Of a stretch of 55,103 nucleotides of DNA, positions 1 to 55,103 are shown in pieces. How positions within the stretch are numbered: the first letter of the stretch is position 1; every line of letters begins with the position of its first letter. The notes below the pieces were generated by a model, which saw only the letters and a list, made by a program, of their open reading frames with translations, had not been told where the DNA came from and did no database searches. The stretch lies in contig MFPJ01000043.1 of the NCBI GenBank assembly GCA_001782675.1, positions 1 to 55,103 on the forward strand, in the 5' to 3' direction. This DNA comes from Candidatus Levybacteria bacterium RIFCSPLOWO2_12_FULL_39_17. GTDB lineage: Bacteria > Patescibacteriota > Microgenomatia > Levybacterales > GWA1-39-11. A program made the position numbers and the translations under genes.

Positions 1-276
1 AAATCTGTCGAAAGACCTGAGGTTTACGATGTAGGTGGCGCTGTAAAATTTGACCCTCAAAATCCTGAGAGATATCCGCCTTCTTTAATATATCTTAAGC
101 TTGAGAAAATAAAAGGCAAAAAGTGGAATCACAAATTTGGAAAAACTGGCGCTTCTGAAAAAATCGCAAATGACATAATAAAAAGGCTTCGAACAGGCAA
201 TTTGAGGGGGCATTTACCGGAAAACAGTCACCTGCCCATCAAACGATCCTTTATGGAAGATGGCATCAAAATCTAA
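1..276 (+). CDS. C-terminal fragment of an unidentified protein (5' truncated by window edge)
   Basis: Frame 1 is open from base 1 to TAA at 274-276 (KSVERPEVYDVGGAVKFDPQ...RSFMEDGIKI*); overlaps the start of the next gene by 17 bp. Not in the ORF track because the start lies outside the window. Confidence 0.6.
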   Translation, partial: KSVERPEVYDVGGAVKFDPQNPERYPPSLIYLKLEKIKGKKWNHKFGKTGASEKIANDIIKRLRTGNLRGHLPENSHLPIKRSFMEDGIKI

Positions 277-985
277 AAGAATAGCAATAGTCATCCCGAT
301 GTTCAACGAGGAAAAGATAGCAGGAAAAGCTATTGATCGCGTCATTGAGATAATAAGAAAAATAAAAGCAAAAGTAAAACTAATCGTTGTCAATGACGGA
401 AGTCGGGACGACACACTCCAAATTCTTAATAACAAAAGGCGAATCTATCCCGGGAAATTGACAATAGTGTCATACCCGAAAAATAAAGGATATGGCAAAG
501 CGCTTCAGCAAGGGATTAGTAAGGCAAATAAATTAAAATTTGATTATGTTTTATTTATGGATTCGGACCTTACAAATAATCCGAAGGATATTCTTCTTTT
601 TATGGAAAAAATGAATGATGACCCCGACTGCATAAAAGGTTCCAGATACATCAATGGAGGAGGAATGAAAGGGGTCTCATTAAAACGGAGAGTTTTATCA
701 AGAGTTGGCAACCTTATTGCGTCTTTATGTTTTAGGCTCGGAATAAAAGACCACACGAACGGATTCAGAATGTTAAAACTCTCCAAGATCAAGGGAATAA
801 AATTTCGGGAAAACTCATTTGCAATAATACTTGAGGAGCTTTATCACCTTAAAAAAAGAAGGGCAAAAATTGTAGAAATTCCGGTAATGCTGACTTCCCG
901 AAAAAATACAAAAACACACTTTAAATACAACATTACAACCTTTTATAATTACGGCAAATATGCTATAAAAGCATTGTTTGTATGA
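260..985 (+). CDS. Family 2 glycosyltransferase (dolichol-phosphate mannosyltransferase-like)
   Basis: IVIPMFNEE..., VNDGSRDDT, FMDSDLTNNP motifs typical of GT2/DPM1-like enzymes. Confidence 0.9.
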   Translation: MASKSKRIAIVIPMFNEEKIAGKAIDRVIEIIRKIKAKVKLIVVNDGSRDDTLQILNNKRRIYPGKLTIVSYPKNKGYGKALQQGISKANKLKFDYVLFMDSDLTNNPKDILLFMEKMNDDPDCIKGSRYINGGGMKGVSLKRRVLSRVGNLIASLCFRLGIKDHTNGFRMLKLSKIKGIKFRENSFAIILEELYHLKKRRAKIVEIPVMLTSRKNTKTHFKYNITTFYNYGKYAIKALFV

Positions 986-2448
986 GGGAAAGAATTGTTG
1001 CATTTTTTCGCGAAATTATTTACCATCCGGTAAACGCAAGGGTTGCATATGACCTCGCAATAGCTTTTGCGTCCTCTTCTTTTTCATACGCTATTTTTTC
1101 GTTCAACAATATACAAATTGTTCACATCCTTTTATTCTCGTTTTTTTTTATTGCAACTAATTTCATTTTGGGGATTTACAGCACCCTAAAACTCGCATCT
1201 TCTTTCTTGAAATTCCTTTCTCTTCTCTCATCGTCCATTTTCTCATTTGTTTTTACTTTTCTTTTAGGAGGATCACCAATTCCCCTACTTAATGCTTCAA
1301 TTTTTGCAGGAATCCTGACCGGACTTCCGAGAATATTCTTAAATTTCTCATCTTCAACGAAAATTACTCCATTCAATCAAGTCGTTACTTCAAATTCTCC
1401 TGTGCTTGTTGTGGGGGGCGGAGGGTATATAGGATCGGTCTTGGTCGAAAAAATGATAAAAAGCAACACTCGAGTTAGAGTGTTTGACAAATTTATTTAC
1501 GGAAAACAAGTTTTTGATGACCTGAAAGATGATAGGAGACTTGAGATCGTTGAGGGAGATGTAACGGATATATACGCTCTAACTCTCGCCCTGCGAAATG
1601 TCCAGGCGGTCGTGCATCTGGCAGGAATTGTTGGAGATCCGGCATCTATGATTGACGACAGACTTACAAGACACATGAACATTGTTTCTACTCGAATGCT
1701 TAAGGAAGCTGTAAAGGCTTTTAGAATTCCCAAGTTTCTTTTTGCCTCAAGCTGTTCCGTATATGGAACATCGGAAAAAATTGTAAATGAGAAAAGCAGG
1801 CTTAATCCTTTATCTGCCTATGCAAAAACTAAAATAGATTCGGAGAGAGAAATTTTGCAGGATACATTCGATGACTTTCATCCGACTATATTAAGATTTG
1901 CCACAGTTTTTGGTCATTCAAGAAAGCCCAGGTTTGATCTGGTTTTTAATCTATTCCTTGCTCAAGCTTACAATAATGGATTTATCACGGTAACAGGAGA
2001 AAATCAATGGAGACCTTTTATCTCGATCTCGGATCTTGCCGGAGCCATAATCAAAATACTGGAAGCACCAAAAGAAAAAATAAGCAGACAAATTTACAAT
2101 ATAGGAGATAACTCTTTGCATGCAACGATTGGAGAGATTGCGAAAATTGCCCAAAGAATAGTAGGCGAGGAAAAGAAAGTTCAAATTTTTTTGAGAAAAG
2201 ATGATATGGATTTAAGAAATTACAGGGTTTCGTTTAACAAATTCCAGGAACTGTTTAACTTCAGATGCAAAGTAAGTCTTGATGATGGAGCCAGGGAAAT
2301 CTTTGAACATTTTAAAAAAGGGACATACAAAAAACCATACACCGATATTTACTACAGTGCGCTTGAAACAACCAAAGAGGTAAAAAGGGAATTTTATTCA
2401 GAGTCTTATAAAAAAACTCATTTTTCTGATCTCTCATTTAAAGAATAG
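982..2448 (+). CDS. Membrane-anchored NAD-dependent sugar epimerase/dehydratase (extended SDR) with N-terminal transmembrane region
   Basis: N-terminal ~130 aa with several hydrophobic segments; then VVGGGGYIGS Rossmann motif, SSCSVYG and YAKTK (YxxxK) catalytic motif; ATGA overlap with upstream GT. Confidence 0.85.
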   Translation: MRERIVAFFREIIYHPVNARVAYDLAIAFASSSFSYAIFSFNNIQIVHILLFSFFFIATNFILGIYSTLKLASSFLKFLSLLSSSIFSFVFTFLLGGSPIPLLNASIFAGILTGLPRIFLNFSSSTKITPFNQVVTSNSPVLVVGGGGYIGSVLVEKMIKSNTRVRVFDKFIYGKQVFDDLKDDRRLEIVEGDVTDIYALTLALRNVQAVVHLAGIVGDPASMIDDRLTRHMNIVSTRMLKEAVKAFRIPKFLFASSCSVYGTSEKIVNEKSRLNPLSAYAKTKIDSEREILQDTFDDFHPTILRFATVFGHSRKPRFDLVFNLFLAQAYNNGFITVTGENQWRPFISISDLAGAIIKILEAPKEKISRQIYNIGDNSLHATIGEIAKIAQRIVGEEKKVQIFLRKDDMDLRNYRVSFNKFQELFNFRCKVSLDDGAREIFEHFKKGTYKKPYTDIYYSALETTKEVKREFYSESYKKTHFSDLSFKE

Positions 2449-3374
2449 AGTCTTTGAATCAATCCAAGAAAAGTTCCAAAAATGACCGCAATGTCCGAGG
2501 TTAACTGTAGTAATGGCAAGTAGATAAAAGCCGCAAGATGCTTGACATATTTATAATTTTTATAGATTGACCAAGCTATGTAAACAGATAATAGATAATA
2601 GATTATAGATAATAGAACATTTGATTTTGTCAAAATATAAACAGCAATCAATATAAATCCGAATAAGTATCTTATAAAGAGAACTGGTGTTTGCGGACGA
2701 ATATAAAAAGCTCGACCATCACCTGTTGCGTAATTGAAAAATTGCCCAAATGCTTGAAAAATATTTTTTCTTTGGGGCCAATAAACAATTGCGCTCTTAG
2801 CGAACGCGAATTTTAACCCGGCATTTTTTAGTTTTTTGTCAAACACTAAATCTTCACATGTGTCAAGCTCTTCAGGATAACCACGTACCTTCTGCCATAC
2901 CTCTTTTCTAAAAGCAACAGAACGCGATGATGGCAAAAAGGTCTTAGGATTAACACGGTCAGGCATAGTGCAGGTATAGGTCGCGAGACATTTTTCAAAA
3001 ATTGAAGTTGTAATTGGTTTGTAAAATCCCCCCACTATATCTACGCCTTTGTTTTCAAATGGTTTTTTAATATTTTTAATCCAACTCCTGTCAAGCACAC
3101 AACCCGCATCCGAAACCGCAATTACTTCTCCTTTCGAATTTCTAATTGCCTCATTCCTCCCCACCGACCTATTCCCTTCTTTGTTTATAATTTTTACATT
3201 TTTATTGGAAATTGGAAATTGGAAATTGGAAATTACCGACAATGTATTGTCGGTCGATCCTCCATCAACAATAATAACTTCATCCGGGTAAACAGTTTGT
3301 TTTTTTATCGAATCAAGAAGTTTGTTAATAGTTTTTTCTTCATTAAATACGGTCGTAACAAATGATATTTTCAT
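2418..3374 (-). CDS. Family 2 glycosyltransferase with C-terminal TM segments
   Basis: FVTTVFNEEKTI, DGGSTDNT, GRNEAIRNSKG, CEDLVFDKKL; hydrophobic C-terminus; convergent 31-bp overlap with the epimerase gene. Confidence 0.88.
   Translation of the reverse strand: MKISFVTTVFNEEKTINKLLDSIKKQTVYPDEVIIVDGGSTDNTLSVISNFQFPISNKNVKIINKEGNRSVGRNEAIRNSKGEVIAVSDAGCVLDRSWIKNIKKPFENKGVDIVGGFYKPITTSIFEKCLATYTCTMPDRVNPKTFLPSSRSVAFRKEVWQKVRGYPEELDTCEDLVFDKKLKNAGLKFAFAKSAIVYWPQRKNIFQAFGQFFNYATGDGRAFYIRPQTPVLFIRYLFGFILIAVYILTKSNVLLSIIYYLLSVYIAWSIYKNYKYVKHLAAFIYLPLLQLTSDIAVIFGTFLGLIQRLYSLNERSEK
2586..2613. repeat. Heptanucleotide tandem repeat AGATAAT x4 inside a GT2 gene
   Basis: AGATAAT AGATAAT AGATTAT AGATAAT. 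Confidence 0.88.
3207..3254. repeat. Heptanucleotide repeat GGAAATT x4 plus adjoining perfect palindrome ACCGACAATGTATTGTCGGT, inside a GT2 gene
   Basis: 28 bp of perfect heptads at 3207-3234, 9-bp perfect stem at 3235-3254; encodes STDNTLSVISNFQFPISN. Confidence 0.92.
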
Positions 3375-3411
3375 ACTTGTCTTGCTTTATTTTGAAGTAT
3401 ATCATATCGAT

Positions 3412-5172
3412 ATGATTGATCCGTATAGGATGGTAGTAGTCAATGTTATAGCTTCCGGGGTATTGACCCTAGGGTATCTTTTTTATCGATATATATTCCC
3501 AAAAAAACCAATAAATATTTTCATCTTATTAATCCTTATTTCTCTACTTCCGCTAATCAGTCTTTTAAGAAAAGGCGTATATGGAAGCGGAGATTTATCT
3601 ATAAACGCTATAAAAACCATGGCTTTATACTCGGCAATAAGTGATGGCGTTTTCCTACCTGGCTGGGCAGAAAATCTTAATGCGACTTTCGGATATCCGC
3701 TTTTTATTTTTACTTATCCTCTTCCATATTATGCCGCCTCTCTGCTTCATTTCCTGCAATTTTCTTTTGTTGACAGCGTCAAAATTGTTCTAGGCACATC
3801 ATACATCGCATCAGGAATTTCAATGTATCTATTTGCAAGAGAAATGTTCAAGAAAAAAGATCTGGCATTGGTGAGTTCAGTTTTTTATCTTTTTGCCCCA
3901 TACCATCTTGTTGATCTTCATTTTCGAGTTGATATCGGAGAAACTTTGGCATTCGTTTTTATCCCTCTGGTTTTTTTATTTGCCAATAAAATAATTAAAT
4001 ATGTAAATTTCAAGTGGATTATCCTTGAAGCGGCAAGTATTGCCATACTAATCCTGTCTCACCAAGCCGTATCTCTAATTACCGTAGCTGTACTTTTGCT
4101 TTATGTATCATTCTTAACATATAAGAATTTAAATATCTTGAGGCGCTTCATAATCTCTTTATTGTTAGGATTATCTCTTTCATTATTTTACTGGCTTCCG
4201 GTAATTTTGGAGAAACAATATACACATGACATTAAACAAGGACTGGTGGAATTTACTAATCTTTCGTACCTTATCTATGCGCCATGGAGGCTTGGATTTC
4301 TCTTTCAGGGGCCACGCGGAGAGCTCTCGTTTCCAGTAGGCTATGCACATCTAATCATCATAGGGATAGCTCTCTTGTTGATATTTCTAAAAAAGATTAG
4401 GAAGAGGGATCGTTTTTACTTTATTTTTTTTCTATCGATATCTTTAGCTTTGGTTTTTATGGTAACACCTCTCTCAAAACCTATCTGGCAAAGCCTTCCT
4501 TTAATAAACAGCTTTCAATTCTCTTACAGGTTCATGTCGGCAGTAATATTTACTATGGCAGTTGTTGCGGGAATTACTGCGAAATACATTAAAAATCGAT
4601 ATATACTTTTTATCATTTGCGCTGTTGCAATCTTCTCGACAATACTTAATTGGGGAAATAGAAGAGCTATCCCCCAGATAACAGATAGAACTTTAGCTCT
4701 TCAGCTTCCTGAAAGCACAAGCATGGGTGAGGGATTAAGCCCTGCCATGCCCCGTTGGCTTCCATCATGGATCAATGAGGTACCCAAATCACAGGCTGAA
4801 ATCATGAGCGGATCAGGAAGGGTGTCCCTCTTGAAAAGAAACTCAATAAAACATGACTACGAAATCATCGCCGAATCTAATCTGGAAATCAAAGAGAATA
4901 CGGCATATTTTCCCGGTTGGACAGCGAAGCTCGATGGAAAGAAAGTGTCAATAAACTATGAAAACCCAAAATACCCCGGGATTATAACCGTAAAGGTTCC
5001 TGAGGGAAAACATTTGTTAAGACTTCAGTTTCAAGACACTTCCATAAGGTTTTTCTCCAAATTAACCACTCTCTTAACGCTCCTTGGTTTTTTCTTCTTT
5101 TTTATTCTTCAAAAAACAGAAATAATCATAAGCAAAAAGAAAATGAAAAGGCCAAATCCTTCCAACCAATAA
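3412..5172 (+). CDS. Large polytopic membrane protein, YfhO / 6-pyruvoyl-tetrahydropterin-synthase-related glycosyltransferase-like
   Basis: Many TM segments, DLSINAIKTMALYSAI / FGYPLFIFTYPLPYY; ORF track starts at 3322 but ATG at 3412 avoids overlap with the divergent gene. Confidence 0.7.
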   Translation: MIDPYRMVVVNVIASGVLTLGYLFYRYIFPKKPINIFILLILISLLPLISLLRKGVYGSGDLSINAIKTMALYSAISDGVFLPGWAENLNATFGYPLFIFTYPLPYYAASLLHFLQFSFVDSVKIVLGTSYIASGISMYLFAREMFKKKDLALVSSVFYLFAPYHLVDLHFRVDIGETLAFVFIPLVFLFANKIIKYVNFKWIILEAASIAILILSHQAVSLITVAVLLLYVSFLTYKNLNILRRFIISLLLGLSLSLFYWLPVILEKQYTHDIKQGLVEFTNLSYLIYAPWRLGFLFQGPRGELSFPVGYAHLIIIGIALLLIFLKKIRKRDRFYFIFFLSISLALVFMVTPLSKPIWQSLPLINSFQFSYRFMSAVIFTMAVVAGITAKYIKNRYILFIICAVAIFSTILNWGNRRAIPQITDRTLALQLPESTSMGEGLSPAMPRWLPSWINEVPKSQAEIMSGSGRVSLLKRNSIKHDYEIIAESNLEIKENTAYFPGWTAKLDGKKVSINYENPKYPGIITVKVPEGKHLLRLQFQDTSIRFFSKLTTLLTLLGFFFFFILQKTEIIISKKKMKRPNPSNQ

Positions 5173-5243
5173 AAGGTTTGAGCGGGACAACGGGTATAAA
5201 TTTTAGGATCTACACTTCTCATGTTATTTTTTAAAATAATAAT

Positions 5244-6338
5244 TTAAATTTCCCAAAGTTTTAAATAAGTGTCTGTTACCTTCCCCCAGGTTTGCTTGCT
5301 TGCCCAAGAATGCCCTTTGTCTAGCTTAGATTGCGCATTTTTTTTGTTCGAGTAATATAATTGTACTTTCGAGGCTAAATCACGATAATCGTTCACAATA
5401 TTTATATATTTTTTAAATGGCGCCATTTCAAGATAATCGCGCTTAACCGGATTATCATAAAGGGCAAGCACCATTCTTTTGGCGGCCAACGCTTCCAAGA
5501 TAGATAAATACCTTGACACGAACGCAAATCTGTATTTTGTCAAAAGATTTTCCGGATTCTTAACAAAACCGAGCATTCTCCCGGTTTCTTTAGCCTTCGA
5601 GTAAAATTTGCCTTCACCTGCTACGGCAAAATCAAATTTTGGGTGAAGCTTCCTTATTTGAACAACCGCTTTACAATAGTCTAATATGCTTGTTTGCTCA
5701 TCCAGTCTTCCAAAAAAAAGAGCCGACGCTGTTTTAATTGGTTTAATAGTTTTAGGAATATTGACTCCCCCATAAATTATGTAGTCGGGATTTGCAAAGT
5801 ACCACTTTTTCATAAACTCTCCAACGCAAATTGTTCCATTGGAAAATATCTCGGAAATTTTTCTTATAATAATTGCTTTTGATTTAATCGGATAACTCTC
5901 ATATCCATGAAAGGTAGTAAATATTTTTTTGTGAGGATATAAAAAACGAAAAGGAAGGTACCAGAAAAAAACATCGTGGCAATGGACAATGTCGGAATGT
6001 TGAATAATATTTTTATTTTTTAAAAGAATCCACCAGATCCTAAATTTTTTAAACCATCCTTTCCTGCCAAATTTAAAATAGTAAATCTTTGTTTTTTTAT
6101 ATTCGAAATGTTCAAAATATCTTGATTTGACGGGCTTTTCTAAATTGATACCGTATGTATCACTTTGTTCTATTGACTGATAATTATTTTTTTTGTTAGG
6201 CTTTAGATTCGGGGACAATTCGGTTAGAATTGAAACTTCATTTCCCCGGTTTATAAGTTCCTCCGAAACTTTCAAAACATGCTTCTCTACACCCCCGATA
6301 TTTGGATAGTAAGACGCAGATAAAAATAAAATCTTCAT
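5244..6338 (-). CDS. Glycosyltransferase family 4/1
   Basis: SASYYPNIGGVEKHVLKVSEELINRGNEVSIL N-terminus typical of GT4. Confidence 0.85.
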   Translation of the reverse strand: MKILFLSASYYPNIGGVEKHVLKVSEELINRGNEVSILTELSPNLKPNKKNNYQSIEQSDTYGINLEKPVKSRYFEHFEYKKTKIYYFKFGRKGWFKKFRIWWILLKNKNIIQHSDIVHCHDVFFWYLPFRFLYPHKKIFTTFHGYESYPIKSKAIIIRKISEIFSNGTICVGEFMKKWYFANPDYIIYGGVNIPKTIKPIKTASALFFGRLDEQTSILDYCKAVVQIRKLHPKFDFAVAGEGKFYSKAKETGRMLGFVKNPENLLTKYRFAFVSRYLSILEALAAKRMVLALYDNPVKRDYLEMAPFKKYINIVNDYRDLASKVQLYYSNKKNAQSKLDKGHSWASKQTWGKVTDTYLKLWEI

Positions 6339-6426
6339 AATAAATTACCCACCCGATTCTCACGAATTTGATATGTCTTCAAATTATTATTTGATGTGCT
6401 TTGAACCAGAGATCTTCACCTTTTTG

Positions 6427-6498
6427 TGGAGCTGACAGGATTTGAACCTGTGACCCTTCGCATGTGAAGCGAATGCTCTACCTCTGAGCTACAGCTCC
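6427..6498 (-). tRNA. tRNA-Val (anticodon CAC)
   Basis: Minus strand folds as a cloverleaf: acceptor GGAGCTG/CAGCTCC, D stem GCTC/GAGC, anticodon stem TTCGC-TTCACAT-GCGAA, T arm ACAGG-TTCAAAT-CCTGT, 72 nt; 3' CCA not encoded. Confidence 0.95.
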
Positions 6499-6593
6499 GG
6501 AAAATATGCACAAACAGATTCTATCAAACTTGAGTTGAAATTCCTATTTCCGATCATTGACAAAGTCACCTTGGTTACGAGAGAATAGTAGGT

Positions 6594-7169
6594 ATGCCGA
6601 TCTTGAGAAAGATTTATTCAATATTAATTGACATGGTTGAAACCTTGGTTATTGCAGGGGCAATTTTTGTAGTTATATATGCTTTTCTATTTCGGCCATT
6701 TCAGGTAAACGGACAATCAATGTATCCAAATTATGATAACGGCGAATACATATTGACAAATCTAATAAGCTTAAGACTGAAAACAATAGACAGAGGGGAT
6801 GTCGTAGTTTTTGAATCTCCCGCAAATAAAGAGAAGGATTTTATCAAAAGAGTAATTGGTATACCCGGAGATGAAGTTATGATTAAGGCAGGTTTTGTTT
6901 TTGTCAATGAAGTTAAGCTTGATGAGTCAAGGTATCTCACGTCCGGTGTCAGAACTTATGGCGGTTCATTTATGCCGGAAAGTAAAATTGAAATAGTCCC
7001 GGAAGGAAACTACTTTGTTCTCGGAGACAATAGAAACGCCAGTTCCGATTCAAGGGAATGGGGATATGTCACAAAGGATAAAATTATTGGGAAATCATTT
7101 TTGGTGTATTGGCCCTTAACGAAATTCAGACTTGTTCAACACGCAGATTATAATTTAATTAACCGTTAG
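6594..7169 (+). CDS. lepB: Signal peptidase I
   Basis: NGQSMYPNYDNGEYIL (Ser box), RGDVVVFESP, DFIKRVIGIPGDEV (Lys box), VLGDNRNASSDSREWG. Confidence 0.95.
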   Translation: MPILRKIYSILIDMVETLVIAGAIFVVIYAFLFRPFQVNGQSMYPNYDNGEYILTNLISLRLKTIDRGDVVVFESPANKEKDFIKRVIGIPGDEVMIKAGFVFVNEVKLDESRYLTSGVRTYGGSFMPESKIEIVPEGNYFVLGDNRNASSDSREWGYVTKDKIIGKSFLVYWPLTKFRLVQHADYNLINR

Positions 7170-7980
7170 TGAGTCTGAAGAAAATGTCTTCAAGCAAGGG
7201 TTTTGTTTCCGTCTCGTCCCCTTTTACCTCAATGATTATTCTCGCTTTTATCCTTGATTGGTCAACCTGAACTCTTGAATAACCCCTTGTTTCCATAATC
7301 TTTTTAGACATCTCTTCAAGTTCGGGAATATAAAGCTTATCTCGTTTTTTGTGCGGTTCTTTTTGCTGAACTTCTGATTTTAACTGTCTTGCGACTTCTT
7401 CTGCTCCACGAACAGAGATCCCCTCAACCAGAATCCTCTTAAACGCGCCCAGCATGAGTTTTGGGTCTCCAATTGAAATAAGAGGCCTTACATGACCCTC
7501 CGTAATTACGCCTGCGGCCAATGCGTCTTTAATTGCGTCGGGAAGAGTCAGGAGTCTTATTGTATTTGAAATATAGGGCAGGCTCTTCCCCACTCTTTTG
7601 GCAACCTCGGTCACCGAAATTCCGAATTCGTCAATAAGCCTTTTATAAGCCTGCGCCCTTTCTACAGGATTAAGGTCTTCTCTCTGAACGTTTTCAACTA
7701 TGGACATTTCAAGCATTCCTTGAGGGGTAGCTTCTTTAACGATTACCGGAACTTTCACAAGGCCAAGAATCCTTGCGGCTCTCCATCTTCGCTCCCCTGC
7801 AATAATTTGGTATCCGGCGGGAGTTTTGGCCACGACAATAGGCTCAAGAATTCCCTGCTCTCTAATTGAGTTGACAAGATCCGTTAATGAATCGGGAGAA
7901 ATTAATCCTCGTGGCTGCAATGGATTAGGTTGGAGCATTATTGTCTCAAGTTCCATTATTCTGTCTATTGCGTTATCCAT
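7159..7980 (-). CDS. parB: ParB/Spo0J-like partition protein
   Basis: LQPNPLQPR, ILEPIVV, AGERRWRAAR, MSIVENVQREDLNPVERAQAYKRL, HTH. Confidence 0.92.
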   Translation of the reverse strand: MDNAIDRIMELETIMLQPNPLQPRGLISPDSLTDLVNSIREQGILEPIVVAKTPAGYQIIAGERRWRAARILGLVKVPVIVKEATPQGMLEMSIVENVQREDLNPVERAQAYKRLIDEFGISVTEVAKRVGKSLPYISNTIRLLTLPDAIKDALAAGVITEGHVRPLISIGDPKLMLGAFKRILVEGISVRGAEEVARQLKSEVQQKEPHKKRDKLYIPELEEMSKKIMETRGYSRVQVDQSRIKARIIIEVKGDETETKPLLEDIFFRLTNG

Positions 7981-7986
7981 TTTGAT

Positions 7987-8259
7987 TTAGGCAGGGGTTC
8001 TTACGCTAATCTTCTCAACAACTTCAACGAATTTTTTCCCATGAATAATTTTAAAATTAACTAATCCAGCGGCTTTCGCAAAGATAGTGAAATCTTTTCC
8101 CATTAAAGCCCCTTCACCCGGATGTACTTTTGTACCTCTTTGCCTGACGATTATGTTTCCGGCCGAAATCTTCTGACCACCATAAATTTTTACTCCAAGT
8201 CTTTTTGAGATTGAATCGCGATTTCCTTTTACCGCTCCCTGTGATTTTGTATGTGCCAT
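7987..8259 (-). CDS. rpmA: 50S ribosomal protein L27
   Basis: [28 protein letters not shown]...[15 protein letters not shown]. Confidence 0.97.
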
Positions 8260-8311
8260 GTCTTTGTTTTCACACTCTACTAAAACTCTTAAGGAAAGTC
8301 AAGACTATTTT

Positions 8312-8647
8312 TTAGATTTGTCTTTCTTTCGGAGTTTTTTCAATTTTCTCAATTTGAACTTCCGAGAGAGACTGTCTGTGTCCCCTGACTTTTCTATACC
8401 TTGATTTAGCTTTAAATCTTGCAACGCGGATTTTAACTCCTTTGAAATTCTTAATTAATTTTGCTTTCACAACAAAACCTTTAAGATAAGGTTTTCCAAG
8501 ATTGACTTCCGAATCCTTGACATAAAGAAGAACCCGATCAAAAGAGATGTCTCCCTTCTCCTGGTCTGAAAGATTATCAACCGAAATCAACATTCCGGGA
8601 CTAACCCTGTACTGTTTTCCTCCTGTTTCAATAATCGCATATTCCAT
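8312..8647 (-). CDS. rplU: 50S ribosomal protein L21
   Basis: MEYAIIETGGKQYRV...RYRKVRGHRQ. Confidence 0.95.
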   Translation of the reverse strand: MEYAIIETGGKQYRVSPGMLISVDNLSDQEKGDISFDRVLLYVKDSEVNLGKPYLKGFVVKAKLIKNFKGVKIRVARFKAKSRYRKVRGHRQSLSEVQIEKIEKTPKERQI

Positions 8648-8677
8648 AATTCAAAGCATTATATTCTATCAAAAAAT

Positions 8678-9760
8678 TTATACAATTTCCAGAGGCTTGC
8701 TTTTTTTATAATCAAATTTAATTGATGAAATTATCCCAAGCATTATAAAGGAGGTCAAGAGTGAGCTTCCTCCATATGAGACAAAAGGTAATGTCACGCC
8801 CACTATTGGAACAATCCCGATATTCATCCCAATATTTAAAAAAATATGTGTCATAAATAGAAAATAAAAACCCATCAAAACTAAATTAGGAAATACCTCA
8901 TGCGCATTCCGACTTATTTTGTATATCCTGGTTAAAAGGAAAATAAAAAGGCCCATGAGGAATATTGCCCCAACAAAACCAATGCTTTCGGATATTGATG
9001 CAAATATGAAATCCGTATGTCTTTCCGGCAAGAATTTTAAAATAGACTGAGTGGCTTCTCCGAATCCTTTACCAAACCAGCCACCACTACCAATTGAAAT
9101 CAGTGACTGAATAACATTATAAGAAGAACCGAAGGGATCACGAGTTGGGTCTATGAATGTTAATATCCTTTCTTTTTGGTAATCATGAAGAAAAGTAAAG
9201 AAGACAGGAAACGGAAGGATTAATACAAACGCCAAGCCGATAAAATAAAAAAAAGGGAAACCAAACACAAGGAGCATCAGTATGGTTGTAAAGAAATAGA
9301 TCATTGCATTGCCTAAATCGGGCTGTCTTAAGATAAGAAAAAAAAATGGAGCCATTAAAGCTAATGCTTTTAAAAATTTAGACAGGCTTCTTGATTCATT
9401 CGTTGTCAGATACTGAGCAAGAAAAATAATAAAAAAAGGTTTTATGATTTCTGAAAATTGGACCCTGATGCCAAAAAGATCTATCCACCTGACTGCGCCT
9501 CTTGCTTCTATTCCTAATAAGAAAAGTGTTAGAAGCAGAAATATCATAAGAAAGTATAGTTGCTTAGAGAATAATCTAAAAAGTTTATAATCGATGTTCA
9601 AAAAAATAAGATAAGCAATAAATGATAAGAACAAAAATATTAACTGCTGTTTGAACAATAGAAAATCTATTGAATAAAACGACGCAAGACCTATTGTAAC
9701 CATAAGGAAAGCCGGAAGTAGAATTGGAAAGTCCAGACGATTAAGGGAAAATTTATGCAT
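8678..9760 (-). CDS. rodA: Rod-shape determining protein RodA (SEDS family)
   Basis: LRQPDLGNAM, GKGFGEATQS.LPERHTDFIF, PFVSYGGSSLL. Confidence 0.92.
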   Translation of the reverse strand: MHKFSLNRLDFPILLPAFLMVTIGLASFYSIDFLLFKQQLIFLFLSFIAYLIFLNIDYKLFRLFSKQLYFLMIFLLLTLFLLGIEARGAVRWIDLFGIRVQFSEIIKPFFIIFLAQYLTTNESRSLSKFLKALALMAPFFFLILRQPDLGNAMIYFFTTILMLLVFGFPFFYFIGLAFVLILPFPVFFTFLHDYQKERILTFIDPTRDPFGSSYNVIQSLISIGSGGWFGKGFGEATQSILKFLPERHTDFIFASISESIGFVGAIFLMGLFIFLLTRIYKISRNAHEVFPNLVLMGFYFLFMTHIFLNIGMNIGIVPIVGVTLPFVSYGGSSLLTSFIMLGIISSIKFDYKKSKPLEIV

Positions 9761-12641
9761 TTTTCCTGATTACTTGGAACTTGTCAGATCTAATCAAATT
9801 ATCAACCAAAGCTTTTCTCTTTATGTCTTCTTCGAATTTTCCCGGCCAGAAAGGCAATTGAACATCAACTTTTTCATTTAACTTTGTGCCCAAAGTCTTT
9901 CTTTCGGCCTGAATTTGCCTTATTATTTCCCTTGCCTCCCCCGCTTCAATATCAAGATTTTTCTCCGTTGTGTCTCCTTTCACTTTATAATCTTGAGCAT
10001 TTCCGCTAAAACTTAATTCATAAACATTAACCTCATCAAGAACTATTCTTAGAACTTCCCTCTCTACTTCTTCTGGCCCCTTATATTCAAGCTTTCTTAT
10101 GGGAATACGAACCCTAATTCCTGATCTTTTTCGAAAGGATAAGACTTGCGAAGAAAGATTTATAGCGCTTAGCATCTCTACTTCAAGTTTCTCGTTAATT
10201 AATTCCTCATTTGCGGTAGGCCAATTCTCAAGATGAACAGATTCTCCATTCGTCAAATTTCTGTAAATCTCCTCAGAAAGAAATGGCGTGATCGGAGCAA
10301 GAAGCTTAGACAATGCAGCTAAAACTTCATAAGAAGTACTGTAAAAAGTCAATTTGTCATCTCCATTCGCTGTTGATCCAACTCTGTCTCTTGATCTTCT
10401 TATGTACCATGTTGATAACCTGTCTATAAATATTTGGAGTTTATTGATAGCAGAAACAGTATCGTAATTTTCCAAATCTGAGGTAACATTTTTTATTAGA
10501 TTATTTAGAAGAGAGATTATCCATTTATCCAAAACATTATTTGAAATTTGAAATTTGCCCGCCCCGCTTCGCTTGGCGAGGCCGGGGAAATTTGAAATTT
10601 GAAATTTATCAATACTTGCGTAGCTTACAAAAAAATTATAAACATTCCATAAAATCAACATCATCCCTTTTACTTGATTTCTGTATTGTTCCTCTGAAAT
10701 CAAAATATCTTCTCCGTTCATCACGGAACTGCCCATAAGGTAGAGCCTTAGAGCATCTCCCCCATAAGTTTCGAGCATTAGTTTTGGATCGGGATAGTTC
10801 CCATAATTTTTGCTCATTTTTCTCCCATCGGTACCCAAAATCACTCCTTCCACAGTCACATTTTTAAATGCGGGAGATTTGTAAATTGCTGCGCCAATAA
10901 CATGGAGTACATAAAACCAAGCTCTTATCTGGCCGGTATATTCCGCTATAAAATCAGGTGGAAAAAAATCAGATAATTTTTCTCCTTTATTGAATGGGAA
11001 ATGGCGTTCGGCAAAAGAAGCCGACCCCGCCTCTATCCAGCTGTCTAAAACCTCAGGTGTTCTCTTTGCATCCTTACCGCATTTTTTACATTTAACGATG
11101 ACTTCGTCTATTTCCGGTTTGTGGAGTTCGGGGATTTTTTGTCCACTTGCCTCCTCAAGTTCCGAAATGGATCCTGGGACAAACCTTTCTCCGCATTCAC
11201 ATTCCCAGACTGGAACGGGGGATCCCCAATACCTGTTCCTTGAAATATTCCAGTCGGGTGCATTCTCAAGGCTTTTAAGAAACCTCCCGTACTTAAAATG
11301 TTTCGGAAACCAATTAATCTCCTCATTTGTTTGCTTCATTAGAGGTTTTAAGTCTTGAACATTAACGTACCATGCATCAATTGGAGCATAATAAAGTCTC
11401 GCGTGGCATCTCCAGCAAAGGGGAACGCTATGGGACAGTTCCTCGTTTTTATAGATTAAGCCTCGGGAGAAAAGGTCTTCGTTTACCGATTTATTTGCTT
11501 TAAGATAATACATTCCTCCAAATTTAGGAACATCCGGTTTTATAACCCCCTCTTCATCAATATGCATTTCTATATGTATCTTTTGCTCCCGCATTACTTT
11601 CAAGTCTTCTTCCCCATACGCGGCAATCGTAACAACCCCTGTGCCTTCATCGGCAGTCACAAAGTCACCACCTATAATTTCAAACGCTTTCTCTCCGGGT
11701 TCTATCGGGTAATAATCATAATGCGGGACAAACTTTTTACCCACTAGCTCTTTTCCCTTTAATTCTTCTATGATCCCATAAGGCTCTTTGACCATTGATT
11801 CAAGAGTGGATTTTGCGAGTATATAATATTCGTCACGCACTTTTATTTTAACGTAGGCAAGTTTTGGATTTACTGCCAATGCGGGAGTCGCAATTTTATT
11901 CCAGGGGGTTGTTGACCATGCCAAAATAAATGTTTTTCCTTCTCCCTCAATCTGGTATTTGTATGTCGTAGCCGAATCCGCAATTTCTTTGTAGTTCTCA
12001 GGATCCATTGCTACTTCAAAATTTGAGATTGGAGTCGCGCAGTGAGGGCAATACAAAGTAACTCTCAGGCCTTTATACACATAACCCTTATCATACATTT
12101 GCTTAAAAACCCACATTACAGACTCCATATAGTCGATATTCCAGGTTTTATAAGCATTTTTAAAATCTACCCAACGGCCAATATGGTCCACATACCACTC
12201 CCATTCACCCGATATCTCATTAACATATTTTTTACATTCTTCAATAAATTTCTTGACACCAACTTTTTTCTCAATCTCTTTCTTGCTCTTTATTTCCAGT
12301 TTCAGCTCAACTTTATTTTCTATTGGTAAACCATGGCCGTCCCATCCCCAAACGCGTCGAACTCTGTACCCCTTCATTGTCCAGTAACGACAAAAAAGAT
12401 CTTTGTGGATACTCCCCAAGAGATGCCCGTAATGAGGCATACCGGTTACAAAGGGTGGCCCATCAAGAAATGTCCACTTTTTTTCGGTAGGACGGGATTC
12501 TATGGATTTTTCAAAAATTTTATTTTTTTTCCAGTATTCGAGAATCTCTTGTTCCAGTTTTGGAAAATCAACCTTTGGAGAAACGGGTTTAAATCCCGCA
12601 CCATTTTTAAATTTTACTTGCAAGTCTTTATCATTAGGCAT
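9753..12641 (-). CDS. ileS: Isoleucyl-tRNA synthetase (contains a repeat-derived in-frame segment)
   Basis: DGPPFVTGMPHYGHLLGSIHKDLFCRYWTMKGY (HIGH-region), DGRKMSKNYGNYPDP (KMSKS), WDGHGLPIENKVE. Confidence 0.96.
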   Translation of the reverse strand: MPNDKDLQVKFKNGAGFKPVSPKVDFPKLEQEILEYWKKNKIFEKSIESRPTEKKWTFLDGPPFVTGMPHYGHLLGSIHKDLFCRYWTMKGYRVRRVWGWDGHGLPIENKVELKLEIKSKKEIEKKVGVKKFIEECKKYVNEISGEWEWYVDHIGRWVDFKNAYKTWNIDYMESVMWVFKQMYDKGYVYKGLRVTLYCPHCATPISNFEVAMDPENYKEIADSATTYKYQIEGEGKTFILAWSTTPWNKIATPALAVNPKLAYVKIKVRDEYYILAKSTLESMVKEPYGIIEELKGKELVGKKFVPHYDYYPIEPGEKAFEIIGGDFVTADEGTGVVTIAAYGEEDLKVMREQKIHIEMHIDEEGVIKPDVPKFGGMYYLKANKSVNEDLFSRGLIYKNEELSHSVPLCWRCHARLYYAPIDAWYVNVQDLKPLMKQTNEEINWFPKHFKYGRFLKSLENAPDWNISRNRYWGSPVPVWECECGERFVPGSISELEEASGQKIPELHKPEIDEVIVKCKKCGKDAKRTPEVLDSWIEAGSASFAERHFPFNKGEKLSDFFPPDFIAEYTGQIRAWFYVLHVIGAAIYKSPAFKNVTVEGVILGTDGRKMSKNYGNYPDPKLMLETYGGDALRLYLMGSSVMNGEDILISEEQYRNQVKGMMLILWNVYNFFVSYASIDKFQISNFPGLAKRSGAGKFQISNNVLDKWIISLLNNLIKNVTSDLENYDTVSAINKLQIFIDRLSTWYIRRSRDRVGSTANGDDKLTFYSTSYEVLAALSKLLAPITPFLSEEIYRNLTNGESVHLENWPTANEELINEKLEVEMLSAINLSSQVLSFRKRSGIRVRIPIRKLEYKGPEEVEREVLRIVLDEVNVYELSFSGNAQDYKVKGDTTEKNLDIEAGEAREIIRQIQAERKTLGTKLNEKVDVQLPFWPGKFEEDIKRKALVDNLIRSDKFQVIRKNA
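10543..10607. repeat. Composite element inside ileS: GAAATTT x2, ~30-nt GC-rich imperfect palindrome, GAAATTT x3
   Basis: Plus strand GAAATTTGAAATTT-GCCCGCCCCGCTTCGCTTGGCGAGGCCGGG-GAAATTTGAAATTTGAAATTT; translates in frame as KFQISNFPGLAKRSGAGKFQISN. Confidence 0.9.
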
Positions 12642-12847
12642 ATTTTATTAAACCCCGCACGAAAATGGTACGGAATAAATCTATTATAGTTCAAATAGCC
12701 TCCGCCTTCAAGAAATTGTCCCGGCCGATACCATCAAGAGAACTCTCCTTACATACCAACTTTACGCGATAGCAATTGTTTGGTGTGTCTAGGCTTGTAT
12801 CGTAACTTTTCAACCTAGAATACTCCAAAACAGTGTATAATTAGATT

Positions 12848-13627
12848 ATGATTGAGAGATTAAAATTGCCGAAAGTTCAAATGACCCTTGCTCTTATTTT
12901 AATATTCTTGTCTGCGTTTCGACAGCTTCCATTTGAACAATATATATATGCATTGCTTGTTTCAACCATATCTTGCCTATCTTTTGATCTCCTAATCTCT
13001 TATATAAGAATAAAAAAACTTTTTATCCCCCATGCTGCGATGGTAACTGGCATGATAATAGCTCTCATTGTCAATCCAAATCTTGTTTGGTACCAAATAG
13101 CTTTTGTTTGTTTCATTGCTATGGCTTTAAAAAATTATATTCGCATATCAAACAGGCATATTCTCAATCCCGCCGCTTCGGGACTTCTTATCGGAGGATT
13201 AATTTTTAATACGAATGTATCATGGTGGGGGGCTTCCTTCCAAAACCTAAACAATATTAATTTGCAAACACTCCTTCCTTTTATTATTCTTCTTTCTCCT
13301 CTTTATGTAAGTGCTTTCAGAATGAGAAGATATTTTGGTATTTTGTCATTTCTTTTAACCTATTTTATATTTTTATTTTTACGAGGAACTGATTTTGGTT
13401 TTGCCTTAAAGTCGACACTGGATCCAACAATAATATTTTTTTCGTCAGTGATGCTCCCTGAGCCAATGACTTCCCCAGCTGATAAAAAATTGCAGATTTT
13501 CTATGGAATTTTTGTCGCCGTTGCTTCTTTTATTGTTTCTCTTCGATTTTTATCGAATGCAATATCTTTTCCCGACCCCCTTATTACGGCTTTACTGTTG
13601 GGTAATTTAATTTTCTTTAAAAAGTAA
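12848..13627 (+). CDS. RnfD/NqrB-like integral membrane protein
   Basis: HAAMVTGMIIALIVNPN, ISNRHILNPAASGLLIG resembles RnfD/NqrB family; multiple TM segments. Confidence 0.65.
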   Translation: MIERLKLPKVQMTLALILIFLSAFRQLPFEQYIYALLVSTISCLSFDLLISYIRIKKLFIPHAAMVTGMIIALIVNPNLVWYQIAFVCFIAMALKNYIRISNRHILNPAASGLLIGGLIFNTNVSWWGASFQNLNNINLQTLLPFIILLSPLYVSAFRMRRYFGILSFLLTYFIFLFLRGTDFGFALKSTLDPTIIFFSSVMLPEPMTSPADKKLQIFYGIFVAVASFIVSLRFLSNAISFPDPLITALLLGNLIFFKK

Positions 13628-13628
13628 G

Positions 13629-13967
13629 ATGCAATATTTCGACTTAATTTTTACATTGCATGCTCAAGATCAACTTCGAAACCGCGGCATAAAAATTTCT
13701 GAGGCTTGGGAGACATTTAAGCACCCACTTCGAACACAAAAGGGGAAATATGGAGGATTGGAATTCGAGCGTGAATTCGATAACTATAAAATTACAGTTG
13801 TTGCGATCCAAAATAATAAAAACGAATGGATAGTAAAATCGGTCTGGAGAAACCCTCCTTTACTAGGAACTGCCGATGCCAAACAAAAAGAATCTTGGAA
13901 AAAATACAATAAATCAGGCCTCTGGGGTAAAATCTGGATAACAATCAAACAGCAGATCGGCTTTTAG
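13629..13967 (+). CDS. Small hypothetical protein (DUF4258-like)
   Basis: FTLHAQDQLRNRGIKISEAWETFKHP resembles DUF4258 (HA..R...R.I....V..tl). Confidence 0.5.
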   Translation: MQYFDLIFTLHAQDQLRNRGIKISEAWETFKHPLRTQKGKYGGLEFEREFDNYKITVVAIQNNKNEWIVKSVWRNPPLLGTADAKQKESWKKYNKSGLWGKIWITIKQQIGF

Positions 13968-14017
13968 TTTTTCTGCCTTAAGAATGCGGGGATTTTTAAG
14001 ACACGAACTCTTCTCGA
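13964..14017 (-). pseudogene. Relic of an ftsZ 3' end (LKIPAFLRQKN*)
   Basis: Minus-strand TTA AAA ATC CCC GCA TTC TTA AGG CAG AAA AAC TAA encodes LKIPAFLRQKN*; intact FtsZ ends FDIPAFLRQKN*; the 5 nt differences over IPAFLRQKN* are all synonymous; upstream frame closes at a stop within ~20 codons. Confidence 0.8.
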
Positions 14018-14119
14018 AGCTATTTTCCCCTAAACAACCTAAATAATATTTCCGCCTATTTAAGTCTAAAGAAGAATTTAACAGGAAGTGATTATGAAGT
14101 CAAGGGTTTAAAAGAGGTC

Positions 14120-14764
14120 TTACAGTTTAGCGTTTTCATCTCCAAATACTACCTGATTTCTTCTATTCGCCCATAAATAAGCGGCAGCGTCTCTTTGATT
14201 AAATGTAGCATTAGATGAAAGCATAAAGAAAAAATTCTTCATCATTGCTTCCTGAGATCTCTTATATGCTTCACATGCAGTGTTTCCTTTAATAACAGAT
14301 ATAGCAATCAAATTAGACGGTTCTAAAAACAATTTCGCAACCTCATCTGTCAAAGGATGGTTTAATTTTAAAGGATTTCTCCCCAATATATAACTTTTTC
14401 GATAGCCTATAAAAGTTGCGGAGTGCTTCTTAGAAACCAACTCGCCAAGCACTCTTGCTGCATCGCAGCTTCTGGCATATATTATCTTATTTGCGAGTAG
14501 ATATTCGTTCAATCCAACTTTTACTAAAGTTTCATCATCATACCCAGTAATCTCAAGTTCACTCCCATGACCATTGATAAACACAAACGCAGGCTGATGT
14601 TTTTCGATGTAGCTTTTAAAATTTGCTGCTGTGGCTTTTCTTCCTCTTAAATCAAGTGTTTTTCCTTTTGTGCTTGATAATTTAACCACGTCCTCTGTCC
14701 ATAAACATAAGTAGTTTGTTGCCAAGTCATGATTAGGTCTTGTAATGAGAATGCAGTTATTCAT
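14120..14764 (-). CDS. Caspase/CHAT-like cysteine protease domain protein
   Basis: FVFINGHGSELEITG...KIIYARSCDAARVLG: His and Cys each following a hydrophobic strand, as in caspase/C25/CHAT-fold peptidases. Confidence 0.65.
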   Translation of the reverse strand: MNNCILITRPNHDLATNYLCLWTEDVVKLSSTKGKTLDLRGRKATAANFKSYIEKHQPAFVFINGHGSELEITGYDDETLVKVGLNEYLLANKIIYARSCDAARVLGELVSKKHSATFIGYRKSYILGRNPLKLNHPLTDEVAKLFLEPSNLIAISVIKGNTACEAYKRSQEAMMKNFFFMLSSNATFNQRDAAAYLWANRRNQVVFGDENAKL

Positions 14765-14766
14765 TC

Positions 14767-15015
14767 CTACGCTTCTTGGTAGATTGCTCCCGTTGCCATA
14801 TCTCTTAAATATTCTATTTGTACCTCTATTATCTCCTTACCTAAGTCATTTATTTCCTCAACGCTTTTAAGCATTTCTTCTTTTGTATACTCTGTAGAAC
14901 CAATAGATATAGTCAAATCATCCGAAGATGCTTTCAGTCTAGCCAATACTAACTTTTGCATTTCTCTCAAAATGTCCTTATCTATGTTGTTAAAATCTAT
15001 ATTGTTGGTATTCAT
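14767..15015 (-). CDS. Small protein of the protease module, unknown function
   Basis: 82-aa ORF directly upstream of the protease gene (2-bp gap), 4-bp overlap with the preceding ORF. Confidence 0.65.
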   Translation of the reverse strand: MNTNNIDFNNIDKDILREMQKLVLARLKASSDDLTISIGSTEYTKEEMLKSVEEINDLGKEIIEVQIEYLRDMATGAIYQEA

Positions 15016-15197
15016 TTTAGTATTCCTAACCTAACTAGCTTTTCTAAAATTTCTTTTCCTTTTTCTGTGTTGTTAGCAATTTCTATTTTTGCTGCATTCC
15101 AAGTTAGCTCTTCTTCACCCAAAACTACTATAATTTCATTGCGTTGATTAAGGGGTAAATTTGCGTAAATCTTTAAAAATTGACTATTTCTATCCAT
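15012..15197 (-). CDS. Small protein of the protease module, unknown function
   Basis: 61-aa ORF, ATGA-type overlap with the next ORF; NLPLNQRNEIIVVLGEEELTWNAAKIEIANNTEKGKEILEKLVRLGIL. Confidence 0.6.
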   Translation of the reverse strand: MDRNSQFLKIYANLPLNQRNEIIVVLGEEELTWNAAKIEIANNTEKGKEILEKLVRLGILK

Positions 15198-15329
15198 AAT
15201 CGGACAGCTTCGGAATTATATACATTAAAGTAAACAATTACAACCTATTAATAGCATAGCACAGAATACAAATGTTCAGTCAAGAGTTAATATAAAACAC
15301 TTAAGTAAGACCCCTGTAATAAATTGATT

Positions 15330-15360
15330 TATGTCGCACAAGTTCAAAAATTGCGACATA
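15330..15360. repeat. Perfect 9-bp inverted repeat TATGTCGCA-N13-TGCGACATA
   Basis: Read directly in the intergenic region between ftsZ and the protease module. Confidence 0.8.
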
Positions 15361-15521
15361 GATTTGAAGCTAAATCATCGAACATAATATTGTCTCATGC
15401 GTAAATGATCTACTATAAGATAGAAAATGGGGACTAGAATTGCTCTAATCCCCACTCTAAAACCACAAGCCGTTTCCCTGTTTGGTTTCTTACAGTTTTA
15501 AGCTATGATTTTGTAGACATG

Positions 15522-15542
15522 AAAAAAGCACCTTCCGGTGCT
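15522..15542 (-). terminator. Intrinsic terminator downstream of ftsZ
   Basis: Minus strand AGCACC-GGAA-GGTGCT-TTTTT. Confidence 0.85.
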
Positions 15543-15568
15543 CTAGTAGAAAATTGAAGTTCTAAGAC

Positions 15569-16663
15569 TTAATTCTTCTGTCTTAGAAATGCGGGGATGT
15601 CAAAAATTGACTCCTCCTCATCATCGTTTTGGGGATGGGCGCTAATAATTGTTTTTTTATCATTCACCGTTTCTTCCTGTTTCTCAACCATTTCCTGAAG
15701 TTTCTTCCTTGATTCGTCAAATCCGGTCGCAATAACTGTAATTCTTATCTGATCATGCAGGTTATGGTCAATGGTTGCTCCGAAAATTATGTTTGCGTCA
15801 GGATCTGCTGCCGACGAAATGATTTTGGATGCTTCATTGACTTCCGACATCGAAAGATCCGTTCCTCCAATTATATTAAACAAGACTCCGCGCGCCCCCT
15901 CCATGGAAACCTCAAGAAGCGGCGAAGATGTAGCTTGCCTTGCTGCAAGCTGCGCCCGGTTTTCTCCTACCCCAACTCCAATTCCCATAAGGGCTGAACC
16001 GGCATTGGTCATAATAGTTTTCACATCCGCAAAGTCAACATTAATCAATCCCGGAATAGTAATCAAATCCGAAATTCCTTGCACTCCGTGGTTTAAGACC
16101 GAATCTGCAATCCTGAATGCCTCAAGAAGAGAAAGCTTCTTGTCAATTACTTCAAGAATCCGTTGGTTTGGTATAACAATCAATGTGTCAACCTTTTCTT
16201 TTAAATCCTCAATTCCGTCCTCGGCAACAACCATCCTTCGCGTTCCCTCAAATAAGAATGGTTTTGTTACAACAGAAACAGTTAATGCCCCTACTTCTTT
16301 TGCAACCTCCGCAATTATTGAAGTAGCGCCCGTCCCTGTACCTCCACCCATTCCGGCTGTTAAGAAAATCATATCTGTTCCCTCTAGCATTTCCTTAATT
16401 TTTTCCCGGGATTCCTCGGCGGCTTTTCTGCCTATCTCAGGGTTTCCTCCAGACCCAAGTCCGCGCGTCAGATTTTCACCAATTTGAACTTTTACATTTG
16501 CCTGGTTGATAAGTAATGCCTGCGCGTCCGTATTGATTGCCATAAATTCAACACCCTTAATCTGACCTTCGGAAATCATAGTATCGATTGCATTTTGACC
16601 GGCTCCACCAATACCTATTACGCGAATCTTAGCAAACGAAGTTGTTTGAGGCTTAATTAACAT
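15569..16663 (-). CDS. ftsZ: Cell division protein FtsZ
   Basis: IRVIGIGGAGQNAID, GGGTGTGATSIIAEVAKE tubulin signature, NVDFADVKTIM, C-terminal IPAFLRQKN. Confidence 0.98.
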   Translation of the reverse strand: MLIKPQTTSFAKIRVIGIGGAGQNAIDTMISEGQIKGVEFMAINTDAQALLINQANVKVQIGENLTRGLGSGGNPEIGRKAAEESREKIKEMLEGTDMIFLTAGMGGGTGTGATSIIAEVAKEVGALTVSVVTKPFLFEGTRRMVVAEDGIEDLKEKVDTLIVIPNQRILEVIDKKLSLLEAFRIADSVLNHGVQGISDLITIPGLINVDFADVKTIMTNAGSALMGIGVGVGENRAQLAARQATSSPLLEVSMEGARGVLFNIIGGTDLSMSEVNEASKIISSAADPDANIIFGATIDHNLHDQIRITVIATGFDESRKKLQEMVEKQEETVNDKKTIISAHPQNDDEEESIFDIPAFLRQKN

Positions 16664-16727
16664 AGTTAGACTTGTATGGCAAATCCTAGCACAAAAGAAA
16701 AACTATTGCAACTCTGAAGCCGCGAGG

Positions 16728-18011
16728 CTATTTTGGCAGGAATATTTTAAAAAGTTTTCTAAATGAAGAGAATATCCCCTTTGAAAAATTAAGGTTGAGT
16801 GGCTTGAGTAAGCCATCAAGGAAACCTTCCGATTCCTTATGTTTGAAACTCTTGGCATAGAAGAGAAGACCTGTTGCTGTTGCAAAAGCAGGAGTTTCTA
16901 CATCATCAATTAAGCCGGACATACCTTTCGGCATTCCGATTCTAACCGGCATTGAAAGCATTCTCTTGGCAGATTCCTCTGCCCCCGCAGTCTTTGCCCC
17001 GCCCCCGGTAATTACTACTCCTGCCGGAGTTTGCGTTGCAAATCCGCTCTTTTTAAGCTCGATTCCTACCATGGTAAATAATTCATTTAATCTTGGCTTC
17101 ATAATTCCTTCAACTAAAGTTTTTTGGGAAACTTTTCTCAATTCCTCCAAAAGATTAAGACCCGAAAGATCAAGCTCATCGGGATTTTCTTCCTCTTTAT
17201 CTTCATGCTTTTTCTTTGAGAATTTTTTTGAAAGAAAAAATTTTATCTTTTCGGCGCTATCCAGAGAGATTCTTAAGCCTATCGCCAAATCATTGGTAAT
17301 GTGACGGGCACCAATAGGTATTACGCTTGAGTGAGAAAGTGCGCCGTCAACATATATGCATACATTTGTAATACCTGCGCCGATATCAATAAGGATTACT
17401 CCAAGTTCTTTTTCCGTATCTGTCAATACACTTAATGAAGAGGCAAGTCCCGAAAAAACTAAAGACCAGACACCAACCCCTGCCTCTTGCTCGAGAACCC
17501 TTTGAACATTTTTTACAGAAACCGAATTGGCTGTAATAATATGGGTATCAACCTCAAGCCTTACGCCGGTCATTCCAACAGGGTCTTTTATTCCTCCTTC
17601 CCCGTCAACTGTAAAAGTTTTTGGCAATACATGAAGAATTGTAGTAGTTGAGGGAGTTGAAACGGCTCCTGCCGCCTCAAGAACTCTTTGCACATCCGAT
17701 TCCTCTATCTCACCATTCGGCTGGGATATTGCAACAACTCCCTTTGAGTTCTGACTTAGGATATAAGCTCCACTTAATGAAACAAAAACCTGATCAACCG
17801 AATAACCGGCCATACGCTCGGCCGCTTCAAGCGAGGCATTGATTGAAGAGGCCGCCTCTTCGATATCAACTATCTGTCCTTTTCTTATTCCCCGTGATAG
17901 GACCTCTGAAACACCAAGTATATTAATTGATTCATCCCCAAGTTGTCCTATTACGGTTGCTATTTTTGAAGATCCAATATCAACTCCTACGACGATCTGT
18001 GAATCTCGCAT
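16728..18011 (-). CDS. ftsA: Cell division protein FtsA
   Basis: VVGVDIGSSKIATVIG, VILIDIGAGITNVCIY, GVVITGGGAKTAGAEE. Confidence 0.96.
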   Translation of the reverse strand: MRDSQIVVGVDIGSSKIATVIGQLGDESINILGVSEVLSRGIRKGQIVDIEEAASSINASLEAAERMAGYSVDQVFVSLSGAYILSQNSKGVVAISQPNGEIEESDVQRVLEAAGAVSTPSTTTILHVLPKTFTVDGEGGIKDPVGMTGVRLEVDTHIITANSVSVKNVQRVLEQEAGVGVWSLVFSGLASSLSVLTDTEKELGVILIDIGAGITNVCIYVDGALSHSSVIPIGARHITNDLAIGLRISLDSAEKIKFFLSKKFSKKKHEDKEEENPDELDLSGLNLLEELRKVSQKTLVEGIMKPRLNELFTMVGIELKKSGFATQTPAGVVITGGGAKTAGAEESAKRMLSMPVRIGMPKGMSGLIDDVETPAFATATGLLFYAKSFKHKESEGFLDGLLKPLNLNFSKGIFSSFRKLFKIFLPK

Positions 18012-18035
18012 ACATCATTTATAGTATATTAACCT

Positions 18036-18479
18036 TTAAAATTTTACAATAGGCCGAGCGTAACGAAGATCCACTAAAATAGGCTTTTTATTATCAATCG
18101 TCAGTTTTGAAATGATTAAGTGTAAAGAATTAACCTGCCAGGAAGGATCAAGGTTCTTTGAAAAATAAACTTTCGGACCGTCCGCTATTTTTGCAATGAT
18201 TAATGCGGATCTGGAGGATTCATCCAATGATTCAATGATAATATTCTTTTCTTTTAGCTTTTTTTCAAGATCTTGCTTTGATGCAGAAATTCCCAATGGC
18301 TTGATTATATCTCTACTTTGAGTATTGTTAACTGCTTTGAATAATGGGATTGCGGATTTGAAAATAAAAAATAGCAAAATTAAAAAAAGAAAAATAAGTA
18401 AAATGGAGAAAATTTGCAGTAATGTGTTTTTAAGCCTTCTTTTGCTCAATCTTTTCAAAATAAACCTCCTTAATAACAT
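18036..18479 (-). CDS. ftsQ: Short FtsQ/DivIB-like protein
   Basis: Single N-terminal TM, position between murG and ftsA, C-terminal ILVDLRYARPIVKF typical of FtsQ. Confidence 0.7.
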   Translation of the reverse strand: MLLRRFILKRLSKRRLKNTLLQIFSILLIFLFLILLFFIFKSAIPLFKAVNNTQSRDIIKPLGISASKQDLEKKLKEKNIIIESLDESSRSALIIAKIADGPKVYFSKNLDPSWQVNSLHLIISKLTIDNKKPILVDLRYARPIVKF

Positions 18480-19557
18480 TTAAAATTTTTACTGCCGCAT
18501 CTTTTGGAATTAATGACTGGAGGCGGCTTTTGTTTTTTTCGTATTCGCTTCTTTTTTCAATCATTTCTTTAATTTTTAAATAAACAGTTTCAGGATCCGC
18601 ATCTTTTTCTTCTATAAAATCTCCAATACCCGCATCTTTTATAAGGTTTGCATTTTCAAGTTGCTCTCCTTTTTGTCCATGAGGAAGGGGAATTAGGAGG
18701 CTTACTTTTCCAAGGGCGAGAAGTTCTCCTACCGTATTTATGCCTGCTCGAGATACAACAATATCCGAAATCTCAAAAATATTTCCAATTTCCTCAGGAT
18801 ATACAAATTTTTTAAGGATATATCTTCTCTTGAGCTCCAAAGGCAAATCTCTCTTTACTTTTTCCAGTTCCTCATAGTCATTAAAAGAAACATTGTCGCC
18901 GGATTGAAGTATAACCGTGAAATCTTTAAGCAACTTGAGTAATATTTTTGGAATCAACTGATTTAAAAAGTGAGAACCGGAACTTCCGCCTGTTATGTAA
19001 ACAATTTTATACCCCTTCTCAACAGGAATTTTTTTATTTGTCTTGAAAATCTCATCTCTGATAGGGTTTCCGGTAAAAGTCGTTTTCCTTTGATTGAAAT
19101 ATTTTTGCGAACTTTCATAAGATATACAAATTCTGGAAGCAATCCAACTTATGGCTTTGCCGGATAATCCTGCTTTCTGAGTTTGCTCATGCAACACTAC
19201 GGGGATTCCAAGCATAAAGGATGCATAAGCAATAGGAAAACCTATGTATCCTCCGAACGTAAGGACTATATCGGGCTTAAACTTTAAAAGAATTTTAAAT
19301 GAATCATAAAAGCCGGAAATGATTTTAAATATGGAGAAAATTGTGTATTTTGTAAATTTCCTCTGAAGCCTCCCTGTTTTTATTTCAAAAAAGGGTATAT
19401 CCTCTTTTCTTGAAACCTCATATTCAAACGCTTCAATATTTTCCCCTTCGAAAGTATATTTTCTGCCTGCAATCGCAACCGAATTGCCTCTTTTCGTTAA
19501 TTCTTTGATTATTGTATATGCAGGGGAGAAGTGTCCTCCCGTAAGTAGTATCTTCAT
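18430..19557 (-). CDS. murG: UDP-GlcNAc:undecaprenyl-pyrophosphoryl-MurNAc-pentapeptide GlcNAc transferase
   Basis: LTFGGYIGFPIAYASFMLGIPVVLHEQ, ITGGSSGSHFLN, VVSRAGINTVGELLALGKVSLLIPLPHGQKGEQ.ENA. Confidence 0.94.
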   Translation of the reverse strand: MKILLTGGHFSPAYTIIKELTKRGNSVAIAGRKYTFEGENIEAFEYEVSRKEDIPFFEIKTGRLQRKFTKYTIFSIFKIISGFYDSFKILLKFKPDIVLTFGGYIGFPIAYASFMLGIPVVLHEQTQKAGLSGKAISWIASRICISYESSQKYFNQRKTTFTGNPIRDEIFKTNKKIPVEKGYKIVYITGGSSGSHFLNQLIPKILLKLLKDFTVILQSGDNVSFNDYEELEKVKRDLPLELKRRYILKKFVYPEEIGNIFEISDIVVSRAGINTVGELLALGKVSLLIPLPHGQKGEQLENANLIKDAGIGDFIEEKDADPETVYLKIKEMIEKRSEYEKNKSRLQSLIPKDAAVKILNVIKEVYFEKIEQKKA

Positions 19558-20624
19558 TTTCTTCTTTTTGCAATATTCATTAAAATTCCAATCGAAACAA
19601 AATTAATTATAAGAGAAGACCCCCCGTAAGAAATAAAAGGCAGAGGAATTCCCGTTAGGGGAATTAGCACGACTTGCGAAGCAATATTAATAAATGCCTG
19701 AATACTTATAAAACTTACTATTCCTGCCGCCAGAAGCTTCCCGAACAGATCCGGAGCTCTCAAGGCAACAAGAAATCCAAGAGTAGACAATGCGCCAAAC
19801 ATCAAAATTACGATAGTTGAACCTATAAAGCCTGCTTCTTCTGAAAATAAAGCAAAAATGGAATCCGTAGTGCTTTCGGGAAGATAGGCGTATTTTTGTA
19901 TGGAATTACCGAATCCCACACCGCTAAAACCCCCTGACCCCAAAGCGATTAATATTTGCTTAACATGATATGATGCGGTTGTCAGATCTTTATGGTCCAG
20001 GTTTTGATATGAGGACAATCTTGCCATTCTATAGGGCTCAAGTTTTATTAAGACGAGAACCCCAACTAACATCAGTAACAAAATGAAGACCAGATCACGA
20101 TATGCCGCACCCGATAAAAAATAAACTATTGTTGCTGTTGCGCCTATTACAACTGCTGTTCCCATGTCGGGTTCAATTATTACTAAAAGCACGCTTAGTG
20201 AGACCAGCATTAAAAAGGCAAGAGCTCTCCCTTTTTCTTTAATTGATAACCATGCGGCCAAGTAAATAGTAAGGGTTATCTTTAAAATTTCAGAAGGTTG
20301 CAAAACTGTAAATCCTAAATTTATCCATCTGTATGCGCCTTTCAGCTTAACCCCAAGGCCAGGGACAAAAACAAGAACAAGCAGGAAAAGGGACGACAGG
20401 AGCAGGGGAAGTGCTATATTATAGTACTTTTTAAACTCTATTTTTGATATTAAAAGACAAGCAACAACCCCCAAAATCAACCAAATTAATTGATTTTTAA
20501 CAAAGTAATATTTATCCCCAATTGCCAAAAGCGCAGAATAAGTTGAACTCTCGTATAAAATAAAAATTCCCAAAAAAGACAGAAACAATGCATTCAGAAA
20601 TAAAAAAATACCGGCCTTATTCAT
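19554..20624 (-). CDS. ftsW: FtsW-family lipid II polymerase
   Basis: IIEPDMGTAVVI, GVGFGNSIQKYAYLPESTTDSIFALFSEEAGFIG, PFISYGGSSLI. Confidence 0.94.
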   Translation of the reverse strand: MNKAGIFLFLNALFLSFLGIFILYESSTYSALLAIGDKYYFVKNQLIWLILGVVACLLISKIEFKKYYNIALPLLLSSLFLLVLVFVPGLGVKLKGAYRWINLGFTVLQPSEILKITLTIYLAAWLSIKEKGRALAFLMLVSLSVLLVIIEPDMGTAVVIGATATIVYFLSGAAYRDLVFILLLMLVGVLVLIKLEPYRMARLSSYQNLDHKDLTTASYHVKQILIALGSGGFSGVGFGNSIQKYAYLPESTTDSIFALFSEEAGFIGSTIVILMFGALSTLGFLVALRAPDLFGKLLAAGIVSFISIQAFINIASQVVLIPLTGIPLPFISYGGSSLIINFVSIGILMNIAKRRK

Positions 20625-20658
20625 CTAGTAAAGGATCCAATTTAGTGTATCGAACCTA

Positions 20659-21663
20659 TCACAAAAAGGCAATATAAAGACCAAGAAGCGCAAATACAAC
20701 ACCCAGAAGCCAGGCTCTCATCACGATCTTAGGTTCCTCCCATCCTCTTTGCAGGAAAAATAAATGGAGCGGAGCAACGGATATTATTCTTTTTCCCAAA
20801 AATTTTCGTGATAATATTTGAAGCAATGATGATCCTATCTCAATTACAAAAACTCCACCAATTAAAGCAACGGGCAAAGGTTTACCGGTAAGCAATCCTA
20901 TTACTGCCAAAATAGCGCCTAAAGAAAGCGCCCCAACATCACCAAGCCAAAGCCTTGCCTTATAAATATTAAAATAAAGAAAAGCAAGGGTGCTCCCAAG
21001 AAGAATGGCAATAAACAAAGATAGGAAACGGTCAAGGATTGATCCTGAAATAGCAAGGAAGGCCGAAAGGCAAATAATCAAGAGTCCCGCTGACAGACCA
21101 TCCAAGCCATCGGAAATATTAACGGCGTTCGTAAAGGAAACGATAACAAATGCGGCAAATAAAATGTAGAATACACCCAATGTAATTTGTCCGAACCAAT
21201 GGACATAGACAAAAGAGTATCCAAGATTAAAATACATTACAGCACCAACAATTAATGCTAGGATCCATTGAATTGTAAGCTTATGCACGGGTTTTAAACC
21301 GAAAAATCCCGAGTCTTTATTAAATATTTTTTTAAGATCATCATAAAAGCCTAAAATTCCGAATCCAATAAAAGTAAAAAGCAGGGCGAATAATTCCCAG
21401 AACTTAACCTCAATATGAAATATTCCATATGCCCATAAGGTCAGCATTGTCACGACAATAATTATCAAAAGACCTCCGCCAAAAGGAGTCCCGACTTTCC
21501 AACCGCTGAATTTATCAAAAAACTTAGTCCTTTTGTTAAACAAATCTCTTGTTTTCTGCTCTTTTCTTTGGAGTTTTATTTTGTACAAAAAATCTATAAA
21601 TGGGACCAGGAGAATTCCTGTTATAAAAAGGGATAAAATTGAGAAGCCAAAGATTTGCTCCAT
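20659..21663 (-). CDS. mraY: Phospho-N-acetylmuramoyl-pentapeptide-transferase
   Basis: GGGLLIIIV, GFYDDLKKI, NAVNISDGLDGLSAGL, WLGDVGALSLGA, PLHLFFLQRGW. Confidence 0.95.
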   Translation of the reverse strand: MEQIFGFSILSLFITGILLVPFIDFLYKIKLQRKEQKTRDLFNKRTKFFDKFSGWKVGTPFGGGLLIIIVVTMLTLWAYGIFHIEVKFWELFALLFTFIGFGILGFYDDLKKIFNKDSGFFGLKPVHKLTIQWILALIVGAVMYFNLGYSFVYVHWFGQITLGVFYILFAAFVIVSFTNAVNISDGLDGLSAGLLIICLSAFLAISGSILDRFLSLFIAILLGSTLAFLYFNIYKARLWLGDVGALSLGAILAVIGLLTGKPLPVALIGGVFVIEIGSSLLQILSRKFLGKRIISVAPLHLFFLQRGWEEPKIVMRAWLLGVVFALLGLYIAFL

Positions 21664-21703
21664 AGAGGTTTATTATAGCATTAGAATAATTTATTTGAAA
21701 GCC

Positions 21704-21721
21704 TGACTGCCGCAGGCAGGG
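21704..21721. repeat. Small palindrome CCTGACTGCCGCAGGCAGG-type in mraY-murF gap
   Basis: Stem CTGCC/GGCAG; closely resembles the palindrome inside the GT gene at 47134-47154. Confidence 0.6.
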
Positions 21722-23338
21722 TTAATAAGGGGACTCTGATCTTAGCGCCAAAAAAGACGCGAGACTTTCGTGTCCTTCAAAAATAACGACATCGTTTTTG
21801 TTGCAACTTTTTTCAATGAATTCTGCAATTTTCAGAGGAGGGAAAAATTGAATACTGCAGGCCTTCACACCATTTTTTATCCTACTGCGTATTGATTTAT
21901 AATAGTTATCATTTGTTAAAAATAAAAAATCGCAAACTTTTCCTATCTCCTGTCCTAATTTAATGTGGTCGTTTTCGGCATTTTTTCCAAGTTCTATGAG
22001 AGGTTCCAACACAAGAATCTTTTTCCCCTTATATATTTTTATATAATCCAATACCCGAAGCACAGAATTAATATTTGCATTATAAGTATCATTGATTAAT
22101 GTCACCCCTTTTACCGTTACTCTTGGTTCCATGCTTTTTGGGAGAGGATTGAATTCTTGAAAAACTTTTCTTATTGTTGAAAAATCGATACCCAGATAAA
22201 GTCCGATAAAAATTGCCGGTAGCAAATTTTCGACATTCTGTTTCCCTAAAAGTTTAACGCCTGTTATTTTATATTTCTTTCCAAAAACAAGAACGCTAAA
22301 AGAGATTGAAAATCTGCTTTCTTTTATGTTGAAAGCTTTAATATCTAAATTTTTATTTTGCGGAGATTCGGTTCCATAAAGAAATTTCTTTATCTTTGCT
22401 TTTCTATAAAGATTTAATGAATTTTCATTGTTAGCATTAAAAAGGGCTATTCCATCTTTTGGTAGAAAATTTACTACCTGAAATTTTGAATCCAATATTT
22501 TTTCAAGACTGCCAAATATTGAAATTTTCTGATCGTTAATTCCTGTCACCACAGCTATCTTGGGAATAAGCAATCTGCTCATTTCTCCTATGTCCCCAAA
22601 ATTACCATCCTCCATTTCCGCAATAAAAATCTGTTTCCTGGGAGAAAGTCCTGAAAGTATAGTTTTTGCAATTCCAAGGTCTGTATTAAATGAAGTTTTA
22701 GTTTCTAAAACATTAAATTTGTTTGATAAGACTCTTGTTGTAAATTCCTTAGTTGTCCCCTTAGCATAACTTCCTACCACGGCAATGGTTAAAAGGTTTT
22801 TGAAACTCCGAAGTTTTTCAGCGGCTTTATTTACCACGATATCTTTGCTAAAGTCAAAAAAAACAAGGAATATTAAAATAAAAATTCCAATTATAAAAGC
22901 GAGCAACTTATCTAAAAGAATTAGCCATAAGAAACGGTCAAGTGGAGCAAAAGCATAAACTGTAAATTCAAAAAAAAGAGACAATCCCAATATAGAGGCC
23001 GCCTGAAGAGAAAAAGTAGGAAGATGAAAATCTTTATTATAAATTTTTATAATAAGCTTTATGAACAAATATGTGTAAAGGGAAAAAACTATAAAGTGAT
23101 AATAGATATCAAAGCGGCTTGAGTAAATAGTAGTTCCATAAAGTAATATAATGCCCCATTTAATTAAACTTTCTGTCCCAATAACAATTTTTCTCCCCTG
23201 CTTTGTTTCGGTAAGATGAATAAATAAACGCTTCCAGTTGTACTCCTTATCTTCCCATAATTTTAGCCAGAAAAAAGCATTTGAAATTAAAAAAACAGAA
23301 AAAAGAAAAGATGTTATCTCGAACAATAAGTTAGCCAT
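21722..23338 (-). CDS. murF: MurF-like Mur ligase with N-terminal multi-TM extension
   Basis: About 170 aa hydrophobic N-terminus, then VVGSYAKGTTKEF, LINDTYNANINSVLRVLDYI, ELGKNAENDHIKLG; position between murC/murA and mraY. Confidence 0.85.
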   Translation of the reverse strand: MANLLFEITSFLFSVFLISNAFFWLKLWEDKEYNWKRLFIHLTETKQGRKIVIGTESLIKWGIILLYGTTIYSSRFDIYYHFIVFSLYTYLFIKLIIKIYNKDFHLPTFSLQAASILGLSLFFEFTVYAFAPLDRFLWLILLDKLLAFIIGIFILIFLVFFDFSKDIVVNKAAEKLRSFKNLLTIAVVGSYAKGTTKEFTTRVLSNKFNVLETKTSFNTDLGIAKTILSGLSPRKQIFIAEMEDGNFGDIGEMSRLLIPKIAVVTGINDQKISIFGSLEKILDSKFQVVNFLPKDGIALFNANNENSLNLYRKAKIKKFLYGTESPQNKNLDIKAFNIKESRFSISFSVLVFGKKYKITGVKLLGKQNVENLLPAIFIGLYLGIDFSTIRKVFQEFNPLPKSMEPRVTVKGVTLINDTYNANINSVLRVLDYIKIYKGKKILVLEPLIELGKNAENDHIKLGQEIGKVCDFLFLTNDNYYKSIRSRIKNGVKACSIQFFPPLKIAEFIEKSCNKNDVVIFEGHESLASFLALRSESPY

Positions 23339-24619
23339 CTAAAATAAATCTTTATTTGTCTTTGAGGATTTATTTTTTTGTACAATCTCTGAGAATTTTG
23401 TGTAGAAAATAGAATCGCTCGGAATATTTTTCATAACGGTTGTCGAGGGACCAATGCTTACATTGTTTCCGACGATAACTCCCGGCATTATGGAGACTCG
23501 ACTTGCGAAAATGCAATTATCTCCGATCATGGCACCAAGATGTTTTAATCCCGTATCTATTTTTTCTTGCTTTACCTGAACTTTGATATTTGCGCGATCA
23601 AGCCTCACATTGGCCGTTGCAAAAAGTGCTCCGATTTTACAATTTTTTCCGATAATTGAATCTTCAATAAGTCCCGAATGAGCAGATGAAGCCTCTTGAA
23701 TTAGTGAATTTTTAACTTCTGAAAAGCCTCCGATTATTGCATTTTTTTCTATATCTACCCCGTGTCTTACCAGAGCGTTTGTCCCGATAAAAGAATTTTT
23801 GCCGATATAGACAGGGCCTTTTACTATTGCATTTTCCGAAATGACTACCCCATCTTCAATGAATACTTCACCTATTATTTTTGCCTGTTTTGAGATTTCT
23901 GCTTTTTTTGAAATATGTCTTTTAAGTTTTTTAAAGAAATAATTTTTAATTCCAAGTAAATCCCAGGGGTATTTTAAAGTTATTGTTTCTTTTTGTGTGA
24001 CTGCCGCTTTAACCCTGCCGTTTTTTGCAAAAACATCAAGAGCGCTTTCAAAATTATAATGGTGAGGCCTAACGGATCTTAAAGTTTTTATAAAATCCTG
24101 ATTAAGAAAGCACATACCAACAATCCTTAGGTCTGATGAAACCTCACCTTTTTTGGGTTTTTCAACTACTCCCACAACTGTCTCTCCTTCAAGAATTAAA
24201 GCTCCATAGAGAGAAAGATTTTTCTCTTTTTGCGCAAGAAGAATTGCATTCTTATTTGTGCCGCGCAATTTATCAATTTCTTCTTTTAATTCGGCAAACT
24301 CGGCTCTGTAGGGATGGAGCAAGAAAAAATCGGACTTAATAAGGTGGGCAGCGGACAGGAGAGCATTTCCCATTCCTTCCGGTTTCTTCTGAAACGCATA
24401 AGTAATTTTTACTCCTAATTTTTTACCATTCCCTAAAATCTCGACAAAATTATTATTTGGTTCACTCACCAAAATTATATCTGTAATTCCCGCCTTTTTA
24501 ACCGATGCAATTGTGTGAGAAATTATTGGTTTCCCCAAAACATTAATTAGCGATTTGTGAAAAGTATTAAAAGGGTAAAGCCTGCCTGATTTGCCTGCTG
24601 CTAAAATAACTGCTTGCAT
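23339..24619 (-). CDS. Sugar-1-phosphate nucleotidyltransferase with left-handed beta-helix (GlmU-like)
   Basis: MQAVILAAGKSGRLYPFNTFHKSLINVLGKPII; hexapeptide repeats in C-terminal half; ORF track start (24682) probably too early, ATG at 24617-24619. Confidence 0.85.
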   Translation of the reverse strand: MQAVILAAGKSGRLYPFNTFHKSLINVLGKPIISHTIASVKKAGITDIILVSEPNNNFVEILGNGKKLGVKITYAFQKKPEGMGNALLSAAHLIKSDFFLLHPYRAEFAELKEEIDKLRGTNKNAILLAQKEKNLSLYGALILEGETVVGVVEKPKKGEVSSDLRIVGMCFLNQDFIKTLRSVRPHHYNFESALDVFAKNGRVKAAVTQKETITLKYPWDLLGIKNYFFKKLKRHISKKAEISKQAKIIGEVFIEDGVVISENAIVKGPVYIGKNSFIGTNALVRHGVDIEKNAIIGGFSEVKNSLIQEASSAHSGLIEDSIIGKNCKIGALFATANVRLDRANIKVQVKQEKIDTGLKHLGAMIGDNCIFASRVSIMPGVIVGNNVSIGPSTTVMKNIPSDSIFYTKFSEIVQKNKSSKTNKDLF

Positions 24620-24621
24620 AT

Positions 24622-25371
24622 TTATAACTGGAATAATCTTTGCGCTTTTTGAAGTTCGGAACGAGAATTTACTCCCTGCCATTTAAAATTTTCAAGAGCA
24701 AGAGTCGAAACCTTTTTCTTGTGTTTTATTGCTATATCAATAAGTGATGTAAGATAGTATTCACCCGTTTTTGGATTTTTTGGAACCTCATCAATACATT
24801 CTCTCAAAAAAACGGCATCGAAAACATAACAAGCCGCGTTTATTTCCGAAATTTTCTTTTCCTCCTCAGTCGCATCTTTTTCCTCAACAATTTTTATAAT
24901 CTTTCCTGTTTTATTTCTAAGAATCCTTCCAAGACCAAAGGGATTTTTAACCTTTGCTGTCAGAAGGGTAACGATCGAATTTGTATGTATATGAAACTTA
25001 TATAAATCCAGAAAAATTTGTGGGGTAATTGAAAACGAATCGTCGCCATAAGCCACAATAATATTACGACACAATTTCGGAATTTTAGGTAGGGCGTGTT
25101 TCAAGGCATTTGCTGTCCCGAGTCGTTCCGGTTGTTCTGCCATTTGAACATTTGTATCCAAGATCGAAATAACCGATTCCTTTGCATGCCCTACAACCAC
25201 AATAATATTTTCAATACCTGCTTCCTTAAGATTCCCGATTGTTCTTTTGATTATCGGGATCCCCGCGACACGAAAAGTCACTTTATTGCGTTTTTTGGCT
25301 TTCATTCTCCTCCCTTCTCCCGCTGCAAGAATTACGGAAAATATGGTTTTATCAGAGGAAATCTTTTTCAT
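24622..25371 (-). CDS. GlmU N-terminal-domain-like nucleotidyltransferase
   Basis: FSVILAAGEGRRMKAKKRNKVTFRVAGIPII, GTANALKHALP, YGDDSFSI; no beta-helix domain. Confidence 0.85.
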   Translation of the reverse strand: MKKISSDKTIFSVILAAGEGRRMKAKKRNKVTFRVAGIPIIKRTIGNLKEAGIENIIVVVGHAKESVISILDTNVQMAEQPERLGTANALKHALPKIPKLCRNIIVAYGDDSFSITPQIFLDLYKFHIHTNSIVTLLTAKVKNPFGLGRILRNKTGKIIKIVEEKDATEEEKKISEINAACYVFDAVFLRECIDEVPKNPKTGEYYLTSLIDIAIKHKKKVSTLALENFKWQGVNSRSELQKAQRLFQL

Positions 25372-25373
25372 TT

Positions 25374-26714
25374 TTATTCCAAGAATTCCTCTTCTTCAGT
25401 TTTTGCAATGTCTGCCCCTAAGGTTTTCAATCTCCTGTCAAATGATTCGTAACCTCTCTCTAAGTAATCAACTCCGTAAATAATACTTTCTCCGCGAGCA
25501 ATCAAGGAAGCAATGACAAGCGTTGCTCCTGCCCGAAGATCTGAGACCTTCATTACCGCATTGTGCAGGGGAGTTTTTCCATGAATTTTCAACCCCTGCA
25601 TGTGATCTTTTTCTCCATTATAATAATTAAAATTATAAAAAGTTTCAGGATTTTTAACAATTGGAGAATACATCCGCATGTTGGCTCCCATTTTTGTCAG
25701 CTCATTAACATAGCCAAATCTATTTTCATAGATAGTTTCATGAATTGTCGAATCACCGCCCGCTTGGGTCATAAATATTGCCCAAGGGCCTTGCCAATCC
25801 GTCATGAATCCGGGATGAGGAGCAGTCGCAATATTTGTGGGTTTAATTTTTTTATTAATATAGAATCTAACACCGGAATTTTTTTTCTCCCAGTCTCCTC
25901 CTACCTTCTTAAAAATAGATAAGAATCCGTTAATGTTTTGCATTTCTACATTTTTTATAAAAATCTTTCCGCCTGTTAACGCCGATAGAATTGCAAAAGT
26001 CACAGCCTCATTCCTATCAGGCATAATCTCGTATGTGGTACCATGCAGTCTTTCAACACCTTCTATTACAATAGTTCGAGGCTTGGATCTTTTAATTTTT
26101 GCTCCCATAGAATTAAGCAACGCTATGAGATCATCAACCTCAGGCTCTTCCGCCGCGTTCTCAAGAATCGTCCGGCCATCTGCCAAGACTGCCGCCATGA
26201 TTAAGGTGTCGGTTCCCGTATGCGTATTCTTTTCAAATTTATAATTGGAACCATGAAGTCCACGAGTCTTTAAATGAAAATAGCCATCAAGACTGTCATA
26301 TTTTGCAGTTGCTCCCATTCTGATTAAGCCCTCAATATGCCTGTCTATTGGTCTTGCTCCGATTCTGCACCCTCCCGGATTCGGAATTAATGCTTCTTTT
26401 TTTCGCGAAAGAAGTGGTGCCAAAAATATCGAAGATGTTCTTATCTTTGCCCCAATTTCAAGAGGAATCTTAACGGACTTTATATCCTGAACTTCAATTT
26501 TTAAAGTATGCCCTGAAAGCTTAACTTTTCCACCAATCTCCTTTACCAACTCAAGCATTATAAAAAGATCGGAGATTAAAGGAATATTTTTAATTTCAAC
26601 CGTATCAGCTGTCAAACAGGCGGCAATAATCGCTTTTAAAACAGCATTTTTTGATCCTGAGACTGAAACATCCCCTGATAAAATATTCCCTCCTTTTATT
26701 ACATATTTATTCAT
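25374..26714 (-). CDS. murA: UDP-N-acetylglucosamine 1-carboxyvinyltransferase
   Basis: VSGSKNAVLKAIIAA, NPGGCRIGARPIDRHIEGL (catalytic Cys loop), GFMTDWQGPW, LRAGATLVIASL. Confidence 0.96.
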   Translation of the reverse strand: MNKYVIKGGNILSGDVSVSGSKNAVLKAIIAACLTADTVEIKNIPLISDLFIMLELVKEIGGKVKLSGHTLKIEVQDIKSVKIPLEIGAKIRTSSIFLAPLLSRKKEALIPNPGGCRIGARPIDRHIEGLIRMGATAKYDSLDGYFHLKTRGLHGSNYKFEKNTHTGTDTLIMAAVLADGRTILENAAEEPEVDDLIALLNSMGAKIKRSKPRTIVIEGVERLHGTTYEIMPDRNEAVTFAILSALTGGKIFIKNVEMQNINGFLSIFKKVGGDWEKKNSGVRFYINKKIKPTNIATAPHPGFMTDWQGPWAIFMTQAGGDSTIHETIYENRFGYVNELTKMGANMRMYSPIVKNPETFYNFNYYNGEKDHMQGLKIHGKTPLHNAVMKVSDLRAGATLVIASLIARGESIIYGVDYLERGYESFDRRLKTLGADIAKTEEEEFLE

Positions 26715-26726
26715 ATTCTAGCCATT

Positions 26727-28169
26727 TTAACCATTTTCCGCTAGCTGATAGCCGATTTTATATACATCTCCCGCGCCCATCGTAACTACTATTTTATCCG
26801 AACCGGATATGTTTTTCCTGATGTATTCTACCACACCCGCTTTAGTTTCAATCAGTTTCACATTTGCCTGAATTGTTCTGATTTTTTCAACAAACTCATT
26901 GTCCTCTAGAACACCATGCTCCTTTGTATCTCTAGCCGATGCAAAGGTAGGCAATATGATAAGCTCAAAAACCCCGACAAAAGATGAAGCAAACTCTGAA
27001 AGAAGAGCTTGTGTTCTGGCATAGGTATGAGCCTGAAAAATAACAATGACTTTTTTGTCGGGAAAGGCAAGTCTTAATGCTTCAAGTGTTTTTCGAATTT
27101 CTTCCGGGTGATGTGCATAATCATCAAAAATTAAAAGACTATTGATTTCACCGATTCGCTCAAGTCTTCTTTTGACCCCAATAAAGTCGGGCAACACTCT
27201 TTGAATATCCTGAATGGAAATACCAATTTCAATAAGAAGGGCGATAACAGCAAGTGAATTCTTTGCATTGTGGTAACCGGGAATTGCTAGTTCAAAATTT
27301 CCAAGCAGAGTACCGTTTCGCAAAACTTCGAATTTCGAACCAAATCCCTCCTCTTTAAAATTCTTTATTACGAACTCATTTCTATCCCCAGTCCCATAAG
27401 TGAGGCTTCTCGCCCTTTCTCTTTCGCCTATCACCTTCTTAATACTCTCATCATCTCCATTAATAATAAGCAAACTGTCTTCGCCGGTATTTGCAACAAA
27501 CCTTTTGTATGCATTAATAACTGATTCAATGTTTTCAAAAAAGTCCGGATGATCAAAGTCAATGTTATTGATAATAAGATATTTTGGATGTTGATAGATA
27601 AACTTAGGATTTCGATCAAAATTCATCTCTGAGAGATACTCATCAGCCTCGGCCACAAAATATTTTCCTTGCCCAAAGTGTCCTGCCGCACCAATCGGGA
27701 AGATCTCACTTGTCCCTACTGTGAAGCTAGGGTCCGACCCTAGCCTCACAAGGCATGACGCAATCATGCCTCCAATAGTAGTTTTGCCATGCGATCCTGA
27801 AACTGAAATTCCCTCAAAATGTCTATCGAAAATCTGCCCATTCATAAAAAGACCAACCGCCTCACCATGAGAAATGACTTTATAGCCTAGAGATGTTGCG
27901 TAAACTGCTTCTTCATTATCAAATCCCGAATGTGCTCCCGTAGCAATAACCATGGCTTCTTGCGGGGGTAATCCTTTGAAGAAATCATCAATATTTTCTT
28001 TTTTAAACCCGATATAAACATTAATATTGTGATCTGCTAGAACCTTATCCGTTATAAATTCCTCGCTAATATCTGAGCCAGCCACAGCAATCCCTGCCTG
28101 CTTTGCGATAATTGACAAGCCCATCATGCCAACCCCTTTTATCCCAATAAAATAAATCTTTTTAATCAT
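26727..28169 (-). CDS. murC: UDP-N-acetylmuramate--L-alanine ligase
   Basis: IYFIGIKGVGMMGLS, SVSGSHGKTTIGGMIAS, EADEYLSEM, FDDYAHHPEEIRKTL. Confidence 0.95.
   Translation of the reverse strand: MIKKIYFIGIKGVGMMGLSIIAKQAGIAVAGSDISEEFITDKVLADHNINVYIGFKKENIDDFFKGLPPQEAMVIATGAHSGFDNEEAVYATSLGYKVISHGEAVGLFMNGQIFDRHFEGISVSGSHGKTTIGGMIASCLVRLGSDPSFTVGTSEIFPIGAAGHFGQGKYFVAEADEYLSEMNFDRNPKFIYQHPKYLIINNIDFDHPDFFENIESVINAYKRFVANTGEDSLLIINGDDESIKKVIGERERARSLTYGTGDRNEFVIKNFKEEGFGSKFEVLRNGTLLGNFELAIPGYHNAKNSLAVIALLIEIGISIQDIQRVLPDFIGVKRRLERIGEINSLLIFDDYAHHPEEIRKTLEALRLAFPDKKVIVIFQAHTYARTQALLSEFASSFVGVFELIILPTFASARDTKEHGVLEDNEFVEKIRTIQANVKLIETKAGVVEYIRKNISGSDKIVVTMGAGDVYKIGYQLAENG
27723..27751. repeat. 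29-bp near-perfect palindrome inside murC (core TAGGGTC/GACCCTA)
   Basis: GTGAAGCTAGGGTC-C-GACCCTAGCCTCAC (approximate boundaries); core is shared with the intergenic palindrome near 46538. Confidence 0.75.
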
Positions 28170-28213
28170 AGTTTGGGGCTTTAATTATAGATGAAAAAAA
28201 TCTTGGTTTCAAA

Positions 28214-29899
28214 TCAATTAGGCGGTAAGTTGTAATATTTTATAATATCCCGCGCAATATTAAAGAAAATTGGGGCGGCGGTTTCCGAACCGTAAATTGA
28301 GGTCTTTGGACGGTTTATCAAAATAAGCATTGTCACGCGCGGATTATCTGCCGGGAAAAAACCGACAAATGAGGCTATTGTTTGATTTGGATCATAATGA
28401 CCTGCAACTGGAATCTGAGCAGTTCCTGTTTTTCCTGCAATTTTATAATTTTTGACTTTAGTCCATTTTGCCTCACCATTCTCAACAGCATCAACCATCA
28501 TTGAGGTGATCATCTTGGCAGCCGCTTGAGATATTGTTCTATTTCTAACTTCCGGTTTAATGACAATTTTCTTGCCGTCTTCCGTAATTATTTCCGAAAC
28601 AACATAGGGTTGCATGAGTTTCCCACCATTTGCGACTGAATTAACCGCTGAAATAAGCTGAATTGGAGTGGCAGAAATTCCCTGCCCAAAAGATGCGGTC
28701 GCCAGATCAATCGGGCGCCATGACTTCTCACTTCTAATATAGCCCGTTGTTTCCCCTTGAAGATCAATTCCGGAGGGCTGCCCCAAGCCGAACTTTTTCA
28801 AATAATCTATCATCCTCTTCAATCCTAATTTTCTTCCGACAAATACCATGCCCGTGTTATCGGAGTGAACTATAACATCATTCATGGTCGGGTTTGTGAA
28901 ATATTTATCATTCCATGTTCGTATTTTGTACTCTCCCATCTGAATGGGACCTTGGCAAACATCGCATTTCGTATCTCTTTTGACCAAATTACTATCTATG
29001 GCTCCCGCCATAATCAACACTTTGAAGGTCGAGCCTGGTTCGTAAAGGTCTGAGAGAACCGGGTTAATATAAGTATCCGAATCAAATCGATAATACTTTT
29101 TGGGGTCAAAAGAAGGGATTGATGACATAGCCAAAATAGCCCCCGAGGCAGTATCCATTACTATTGCGCTTCCGCCTTCGGCGTTATATTTCTCAAGTCC
29201 ATCCCTCAGTCTTTTTTCTGTAAAAAATTGAATCGATCGGTCTAAAGCCAACTTCACGCTTCTCCCGTCGATCTTCTTATCCTCTCTTAAGTCATTTACT
29301 ATTTTGTTCCCAAAAGCATCCCTGATTGAGAAAATTTTGCCTGGCCTTCCTTCAAGCTGCTCATTGTACTTTCCTTCAATGCCAAAATAACCATGGTTTT
29401 GCCCCGATTCATCTTTCCCAACAAAACCAATTAAATGGGCGGCCATGGATGCTTCAGGATAAAATCTTGAAAATTCCTGCTGGAATCCAAAACCGGGGAG
29501 TTTAAGATTTTCAATTTCCTTTTTTGTTTGCCCCGAAAGATTTCCTGCAATTTTTACCCAAAATAAATCTTTTTCAAGAAGTGCGGAAATTGATGCCTCA
29601 TCTTGATTGAGCAAAGTAGAAAGGATTTCACTTGACTTCTCCTTATCCTTAACTACTTTCGGATTTGAGTATAAAATGTGAGAAACAGTGTTTGTTGCAA
29701 GGGGAAAATTGTCCGAGGAAAATATTTCACCTCTCACTGCCGGAACTCTGAATACTTCCGAACTCTGTCTTTCCCCTAATTCCTTAAGCTCTTCCGCTCT
29801 TATTATCTGCCAGTAAAAAAGTCTTGTGATAAGTGAGAGATATAAAAAAAGAATAAATGCAAGAACCAAAACAAATCTTGCAAGCTCCCATTTTTTCAT
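28214..29899 (-). CDS. ftsI: Penicillin-binding protein 2 / FtsI
   Basis: RGEIFSSDNFPLA, YEPGSTFK (SxxK), SDN, AGKTGTAQ (KTG). Confidence 0.94.
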   Translation of the reverse strand: MKKWELARFVLVLAFILFLYLSLITRLFYWQIIRAEELKELGERQSSEVFRVPAVRGEIFSSDNFPLATNTVSHILYSNPKVVKDKEKSSEILSTLLNQDEASISALLEKDLFWVKIAGNLSGQTKKEIENLKLPGFGFQQEFSRFYPEASMAAHLIGFVGKDESGQNHGYFGIEGKYNEQLEGRPGKIFSIRDAFGNKIVNDLREDKKIDGRSVKLALDRSIQFFTEKRLRDGLEKYNAEGGSAIVMDTASGAILAMSSIPSFDPKKYYRFDSDTYINPVLSDLYEPGSTFKVLIMAGAIDSNLVKRDTKCDVCQGPIQMGEYKIRTWNDKYFTNPTMNDVIVHSDNTGMVFVGRKLGLKRMIDYLKKFGLGQPSGIDLQGETTGYIRSEKSWRPIDLATASFGQGISATPIQLISAVNSVANGGKLMQPYVVSEIITEDGKKIVIKPEVRNRTISQAAAKMITSMMVDAVENGEAKWTKVKNYKIAGKTGTAQIPVAGHYDPNQTIASFVGFFPADNPRVTMLILINRPKTSIYGSETAAPIFFNIARDIIKYYNLPPN

Positions 29900-30183
29900 C
29901 TTCCGATTGCAACCTCTAGGGGATCATACAAGGAAACAAATTCGCGATTACTAAGATATCCCAGCTCGGCCGCACGAGAAGATATAGTATTATAGGAAGC
30001 AAATCCCAGAACACTTTCTGAAAGTTCAAGATTTTGCTCCTTTAAAGATTCAACTTGTTCACGAATCCTTGTGACATCCAGACTATCCGCCGCGTTGCCG
30101 TTAGCTGCCGAAATGCTCGCGATTTCAAGCAAGAAAGTAACTAAAACTAAAAAAATTATTAGTAATTTATAAATTTTATTCAT
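29896..30183 (-). CDS. ftsL: FtsL-like short membrane protein
   Basis: Short single-TM plus coiled-coil protein between rsmH and ftsI, 4-bp overlaps on both sides. Confidence 0.65.
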   Translation of the reverse strand: MNKIYKLLIIFLVLVTFLLEIASISAANGNAADSLDVTRIREQVESLKEQNLELSESVLGFASYNTISSRAAELGYLSNREFVSLYDPLEVAIGR

Positions 30184-31070
30184 ATTTTTTCAATTGTTCT
30201 TAATTTTGCGCTCCTTGCCCGCCTGTTTTCTCTTATTTCTTGAATCTTAGGCACGATCGGTTTTTTATTTGTCAATTCGGCAGAACCGCTAAAAACCAGT
30301 TTTCTAAAAAAACTTTTGACAATTCTATCTTCAAGGGAGTGGAAGGAAATGACCGAAAGCCTTCCGCCGCCGGCCAGAATTTCAAACCCCCCTTTAAGTC
30401 CTTTCTCCAAATTTTCAAGTTCGCGATTGACCGTAATTCTCAATGCCTGAAAAATCCTTGTTGCCGGGTGTCTACGGGCAAGCCTTCCGGTTTTTTTTCC
30501 TCGAACCGATTCCGCAACAACATCCGCCAACTCCCCTGTTGTATTAATCGGTCTCAATCTACGCGCCCTGACAATACTGTCAGAAATGGCGCGAGAATTT
30601 GGTTCCTCACCCAATTTTGAAAAAATTTGATAAAGCTCATCTTTATTCCAACGACTAACAATTTCCCAAGCTGTCAATTCAGAATCCTTGGACATCCTCA
30701 TATCCAAAGGCTCATTTCTTAAGAAGCTAAAACCCCTACCCGATTCATCAAGCTGGTAACTTGATATTCCAAGGTCAAACAATATCCCGTCCGGTTTTTC
30801 AAAATTATTTAAATGTGCAATTTCCTTAATATCCAAAAAATTCCCCCTAACCAAAACCAATTTTGAATTTTGAATTTTGAATTTTGATTTTTCTCTAACA
30901 TATTCAATCGCCTCCGGATCTTGATCAATCCCTAATACAATTCCTCCCTCTTCGATTATTGCCCGAGCGTGTCCTCCTCCGCCGATTGTCGCATCCATAT
31001 ACTTTCCGTTGGCCCGAATTTTAAGCGACTCTATAGCCTCTTTTAAAAGAACCGGTTTATGAAATATCAC
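30180..31070 (-). CDS. rsmH: 16S rRNA (cytosine1402-N4)-methyltransferase
   Basis: HKPVLLKEAIESL, YMDATIGGGGHARAI, DGILFDLGISSYQLDESGRGFSF, RIFQALRITVNRELENLE, ISFHSLEDRIVK. Confidence 0.96.
   Translation of the reverse strand: MIFHKPVLLKEAIESLKIRANGKYMDATIGGGGHARAIIEEGGIVLGIDQDPEAIEYVREKSKFKIQNSKLVLVRGNFLDIKEIAHLNNFEKPDGILFDLGISSYQLDESGRGFSFLRNEPLDMRMSKDSELTAWEIVSRWNKDELYQIFSKLGEEPNSRAISDSIVRARRLRPINTTGELADVVAESVRGKKTGRLARRHPATRIFQALRITVNRELENLEKGLKGGFEILAGGGRLSVISFHSLEDRIVKSFFRKLVFSGSAELTNKKPIVPKIQEIRENRRARSAKLRTIEKI
30861..30888. repeat. Heptanucleotide tandem repeat TTTTGAA x ~4 inside rsmH
   Basis: TTTTGAA TTTTGAA TTTTGAA TTTTGAT; encodes SKFKIQNSKL. Confidence 0.9.
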
Positions 31071-31510
31071 TTCTTGGCACCCTTTTCCTCTTTTGCCAAC
31101 CTCTCGGATATCTTTTCAATATTGCCCTCAAGCTTTATTCTGTAATCTTCCCATCGCTTTTTGTCCCAAACTTCAACATACCTTGATAAACCTAAGAATA
31201 TGATCTCTCCCTCAATTTTTCCAAATTCTCGCAGATACGAAGGCAATATAAACCTTCCCTTGCCATCAAGCTCAACGAGACTTGCCCCTCCGAGCAGGAA
31301 CCTTTGCGTTTCGCGAGTTGCATATTCAATAAAAGGCCTTCCTTCAGTACCTTCAAGAAGCGATCGCCAAGCTTTTTGCGAGACGACAATGAGAGAGTTT
31401 TCATATCCCATTGTGATAATGATTTTGTCGCCGAGGATTTCCCTGAACTTTTTTGGTATTGCCGACCTTCCTTTTTGATCAATTTTGCCTTCATATTGTC
31501 CTACTAACAT
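31067..31510 (-). CDS. mraZ: Transcriptional regulator MraZ
   Basis: GQYEGKIDQKGRSAIPKKFREIL, LDGKGRFILPSYLREF. Confidence 0.94.
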   Translation of the reverse strand: MLVGQYEGKIDQKGRSAIPKKFREILGDKIIITMGYENSLIVVSQKAWRSLLEGTEGRPFIEYATRETQRFLLGGASLVELDGKGRFILPSYLREFGKIEGEIIFLGLSRYVEVWDKKRWEDYRIKLEGNIEKISERLAKEEKGAKK

Positions 31511-31577
31511 ATTTACCCCTCTCGGGCGCTCTTCGAGGGTCCCGCCTTTCTTTCTTTAAGTTTGTGAAACTAACTTA

Positions 31578-31631
31578 GTCCCACTTTTTCCCACTTTGTA
31601 CCATTTTGAAATACTTTTCACGAAATGTCAA
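31578..31631 (-). promoter_or_regulatory. mraZ promoter with three tandem 10-bp MraZ-box-like repeats
   Basis: Minus strand TTGACA-N17-CAAAAT; then AAAATGGTAC AAAGTGGGAA AAAGTGGGAC. Confidence 0.75.
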
Positions 31632-31705
31632 GAAGGAATTAAACCAAAATAGTGTGAAAATATTACGTGAACACTAAAAGTAGAGATTTTTACTATTTTC
31701 TTACA

Positions 31706-32191
31706 TCACTCTTCGAGGAATATTGAATCTTCTACTGCTCCAATTTCTCCGTTTGAAAGATTAACTTTAATTATAAATTTAACCGGAGTTGTGACTTTGT
31801 CGTACTTACATACACTGGCCGAGCATGTTCCAAGGAGCACTTCGCGTTCAATTTCGCTTTCTCCCTTTGTTTCTATTTTGCTACCCACTACCCCTCTTGG
31901 AATATTGAAGGTCTCCCCTTCTTCTGTAACTTCCGCATCGTATGATACCTCATATTCGATACTTTCTATCCCTTGAAGCTTTGTGACTTTCATAATAACT
32001 GCCTTTTTATCAGGTTTTACCGAAAGTATAAGTCCTATGTCGGAAGGCGACATCTGCTTAACTTCTTTTTCCTGAGCAAGTGGGGCAGGAGTTTTATTGG
32101 CTCTTGCATTAAACAGCAAGAATCCACCAAGACCCGCCACAATTACGAGTATAATTACAACCAAAGCTACATTTTTCTTAATAAATTCCAT
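31706..32191 (-). CDS. Hypothetical single-pass membrane protein
   Basis: N-terminal TM VALVVIILVIVAGLGGFLLF then soluble domain; 161 aa. Confidence 0.65.
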   Translation of the reverse strand: MEFIKKNVALVVIILVIVAGLGGFLLFNARANKTPAPLAQEKEVKQMSPSDIGLILSVKPDKKAVIMKVTKLQGIESIEYEVSYDAEVTEEGETFNIPRGVVGSKIETKGESEIEREVLLGTCSASVCKYDKVTTPVKFIIKVNLSNGEIGAVEDSIFLEE

Positions 32192-32223
32192 AATTTATTT
32201 ATATACAAATATTATCAAGGGAG

Positions 32224-33717
32224 TCAAGCAGGAGCTTTCTCTAGTTCAAGAGGTTCAACTTCCTCTTTGGGAATCGCGCCTTCCGTTGAAATAGGATATC
32301 GTCCTGTAAAACAAGCGCCGCAAAAATCATTTTTTTCAAAGACAGTCTCATCCTCTATGTCTACCTTATTCCCTACAACTGCCTCCATTGTTTCTGAGAA
32401 AGTCATGTAATATAAGCTATCAAGACCTAGGCACTTTCTACGCTCTTCCAGATCAGGAATCCTATTTGCTAGAAGCTCTTCGTATGTAGCCATATCAATT
32501 CCAAATCGACACGGATGCTTAAGGGGTGGCGAAGCAATAAGAGCATGCACCTCAGATGCTCCTGCCTCTCTTAACTTTTCAACAACTCGGCTCATTGACC
32601 CCCTCACAATAGAATCATCAACAATACACACCCTTTTACCCTCAAGTACATACCTGTTAGCGCTATACTTTTTTGCGGCTGCTTTGTTTCGACCATTTGG
32701 TAAAATAAATGTTCTTGCCCCTTTTACAGCACTCCTATAAGGATTCGTATACAAGCCTTCTTTGTGGACAATGCCCCGTTCTATTACTTCCTCAGAAAGG
32801 GCAACTCCTTCTGTTGCGCCAATTCCAGATCTTGGAACAGACATAACAATATCTACATCAGGAATGTGTCTTGCCAAAATTTCACCTTGTCTAGCTCTAA
32901 AATCTACCACCGGAATGCCAAACACCTTACTGTCTATTCTAGAAAAATAGATAAGCTCAAAAATGCATTGAGCAATTTCCGATCGTTGGTCAAGAGCAAT
33001 GGTTGTTATCCCGCGATCATTTATTACTACTGTCTCACCAGGAAATATATCCCGTTCATAGGTTGATTCCATAGCATCGAATGCAGCTGTCTCAGATGCC
33101 ACAACATAGCCACTTCCATTTTTCAATCTTCCAAGAGAAAGAGGTCTAAAACCAAGCGGATCACGAGTGGCAATTAATGCATCGTCGGTTGCAAAAACAA
33201 AGCTGTATGATCCTTCAAATTGTTTTAATCCTGAAATAATTCTATTTTGCTTACTGCCTTTCATTCTATTGATAACCGCAAGTGCTACTCTACTATCACT
33301 TTTTGCTCCATCAATCTCTTCTGGTAAATTGAATTGTTCTCTTAAATACCTTACATTTGTCAAATTTCCATTATGAGCAATTGCGATTCCATCTTCAACA
33401 AAAGGTTGCAAATCATGAGAAGAACCTGAAGTAGAATATCGGTTGTGTCCAATTGCTATAGAAGCATTCTCAAGAAGTGGAAGGGGATGTTTTAATCCAA
33501 ATACTATAGTAGTAAGTCCTGAGTCTTTGATTGTTTCAAAACGCCATCCATTCGCAAGAGTAATTCCGGATCCTTCCTGACCTCTATGATTTAACTCCAC
33601 TAAACCATTAAATGCAATATTTGCAATATCAGATTCTCTTGAAAATACACCTACGACCGCACAGTTTTCCCGAGGTTTTTCTGTTTCAATAAATGCGAGG
33701 TTCTCCTTACCTGCCAT
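32224..33717 (-). CDS. purF: Amidophosphoribosyltransferase
   Basis: NCAVVGVFS...GLVELNHRGQEGSGI, GHNRYSTSG, VCIVDDSIVRGSM (PRPP loop); M13 of the ORF is the likely start. Confidence 0.93.
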   Translation of the reverse strand: MAGKENLAFIETEKPRENCAVVGVFSRESDIANIAFNGLVELNHRGQEGSGITLANGWRFETIKDSGLTTIVFGLKHPLPLLENASIAIGHNRYSTSGSSHDLQPFVEDGIAIAHNGNLTNVRYLREQFNLPEEIDGAKSDSRVALAVINRMKGSKQNRIISGLKQFEGSYSFVFATDDALIATRDPLGFRPLSLGRLKNGSGYVVASETAAFDAMESTYERDIFPGETVVINDRGITTIALDQRSEIAQCIFELIYFSRIDSKVFGIPVVDFRARQGEILARHIPDVDIVMSVPRSGIGATEGVALSEEVIERGIVHKEGLYTNPYRSAVKGARTFILPNGRNKAAAKKYSANRYVLEGKRVCIVDDSIVRGSMSRVVEKLREAGASEVHALIASPPLKHPCRFGIDMATYEELLANRIPDLEERRKCLGLDSLYYMTFSETMEAVVGNKVDIEDETVFEKNDFCGACFTGRYPISTEGAIPKEEVEPLELEKAPA

Positions 33718-35080
33718 CGATTTTATTTTGAAGATAATTTCTGATGTTGTCAACTGCTAATCTTTCTTGTTTTGCAGTGTCGCGCTCGCGTACTGTCACC
33801 GTATCGTCTTCCAAGCTTTGAAAATCAACGGTTATGCAAAATGGAGTGCCGATTTCATCCTGAGCAAAATATCTTTTTCCGATATTTCCGCGATCGTCCC
33901 AGGCAACAAGCAAATCTTGCCGAAACGAATCGTATATTTCGCGAGCTTTCGAAACCAATCCCGGTTTATTCGCGAGCAGCGGAAAAACTGCGGCTTTATA
34001 TGGCGCTAATTTTGGATCAAGTTTTAAGATTATCCGATCTCCATCTTCTGCATAAGAATCGAACAATATTACTCCTAATAAACGGGAAAGTCCAAAAGTA
34101 GGCTCAATTACATGAGGCATGTATTTCTCGCCGGTTTCAGGATCGGTATACGAAAGATCCTTCCCGCTTTTCTCTGAATGATTGCGAAGATCAAAATCCG
34201 TCCTGTATGCAATACCAAACATTTCCTTCCAGCCGAAAGGATATTTATACTCAACATCCATTGTTTTCTTGGAGTAATGAGATCGCTCATGTTCTTCATG
34301 TTCGCGCCATCTTAGATTCTCAGTCTTAAGTTTTAAGTCGCGAGTTGCCCATTCCCACATTTGAAATTTCCAATATTCGAACTTTTCTTCCCAATCTTTT
34401 GGATTGATAAAGTATTCAAATTCCATAAGATCGAATTCAAGCGTCCGGTGAACAAATTGGCCCAGGGTTATTTCATTGCGAAAGACTTTTCCCTGCTGTG
34501 CTATTCCAAAAGGGATGCGGACTCGTGTTGTATCCAAAACATTTTTAAAATTGATAAAAATACCTTGAGCAATTTCTCCGCGCAAATAAATCTTCGATTT
34601 GCCTTCTTCTATTATTCCTATTGAAGACTCGAACAATAAATTGAATTTTCGAACCTCTGTCCAGTCATGCTTCCCGCATTGAGGACAGGCAATTTTTTTC
34701 TCCCAGACAAGTTTTGTAAGTTCTTCAACCGGCAACCCTTCAGCCTTTATATCGGAAACATTTTCTTCTATTAAGTGGTCTGCCCGCGTTCTGTAATGGC
34801 AGTTTTTGCAGTCAATTAACGCATCTGTAAACGAAGAAACATGACCGGATGCCTCCCAAACCTTTGGAGATAAAAAAATCGAAGCGTCAAGTCCCACCAT
34901 GTCGTCACGGGATAATACGAATTTACTCCACCATGAATCCCGGATATTATTTTTAAGAAGAGTCCCCATTGGCCCAAAATCCCATGTATTTGCAAGTCCA
35001 CCGTAAATCTCCGAAGAGGGGTAAATAAAACCCCGCCTTTTTGCAAGAGAAACTACTTTTTCGAACAAATTTTCCGCCAT
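33707..35080 (-). CDS. glyS: Glycyl-tRNA synthetase (homodimeric type)
   Basis: RRGFIYPSSEIYGGLANTWDFGPMGTLLKNN, FNLLFESSIG, YLRGEIAQGIFINFKNV, HVIEPTFGLSRLL. Confidence 0.95.
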   Translation of the reverse strand: MAENLFEKVVSLAKRRGFIYPSSEIYGGLANTWDFGPMGTLLKNNIRDSWWSKFVLSRDDMVGLDASIFLSPKVWEASGHVSSFTDALIDCKNCHYRTRADHLIEENVSDIKAEGLPVEELTKLVWEKKIACPQCGKHDWTEVRKFNLLFESSIGIIEEGKSKIYLRGEIAQGIFINFKNVLDTTRVRIPFGIAQQGKVFRNEITLGQFVHRTLEFDLMEFEYFINPKDWEEKFEYWKFQMWEWATRDLKLKTENLRWREHEEHERSHYSKKTMDVEYKYPFGWKEMFGIAYRTDFDLRNHSEKSGKDLSYTDPETGEKYMPHVIEPTFGLSRLLGVILFDSYAEDGDRIILKLDPKLAPYKAAVFPLLANKPGLVSKAREIYDSFRQDLLVAWDDRGNIGKRYFAQDEIGTPFCITVDFQSLEDDTVTVRERDTAKQERLAVDNIRNYLQNKIDGR

Positions 35081-35134
35081 AATTTCAATTTAAGTATATC
35101 AAAGGCAACCTGAACAAACAACGGCAATGAATTG

Positions 35135-36595
35135 CTAGAGGATTGGTTCAGGAATGTAAGAAGCGGCTTCCGGATATTTTTCCACAATTCCCTCAACTCG
35201 TTTTGCAAACTCTGCTATTTGGGCAGGAGCATTTCCAACAAATTCAGCGGGATTTGCTATCGCTTTATCAAGCTGTTCTCTTGTCATATTAATCCTTGGG
35301 TCTTTTGAAAGTCTATCCAAAAGGTCATTGTCGCCTTGCCCTTCTTCTCTCATTTTTAAAGCTACCGCCACAGAATGGTCCCTTATTGCTTCATGGGCAG
35401 TCTCTCTTCCCACCCCATTCTTAACGGCAGCCATGAGCAAACGCGTAGTAGTTAAGAAAGGAAGATATTTCTTAAGCTCGGCATTAATAACCGCCGGATA
35501 AAAATCGCCTTCGTCAAGGACGGTAAGCAAGCTTTGAAAAAGACCGTCAGTGGCAAAGAAAGAATCGGGGATAAAAACTCGTCTCGTGGAAGAATCGCTA
35601 ACATCTCCTCCATAAAATTGCTCACCAGTTACGCTTTCAGCCATTGCGAGATATCCCTTAAGCACGCGAGATAGTCCCTCCACCCTTTCTAAAGTTCTTG
35701 TATTCATTTTGTGAGGCATGGCAGAAGACCCTACTTGTCCCTTCTTAAATCCTTCGGTAAATTGTTCTTTCTCAGCCATAAGTCTTAGGGTAAAAGCCAG
35801 GCTTCTGGGGCCTGAGATGAGCTGATACAAGGTACTTACAACTTCAAAGTCAAGAGATCTGGGATAAATTTGCCCAACGCTTCCAAGAACATTTTTAAAA
35901 CCCAGAAACCGCGCGATCCTTTTTTCAAGAGCTTCAACTTTGTCAATGTCACCATTAAACAACTGAAGCTGGTCTGTTTGGGTTCCCATTGCCCCTTTAA
36001 GTCCGCGCAAAGGATATTTTTCTATCAGTTCCTCAAGTCTGTCAAATCCCAAGAGAAGCTCTTCTCCCGCATCTGAAAAAAGTTTTCCTATTAAAGAGGG
36101 CTGTGCGGGAGCAAGATGGGTGCGACCCGCATAAACCAGCTCACTGTTTTTAAGAGCCGAACGGGCAAATCTCGATAAGGTAGCAACCGTTCTGTCTCTT
36201 ATGATAACAAGTCCGTTCCTAATTTGCATCTGCTCTATATTGTCCGATTGATCTCTTGATGTCATCCCAAGATGCGCTAATTCATATCCGGCCAGAGCAT
36301 TAAATTCTTCAAGCCTTGCTTTCTCATCATGTCTTAATTCCAATTCCCGCCGTCTTATAGAATCAAGATCCAGATTGTCCCTTTGTGCCTTGTAAGCGGC
36401 TATTGCTTTCTTGGGGATCTTGGGAATATCAAGCCCAAGAGCCGCCTGCCCTTCCATAACGGCAATCCATAAATCTCGCTCGAGCCTGAATTTATGCTCC
36501 TCGGAGAATAAAATAACAATTGGCGTGCTTGCATACCGATCGGCCAGGACATTGGGTATTACGGAACGCTCTCCTGATTCTACTCTTGATGCCAT
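35135..36595 (-). CDS. purB: Adenylosuccinate lyase (fumarase/aspartase superfamily)
   Basis: GRTHLAPAQPSLIGK, KKGQVGSSAMPHKMNTRTLERVEGLSR. Confidence 0.9.
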   Translation of the reverse strand: MASRVESGERSVIPNVLADRYASTPIVILFSEEHKFRLERDLWIAVMEGQAALGLDIPKIPKKAIAAYKAQRDNLDLDSIRRRELELRHDEKARLEEFNALAGYELAHLGMTSRDQSDNIEQMQIRNGLVIIRDRTVATLSRFARSALKNSELVYAGRTHLAPAQPSLIGKLFSDAGEELLLGFDRLEELIEKYPLRGLKGAMGTQTDQLQLFNGDIDKVEALEKRIARFLGFKNVLGSVGQIYPRSLDFEVVSTLYQLISGPRSLAFTLRLMAEKEQFTEGFKKGQVGSSAMPHKMNTRTLERVEGLSRVLKGYLAMAESVTGEQFYGGDVSDSSTRRVFIPDSFFATDGLFQSLLTVLDEGDFYPAVINAELKKYLPFLTTTRLLMAAVKNGVGRETAHEAIRDHSVAVALKMREEGQGDNDLLDRLSKDPRINMTREQLDKAIANPAEFVGNAPAQIAEFAKRVEGIVEKYPEAASYIPEPIL

Positions 36596-36826
36596 AATAT
36601 TACCCGCTATTATAACAAAAAATTACAGACAATAAAGGTATGAATTGCTTGCTATGAGATTTTCGAACAGAGAGAATATAAGCTAACCGACACAATTAGA
36701 TGTTAATTGGCACCACCTCCTGGGGAATTTCATTTTGAAAACGGGAAAAATCATTATGAATATAAACATAATAATGTTTGAAACAATAAAAATATTCCTC
36801 CACCTTTTTGCGCAAATAGGACTATA

Positions 36827-37198
36827 ATGTTAGCTATGAACAACAGAAACATGATAGTTCTGACTTACAAAGGGAAAATACTTCTTATGAATAAAAGCAC
36901 TGACCCCACAGATGAGAAAAAGCATCCCTGGTCGCTCATTAGCGGAGCGAAAGGACAAGAAGAATCTGTCAAAATGATTTTAACAAGAAGGGTAAAAAAG
37001 GAAATGGGTATAGTAATTAGTAACATTAAGTTTATGTCTGAATTTTGCTATCACGCAGAACTTACGGATGATCATGTAAATCACATAGAAAGGGCGGAAG
37101 GCCAGCTTCTGGATTTTTTTACATTGAAGGAAGTAGAAAAGCTTTTCCTGTCAAGCCAAACAAAAAAAATCATCTCCAAACACAGCTCAGTCCTGTAG
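36827..37198 (+). CDS. Nudix-fold protein with degenerate Nudix box
   Basis: WSLISGAKGQEESVKMILTRRVKKEMGI aligned to Gx5Ex7REUxEExGU, with two acidic positions replaced by R and K. Confidence 0.65.
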   Translation: MLAMNNRNMIVLTYKGKILLMNKSTDPTDEKKHPWSLISGAKGQEESVKMILTRRVKKEMGIVISNIKFMSEFCYHAELTDDHVNHIERAEGQLLDFFTLKEVEKLFLSSQTKKIISKHSSVL

Positions 37199-37240
37199 CT
37201 TTCGAAGTGCCTCTCAAGTTTTGAAATCTGTTAAAATACT

Positions 37241-38224
37241 ATGGTGTTAATTGATGATGTAAGAATAAAAGTTGCGGGAGGAGACGGTGGAAATGGCTCA
37301 ATGGCCACCCTGCGCATGCCAACGGGCACCAAATCTTACCCTGATGGGGGTGACGGGGGTAATGGAGGTGACGTGTATACCGTCCCTTCCTCAAACATCT
37401 CTGACTTAAACCAATTCCGATATGTAAAAAGTGTAGTTGCTGACGACGGTGGAAAAGGCCTGGGCAAAAACCAGCATGGAAAAAACGGGGAGGATAAAAC
37501 TATACTTCTTCCGCCCGGAACAAAAATCATAGATGAGGCTACGGGTGAGGAAATAGAAATGACGGATCAGGTAGATCCGGTTTTAATCGCTTCCGGAGGC
37601 CGGGGGGGACGAGGCAGTCATGGTTTTAGACCCGGCCCCGCACATTACACCTACACAAATGAAGGCGGCCGCGGGGAAAGAAAAAATCTACACTTAATCT
37701 TAAGCCTTATTGCAGATGCCGGATTCATAGGATTCCCAAATGCCGGAAAAAGTTCGCTTCTTGCAAGGCTCACCAACGCAACACCTAAAATCGGAAACTA
37801 TCCTTTCACAACCATTGAACCAAGCCTTGGAACGATGCCCGCCCGCCGTACTGGAGGGGGTAAAGTGGTACTCGCGGATATCCCGGGCATCATTGAAGGT
37901 GCATCCTCCGGCCGCGGTCTTGGGATAACATTTTTAAAACATATTGAAAAAACAAAAGTACTGCTAAATTGCATCACCTGCGAGGATCCCAATCCCCTAA
38001 AAACTTACCAGCTTGTACACAAAGAGTTTGAAGAATTCAATGTAAAGCTTAATGAGAAAAGGGAAGTAATATTGTTGACAAAAAAAGACCTGACCACGGA
38101 AGACGAGTTAAAAGAAAAGGTAAAAATTCTCTCGGAATTTAACAGGACCATTATTCCCGTGTCAATTTATGATGATGAGAGTATTAAAAAATTAACAGAA
38201 GTAATTCTTCGGAATACTATTTAA
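37241..38224 (+). CDS. obgE: Obg family GTPase
   Basis: Glycine-rich Obg domain GGDGGNGSMATLR; GFPNAGKSSLLARLTNA; ADIPGIIEGASSGRGLGITFLKHIEK. Confidence 0.96.
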   Translation: MVLIDDVRIKVAGGDGGNGSMATLRMPTGTKSYPDGGDGGNGGDVYTVPSSNISDLNQFRYVKSVVADDGGKGLGKNQHGKNGEDKTILLPPGTKIIDEATGEEIEMTDQVDPVLIASGGRGGRGSHGFRPGPAHYTYTNEGGRGERKNLHLILSLIADAGFIGFPNAGKSSLLARLTNATPKIGNYPFTTIEPSLGTMPARRTGGGKVVLADIPGIIEGASSGRGLGITFLKHIEKTKVLLNCITCEDPNPLKTYQLVHKEFEEFNVKLNEKREVILLTKKDLTTEDELKEKVKILSEFNRTIIPVSIYDDESIKKLTEVILRNTI

Positions 38225-38284
38225 TTATTTACTCTTCTTTGGTTTTCTTTTCTCACGCTTTTTATGCGTCCTCTTTTCAGCCAT
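38225..38284 (-). CDS. Possible 19-aa basic micropeptide MAEKRTHKKREKRKPKKSK
   Basis: ATG to TAA in the gap after obgE; below ORF-track cutoff; no clear Shine-Dalgarno. Confidence 0.25.
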   Translation of the reverse strand: MAEKRTHKKREKRKPKKSK

Positions 38285-38371
38285 GTACTAATTGTATACA
38301 AATCTTCTAATTAATATAAGTAGAAAAATTAGTTATGCAAAAAATTTCAATCCCTGCTATTATTAATACTT

Positions 38372-38926
38372 ATGGATGAGAAATGTCCCAAATGCGGATC
38401 ACCTTTAGCACCAATATCCGAAACCCCCACAGGCCGCCGCCTTCAAAGGTGCTCAACGGGATCCTGGAATCAAGAAACAAAAAAATCCGAGGGGTGCGAT
38501 TATGTTAAATGGCTGGCCGTTGAAAATCAAACCTTGGAGGAAAAATGTCCCAAGTGCGGATCTCCTCTCGTACTTGCCGTAACAAGATTTGGTAAAAAAA
38601 TGAAAAAATGCTCTACTAATACATGGAATAAAGAAACAAAGAAAGCGCAAGGTTGCGATTTTATAGAATGGATGGGCGGATCAAGTGAAGAACTTGATGA
38701 GGACTGCCCTTCTTGCGGCAACAAACTCGTCCTATATACAACCGCATCGAGTAAGAGGATGAAGAAATGTTCAACCGGCGGCTGGGACAGTGCAAAAAGA
38801 GAGGCAACGGGGTGCGAATATGTTGAATGGTTAAAACCGGGAGAGTATATGAAAAATGATAACATTCCAGTCTCAGGCGGCGAACCAAAAGAAGACCCTC
38901 CCCTACCCCAAGACCCCAACTCATAA
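38372..38926 (+). CDS. Protein with three tandem zinc-ribbon repeats (topoisomerase-type Zn finger-like)
   Basis: Three copies of CPxCGxxL...KxCST..W....K...GC.(Y/F)(V/I)(K/E)W. Confidence 0.75.
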   Translation: MDEKCPKCGSPLAPISETPTGRRLQRCSTGSWNQETKKSEGCDYVKWLAVENQTLEEKCPKCGSPLVLAVTRFGKKMKKCSTNTWNKETKKAQGCDFIEWMGGSSEELDEDCPSCGNKLVLYTTASSKRMKKCSTGGWDSAKREATGCEYVEWLKPGEYMKNDNIPVSGGEPKEDPPLPQDPNS

Positions 38927-39025
38927 AATAAAACCTAAGATTTAAGAGAAAATAAAAAAAACGAACGAGGGCTGAAATTAAGCAATTTTATTGACTTTTT
39001 GCTTTGGTTGTTGTACGTTTTCGCC

Positions 39026-39676
39026 ATGCCAAAAAAGCCTGATGAATTATTAAAGCTTGTTGAACCATGGGGAATTCAAGAGGAAACTAAAAAAGCTTTG
39101 AAAAAATATTTAAAGTCGGGAGAATCGGCAATCGACATTGATAGCTGGATTAGAGATAGACGAACCGCAGAGCAATTCGCTGAGCAAATGAAAGCATACT
39201 GGGCAGTTGAAGATGCTTTTGCCGTTTGGCTTGAAAAGAATCTTAAAAGAAAGTACCCGGAAGTTAAAGTAACGGTCAATGGATCTGACAAGAATAGATT
39301 AATTGTTCAGGGACAGGCACCCCGAGGGAAAGTTACCGGAAATCCTGATTATTTTGTAGATTTTCAAGATGGAAATCCGAAAATTCCTGTAGAATTTCAA
39401 TTTGGAACATCTATCCTCCCGGGATATGATGTTAAAAAAAATAAAGTTAATAAAGCTGAGAAAAGCGGAGGGGTTATTTTGTTTGCCTTTTTGCCTCAAA
39501 TGAAATTTACATTACTTTCGGCCTCTTTTATAAAAGAACATGGAGCCGATTATATCAATCCAAGACTGGGCGGAAAACATACTTGGAACATAGAGGTTGG
39601 AAAACTTATTATGAGAAACAAAGATTATCAAATCAAAATGGAAGATTTAAAAGATGGTTTTAGGCAAAAAGCTTGA
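39026..39676 (+). CDS. Putative type II restriction endonuclease (PD-(D/E)xK-like)
   Basis: GNPDYFVDFQDGNPKIPVEFQFGTS (PD...ExQ) and convergent pairing with an MTase; start moved from 38999 to the ATG of MPKKPDEL. Confidence 0.65.
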   Translation: MPKKPDELLKLVEPWGIQEETKKALKKYLKSGESAIDIDSWIRDRRTAEQFAEQMKAYWAVEDAFAVWLEKNLKRKYPEVKVTVNGSDKNRLIVQGQAPRGKVTGNPDYFVDFQDGNPKIPVEFQFGTSILPGYDVKKNKVNKAEKSGGVILFAFLPQMKFTLLSASFIKEHGADYINPRLGGKHTWNIEVGKLIMRNKDYQIKMEDLKDGFRQKA

Positions 39677-40706
39677 TTTGTTGCTTTTTTAAATTCGTTA
39701 TAGCATCATCTGCAATTTCCTTACTTAATTCGTATCCGACACCATTTCTCCCTAGGTCCGCTGCTGCTTTAAGTGCCGTACCGCTTCCTAGAAATGGATC
39801 AAGAATAGTTTCCCCGATAAAAGAAAAGGCTTTTATAATTCGAAAAGGTAACTCAAACGGAAATGGCGCCACATGACTTCTGTTACCACCGCTATTTTCC
39901 GGCTTCATCACCCAAACATCAGAATTTTTTATGGATAACCAGAAATTTTTATCCATCCTTGAGCTTTCCTTTTGAGCACGAGATAGGTGGGCATATTTGT
40001 TGAAATTCTTTCTTTCGGGCTTATTAAATTCTAAAATAAATTCATGCATGTTATTTATTAGAATCCCTCCGGGATATGGATAGGTACCAAAATGTGCTCT
40101 TACCCCATTTGTTTTTTGCCAAATTATGTCTCTTTTAAAAATAAATCCTATCTGCTCCATTACATCAACTGTCCTACCCACAAGATTTAATGTCCTGAAG
40201 GTTCCATTCCCTCTAACGGGCAGGTTCATAATGTTAATAAATGCTTTTCTTCCCGGCTGGAGAACCCTAAAGACCTCTCTCCAAACTTCGGTAATTGTTT
40301 CGAACCATTCATCAAGATCATGGATATTTCCCAGATCCTCTTTAATTGGTCTCTTGGAATACATCTTTGCATTAAAATAGGGAGGTGAAGTAAGCATTAG
40401 ATGAACTGATTCATCTTCCAAGTCGCTCATCTTTATTGAGCTTTTTCTGTAAATTTTTTGTACCGTATTCCCTACTTCTAATTCCGTATAGATACTAGAT
40501 TTTTTTTGTATTGGCTTTGCTTTTTTAGGAAGACTGGTTAAGTATTTCTTTAAATCTTTCAAATTAAATCTTTTTTGGCCGCTTCCTGAAATAACTGAAT
40601 TAATTTCGCCGGATTTTGCCAAATGATGAATTGTACTTACTGTAGTGTTTAGATACATAGCAGCTTCTATTGAGGATAAATATTTTCTTTCTTTGTAATC
40701 TTCCAT
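39660..40706 (-). CDS. Site-specific DNA methyltransferase (TSPPY class, probable N4-cytosine) with N-terminal excisionase-type HTH
   Basis: YLSSIEAAMYLNTTVSTIHHLAKSG HTH; LMLTSPPYFNAK (motif IV); ILDPFLGSGTALKAAADLGRNGVGYE (motif I). Confidence 0.88.
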   Translation of the reverse strand: MEDYKERKYLSSIEAAMYLNTTVSTIHHLAKSGEINSVISGSGQKRFNLKDLKKYLTSLPKKAKPIQKKSSIYTELEVGNTVQKIYRKSSIKMSDLEDESVHLMLTSPPYFNAKMYSKRPIKEDLGNIHDLDEWFETITEVWREVFRVLQPGRKAFINIMNLPVRGNGTFRTLNLVGRTVDVMEQIGFIFKRDIIWQKTNGVRAHFGTYPYPGGILINNMHEFILEFNKPERKNFNKYAHLSRAQKESSRMDKNFWLSIKNSDVWVMKPENSGGNRSHVAPFPFELPFRIIKAFSFIGETILDPFLGSGTALKAAADLGRNGVGYELSKEIADDAITNLKKQQIKLFA

Positions 40707-40735
40707 GTATAATTTTATTTTAAGTAGGTAAATAA

Positions 40736-40764
40736 ATAGTAAACAATTTTCGATTTTTTTTCAA
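40736..40764 (-). promoter_or_regulatory. Candidate promoter of the methyltransferase gene
   Basis: Minus strand TTGAAA-N17-TACTAT 30 bp upstream of the ATG. Confidence 0.55.
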
Positions 40765-40876
40765 GTATTACAAGAATGGTCAAACCTGTACGCCTCCTTG
40801 CTGTAAGTTTTGCTTAAATTGGCAACTTCAGGATATGCTGTTCTAATTTTGGTAGAGCATGACATAGTTTTACCTA

Positions 40877-40906
40877 TTGACAAGGCTATACAATGCAATG
40901 TATAAT
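40877..40906 (+). promoter_or_regulatory. Consensus sigma70-type promoter
   Basis: TTGACA-N18-TATAAT. Confidence 0.8.
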
Positions 40907-40912
40907 GATTTT

Positions 40913-40991
40913 TACCTTTAATACGCAAGTGTTAAGGGTAGAGAATCTAGCAATAGGTTTTCGGCAGGAAAACCCCGCAAGGGGTTTTTTT
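40913..40991 (+). ncRNA. Candidate orphan structured small RNA (~79 nt)
   Basis: Starts ~7 nt after the -10 box; 11-bp 5' hairpin with GCAA loop, internal hairpin, intrinsic terminator; no coding sequence on this strand. Confidence 0.65.
40969..40991 (+). terminator. Intrinsic terminator
   Basis: AAAACCCC-GCAA-GGGGTTTTTTT. Confidence 0.88.
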
Positions 40992-41071
40992 GTTGGGGCA
41001 CAATCCACAAGACACGCGGAAACGCAAAGGCCGACAACAAAAACCACATGTAATGTAAAAGGGTTAAGAAG

Positions 41072-41611
41072 TCAACGAGTTAAAGACTTAAAAATGTTGC
41101 GGGTTTTGAGTCTGCGCTCAAGAATTTGTTCTATATATTGGTGAATATGTTCCTCGTTTCGAAATCTGTTTTTCTTATCCCAAAATCCAAGCATTGTTAA
41201 AAGTCTTATCTGAAAAAATATCATTGACTCGGGAGTTTCAGGAAGCCTCGGAATAGTATTTTTAATTAAAGCAAAAACATCGGGATGTTTTTGCCCAAAC
41301 GGCATTATTGCATCAAGCAACTCGCAGGTGAAAAAAACCTTTTCCATATTTTTTAAATCCTGCTTTAAGTTTTCAAACGAATCCAAAAGCTTTACCTCTG
41401 TTAAAATGAAATTCTTGGATGTATGAACCGATTGAAATTCGATCAGATTTAATAATTCTACGGACGAAGCTCTTTTTGAAGTAATTTTGCGGACCCCTTT
41501 TGCTACTACCTCAACTTTTCCGTTGTTTTTGGTAAATAGTGTGATGAAGCGGTGAGAATCACCAAAATTAATTCTTCTTATTACGAATCCCTGGTCTTTT
41601 AGATAGCGCAT
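41072..41611 (-). CDS. recO: DNA repair protein RecO (short)
   Basis: DQGFVIRRINFGDSHRFITLFTKNNGKVEVVAKGVRK N-terminal OB fold. Confidence 0.85.
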   Translation of the reverse strand: MRYLKDQGFVIRRINFGDSHRFITLFTKNNGKVEVVAKGVRKITSKRASSVELLNLIEFQSVHTSKNFILTEVKLLDSFENLKQDLKNMEKVFFTCELLDAIMPFGQKHPDVFALIKNTIPRLPETPESMIFFQIRLLTMLGFWDKKNRFRNEEHIHQYIEQILERRLKTRNIFKSLTR

Positions 41612-43587
41612 TAATTGCCTGCCAACTTTAAGTTTATAACTTTGTCTGTCCGCAAATCAAAACTCTCGGTCTTTTTGCCGTTTAGATAAACCTCAACAGG
41701 CACAACTTCAACACCCGCTTGTTTTTGGATAAGCAGAGGCAATACTCCCTTTGAAACTTTAAACGGAAGTTTGTAAGTATAAGTTATTGCCGATTTCCCC
41801 AAAGGCTTAACCGTAAAGAATGATTCAAAATAGGTTTTTCCAAGTTCCTTTTTGGTTTCAACCTTAACTTCAGAACCTTTGGATGCTGTTAAAACGCTTC
41901 CTTGAGACACATAAACCCTTTGGACATTTCGAAGCGTAGCATTCAGACAAAGTCCTCCCCTCTCCAAATTGCAATCTGAATGCTTCTCGGGATTTCTATA
42001 CTCAATTGCAACCGTCTTTGAAATTTCACCATTTGAGGAGACATCATAATCAACCCGAATCGATTGCTTTATGTACATATTTGATTTCGCTCCCGCAAAG
42101 TTTGCATCATTTATGTGCAGATAGTCCCCTTCAAAAGATTTGATTCTACCTCCCCAATTTAAAGCCTCAATTCCGCGTTGTGCATCTTTATTATTTAAAT
42201 CAAAAAGAATATGTTTTTCGGCAGCATCTTCAATTGCTTTCTGAAAAAGAGGTCCCCAATAAAGTTTTGGCGAAGATTGAAGAGCTTTCTGCATCGTGGC
42301 ATACAAAAGCTCACCAACGATTGCTTTTCTATTTTCCCTGACAAATCCTACAGGTTTTGTCGTATTCAGCTCAAGCTGATAAACAACCTGAGGACAATTA
42401 CAGCGTGGATCGGTTTTGGCTGTGAAAGTTTGACCTGCCGCCTGCACTTCACCAAGAATATCAATAATATGGACTAAAAAGTCGGTATCAATTGCAATTA
42501 TTCCGTCAATTTCTGTTTTAAGCGAAGATTTCTCATAAAAATCCCTGAATGTCTTCATGGATTCCACAAAATCAGGAGACAAGTTACTGTCGCGAATATT
42601 GAAGGTTGAAACTTTCGGAAGATACTTCAGAATCATAGCCGGCGCCTGAGGATGGGATCTGATCGAATCGTCAAGCCGATATATATCATTGGAAGAATCA
42701 ATATGAATTACTCCCTCCTCAACCCGGAATATTGAATAGTAAGTTAAAAAGCCTCCCGTAGGCCGCAACTCATTGTCATTCTGGAATAGAACAAGATATT
42801 TATTTGTTTTTTTGTCTCCAAGAAGCTCGGGCAATAATTTAATCAATGGCTTTCCCTGCTCAACCGCAAGCGCTCCTTCATCAACTATCGCGCGGGCAAG
42901 CGATATTTGATTTCTGAGTTTTTTAAAAGCCCAAAAGTTAGGATATCGGGAAGGATTAACTTTATCAACCTCTTCTTTTGCGCGCTTTATCTCTATTTCA
43001 ATATCATCAATTTTGGGAACCACTTTACCCATTGTTTTAATAGCTGTTCTGATTCTTTCTTCGGCAGAACCTCCAACAAAACTTTTTTCGCCTTTTAAAC
43101 CCAGGACATCCGCGTAGGGGATAAGAGAGTCGGTAACGATTATTGCCGCATTGATTCCATGAATTCCTGCATTAATCAAATGTTCGCCGTCTGAATAATA
43201 AGCGCCTGCCCCTGGAACAAATTTTAGAAAACCTATTGTCTTAAGTTCTCTTTTAAGTTTTTCTGCCGCTTCACGAGACTTGACCAGCTCTTCCCGCGCC
43301 AAAATTACATTTTGTTTTTTGGCAGCATCTGAAGCTAACTTTACCTGAGAATAAAACTTCTTGGAGTCTGCCAAAACTTTAAAAGCTCCAAAAGCCGAAT
43401 AGAGGGTAACTAGCCCCAAAACCAGTATTATGAGCCCAATTATTCCGAGCTTTCTCTTTCCTAATTTTGGAAATCTTCTTCTCATAGGCTCTGATGATTT
43501 GCCTTCCGGCTGACTATTCTTGGAAACGGATTGGGAGAGTGAATCGGGTCCGGAATCCAAGTCAATTTTTTTAAATCCTTCGTTCAT
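41611..43587 (-). CDS. DUF4012-domain membrane protein
   Basis: KYLVLFQNDNELRPTGGFLTYYSIFRVEEG; N-terminal TM. Confidence 0.85.
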   Translation of the reverse strand: MNEGFKKIDLDSGPDSLSQSVSKNSQPEGKSSEPMRRRFPKLGKRKLGIIGLIILVLGLVTLYSAFGAFKVLADSKKFYSQVKLASDAAKKQNVILAREELVKSREAAEKLKRELKTIGFLKFVPGAGAYYSDGEHLINAGIHGINAAIIVTDSLIPYADVLGLKGEKSFVGGSAEERIRTAIKTMGKVVPKIDDIEIEIKRAKEEVDKVNPSRYPNFWAFKKLRNQISLARAIVDEGALAVEQGKPLIKLLPELLGDKKTNKYLVLFQNDNELRPTGGFLTYYSIFRVEEGVIHIDSSNDIYRLDDSIRSHPQAPAMILKYLPKVSTFNIRDSNLSPDFVESMKTFRDFYEKSSLKTEIDGIIAIDTDFLVHIIDILGEVQAAGQTFTAKTDPRCNCPQVVYQLELNTTKPVGFVRENRKAIVGELLYATMQKALQSSPKLYWGPLFQKAIEDAAEKHILFDLNNKDAQRGIEALNWGGRIKSFEGDYLHINDANFAGAKSNMYIKQSIRVDYDVSSNGEISKTVAIEYRNPEKHSDCNLERGGLCLNATLRNVQRVYVSQGSVLTASKGSEVKVETKKELGKTYFESFFTVKPLGKSAITYTYKLPFKVSKGVLPLLIQKQAGVEVVPVEVYLNGKKTESFDLRTDKVINLKLAGN

Positions 43588-43642
43588 ATTGAATGTTCCC
43601 TACCCATTCTATAGCCTTTTAAGGCATAAAATCTATTTAACC

Positions 43643-43670
43643 AAAAAGCCCAAAAAAATGCAAATGGGCT
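43643..43670 (-). terminator. Intrinsic terminator after the sugar transferase gene
   Basis: Minus strand AGCCCA-N12-TGGGCT-TTTT just past the stop codon. Confidence 0.6.
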
Positions 43671-43674
43671 CACA

Positions 43675-44313
43675 TCACATCGCTCCCTTGCCGGAAATCA
43701 TAGCAAGAGGGGTTTGAAGAATTATCCAAAGATCAAAAATAACAGATCTTTTACTTGCGTAACTTGCGTCAAGCTGTATTCTTTTATCAAAATTTATTTC
43801 AGATCTTCCCGAAGTCTGCCATACGCCTGTAATTCCCGGCTTGACCGAAAGTACTATCTTTACCGCATCCTGGGTATGAGGGTATTGTTTCTGTTGTTCG
43901 CGAAGTTCATCCGGATAATAGGCTCGGGGACCTACAATACTCATTTCTCCACGTAAAACATTAATAAATTGAGGCACTTCATCCAGGGAATACTTTCTTA
44001 TAAATTTCCCAACCCCTGTTATCCGAGGATCCTGCCGTAACTTGTAACTTCCCTTTTTATATTCTTCATAAAGTTTTTTGAAGTCGGGATCATTTAGAAG
44101 CTGCTCGTGAGCATTTTTTATCATGGAGCGGAATTTAAACATGCGGAATAATTTTCCATTCCTCCCCAGTCTGGAGGGGGTATCTGCGAAAACAGGCCCA
44201 CTTGAATCCAATTTAATTACAATTATGGTTAAGATTATTATCGGAAAGAACAGGATTAAAAGAATCAGCGAGAGAATAATGTCAAAAATCCTTTTTACAA
44301 AATCATAGAACAT
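43675..44313 (-). CDS. Undecaprenyl-phosphate sugar phosphotransferase (bacterial sugar transferase family)
   Basis: KRIFDIILSLI, KLDSSGPVFA, FKFRSM, YSLDEVPQFINVLRGEMSIVGPRAYYP, KPGITGVWQTSGRSEI. Confidence 0.95.
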   Translation of the reverse strand: MFYDFVKRIFDIILSLILLILFFPIIILTIIVIKLDSSGPVFADTPSRLGRNGKLFRMFKFRSMIKNAHEQLLNDPDFKKLYEEYKKGSYKLRQDPRITGVGKFIRKYSLDEVPQFINVLRGEMSIVGPRAYYPDELREQQKQYPHTQDAVKIVLSVKPGITGVWQTSGRSEINFDKRIQLDASYASKRSVIFDLWIILQTPLAMISGKGAM

Positions 44314-44314
44314 A

Positions 44315-45397
44315 TTAGGTAAGCTTTTCGTGTTCTGTTCCGGCCAGTGATTCTACCAGCTTTTTTATTTTAGGTACCGAATTTTTGGGGCAAACCAGAA
44401 CTACATCTTCCGTATTTATTACCAGAAAGTCTCCCAAATCTATACCAACCACCATCTGCTCGGTGTAATTAAATACTAGGCTGTCTTTTGATCCGTTAAG
44501 CATTACCTTTCCTTTCGTAACATTATCATCCTCGGTTGAAGACAATGCTTCTTTCAGTTGCTCCCATGCGCCAATGTCACTCCAACCAAAATCTGCTCCT
44601 ATAACATAACCCTCTGAGGCTCCGATTCGCTCAAGTATTAAATTATCAAATGAAATTTTTTCAAATGTCGGGAAAATTTTTTTAACCGTTTTTGCAAAAC
44701 GGGGTGTCCCGTAAGAAGAAGCAATTTCAAGAAGAGCTTTATGCATGCTTGGAGCATACTTCTTGTAAAGAGACATTAAAAATTTAGGTGTGGTTCCAAA
44801 GTATCCCGGATTCCATGCATGCTTCTCGCTTACATGGAACTTTTCAGCATCCTCAATAGTCGGTCTGTAATGAAGGCTAACAAATTCATAAACCGGAAGT
44901 CCGTCCACATTCTTCACTTTATTTCCAAATTCTATCCAACCGAGATTCTGAGTCGCAATTCGTGATTTTTGGCCTATAAAAACTATTTTTTCTTTTTCTT
45001 TCTTAAGAATTTGATTGACAGTTAGCAATATTTTTCTAAATAAAGCTACGTTTTTAACCAGATGATCACTCCAAAGAATTATAAAGGGCTCATTTGGCGC
45101 TATTTGCCCAAGAATGGCAGAAACTAAGCCGACCGCGGCCCCGACATCTCTCATCTCAGGCTCGAGAATAAAATTTCCCCGGGGAAGCTTGGGTAACTGA
45201 GAGTAAAGAATTTCACGATACCTCTCCCCTGATGATATAAATATGTCCTTTGGTGAGAAAATCGGAGAAATACGATTATAGGCAAGCTGAAGAGTAGACT
45301 CCTCGCCTATTACCTTTTCAAACTGCTTGGGAGTATGTTTGCGCGACAACGGCCATAGCCTTGTCCCTACACCCCCTGCGAAAATTACTGCTTTCAT
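44315..45397 (-). CDS. manC: Mannose-1-phosphate guanylyltransferase
   Basis: AVIFAGGVGTRLWPLSRKHTPKQF, WSDHLVKN, ADFGWSDIGAWEQLKEAL. Confidence 0.92.
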   Translation of the reverse strand: MKAVIFAGGVGTRLWPLSRKHTPKQFEKVIGEESTLQLAYNRISPIFSPKDIFISSGERYREILYSQLPKLPRGNFILEPEMRDVGAAVGLVSAILGQIAPNEPFIILWSDHLVKNVALFRKILLTVNQILKKEKEKIVFIGQKSRIATQNLGWIEFGNKVKNVDGLPVYEFVSLHYRPTIEDAEKFHVSEKHAWNPGYFGTTPKFLMSLYKKYAPSMHKALLEIASSYGTPRFAKTVKKIFPTFEKISFDNLILERIGASEGYVIGADFGWSDIGAWEQLKEALSSTEDDNVTKGKVMLNGSKDSLVFNYTEQMVVGIDLGDFLVINTEDVVLVCPKNSVPKIKKLVESLAGTEHEKLT

Positions 45398-45422
45398 TTT
45401 TGAAATTTGAAATTGAATTTAT

Positions 45423-46502
45423 TCATTCTACAAGCTTTAAAAAATTTTCCCTAAACCTCTCAAACGAAAATCTATTTGCGTTTAATTTACAGGCCCTTGT
45501 ATTATATCTATTCGGTTTGAACTTTTTCAATACTTCTGTCAGACTTGCCGCTGTTTGGGAATCGAAAAATTCTCCGGTTTTTCCTTCAATTATAATCTCC
45601 TCTGCTCCTCCGCCCCTGTATGCAATTACCGGTTTGCCTGCGGCGTTTGCCTCAACTATGGTCAAACCGAAATCCTCAACTCCCGGGAAAAGCAAAGCTT
45701 TACAATTCATATAATAATATTTTAAATCCGGATCTGAAACATACCCCAAAAACTCAACTGTTTTCCCAGCCATCTTCCGAAGCCTTGGATACTCGCTTCC
45801 TTCTCCTATAATTTTCAACGGAATCTTAAGTTTATTTGCCGCTTTTATTGCAATGTCTACTCTTTTATAAGGAACAAGACGTGAAACTATCAGAAAATAA
45901 TCAGAGCGAGGAACTTTTCCACTTGCAAGTTGCGGAAAGTTCCGAGCAAATCGCATCATCAATGGCGGATAAACAATTTTTGATTCAAGATCGTAATATT
46001 TTTTAACTCTATTTTGAACGGTTCTTGATATTGCAATTAGTTGATCAGGTCGCTTAGCAGCAATTTTGTCCCAAAAGCGAAGATAAGAGACTGCCGGCCA
46101 TGCCAAAATCCTAAACAGTTCGTTTGGAAAATAATTTTTATATCCACTCCATAGATATCTTGTAGGAGTTAGGATTACCGAAATATGGCGCGTTTTGGGT
46201 TTTGTTATTATCCCTTTTCCGGATTCCGAGGTTACCGAAATTACAAGATCATATTTGTCAAAATTAAAAGACTCAAACGCGATAGGCATAAATAACGCGA
46301 AAGCTTCATGGTAGCGCGATGCAAGCGGGATTTTTTGAAGGAATGATGGAATTACATTAATTTTATTTGCCCAAGACGCCCGGTTTTTCTCATATACAGA
46401 AGTAAAGAGGTCGCTTTCAGGGAAAATTTTTCGGAGAGCAATAATTACGCGTTCTGCCCCTCCCCACTTATTCACCCGATCATACACAAGCGCCACTTTC
46501 AT
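45423..46502 (-). CDS. Glycosyltransferase family 4
   Basis: YDRVNKWGGAERVIIALRKIFPESDLF, GVEDFGLTIVEANAAGKPVIAYRGGGAEEII. Confidence 0.92.
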   Translation of the reverse strand: MKVALVYDRVNKWGGAERVIIALRKIFPESDLFTSVYEKNRASWANKINVIPSFLQKIPLASRYHEAFALFMPIAFESFNFDKYDLVISVTSESGKGIITKPKTRHISVILTPTRYLWSGYKNYFPNELFRILAWPAVSYLRFWDKIAAKRPDQLIAISRTVQNRVKKYYDLESKIVYPPLMMRFARNFPQLASGKVPRSDYFLIVSRLVPYKRVDIAIKAANKLKIPLKIIGEGSEYPRLRKMAGKTVEFLGYVSDPDLKYYYMNCKALLFPGVEDFGLTIVEANAAGKPVIAYRGGGAEEIIIEGKTGEFFDSQTAASLTEVLKKFKPNRYNTRACKLNANRFSFERFRENFLKLVE

Positions 46503-46535
46503 TGAGATATGATACCATATTCATATAGCTTGAGC

Positions 46536-46554
46536 GTAGGGTCGGACCCTAGGC
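46536..46554. repeat. Intergenic palindrome TAGGGTCGGACCCTAG
   Basis: Same 16-nt core as the palindrome inside murC (opposite strand). Confidence 0.75.
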
Positions 46555-46568
46555 GTGAATTACCCCAC

Positions 46569-47717
46569 TTATTGATTTAATTGGGACTTATATATTCCTA
46601 GGGTTTCTTTGGCCATTTTCTTCCAGGAAAATTTCTTCGATTGTTCGAGTCCCTCCTTAATTAATTCCGATCTGGATTCCTTTGTTAATTTAAATACTTC
46701 TTCCATTCTTTTCCTGATTTCGTCGGGATCATTTGGGTTAAAGTAAATTGCGCAAGCTTCGCAAACTTCCCTATGGACCGGGATATCGGAAGCAATAACT
46801 ATGGAACCGACAGACAAAGCCTCAACAGAAGTCAAAGAAAATCCTTCCATAAAAGATGGAACAACTACCCCTTTAGAATTTTGATACAAAGAAATCAGCT
46901 CCTGATCGTCAACATCTTCAAGAAAAATTATATTTTCTTTCAAGTCCAGACTAAGCACAAGTTTTTCTATTTTTTTGAAGAAAAAATCTTTTTTGCCAAC
47001 GAGTACAAGTTTCACATGTCTTGTCTCAAAATCATTAATCAACATTTTGAAAGCAAAAAGAAGATTCTCTATATTCTTGTGGGGATAATAATTCCCAACC
47101 CTCACAAAATACTCCCTTTCGATATTTTTTATACCTGCCTTGCCGGCAGGCAGGTTAAATTTTTTATTTTTTATATTGCTACCGAATCCTCCTTCGTAAA
47201 TAACTTCAACCTTATCCGAATTTATGCTCGGAAAGGCTTTTAAGACTTCGTCCCGAACGGCATTTGAAGGAACTATTATTTTCTTTGACTTACGAACGGC
47301 ATTTGATAAAACCGCTTTGTATCCGAGTCTTTTGGCTAAATACAAAGGATAAGGAAGCGTTGAGGCTCGGCCGGTCGCGTAATTTTTAACAATTAAATCG
47401 TGCAAAGTAATAATGTAAGGCCTTTTGTAAAATATAGGGACGGAAAAATAAGGGAAGTGAACCAAGTCAAGATTTTCCATATTTAAAACTTTAGGAAAAT
47501 TGACTTGCTCGGAAATCGAATGCCAGGGAAAATCTGCATCAACAATTGACATTTGACATTTGACATTTGATAGATTCATGCCTTTTCGAATAGAGGGATG
47601 GATAAATAGAACGTACTCATTCCTGGAATTGATCAGAACCAAATTCGAAACTAAATTTCTGACATAACGTCCCACTCCTGTTTCATTCCATAATCTTGCG
47701 TCTATCCCGATTCTCAT
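46569..47717 (-). CDS. Glycosyltransferase family 4 (contains repeat-derived segments)
   Basis: GIDARLWNETGVGRYVRNL, VPSFMEGFSLTSVEALSVGSIVIASDIPVHREV. Confidence 0.92.
   Translation of the reverse strand: MRIGIDARLWNETGVGRYVRNLVSNLVLINSRNEYVLFIHPSIRKGMNLSNVKCQMSIVDADFPWHSISEQVNFPKVLNMENLDLVHFPYFSVPIFYKRPYIITLHDLIVKNYATGRASTLPYPLYLAKRLGYKAVLSNAVRKSKKIIVPSNAVRDEVLKAFPSINSDKVEVIYEGGFGSNIKNKKFNLPAGKAGIKNIEREYFVRVGNYYPHKNIENLLFAFKMLINDFETRHVKLVLVGKKDFFFKKIEKLVLSLDLKENIIFLEDVDDQELISLYQNSKGVVVPSFMEGFSLTSVEALSVGSIVIASDIPVHREVCEACAIYFNPNDPDEIRKRMEEVFKLTKESRSELIKEGLEQSKKFSWKKMAKETLGIYKSQLNQ
47124..47175. repeat. Composite element inside a GT gene: TTTTTTA / CCTGCCTTGCCGGCAGGCAGG / TTTTTTA x2
   Basis: Palindrome at 47134-47154 flanked by A/T heptads; encodes NKKFNLPAGKAGIKN. 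Confidence 0.75.
47546..47570. repeat. Heptanucleotide tandem repeat TTGACAT x3.6 inside a GT gene
   Basis: TTGACAT TTGACAT TTGACAT TTGA; encodes SNVKCQMSIV. Confidence 0.88.
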
Positions 47718-48610
47718 AGTTTAATCCGGGAAACTAACTTTTTTAATTTAATTCCCGATAGTACAAGATCATGAACAATTGAAGGATATCTTTTTTTATA
47801 GTGTTTCGAATAGAAAATTTTCATTGCGTTAAATCTTGCTTCATGTGCTATCTTTTTTATTTCTGATGTTGCCACGGTTAGATGCTTTGATTGTTTTTTA
47901 AGCCCACCGGACGCCCCTTTATAATGAAGGATTTCAAATTCTGGGACAAAATAAATTTCCCATCCGTTTTTCTTCAGTCTATAGCAGAAATCAAGATCCT
48001 CCCCATACCAAAAATAATCCTCATCCCACCAGCCCACATCATCTCCGGCAACTCTCCTAACAAGCATAAAAGCTCCGGCAAGAGCATCTATTTTATGAGT
48101 TTTGTTAAGCGATAAATGAGAAAGATTGTATCCTGTAAATGGTTTTAATCGTAAAATCCGAGCCAACCCCGAAAAATGTGAAAAAGCCCTCCATGGAGTA
48201 GGAAAACCGCGATGCGAAGCATCATCCAGCTTTCCGTCCGGAAGCCTCACAAAACAAGTGGAGGCTCCGGCTCTTGAATTCTCATCCATAAAATTAATCA
48301 TTCCGTCAATTGTATTCTCATAAACTAAAGTATCCGAATTTAAAAACAACACATATCTTCCTTGCGACTCTTTAATTCCTATATTATTCGCCTTAGAAAA
48401 TCCAAAATTTCCAGAATTTTCAATAATCTTAAGTTTTAAATTCTTGGTCTTAAGTCTTTTAAGTTCCCCAACAGAATTATCTTCTGATGCATTATCTACA
48501 ACAATAATTTCAAACGAGCTTTTTTTAACAGTTCGAAAAACAGACCTTACGCACTCAACTGTTAATTCCTTCGTATTAAACGAAACAATAATTATCGAAA
48601 CATCCACCAT
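47714..48610 (-). CDS. Family 2 glycosyltransferase (rhamnosyltransferase-like)
   Basis: SIIIVSFNTKELTVECVRSV, VDNASEDNSV, FLNSDTLV, GWWDEDYFWYGEDLDFCYRLKKNGW. Confidence 0.93.
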   Translation of the reverse strand: MVDVSIIIVSFNTKELTVECVRSVFRTVKKSSFEIIVVDNASEDNSVGELKRLKTKNLKLKIIENSGNFGFSKANNIGIKESQGRYVLFLNSDTLVYENTIDGMINFMDENSRAGASTCFVRLPDGKLDDASHRGFPTPWRAFSHFSGLARILRLKPFTGYNLSHLSLNKTHKIDALAGAFMLVRRVAGDDVGWWDEDYFWYGEDLDFCYRLKKNGWEIYFVPEFEILHYKGASGGLKKQSKHLTVATSEIKKIAHEARFNAMKIFYSKHYKKRYPSIVHDLVLSGIKLKKLVSRIKL

Positions 48611-48632
48611 AATAATGTTAACTCATTAATAA

Positions 48633-49805
48633 TCATAGGTTTTCCCAAACCGTATTCAAATTATTCCCAATAACCTTCCATGAATATTCATGTTCTACCA
48701 GTTTACGCGCTTCTTTTGCGATTCTTTCTCTCAAATTCAAATCCAAAAGGACCAGCTCTATTTTCTCGCGAAAATCCCGTGGAGTTGATGCAATAACCAA
48801 GTGTTTTCCGTCTTTAATATCAAGCCCCTCAAGCCTATGCGGCAAAGAGATAACCGGAACACCTATTGCCATTGCTTCAATAATTTTAAAATTTGTTCCT
48901 CCTCCAAGTCTTATTGGCGAAATAAAAATATCCGCATTCTCATATTCATCCTGAATTCTTGGTACAAATTCTTTTGCTTCAACTCGTCTGTCTTTCAAAA
49001 ATCCTAAACTCTCAACCTTTTTTCCTATTACGGTAAGCTTAAAATCTCCGCTTAAGTCCTCAAAAACCTCATTATAAAAATAATTTATAGCATCAACATT
49101 GGGAAAATAAGAAAAATTCCCTATAAACAAAATGTTTTTCCCTGCTTTTGCTTTTGGCAATTTAAATTTAAAATCATCTATATCTACTCCGTTTCTGATA
49201 ATTTCACACTCAACAGCATATTCTCTAATAAATTTTGCTTCAGAAGACGAAACGGCCAAACATAAATCAGCCTTTTTATACATAGAGATTTCTTCGTCTT
49301 TAATTTTATCTGCCTGCGTTTGATACAAAGGACGAAGTAAAACAGAAGTGTTATTATTGACATAGTCCTGGTAAATTTTATTCTCTATATTTTCACTTCC
49401 ATATATCTGCTTTACTCCTAATTTCTTAATCTCGTCACTAATAAAAAAAGCCGTATAAAAGGATTCAAAATGGACAATGTCGATTTTTTTATCTGTGATA
49501 ATCCGCAATAAATCCTTGGCAATCGAAGGAGAGTAATAGAGGGTTTTAAAAATGGAGCTTCCGGAAAACAAACCTAAGAAATTTCTTGGGTCAGAAACTC
49601 TTCTTCGCTCAACAAGTCCTGCCACCCGAACCCCAATCTTTTCAAGTTCGTTTATGTTTTTTTTATCATGACCCGATCTTACAAAGGAAAAAATGAATTT
49701 ATGGAAATTGGACCCGGAGTGCTTAAGCATATTATATGCCCTGGTTTTCCCCCCGCTGTTTGTGGGGTAAGGAAAATCATATGTGACAAATAGTAATCTC
49801 TTCAT
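48633..49805 (-). CDS. Glycosyltransferase family 4/1
   Basis: DFPYPTNSGGKTRAYNML, ILFIGNFSYFPNVDAI, SPIRLGGGTNFKIIEAMAIGVPVIS. Confidence 0.92.
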   Translation of the reverse strand: MKRLLFVTYDFPYPTNSGGKTRAYNMLKHSGSNFHKFIFSFVRSGHDKKNINELEKIGVRVAGLVERRRVSDPRNFLGLFSGSSIFKTLYYSPSIAKDLLRIITDKKIDIVHFESFYTAFFISDEIKKLGVKQIYGSENIENKIYQDYVNNNTSVLLRPLYQTQADKIKDEEISMYKKADLCLAVSSSEAKFIREYAVECEIIRNGVDIDDFKFKLPKAKAGKNILFIGNFSYFPNVDAINYFYNEVFEDLSGDFKLTVIGKKVESLGFLKDRRVEAKEFVPRIQDEYENADIFISPIRLGGGTNFKIIEAMAIGVPVISLPHRLEGLDIKDGKHLVIASTPRDFREKIELVLLDLNLRERIAKEARKLVEHEYSWKVIGNNLNTVWENL

Positions 49806-49807
49806 AT

Positions 49808-49842
49808 TAATTTCTAATTTCTAAGTGCTCTAATTTCTAATC
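49808..49842. repeat. Intergenic TAATTTC heptad repeats (two pairs)
   Basis: TAATTTCTAATTTCTAAG...TAATTTCTAATC in the gap between two GT genes. Confidence 0.75.
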
Positions 49843-49936
49843 AATTTTTAAAGCACCAATATCCAATCAGACATTGTTTAATTGGGAAATTGGGATTTGA
49901 TTAGGTCAATTAGAATAATTAGGTTAATTAGTAATT

Positions 49937-51436
49937 TCATTTCAGTTTTAGTATCAAATATGCTTCGCTTGATGCAACAACCGGATACATTGTTCCAAAA
50001 CCTTTAAAATCACTTTGTGTCGGATTTGCAATCACCAAATAATTCGCACCCATTTTTATCAAGTCCTCTATCGGCTTCTCAAAAACCGGCCAACCGGGTC
50101 TTCCAATATGATACAAAAATGAAGTGCTGCCGTCGTATGGCGCAATGACAACTGCGTCTTTTGGCAAAATTTCATCTGCTTTTTTCCCTGCCGCAACCAT
50201 TCCCCTATCATTTATATTGAAAAAATCTCTCACCCCTCCGCCAAGTCCCTTTTTGCTTATTCCAAACCAAGCAATAAAAAATGACAGAAAAATTAAAAAA
50301 ACCGTAAAAGTTTTGGCAAGATTATTTTTTCCGAACTTTTCGAATAATAAACCGGCTCCAATTCCGCAAATTATTGATATTGTAGGAATTATCAGAATCT
50401 GATAGTAGTCATGCTGAACATTTCCTGTCGCTATTACTATTAAATAAAGAAGTGATGAAGCAATAAAAGATACAAAAAATCCCCAATTCTTCATACCTTT
50501 TAATCCATAAACGCCTGCCGCCAAAAAAATAACACCCAAATAGCCAAGAATTAAACGCGTTATTCTTTCATAGAAGATCCATCTGAAAAATGCAGGCCTG
50601 AATCTGATCCCGTTTCCATTGAAAAGCCAATTCGACGCGGGGACACCTTGGGGATATTGAAAAATCCAATTTCTCCATAAGATTAAAGGTACCAAGGATA
50701 TAATCGCAAAGAGCCAAAGCTGCCAATTTACAATAAATTTCGCACCGAACTTCTTATGTGCCAGATAAACCATGGGGATCGCAAAAAAAAGCGCATAGGG
50801 TTTCAAAAGAAATGCTAAGGCAGTAAAAACAATAGAAAGAATAAAGTATTTTTGATTTTTGATTTTTGATTTTTCTTCGATCCACTTATCAAAAAAATAA
50901 ATTCCTGCCAGAATTGATGCCACCATTGACGGATCAGGCAAAATTGTGCGACCGAAATAAATTGAGAATGGCAAGAAAAGCATAAAGCAAGCTGCAAAAA
51001 AAGCAGAGATTTCATTGGAATATTTTTTTGTTAGAAGAAAAATAAAAAAAGCAGAAGCTAGCGTTGCAAAAATAGAAATTAATCTCCCCCATTCTTCAAG
51101 ACTCAAACCTGTACACCCTCCGGGTGGATTAGCTTGACACCTATTCTCCGAAAATATGTTGAATAATCCTGCCTGAACGGTGTTATATATCGGAAATTCT
51201 ACGAAACGAAAACCTTCGGGATTATCAATGCCTGATTGAACATTTGAGATGTCATAATATTTTGGATATAGAATATTTATTCCATCACGGACGAAAATTT
51301 TTGAAACTGCCGAAGTATCCGATTGGCGCCATGAATGCCAATCTGCAACAGGACCATCAAATCGATATAAACGAACTAAAAAACCTACAAAAAAGATACC
51401 GATCAGACCGGCAATTTTCAGCCTATGCATTACCAT
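49937..51436 (-). CDS. ArnT/PMT-type (GT39/GT83-like) membrane glycosyltransferase
   Basis: ADWHSWRQSDTSAVSKIF, EFPIYNTVQAGLF, ~10 TM segments. Confidence 0.8.
   Translation of the reverse strand: MVMHRLKIAGLIGIFFVGFLVRLYRFDGPVADWHSWRQSDTSAVSKIFVRDGINILYPKYYDISNVQSGIDNPEGFRFVEFPIYNTVQAGLFNIFSENRCQANPPGGCTGLSLEEWGRLISIFATLASAFFIFLLTKKYSNEISAFFAACFMLFLPFSIYFGRTILPDPSMVASILAGIYFFDKWIEEKSKIKNQKYFILSIVFTALAFLLKPYALFFAIPMVYLAHKKFGAKFIVNWQLWLFAIISLVPLILWRNWIFQYPQGVPASNWLFNGNGIRFRPAFFRWIFYERITRLILGYLGVIFLAAGVYGLKGMKNWGFFVSFIASSLLYLIVIATGNVQHDYYQILIIPTISIICGIGAGLLFEKFGKNNLAKTFTVFLIFLSFFIAWFGISKKGLGGGVRDFFNINDRGMVAAGKKADEILPKDAVVIAPYDGSTSFLYHIGRPGWPVFEKPIEDLIKMGANYLVIANPTQSDFKGFGTMYPVVASSEAYLILKLK
50849..50869. 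repeat. Heptanucleotide tandem repeat TTTTTGA x3 inside the ArnT/PMT-like gene
   Basis: TTTTTGA x3 followed by TTTTTC; encodes KSKIKNQK. Confidence 0.88.
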
Positions 51437-51472
51437 TATTCTAATTTATTTGAGAACTATTATCAAACCAGA

Positions 51473-54400
51473 TCAGTAAGTCGCAGGAGGAGGAATTATT
51501 TCTTTTAATGTTCCGTCTTCCTGGAAAATTAAAACTCTGTTTGACGGTGATTTTGCTGCTTGTTCTAAGGCATAGTTTAAATTCGATGTAATTTCTACTT
51601 CTAAGTTTTTATTTTGGAAAGCAAACCATACGGCATCGCGAAGACCCCAAGGGAATATCCATGCTCCTCCATTTTTAAGAGGAACATTAAGAAAGTAATA
51701 CTTTGATGATTTGCCTGCCCATTGCTGCGAATAAAGACTGTCTAGTGATATGAAAAAGTTTTGACTCTTTTTGCCTGCTCCATTCCAATCACTGTATATT
51801 TGCTGTATTTGAACGATATGAAAAAGGGAAAAAGTAGTAACAATCAATCCAATCGCAAGAATTGCAATTTCTTTACCTGAATAAAGCAAATACAAATAGA
51901 GTTTCTTTAAGAAAAAGACAAAAAGAAAAATAAGACCAAGGGATGCTAGGTAACTATAACGGGAAGCTATGTTCCCAAATCCTAAGAACGGCAATAAGGA
52001 AATTAAGAAGAATAACAATCCGAAATAAATAATTCTCTTGTCTCGATCTTCTATCTTTCTTAATAAAGATTTTATATTGAAGATCCTAAACGATAATAGA
52101 GATAACAATAATCCAACCACAATACCTAAAGCCGACAAAGCAATATTTACCCTCAGAAGATTTCTTACAAGCTCATAAAAGGGCAGTGACGGTAATCCAA
52201 AAATTGTCAGCATCAAATATCCCCATACATTTCCAATCAAATTGAAAGGAAGCTTGAGGAGATTGTAGCTATAATCTCCCCCCTGCCAATGACTACCTGA
52301 TATAAATCGTAAAATCAAGTATAGAAATACCGGAAGAAATAAAATTAAATAAAGTTTTATATTTTTCTTCAAATTTAAGGAGGCGCCCTCAATTACAAAT
52401 CTGTACATAATTATCAGAAGAGGAGCCACTACTCCAAGTTCATAAAATAAAAGTGATAAAGCAATGGATACAATAGAGCTTATTAAGAAAATTTTTCTTT
52501 TGGTTTCTTCCCACTTAATAAACAGAAGTAAGGCTAAAATGATAAAAACTGCATTGAATAAATGACCAACGGAAGAAATCCAAAAAATTTCCTCCGAGTA
52601 ACCGGTTGAAATAAGAAACAGAAGTGAAGCAAGAAAAGCAAGGAGGGAATCTTTGAATATTTTTCCGGCCAGCCAAAAGAAAAGAACAGCAACAATTAAA
52701 TGAAGAGCTATTGAAACTGCATGGTAAACAGTTTGGTTAAGCCAAAAGAAAGAGTACATTGATAAAAAGAAAATTTTCGTACCCGGCCGCCAGAAGAAAC
52801 CGTCTGCGGAAGTAAAGTAACCAAAGACAGTTTTACTAAGAGATTGGCATGTTTCGCCAGTAAGTTTCGGGCAATCCGCAACCCATCTTAACCATGTAAA
52901 ATCATCACCTACAAAAAAGTTGTTTACCATCGGATAGTAAAAAGTTATTGCAAGAGCCGCAAGAAGTAAAGTTACTGCAAGAGAAGAGGTTACTATTTTT
53001 TTGAATTCTTGGAACAAATTAATATTTTTATCAGCATAGATATGAAGAGTTGCCATTAAAACTCCCATTAATATCCAAAGAACATAAGCAATTTTAGATG
53101 CATCAAATACATCAATTAACAACGCATTCAGCATTAATCCTACGACACCGGCAGAAAACCCTACGACAAAACTTCGTGCAAAAGGAGATTCGATTTTGGG
53201 GAAAACTTTTATTATATAGATTGCCGCTCCTATAAATATTGATAAAAAAGAAATTAAGCCTAAAATTCCTGTTTCTCCCAATAATCTTAAATAATTATTG
53301 TCAACCGCAAGACCTACTGATGAATAGCCACTACCTACTAAGATATTCCTTTTGAAAGCATCAACAGCTCTTGGCCATTCGCCTTGAAAACGGGTGGTAA
53401 ATGAAAGATCGTAAGCGGAGGCTCTTTTTATCAGAAAGTCACCCTGAAACATAAAAGCTGATTGAGAGGAGTCATTTCCCGAAGGTTTTTCGTAAAAAAA
53501 TTCTCCCACCCTTTTTGTCACAGGAGAAAGCGAAAGATTAATATATCCTGTCCCTTGTGGAAGACTTTCTCCCGTAGGAGCATTGGGTGGCTCAACAAGA
53601 ACAACTTCCGGCTGAAGGGAGTTTAGAGGAACCAAAGCTGAAGGAGTTGCAACTTGAGCCTCTTCTTTCTCGGTCATGGTTAAATTAAGCTGATCCGTAC
53701 TTTGGAAAAATCTTCTTCTTATGGTTTTATCCTGAAAATAAGACGAAGAAACTTTTCTTGCATGTCCTATTGGATTTCCGGTTGTTACATCAACTACCAC
53801 ATCAATTTTTTTAATTGTATTTCCAAAACGATCTAGTAAAGCAGGGGAGAAACGAAAGATAAGAAGTCCCACAATAAGTGCCACAGGGAGAACAAAAATA
53901 ACAAATTTTTTCTTTTGGAAAAGCAGTACGAGTCCAAGTGAAATAAGCAAAACGAAAAAAGAAACTCTTGAAACAGTCATAAACAGAAGGATAAAACTCA
54001 AGAAAACGAGTCCCAAAATAAGGATTTTACTGATCCATTTGTTCACAGCGAAAAATACACTTGCAAGAATCGGGATCACCAGTACAAGATAAGCCGCCAA
54101 GTCGTAGTGTCCGGCAAAAGTTGAAGGAACACGCGAAAGAGAAGAAAGTTTAATGGGAGTCCCTTTTGCAAATTCCTCATTCATTGTTAAGAATGCAGGG
54201 AACCCCAAGTACCTTTGACCAAAACCGTAAATGATTACAAGAAAAAGAGTAAGGCAGATGACTCCAAAAACATAAGGGAGAAATTTTTTTTCTTTCATTC
54301 CTGAGTATGCTATAAAGAACAAACTCAAGTATTCAATTTGGCGCAAATAACCTAAGAAGGCAATATTTGGAAAAATATTTGCTGTTGTCGGAAAAATCAG

Positions 54401-54673
54401 GACAACTCCATGAATAGTTGCAATACCTCCAACAATCCAAAATATAATAATCGGAAGCGTAAGGGGAGTTTTTAAAGTAACCTTTTTCTTAAAAAGTAAA
54501 GCCAGCCACAAGAAAAGGACAAAAAGAACAACAAAATCTTCAACCCTAATGTAAACCCAGGTGTTTACAATGTCAAAAAGCGGTAATTTAGGATAGAGGG
54601 GAATAAATGCCAGCAAGAAAAGCGTGGCCAGAAATAAACTATTCTCCCAAATCCAAGAAAAAACCTTCTTCAT
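51473..54673 (-). CDS. Bimodular membrane protein: N-terminal O-antigen ligase/polymerase-like, C-terminal PMT-like glycosyltransferase
   Basis: TVSRVSFFVLLISLGLVL and SGYSSVGLAVDNNYLRLLGETGILG (Wzy/WaaL-like); then FFVGDDFTWLRWVADC...FFWRPGTKIFF (PMT-like). Confidence 0.78.
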   Translation of the reverse strand: MKKVFSWIWENSLFLATLFLLAFIPLYPKLPLFDIVNTWVYIRVEDFVVLFVLFLWLALLFKKKVTLKTPLTLPIIIFWIVGGIATIHGVVLIFPTTANIFPNIAFLGYLRQIEYLSLFFIAYSGMKEKKFLPYVFGVICLTLFLVIIYGFGQRYLGFPAFLTMNEEFAKGTPIKLSSLSRVPSTFAGHYDLAAYLVLVIPILASVFFAVNKWISKILILGLVFLSFILLFMTVSRVSFFVLLISLGLVLLFQKKKFVIFVLPVALIVGLLIFRFSPALLDRFGNTIKKIDVVVDVTTGNPIGHARKVSSSYFQDKTIRRRFFQSTDQLNLTMTEKEEAQVATPSALVPLNSLQPEVVLVEPPNAPTGESLPQGTGYINLSLSPVTKRVGEFFYEKPSGNDSSQSAFMFQGDFLIKRASAYDLSFTTRFQGEWPRAVDAFKRNILVGSGYSSVGLAVDNNYLRLLGETGILGLISFLSIFIGAAIYIIKVFPKIESPFARSFVVGFSAGVVGLMLNALLIDVFDASKIAYVLWILMGVLMATLHIYADKNINLFQEFKKIVTSSLAVTLLLAALAITFYYPMVNNFFVGDDFTWLRWVADCPKLTGETCQSLSKTVFGYFTSADGFFWRPGTKIFFLSMYSFFWLNQTVYHAVSIALHLIVAVLFFWLAGKIFKDSLLAFLASLLFLISTGYSEEIFWISSVGHLFNAVFIILALLLFIKWEETKRKIFLISSIVSIALSLLFYELGVVAPLLIIMYRFVIEGASLNLKKNIKLYLILFLPVFLYLILRFISGSHWQGGDYSYNLLKLPFNLIGNVWGYLMLTIFGLPSLPFYELVRNLLRVNIALSALGIVVGLLLSLLSFRIFNIKSLLRKIEDRDKRIIYFGLLFFLISLLPFLGFGNIASRYSYLASLGLIFLFVFFLKKLYLYLLYSGKEIAILAIGLIVTTFSLFHIVQIQQIYSDWNGAGKKSQNFFISLDSLYSQQWAGKSSKYYFLNVPLKNGGAWIFPWGLRDAVWFAFQNKNLEVEITSNLNYALEQAAKSPSNRVLIFQEDGTLKEIIPPPATY

Positions 54674-55103
54674 ACAATACTTTTTAATGCTTCTTTATAG
54701 CTAAGGACTAAATATTTATTATTTATTATTTTACCCAGTAATACAAGAACAGATGCTTTAAACACAAGAAGTGATTTTATCAAAAGTAATGATAAGTTAT
54801 TTCCATGTTTTTTATTAAAATAGATAAGTCCTTTGTAAATATTTTTAATTGCAAAGCTTCTACTGGAGCTTCCTTGACCTTTGTGAAGAATAATTGCGCT
54901 CGGGGAGAAATAAGTTTTATAATTTTCTTTTTTTGCGCGCAAACATAAATCCATATCTTCAACATACATAAAATAATTTTCATCAAATCCCCCTAGGTTT
55001 CTAAATACATCCGAGCGAACCATCATAAACCCACCGCTCACAAAATCGACCTCCTGAAGTTGACCGGGAGAAAATCTGAACCCTAAGGCCTCATCCAACC
55101 CCA
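54670..55103 (-). CDS. Family 2 glycosyltransferase, C-terminal part (N-terminus beyond window edge)
   Basis: FVSGGFMMVRSDVFRNLGGFDENYFMYVEDMDLCLRAKKENYKTYF; frame open to the window end. Confidence 0.88.
   Translation of the reverse strand, partial: GLDEALGFRFSPGQLQEVDFVSGGFMMVRSDVFRNLGGFDENYFMYVEDMDLCLRAKKENYKTYFSPSAIILHKGQGSSSRSFAIKNIYKGLIYFNKKHGNNLSLLLIKSLLVFKASVLVLLGKIINNKYLVLSYKEALKSIV

Follow-up and report, generated by a model that had tools for sequence, protein, structure and literature searches.

Very short dispersed hairpin-like elements of 21 to 27 nt, the SDRs, were reportedly described in heterocystous cyanobacteria by Elhai et al. in 2008, where they are often embedded in tandem heptamers. 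In the same account they are said to be sometimes nested in other repeats, to be confined to a cyanobacterial subgroup, and to have a structure backed by compensatory changes. Passages of PMC4390886 and PMC3116915 cite these cyanobacterial SDRs. Other small repeats share one or another of their properties. RPEs are palindromic elements of 100 to 150 bp that occur in frame in unrelated protein genes of Rickettsia and Wolbachia (PMC3767692, PMC10969869), and REP/REPIN sequences are short GC-rich dispersed palindromes with RAYT transposases (PMC3116915). Heptanucleotide repeats are known in Xanthomonas and Nostoc (PMC4692102), and slippage has been proposed for the TAACTGA heptamers of Beggiatoaceae (PMC4679880).

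The feature described here lies in the ileS gene of a Levybacteria (Microgenomates) genome of 907 kb in 47 contigs, on a stretch of 55,103 nt that is called the window. Direct reading of this DNA and of its ORF bears out the arrangement given in an earlier note, wherein two GAAATTT units (10543-10556), a GC-rich core, and three further GAAATTT units (10587-10607) follow each other in frame across positions 10543 to 10607. The C/G at 10587 is shared and can be assigned either to the heptad array or to the core. The encoded peptide is free of stops and reads ...SYASID-KFQISN-FPGLAKRSGAG-KFQISN-NVLDKW..., and the protein matches the TIGR00392 equivalog profile with 758.8 bits against a cut-off of 621.4. 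The insert sits just N-terminal of the Pfam Anticodon_1 domain (705-847), which agrees with the linker before the anticodon-binding region proposed earlier. In an AlphaFold model that is poor overall (mean pLDDT 48), and from which the local loop alone was used, the insert is predicted to be coil between helices 650-677 and 703-724. The sequence GAAATTTGAAATTT occurs three times in the window, every time at the ileS feature (0.04 in shuffles). With a GC content of 0.83 versus 0.37 for the window overall, the core exceeds every other 30-mer there, and it contains no stop codon in any of its six frames. With a probability of about 0.7, we favor the reading that the feature is a 30-nt palindromic, SDR-like dispersed element that inserted in register into a pre-existing heptad array encoding a variable linker of IleRS.

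Table 1. Features of the ileS locus and of other loci. Positions given without a locus handle refer to the window.
Feature	Location	Strand	Basis
ileS, isoleucyl-tRNA synthetase, host gene, 962 aa	9753..12641	-	ORF; TIGR00392; Pfam tRNA-synt_1 + Anticodon_1
Array half 1 (gene direction), (AAATTTC)2 + AAATTT	10588..10607	-	Sequence read
30-nt core CCCCGGCCTCGCCAAGCGAAGCGGGGCGGG, imperfect hairpin, ten codons	10558..10587	-	95 aligned copies
Array half 2 (gene direction), (CAAATTT)2 + CAAAT	10539..10557	-	Register with half 1 once 30 nt are excised
Further in-gene heptad arrays	3204-3234, 30859-30887, 47546-47570, 50848-50874, 54713-54731		
Hairpins directly beside heptad arrays	3235-3254; L166:18135, L183:15663, L180:18790, L179:8005		
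Other in-register inserts	L169:17593, L181:4787 (own genome); L083:7816, L088:6443, L151:7944		
Stand-alone Y1 genes, each between two similar palindromes that are specific to it	L228, L230, L231, L232, L233, L239, L242		

Alignment with relatives distinguishes the core from its flanks. The IleS orthologs of seven other genomes of the family, with 70 to 75% identity, all lack the core, and at the linker they are shorter by exactly 10 residues in four relatives and by 7 to 11 in the other three. Compared with those four, the net difference is 10 amino acids, or 30 nt, which corresponds to the core alone and not to the insertion of about 22 amino acids that the earlier note had envisaged. The collection includes two congeners of the window genome, G001 and G002. 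In G001 the DNA of the ileS linker is a degenerate heptad run (CAAGTCA-CAAGTCG-CAAGCCA), and it is similar in G002 and in G007. Because the linker DNA of these relatives is already a degenerate heptad run, the array at ileS is probably older, and the core was probably added later. Among IleRS proteins the sequence of this linker varies, and its position is in a loop. Since the core adds ten codons in a loop, we infer that it is tolerated in IleRS, where the ten additional amino acids are apparently harmless.

A search with the IUPAC form of the core consensus, CCCCGGCCTCGC-NNN-GCGAAGCGGGGCGGG, yielded 93 database stretches, two of which are probably chance matches, and the reversed-pattern control gave none. 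The hosts include Levy-, Davies-, Gottesman-, Curtiss-, Kuenen-, Komeili- and Portnoybacteria, as well as Nitrospirota/Thermodesulfovibrionia, Stahlbacteria/WOR-3, Brocadiaceae and a few others. Thus, the core is a multi-copy family common to several phyla. The search elsewhere in the same genome that the earlier note had proposed brings the number there to four copies. G001 holds three, the other genomes of the family none, and one Nitrospirota genome 20. The distribution is patchy, since in a sample of 380 genomes from the phylum only 3 carry the core. This recurrence bears on a rival explanation, in which ordinary variation in linker length or an assembly artefact has left a microsatellite that happens to include GC-rich sequence. 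The IleRS linker is indeed a variable loop, but the same 30 nt turn up in several phyla and in many assemblies made independently, one of them under a chromosome title (CP070686.1), and both frame and flanking homology are intact, such that this explanation is exceedingly improbable. Chance or a microsatellite alone is ruled out by the recurrence of the core across phyla together with the empty reversed-pattern control.

Outside the loop triplet, the core is identical in 83 of 95 aligned copies, and because of this uniformity compensatory changes cannot show. The triplet itself differs by host group, with a tendency toward CAA in Patescibacteria, toward TCC in Nitrospirota and toward CTT in WOR-3. 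An imperfect hairpin is predicted for the core, with a stability that is not above that of shuffled sequence of the same composition (z about -1.5). The four Brocadiaceae copies and some others adjoin another palindrome or are nested in its loop. An RNA gene was considered and rejected, as Rfam returned a single weak chance match next door. A search of the literature yielded no paper on elements of this kind in candidate phyla that contained three or more of the search terms.

The relationship between core and heptads is one of register. When the 30 nt are excised, the heptad register is restored, wherein the identity of the flanks is 0.70, 0.61 and 0.47 at offsets of 7, 14 and 21, compared with 0.20 to 0.33 elsewhere. 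In 67 of 95 copies the heptads on either side of the core match in register, versus a mean of 12 and a maximum of 20 after shuffling, and about a quarter of the copies lie outside heptads. The heptads directly following the core mostly begin with C, and the insertion point is mostly T/C, with no fixed target tetranucleotide. The heptads around the core are not the same in all copies, and a single genome can contain several kinds (CAAATTT, CAATTTC, CTGACAA). MITEs are marked by terminal inverted repeats and a target-site duplication. Direct repeats of often about 12 to 14 nt flank the core on both sides, and because these repeats are themselves heptads, a target duplication of 7 or 14 nt is indistinguishable from a pre-existing array. 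Other inserts of 19 to 48 nt, several of them hairpins, also lie in register inside heptads (control 0).

Judged by these features, the SDRs would be the nearest kind to the core, which is likewise often embedded in heptads and sometimes nested in other palindromes. Unlike an SDR, the core measures 30 nt by heptad register rather than 21 to 27 nt, is mostly intragenic and in frame, and is nearly identical in sequence across phyla; none of the 93 stretches is titled as a cyanobacterium.

Heptad arrays constitute a class of repeats throughout the genome. In 450 kb of the window genome we counted 41 exact tandem arrays of period 7, in addition to arrays at the multiples 14 and 21; all remaining periods gave 0 to 3 arrays in the same 450 kb, and simulated sequence gave 0 to 1. 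The excess of period 7 is not confined to the vicinity of cores, as loci of Patescibacteria and Nitrospirota show it elsewhere too. Most arrays lie inside ORFs, and those lacking a core are far commoner than those bearing one. The orthologous site in G001 is heptad-like for 11 of 15 testable arrays of the window genome, versus 4.7% of control segments, and for 5 of 8 in the reverse direction. At such orthologous sites the arrays are often equal in length and different in unit. One change runs through all repeat copies at L180_18815 (AAATTCA versus AAAATCA), as would be expected from homogenization by slippage or conversion; the GT2 and RsmH rows of this comparison, which had taken up a wrong locus of the window genome, were left out. 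Like the heptanucleotide repeats described in other bacteria, the flanks of the core consist of tandem 7-nt units, with period 7 over-represented; they differ in that many different units are used, mostly in ORFs, at positions that are common to species while the units change.

Perfect hairpins with a stem of at least 7 adjoin 7 of the 41 arrays versus 0.7 expected, about tenfold the frequency at random positions. These hairpins have unrelated local sequences, for example ACCGACAATGTATTGTCGGT, and one arm may have been copied, in inverted form, with the flank as template. The further arrays of the window are hosted by GT2-like, rsmH-like, glycosyltransferase and other genes, most with a heptad-like run of a different unit in G001. 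Elsewhere in the same genome, at L180:1391, five CAATTTC heptads lie in a gene whose protein we take to resemble phosphoglycerate kinase by its HLGRP motif, and the corresponding heptads of the G001 ortholog are of the AGTATTA type.

Of 92 copies of the core, 60 fall within an ORF that is 150 aa or longer, and all three phases are represented. Pfam domains that span it or flank it on both sides include GatB, MurT, MurD, CobB/CbiA-type amidotransferase and CofH/MqnC, and GT9, GyrA, DnaG, LepA and other domains likewise lie across or on either side of it. Another copy in the window genome is inside an ORF of 1196 aa. MurT of G001 contains the core together with heptads, and MurT of G002 and of the window genome contains neither, which constitutes a second, independent gain of the core. 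Because these MurT relatives are without heptads as well as without the core, the two parts may also be acquired jointly.

MurT is also an argument for an RPE-like composite, in which heptads, core and heptads were inserted as one mobile unit of about 65 bp, as the earlier note had supposed. Heptads and core are missing together there from the congener and the window genome, and the flanking repeats are often 12 to 14 nt long. However, the heptad sequence varies between copies even within a genome, the length difference at ileS from four of the relatives is accounted for by the core, congeners have heptads at that site, and coreless arrays are far commoner. We thus regard a single composite unit as quite improbable; the mobile part is the 30-nt core, and the heptads belong to a separate genome-wide repeat class. 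The likeness to RPEs drawn in the same note holds for an in-frame palindromic element in an essential enzyme, and extends from ileS to many other protein genes, but the core is only 30 nt long, nested in heptads, and distributed over several lineages of other phyla. Among the 93 core stretches there is no Rickettsia or Wolbachia record. The peptides inserted by RPEs lie at the protein surface; for the IleRS insert, the poor model predicts a coil between two helices.

For the preferred reading of a 30-nt element entering existing arrays, a mechanism can be proposed in which arrays in tolerant protein loops would serve as landing sites, and selection would keep those insertions that are frame-neutral. 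During replication, a template switch guided by microhomology between dispersed heptad arrays would copy the core from array to array. In IleRS the core would be functionless, and it would spread as a neutral or selfish element. Movement by such template switching would explain the register, the lack of a clear target-site duplication and the lack of a carrier, and we consider it quite possible, if somewhat short of an even chance. It would not account for the core copies outside heptads. The broader proposal, that the core represents a transposase-free 30-nt class spanning phyla, in which template switching uses self-homogenizing arrays as in-frame landing pads in essential proteins, is more doubtful.

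The main alternative regards the core as REP-like, a palindrome that a genome-encoded Y1 (HUH/RAYT-type) transposase would move in trans as single-stranded DNA, with no target duplication and with a preference for heptad arrays. Like REP/REPIN sequences, the core is a short, GC-rich, dispersed palindrome. Y1_Tnp genes are present in 14 of 15 screened genomes, with three in the window genome; the mostly T/C insertion point is compatible with this mode of movement, and nesting in hairpin loops would suit single-stranded targets. Yet the core is mostly intragenic, unlike REP/REPIN, and it was found beside none of the Y1 genes in 13 regions inspected, most of which are bordered by palindromes of their own. 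G009, with its 11 copies, has no Y1 match (this genome is an incomplete bin), and a fixed target tetranucleotide is lacking. We therefore view movement by a Y1 enzyme as unlikely; no cognate transposase for the core was found.

An RNA intermediate with reverse transcription has reportedly been suggested for the cyanobacterial SDRs, and the core might spread in this manner, as an RVT_1 protein is encoded by the window genome and six others. However, among 15 genomes that bear the core or are congeners, 8 gave no RVT_1 match, including G001 with three copies of the core and G008 with 20, which makes this route very unlikely. Viral, phage and plasmid collections gave no match to the core, although a GC-rich 31-mer may escape these searches through the low-complexity filter of BLAST.

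The core looks like one of the smallest known mobile DNA elements, sited inside proteins. The small, reduced genomes of Patescibacteria carry a pair of linked repeat systems by which essential proteins are rewritten, wherein heptad arrays keep to the same protein loops as their sequence changes, and a 30-nt hairpin enters these arrays in step. A nearly identical 30-mer that is spread across phyla, and carrier-free in the collections searched, bears on how the smallest mobile DNA moves. Its copies in IleRS, GatB, GyrA, MurT, MurD, DnaG and LepA also offer a natural set of insertions for testing the tolerance of proteins for a foreign peptide.

Several further observations concern the placement of cores and similar sequences in proteins. 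In WOR-3/Stahlbacteria (L119, L121, L132, L144) the core lies near the C-terminus of several proteins with a similar motif, IYDVTGRLVKSFNL, and was perhaps copied along with that domain. Prepilin-like proteins of the window genome (L169:16505, 17141, 17593) have heptads in the leader, immediately ahead of the GFTLIE motif, and one such protein at L138 has the core as well as heptads in that position. Finally, the window carries another GC-rich palindrome, CCTGCCTTGCCGGCAGGCAGG, at 47130-47155, which lies in frame in a glycosyltransferase gene and encodes the peptide NLPAGKAG.

Follow-up and report, generated by a model that had tools for sequence, protein, structure and literature searches.

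A compact cassette of three genes, encoding two small proteins of 61 and 82 aa (p61 and p82) and a predicted caspase/CHAT-fold cysteine protease of 214 aa (p214), constitutes a conserved unit in CPR bacteria and DPANN archaea. It was recognized in a stretch of DNA of 55,103 nucleotides, referred to here as the window, which is contig 43 of a Patescibacteria (CPR) genome of 0.907 Mb that is 98.9% complete. An earlier sequence-only reading had proposed a protease gene preceded by two small open reading frames, with an overlap of 4 bp and a gap of 2 bp. All three frames are present with the spacing claimed, and we can add that they lie on the minus strand. The same reading had suggested that a cassette of two small proteins and a protease might be undescribed. 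This suggestion stands, in so far as no published description of the trio was found in the open-access literature; most subscription papers and preprints lay outside the search.

Transcription of the trio proceeds on the minus strand from p61 (15012..15197) through p82 (14767..15015) to p214 (14120..14764), with the 4-bp overlap between p61 and p82 and the 2-bp gap between p82 and p214. A sigma-70-like promoter, TTGTAA-N17-TATAAT (15243-15215, minus strand), ends about 17 bases ahead of the p61 start codon. It is a consensus match only, and promoter-like sites at the locus are not above the number found in shuffled sequence. The genes ftsA and ftsZ lie upstream, and the interval between ftsZ and the trio contains, in addition to the promoter-like site, two terminator-like hairpins (15424..15458, minus strand, and 15525-15544). 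No Rfam RNA was found at the trio locus. At its other end the trio is convergent with a DUF4258-like gene (13629-13967). The 112-aa product of that gene is DUF4258/PBECR3-like, with a resemblance to RelE-like nucleases; the match is sub-threshold, and the gene is kept in both congeners.

Relatives of p61, p82 and p214, about 21-70% identical to the window copies, occur in dozens of genomes, and the closest p214 relatives with an organism assignment are Patescibacteria. In the p214 loci that were fetched, relatives of p82 and p61 stand directly upstream. A neighbourhood survey of the p61 family, which had been put forward earlier as a check, independently recovered conserved trios elsewhere in the phylum and in a DPANN archaeal phylum, so that p61 is a conserved partner in both groups. 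Gene order and strand are identical in 89 of the 89 loci that have all three genes, which mostly overlap or lie a few bases apart. The small genes are thus kept beside the protease, as had been anticipated, with exceptions only at contig ends. Comparison of close pairs gave dN/dS values of 0.02-0.16 for all three genes, indicating purifying selection. No fourth gene family recurs in at least four loci within about 6 kb, and hence a wider conserved operon was not found. Because relatives exist, their order is fixed, the genes are under purifying selection and no fourth family recurs, the trio is considered a real and complete unit. A chance set of reading frames is ruled out by the conservation, the invariant order and strand, and the dN/dS values.

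The assignment of p214 to the caspase-fold peptidases had been based on two motifs, FVFINGHGSE and IIYARSCDAA. Both are found in the protein, and they contain the predicted dyad residues H66 (codon 14567-14569, minus strand) and C100 (codon 14465-14467, minus strand). The protein itself has no match in Pfam, PADLOC, NCBIfam or PHROG. Structure prediction, also proposed in the earlier reading, yielded a caspase-like fold: an AlphaFold2 model made with 26 homologues has a pLDDT of 97 and a pTM of 0.92, and in it a strand at 60-64 is followed by H66 and a strand at 94-98 by C100. With this model Foldseek returned ten matches at E <= 0.001, all in clan CD (SAVED-CHAT, caspase-11 and legumain-type asparaginyl endopeptidases), that to SAVED-CHAT (PDB 8tl0) having an E of 8e-6. 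In a single comparison with a CHAT profile, built from CHAT domains that Pfam finds in other Patescibacteria, the p214 profile matched with a probability of 89% and an E of 2e-6; NGHG of p214 aligned on the CHAT His motif and RSC on the CHAT Cys motif. The C14 profile gave the same dyad register at very low probability (2%), and weak matches to C25 (PF01364) were seen in 3 of 26 p214 members, the best with an E of 0.0029. Searches of the PDB with phmmer and hmmsearch gave chance matches only, except for one sub-threshold legumain stretch from hmmsearch in which HG and C of p214 are in register. The Pfam cut-offs of CHAT (PF12770), C14 (PF00656) and C25 were not reached by p214. The sampled genomes that bear the trio have no PF12770 match, and PF00656 is matched only in one of them (G395), at another place. 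PADLOC matches of the p214 alignment (A1) to Cmr5 and BovA were weak and inconsistent, and were rejected. Among full-length homologues, one from a virus included, C100 is present in 88 of 88 and H66 in 87 of 88. Nearly all p214 proteins lack a membrane segment. The view that p214 is a caspase/CHAT-fold (clan CD) protein with an H66/C100 dyad is therefore supported by the predicted structure and by the profile match in which the dyad is aligned; catalysis is inferred.

The prokaryotic caspase-like effectors known so far are large proteins of several domains, reported mostly from multicellular bacteria or CRISPR loci. The fold class of p214 is common to the CHAT peptidases SAVED-CHAT (PDB 8tl0) and Csx29, the TPR-CHAT of Craspase. 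In contrast to these, p214 is a bare single domain without a SAVED or TPR sensor, is unrecognised by the Pfam CHAT family, and is accompanied by two small proteins rather than CRISPR genes; unlike the CHAT effectors of type III CRISPR systems, it is neither fused nor linked to SAVED, TPR or Cas genes. With the caspases and metacaspases (C14), gingipain (C25), legumain (C13) and clostripain (C11), the modelled p214 has in common the clan CD strand order, in which the His follows one strand of the core and the Cys follows the next one, but it reaches no family cut-off. A further likeness, a small gene adjoining a caspase-fold gene, is to EACC1 and EACC2/TRADD-N, two-gene caspase systems in which a small conserved gene lies beside a caspase-fold gene and for which a role in conflict has been predicted (PMC7159879, PMC8195603). 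EACC1 spans the membrane by one conserved transmembrane helix, and its caspase carries large, variable C-terminal domains (PMC7159879, PMC8195603), whereas the trio has two soluble, apparently paralogous partners and a bare protease; on hydropathy, neither p61 nor p82 has an EACC1-type transmembrane helix. The EACC surveys left CPR out of their habit analysis (PMC7159879, PMC8195603). What was already known is the CHAT/caspase fold, and what seems new, judged from the open-access literature, is a bare protease with two small soluble partners. A stand-alone version of about 1.1 kb, found among the bacteria and archaea with the most reduced genomes, would show the minimal needs of protease control, and a caspase could then be studied together with its regulators in a tractable system.

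The p61 family follows the pattern F-x-K-x-Y-A-N-L-P-L..R-E-I-V-V-V-I-D..P-x-T-W-N-x-A-x-x-E-I..T..G..I-L-x-K-L. For p82, the predicted structure is helix-strand-strand-helix-helix (pLDDT 88), and comparison of this fold with the PDB gave no convincing match. The p82 profile (A2) matches p61 proteins down to an E of 6e-5, and hhalign aligned 34 columns of p61 and p82 with a probability of 40%; judged from these similarities, the two are probably distant paralogues. Their Pfam matches (HTH_41, DUF7713, MksE and others) were weak and scattered, and were rejected; no EAD family was among them. A p61 match in locus L045 resembles ribonuclease HII and was set aside as a false positive. EAD and Death-like adaptors are homotypic domains that recur in fusions with sensors and effectors; p61 and p82 were found only as separate small genes, apart from one natural p61-p82 fusion of 138 aa in a single Aenigmatarchaeota genome (L138:3600-4016, the same as L099), which has no protease adjoining it. 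That genome also holds a full, separate trio (L065). There are also solitary p61 genes, unaccompanied by p82 or p214. One of these (L137:4922-5107, in G487 C18) lies between the gene for a ClpP-fold (SDH-like) serine peptidase and that for a 212-aa protein of unknown nature, and a PglX-like methylase/restriction gene and a DUF3800-like gene are nearby. This p61 may have another protease as its partner, as part of a defence island.

In eight loci p214 is broken, truncated or internally deleted while p61 is retained; p82 is also retained, although by profile it is somewhat short in one (L114). The reverse, an intact p214 without p61 or p82, was not seen except at contig ends. When set against gene length this asymmetry is weak (P about 0.02-0.04), and some of the p214 lesions may be assembly errors. 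The restriction of clear lesions to p214 is suggestive of a protective role for p61 and p82, but is not proof of it. In a remnant of a different kind (L131:3377-3730, in G1032 C2), p61 runs on in frame into what is left of p214, its C-terminal third; an intact trio lies 1.4 kb away.

The trio has several features in common with type II toxin-antitoxin systems: small upstream genes coupled to a candidate toxin, accessory occurrence, several copies per genome and lesions in the candidate toxin. The adjacency and coupling characteristic of such systems are seen here: the gene order agrees in 89 of 89 loci, and the genes mostly overlap or lie a few bases apart. It differs from them in having two small, presumably paralogous partners and a protease as the candidate toxin, and both toxicity and neutralisation are inferred. 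That the trio is an accessory toxin/antitoxin-like or abortive-infection module, in which p61 and p82 control the caspase-like p214, is the reading favoured here, at about even odds. The patchy occurrence of the trio and the two-gene form in an archaeal virus are in its favour, whereas the solitary p61 genes, the mostly ordinary neighbours and the lack of a recurrent sensor or CRISPR gene within 6 kb speak against it. In such a module p61 and p82 would associate with each other and with the protease, and would either restrain p214 or switch it on when disturbed by a trigger, for which virus infection and loss of the module are candidates; freed in the cytoplasm, p214 would cut host proteins, leading to arrest or death of the cell. 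Complex formation is inferred from the single case in which p61 and p82 are fused and from the invariant gene order, and restraint from the lesions falling only in p214. The toxicity of p214, its trigger and its substrates are likewise inferred, in the absence of toxicity or protease data. A more specific form of the proposal is offered only tentatively, as falling somewhat short of an even chance: two paralogous helix-hairpin-helix-helix proteins would make up a heteromeric sensor/inhibitor that directly gates a bare CHAT-fold protease, in a minimal, self-contained death or immunity module that dispenses with NTPase, CRISPR and second messenger and moves between ultra-small symbiotic bacteria and archaea.

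The neighbours of the trio are mostly ordinary. Because defence-like matches are scattered among them, and no background control is available, context does not establish a defence role; one Cas4-like match was found among 75 neighbours. The role as an effector in conflict or cell suicide, raised in the sequence-only reading, remains an inference, with neither a sensor nor a CRISPR locus nor any further conserved partner adjoining the trio. It could be argued that the trio supplies only the effector of a larger conflict pathway, with p61 and p82 as adaptors and the sensor (a type III CRISPR system, a STAND NTPase or some other) elsewhere in the genome, since CHAT and caspase effectors usually stand downstream of sensors, as in SAVED-CHAT, the TPR-CHAT of Craspase and the EAD systems (PMC9729208, PMC7159879). 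Small paired adaptors would fit such a pathway, as would the solitary p61 with its ClpP-fold serine peptidase and PglX-like neighbours. This explanation is nevertheless unlikely. The genomes are tiny, no known sensor or CRISPR gene recurs within 6 kb of the trio, and a search of the window genome for p61- or p82-like domains elsewhere, at E up to 10, gave a single weak match (E 0.11).

Another possibility is a processing cassette, in which p214 is the maturation protease of p82 or p61 and the released peptide acts outside the cell or on the membrane, as a bacteriocin or a signal might. Clan CD proteases process precursors elsewhere. The fixed arrangement of small proteins and protease, with its usually tight gene spacing, is in keeping with this, and p61 and p82 are similar in size to peptide precursors, but their other properties make a precursor role quite improbable. 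Neither has a leader or Gly-Gly motif, and neither has a hydrophobic segment, the highest 19-residue hydropathy being 0.75 for p61 and 0.65 for p82. Conservation extends over the entire domain of each, for which a compact fold is predicted, and does not follow the pattern of a leader and a variable core; no transporter recurs beside them.

Within the class, 37 of 374 genomes, from 33 of 280 genera, have a relative of p214. In the DPANN archaeal phylum p61 is present in 41 of 371 genomes, with up to three p61 loci per genome. When the proteins of 84,980 species were scanned, with a single peptide as seed and hence not exhaustively, 35 loci were obtained, all in CPR, DPANN or two other archaea; the DPANN carriers were Pacearchaeota, Woesearchaeota, Nanoarchaeota, Altiarchaeota, Aenigmatarchaeota and Nanohalarchaeota. 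A scan of viral contigs under the strict requirement of exact peptide seeds returned no relatives. The trio is missing from both of the further genus members that were sampled and from three more members of the family, and in the two congeners unrelated accessory genes take its place between the DUF4258-like gene and ftsZ. This interval is a variable spot within a cell-division gene cluster. It differs in each of the three congeners (L086:5396-7836 and L087:4322-4963), and in one of them it holds genes for two membrane proteins together with a retropepsin-like gene adjoining a small HicB-like gene. In the p214 tree CPR and DPANN sequences are interleaved, with five changes between them, at least two of which are forced by well-supported branches. 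Gross misbinning is argued against because the archaeal loci are flanked by archaeal genes, including those for methanogen-type seryl-tRNA synthetase and archaellum-type ATPases. The trio is thus accessory and moves horizontally, also across the divide between CPR and DPANN. It is a concrete example of a module that these two groups exchange, and little is known of the defence repertoire of either.

It is highly unlikely that the protease serves CPR and DPANN episymbionts in attaching to their host cell or interacting with it, rather than in an antiviral function: all 35 relatives in the scan are from CPR, DPANN or other archaea, CPR and DPANN being mostly host-dependent, and the p214 homologue of a virus has a membrane segment, but only about 10% of genomes carry the trio, its occurrence is patchy even inside a genus, and the cellular proteins have neither signal peptide nor membrane segment.

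The viral homologue belongs to a two-gene form in the Methanofastidiosa virus BK063666.1 (L032:7675-8618). A 66-aa p61/p82-like protein is encoded there together with the p214 homologue, the two genes overlap by 4 bp, and the membrane segment lies at the C-terminal end of the p214 homologue.

What the first reader, a model, noticed from the sequence alone, without database searches (positions are those of the whole stretch)
40877..40991. Orphan ~80-nt structured RNA with consensus promoter and mutually exclusive terminator/anti-terminator hairpins
Seen directly: TTGACA-N18-TATAAT, then from ~40914 an 11-bp hairpin ACCUUUAAUAC-GCAA-GUGUUAAGGGU (GNRA loop, two G-U pairs), a 15-nt linker, hairpin GGUUUUC-GGCAG-GAAAACC, and terminator AAAACCCC-GCAA-GGGGUUUUUUU. 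The GAAAACC arm overlaps the terminator's 5' arm, so the last two hairpins are mutually exclusive, as in attenuators and riboswitches. Flanking genes (recO and the MTase) are both on the opposite strand, so it leads no visible gene and may be an independent sRNA. I do not recognise the family.
Basis: partly seen in the sequence, partly recalled or inferred. Interest (0 to 1): 0.85.

Follow-up and report, generated by a model that had tools for sequence, protein, structure and literature searches.

The report
New small RNA family in Levybacteria
The window carries a real, previously uncatalogued small RNA gene of about 82 nucleotides, folded into three capped hairpins and read from its own strong promoter; it recurs in dozens of ultra-small groundwater bacteria, where small regulatory RNAs are almost unknown, but what it regulates has not been shown.

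Summary
The window has a perfect TTGACA-18-TATAAT promoter followed directly by an ~84-nt RNA ending in an intrinsic terminator. It is three back-to-back hairpins, each with a GCAA loop (H1 12 bp; H2 GAGAAUCUA-GCAA-UAGGUUUUC; H3 terminator), joined by a short GGC(A) linker. The proposed terminator/anti-terminator switch has about zero probability in the full-length RNA, loses pairs in relatives, and is not conserved.

Covariance models found relatives in about 28 of 82 genomes of the order (Levybacteria, CPR) and in further families of the class. In 29 aligned copies, 22 of 28 base pairs change on both sides while staying paired (0/500 shuffles reach this). The promoter, which lies outside the model, sits in register in 24/27 order copies (0.25 expected) and 11/12 class copies. 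Neighbouring genes vary and the next gene's strand is about 50:50, so this is not a leader. No Rfam family matches.

Best reading: a new, patchily distributed, trans-acting sRNA family, most likely working through its invariant junction core. Partner and function are unproven. It is a new family of a known kind.

The parts
40847..40876 (+). Upstream promoter region with ~11-bp phased TTTG/TTGA-like elements (TTTTGG, ATGACA, TTTT, CCTA)
   Evidence: Conserved upstream of the sRNA in Levybacterales copies, information peaks at -29, -18, -9 and -4..-1 relative to the -35 box; 7 of 10 genome-wide hits of the array pattern lie at the sRNA, the rest at the level of the reversed-pattern control. The window's own copy is degenerate and was not itself recovered by that pattern search.
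40877..40882 (+). -35 box TTGACA
   Evidence: in-register promoter in 24/27 order copies vs 0.25 expected
40901..40906 (+). -10 box TATAAT
   Evidence: conserved in L002/L003 and across family
40908..40991 (+). sRNA (modelled extent; 5' end inferred from promoter spacing)
   Evidence: R3 match 79.4 bits, E 9.6e-15; family covariation
40913..40940 (+). H1: 12-bp hairpin UACCUUUAAUAC-GCAA-GUGUUAAGGGUA
   Evidence: all pairs covary in family
40941..40962 (+).
   Evidence: strongest covariation in the family (helix 4)
40963..40966 (+). Conserved GGCA linker between H2 and H3
   Evidence: invariant in the four closest relatives
40966..40991 (+). H3: intrinsic terminator, 5' arm ending CCCC, GCAA loop, GGGGUUUUUUU
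   Evidence: 99.7% of cells paired

Best explanation
An independently transcribed, intrinsically terminated small RNA of about 82 nt that acts in trans. Transcription starts just after the TATAAT box; the RNA folds into three GNRA-capped hairpins stacked end to end, the last being the terminator, which leaves a compact, stable RNA with almost no free ends. The helices drift in sequence while keeping their pairing, whereas the short junction segments at the bases of H1 and H2 are invariant within a subtype (UACC / AAAAGGCAGGA / ACCCCGAAAA in the main Levybacterales form). I infer that the junction core is the working surface and that the hairpins hold it rigidly. The likeliest use is binding a protein, as a decoy or a small RNP (about 0.4); base pairing with mRNAs through the GGCA/GGCAGGA segment is next (about 0.3). 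Shown here: sequence, promoter, fold, covariation, distribution, lack of a dedicated neighbour gene. Inferred: that the RNA is made, that it acts in trans, and what it binds.
For: Fold z -7.8, and -7.3 and -6.9 in two relatives. Homologues in different gene contexts keep promoter, fold and terminator. Model R1 hits 31/82 order genomes at E<=0.01, about 28 of them at E<=1e-4. On 29 sequences 97.2% of cells pair, 22/28 pairs change on both sides, covariation 0.514 vs 0.195 shuffled, 0/500 shuffles, and slid controls collapse. The promoter, which is not part of the model, is in register in 24/27 order and 11/12 class copies vs 0.25 and 0.12 expected. The next gene downstream lies on the opposite strand in 17 of 30 copies and its identity varies. 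Within the main subtype the junction segments carry 1.95 bits/position vs 0.76 in the H2 stem.
Against: No expression data. Distribution is patchy: many near-complete order genomes lack a match even with normal filters, so it is accessory or diverges fast. Alignment A7 was fitted to the model's structure and E-values are rough. No target or protein partner was found; exact complements of the linker in the genome are at control level. Loops vary (GNRA, also UUCG and UUUU), so they are probably only caps.
Confidence: 0.72

Rival explanations
1. Cis-acting attenuator or riboswitch: an aptamer with terminator/anti-terminator switching that controls a downstream gene.
For: A transient alternative hairpin is the best fold of the 68-74-nt nascent chain; an invariant junction core in the main subtype resembles an aptamer; a same-strand gene lies downstream in 13 of 30 copies.
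Against: In the finished RNA the alternative hairpin has probability <= 0.0003 and is broken in relatives without compensation. Downstream gene strand is about 50:50 and the gene differs from genome to genome; in the window and its two closest relatives it is convergent.
Confidence: 0.06
2. Antisense-type sRNA: pairs with mRNA translation starts through a short seed (GGCA / GGCAGGA / CCCCGAAAA) and blocks or frees the ribosome site.
For: Purine-rich invariant segments lie between stable hairpins; the architecture (hairpins plus terminator) is usual for base-pairing sRNAs (own knowledge).
Against: Only 3-5 nt are truly unpaired in the window fold; the exact complement of the linker is no more frequent than control in four genomes; presence of an RNA chaperone (Hfq/ProQ) was not tested.
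Confidence: 0.3
3. Only a bidirectional transcription terminator for the recO operon, with a chance promoter-like sequence.
For: recO ends 81 nt away on the other strand and the hairpin could end both transcripts; in many relatives obgE ends about 5 nt away.
Against: H1 and H2 covary as strongly as the terminator and are not needed for termination; the promoter is kept in register far above chance; the gene next door changes while the RNA stays.
Confidence: 0.04
4. A drastically altered housekeeping RNA (SRP 4.5S RNA or 6S RNA) not recognised by Rfam.
For: Size is right, and the Rfam small-SRP and 6S models find nothing in the Microgenomatia genomes tested.
Against: Patchy distribution and occasional two or three copies; no rod-like helix with the SRP domain-IV loop and no large central 6S bubble in the fold; cmscan shows no sub-threshold similarity.
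Confidence: 0.03

Closest known systems
Trans-encoded bacterial sRNAs (general class: own promoter, hairpins, Rho-independent terminator)
   Same: Independent consensus promoter, ~80 nt, stable hairpins, intrinsic terminator, intergenic position, no fixed neighbour, patchy presence and occasional duplication
   Different: No long single-stranded seed; three helices stacked with 3-5 nt gaps; occurs in CPR bacteria; no target known
CsrB/RsmZ-type protein-sponge RNAs
   Same: Series of stable hairpins, GGA-containing junctions
   Different: GGA is not in the hairpin loops; the CsrA gene family is absent from 80 of 82 order genomes
6S RNA (RF00013) and small SRP RNA (RF00169)
   Same: Small structured RNA with own promoter
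   Different: No match by cmscan, different architecture, patchy distribution
Transcription attenuators / riboswitches with terminators
   Same: RNA ends in an intrinsic terminator; conserved junction core in one subtype
   Different: No regulated downstream gene, no conserved alternative fold

Membership tests
Any Rfam 15 family | Covariance-model score at or above gathering threshold | tested here: not met
   Window: only a tRNA; RNA region: best 15.6 vs 70 bits; main and type-3 relatives: only tRNAs
Trans-encoded sRNA | Own promoter directly in front of the RNA | tested here: met
Trans-encoded sRNA | Rho-independent terminator at 3' end | tested here: met
Trans-encoded sRNA | No fixed adjacent target gene | tested here: met
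Trans-encoded sRNA | Transcript exists and regulates targets in trans | not testable with these tools
   no expression data or culture
Riboswitch/attenuator | Conserved mutually exclusive terminator/anti-terminator folds | tested here: not met
Riboswitch/attenuator | Consistent downstream gene on the same strand | tested here: not met
   17 opposite, 13 same strand; differing genes
CsrA-sponge RNA (CsrB/RsmZ) | CsrA present in the same genomes | tested here: not met
   PF02599 in 2 of 82 order genomes, not in the window's genome
6S RNA | Match to RF00013 | tested here: not met
   0 of 82 genomes; control rings in 5 of 14
Small SRP RNA | Match to RF00169 | tested here: not met
   no match at this locus or anywhere in 12 genomes

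The most novel reading that the evidence does not exclude
The RNA is the core of a Microgenomatia-specific riboregulatory system: an RNA with a private, phased upstream control region, bound by an as yet unknown protein through its invariant junction core, working without CsrA and possibly without 6S RNA in genomes of under about 1 Mb.
Probability: 0.22. Interest if true: 0.75.

Novelty: new member of a known kind. Interest (0 to 1): 0.55.

Why it matters
Small regulatory RNAs in the Candidate Phyla Radiation are almost undescribed: keyword searches of the open literature found none for these groups. This is a well-supported structured RNA family with a ready covariance model, a mapped promoter and named hosts (Ca. 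Levybacteria), so its expression can be looked for at once in existing groundwater metatranscriptomes. The sRNA-specific phased upstream region suggests regulated transcription in cells thought to have little regulation.

Tried and rejected
Known families: Rfam at gathering and relaxed thresholds, none. CsrA sponge: CsrA absent from 80/82 genomes. 6S and SRP replacements: no evidence. Phage or virus origin: three patterns absent from IMG/VR and no phage record. Antisense target through the linker TTTTCCTGCCG: hits at control level and one is the sRNA itself. A first array pattern with wrong spacing found nothing; the corrected one did. Phylum-wide search: the two hits outside the class lack a proper H2 and were discarded; only the top 11 candidates per genome were scored there, so absence outside the class is weakly supported. 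Weak hits in G031, G032, G045, G058, G074, G052, G026 look like plain terminators. Second weak hit in the window (15522-15590, minus) is an ordinary gene-end terminator. Literature: nothing relevant.

Full report
The observation. The region is intergenic, between a minus-strand N6/N4 DNA methylase (39660-40706) and minus-strand recO (41072-41611). It contains TTGACA-18-TATAAT, 12 of 12 matches, followed at once by an RNA that folds at -36.6 kcal/mol, z = -7.8. The fold is three adjacent hairpins, each with a GCAA loop: H1 40913-40940 (12 bp), H2 40941-40962 (9 bp) and the terminator 40966-40991, with a GGC(A) gap before the terminator.

The proposed switch. That alternative hairpin is about 14 kcal/mol worse than the full structure and has pair probability at most 0.0003; it is only the best fold of the 68-74-nt nascent chain. 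In the four closest relatives H2 forms in every sequence, with a U-A to A-U double change. The alternative hairpin loses its second pair in three of four and another pair in one, with no compensation. It has no counterpart in the main Levybacterales subtype. The switch is therefore rejected as a conserved feature, though a transient fold in this one species cannot be excluded.

Relatives. BLAST in the family found two homologues, 90% and 85% identical, in different gene surroundings. A covariance model from three sequences then matched 31 of 82 genomes of the order at E <= 0.01, about 28 of them at E <= 1e-4. After refinement a class-wide search matched 52 of 385 genomes at E <= 0.001, including families outside the order. 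Outside the class the only two matches were not convincing. Named hosts of the main form are Candidatus Levybacteria/Levyibacteriota and unnamed Patescibacteria. The distribution is patchy: with normal filters only one further strong match turned up among 30 order genomes that had been negative or weak.

Evidence for a structured RNA. On 29 aligned copies 97.2% of pair cells are standard pairs, 22 of 28 pairs have changes on both sides, and the covariation score is 0.514 against 0.195 in shuffles, with 0 of 500 shuffles reaching it; sliding the partners by one column drops it to 0.12-0.14. The alignment was fitted to the model, which favours the structure, so two independent checks matter. First, class copies not used in building the model fold on their own, most of them into the same three hairpins. 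Second, the promoter, which lies outside the model, is found in register in 24 of 27 order copies and 11 of 12 class copies, against 0.25 and 0.12 expected from shuffled sequence.

Anatomy. There are at least three forms. The window form has H1, H2, then GGCA, then the terminator. The main Levybacterales form has UACC-H1-AAAAGGCAGGA-H2-ACCCCGAAAA-terminator; its junction segments are invariant in 16 sequences (1.95 bits per position) while H2 varies freely (0.76 bits). In several of these the GG of GGCA can pair either with the 5' CC or with the 3' CC, with variable predicted preference. A third form (UAGCUCUAUGGC-GCAA-...-UUCUAGCAAUAGAA-...) is nearly identical between different families. Loops are mostly GNRA but UUCG and UUUU also occur, so they look like caps rather than docking sites.

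Promoter array. Upstream of the -35 box the Levybacterales copies share elements phased at about 11 bp (TTTG near -29 and -18, TT at -9, CCTA just before TTGACA). Of ten matches to this array in 14 genomes, seven are at the sRNA; the other three equal the background of the reversed pattern. The window's copy is degenerate. This suggests a dedicated regulator or an UP-like element; which of the two is not known.

Context and mode of action. The gene downstream is on the opposite strand in 17 of 30 copies and on the same strand in 13, and its identity varies. In the main form the RNA often lies convergent with obgE, about 5 nt from it; in the window obgE (37241-38224) and a zinc-ribbon gene are still within about 3 kb, so the locus looks inherited and rearranged. 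This fits an independent trans-acting RNA and not a leader. I favour protein binding through the invariant junction core (about 0.4) over base pairing (about 0.3). A CsrA decoy is ruled out by the absence of CsrA, and the exact complement of the linker is not enriched.

Comparison with the known. No Rfam 15 family matches the window copy or the main and type-3 relatives. 6S and small SRP models do not match this RNA, nor anything else in the genomes tested. Literature searches found no described sRNA of these groups. It is therefore a new RNA family, of the known general kind 'independent, intrinsically terminated bacterial sRNA'.

Limits. No expression data; the 5' end is inferred from promoter spacing; genomes are mostly metagenome-assembled; model E-values are rough; wide searches used strict filters.

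Noticed in passing
12 Microgenomatia genomes incl. G000: Rfam small SRP RNA (RF00169) gives no match at E<=0.1 in any of 12 near-complete genomes although the control rings in 12 of 14; the SRP RNA of this class is either missing or strongly diverged.
   Followed up: no
L031 (G047) and L090/L119 (G348): The third RNA form together with ~1.6 kb downstream (113-aa DUF6266-like protein, 544-aa ORF, methyltransferase) is 87% identical between genomes of different families: lateral transfer or mis-binned contig.
   Followed up: partly
L048/L077 (G007) and L130 (G122): A shorter two-hairpin relative (H1 plus terminator, no H2) lies 38-59 nt after a cellulase-like secreted protein gene in two distant genomes; the G007 copy has its own TTGACA promoter. 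Possibly a sister sRNA family.
   Followed up: partly
L058 (G081) 7001-7081 and 7864-7949: Two differing copies of the sRNA, about 860 bp apart on the same strand, with a ~210-aa ORF between them; G060 has up to three weaker copies.
   Followed up: no
window 40847-40876 and relatives: Private ~11-bp phased TTTGA array upstream of the -35 box, largely specific to this sRNA; may be the binding site of an unknown regulator.
   Followed up: partly
G007:C30 (L118), G014:C6 (L117): Two order genomes carry a single ORF with two CsrA domains (128-132 aa), otherwise absent from the order.
   Followed up: no
window 15522-15590 (-): Weak model hit is an ordinary gene-end terminator, not a second copy.
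   Followed up: yes
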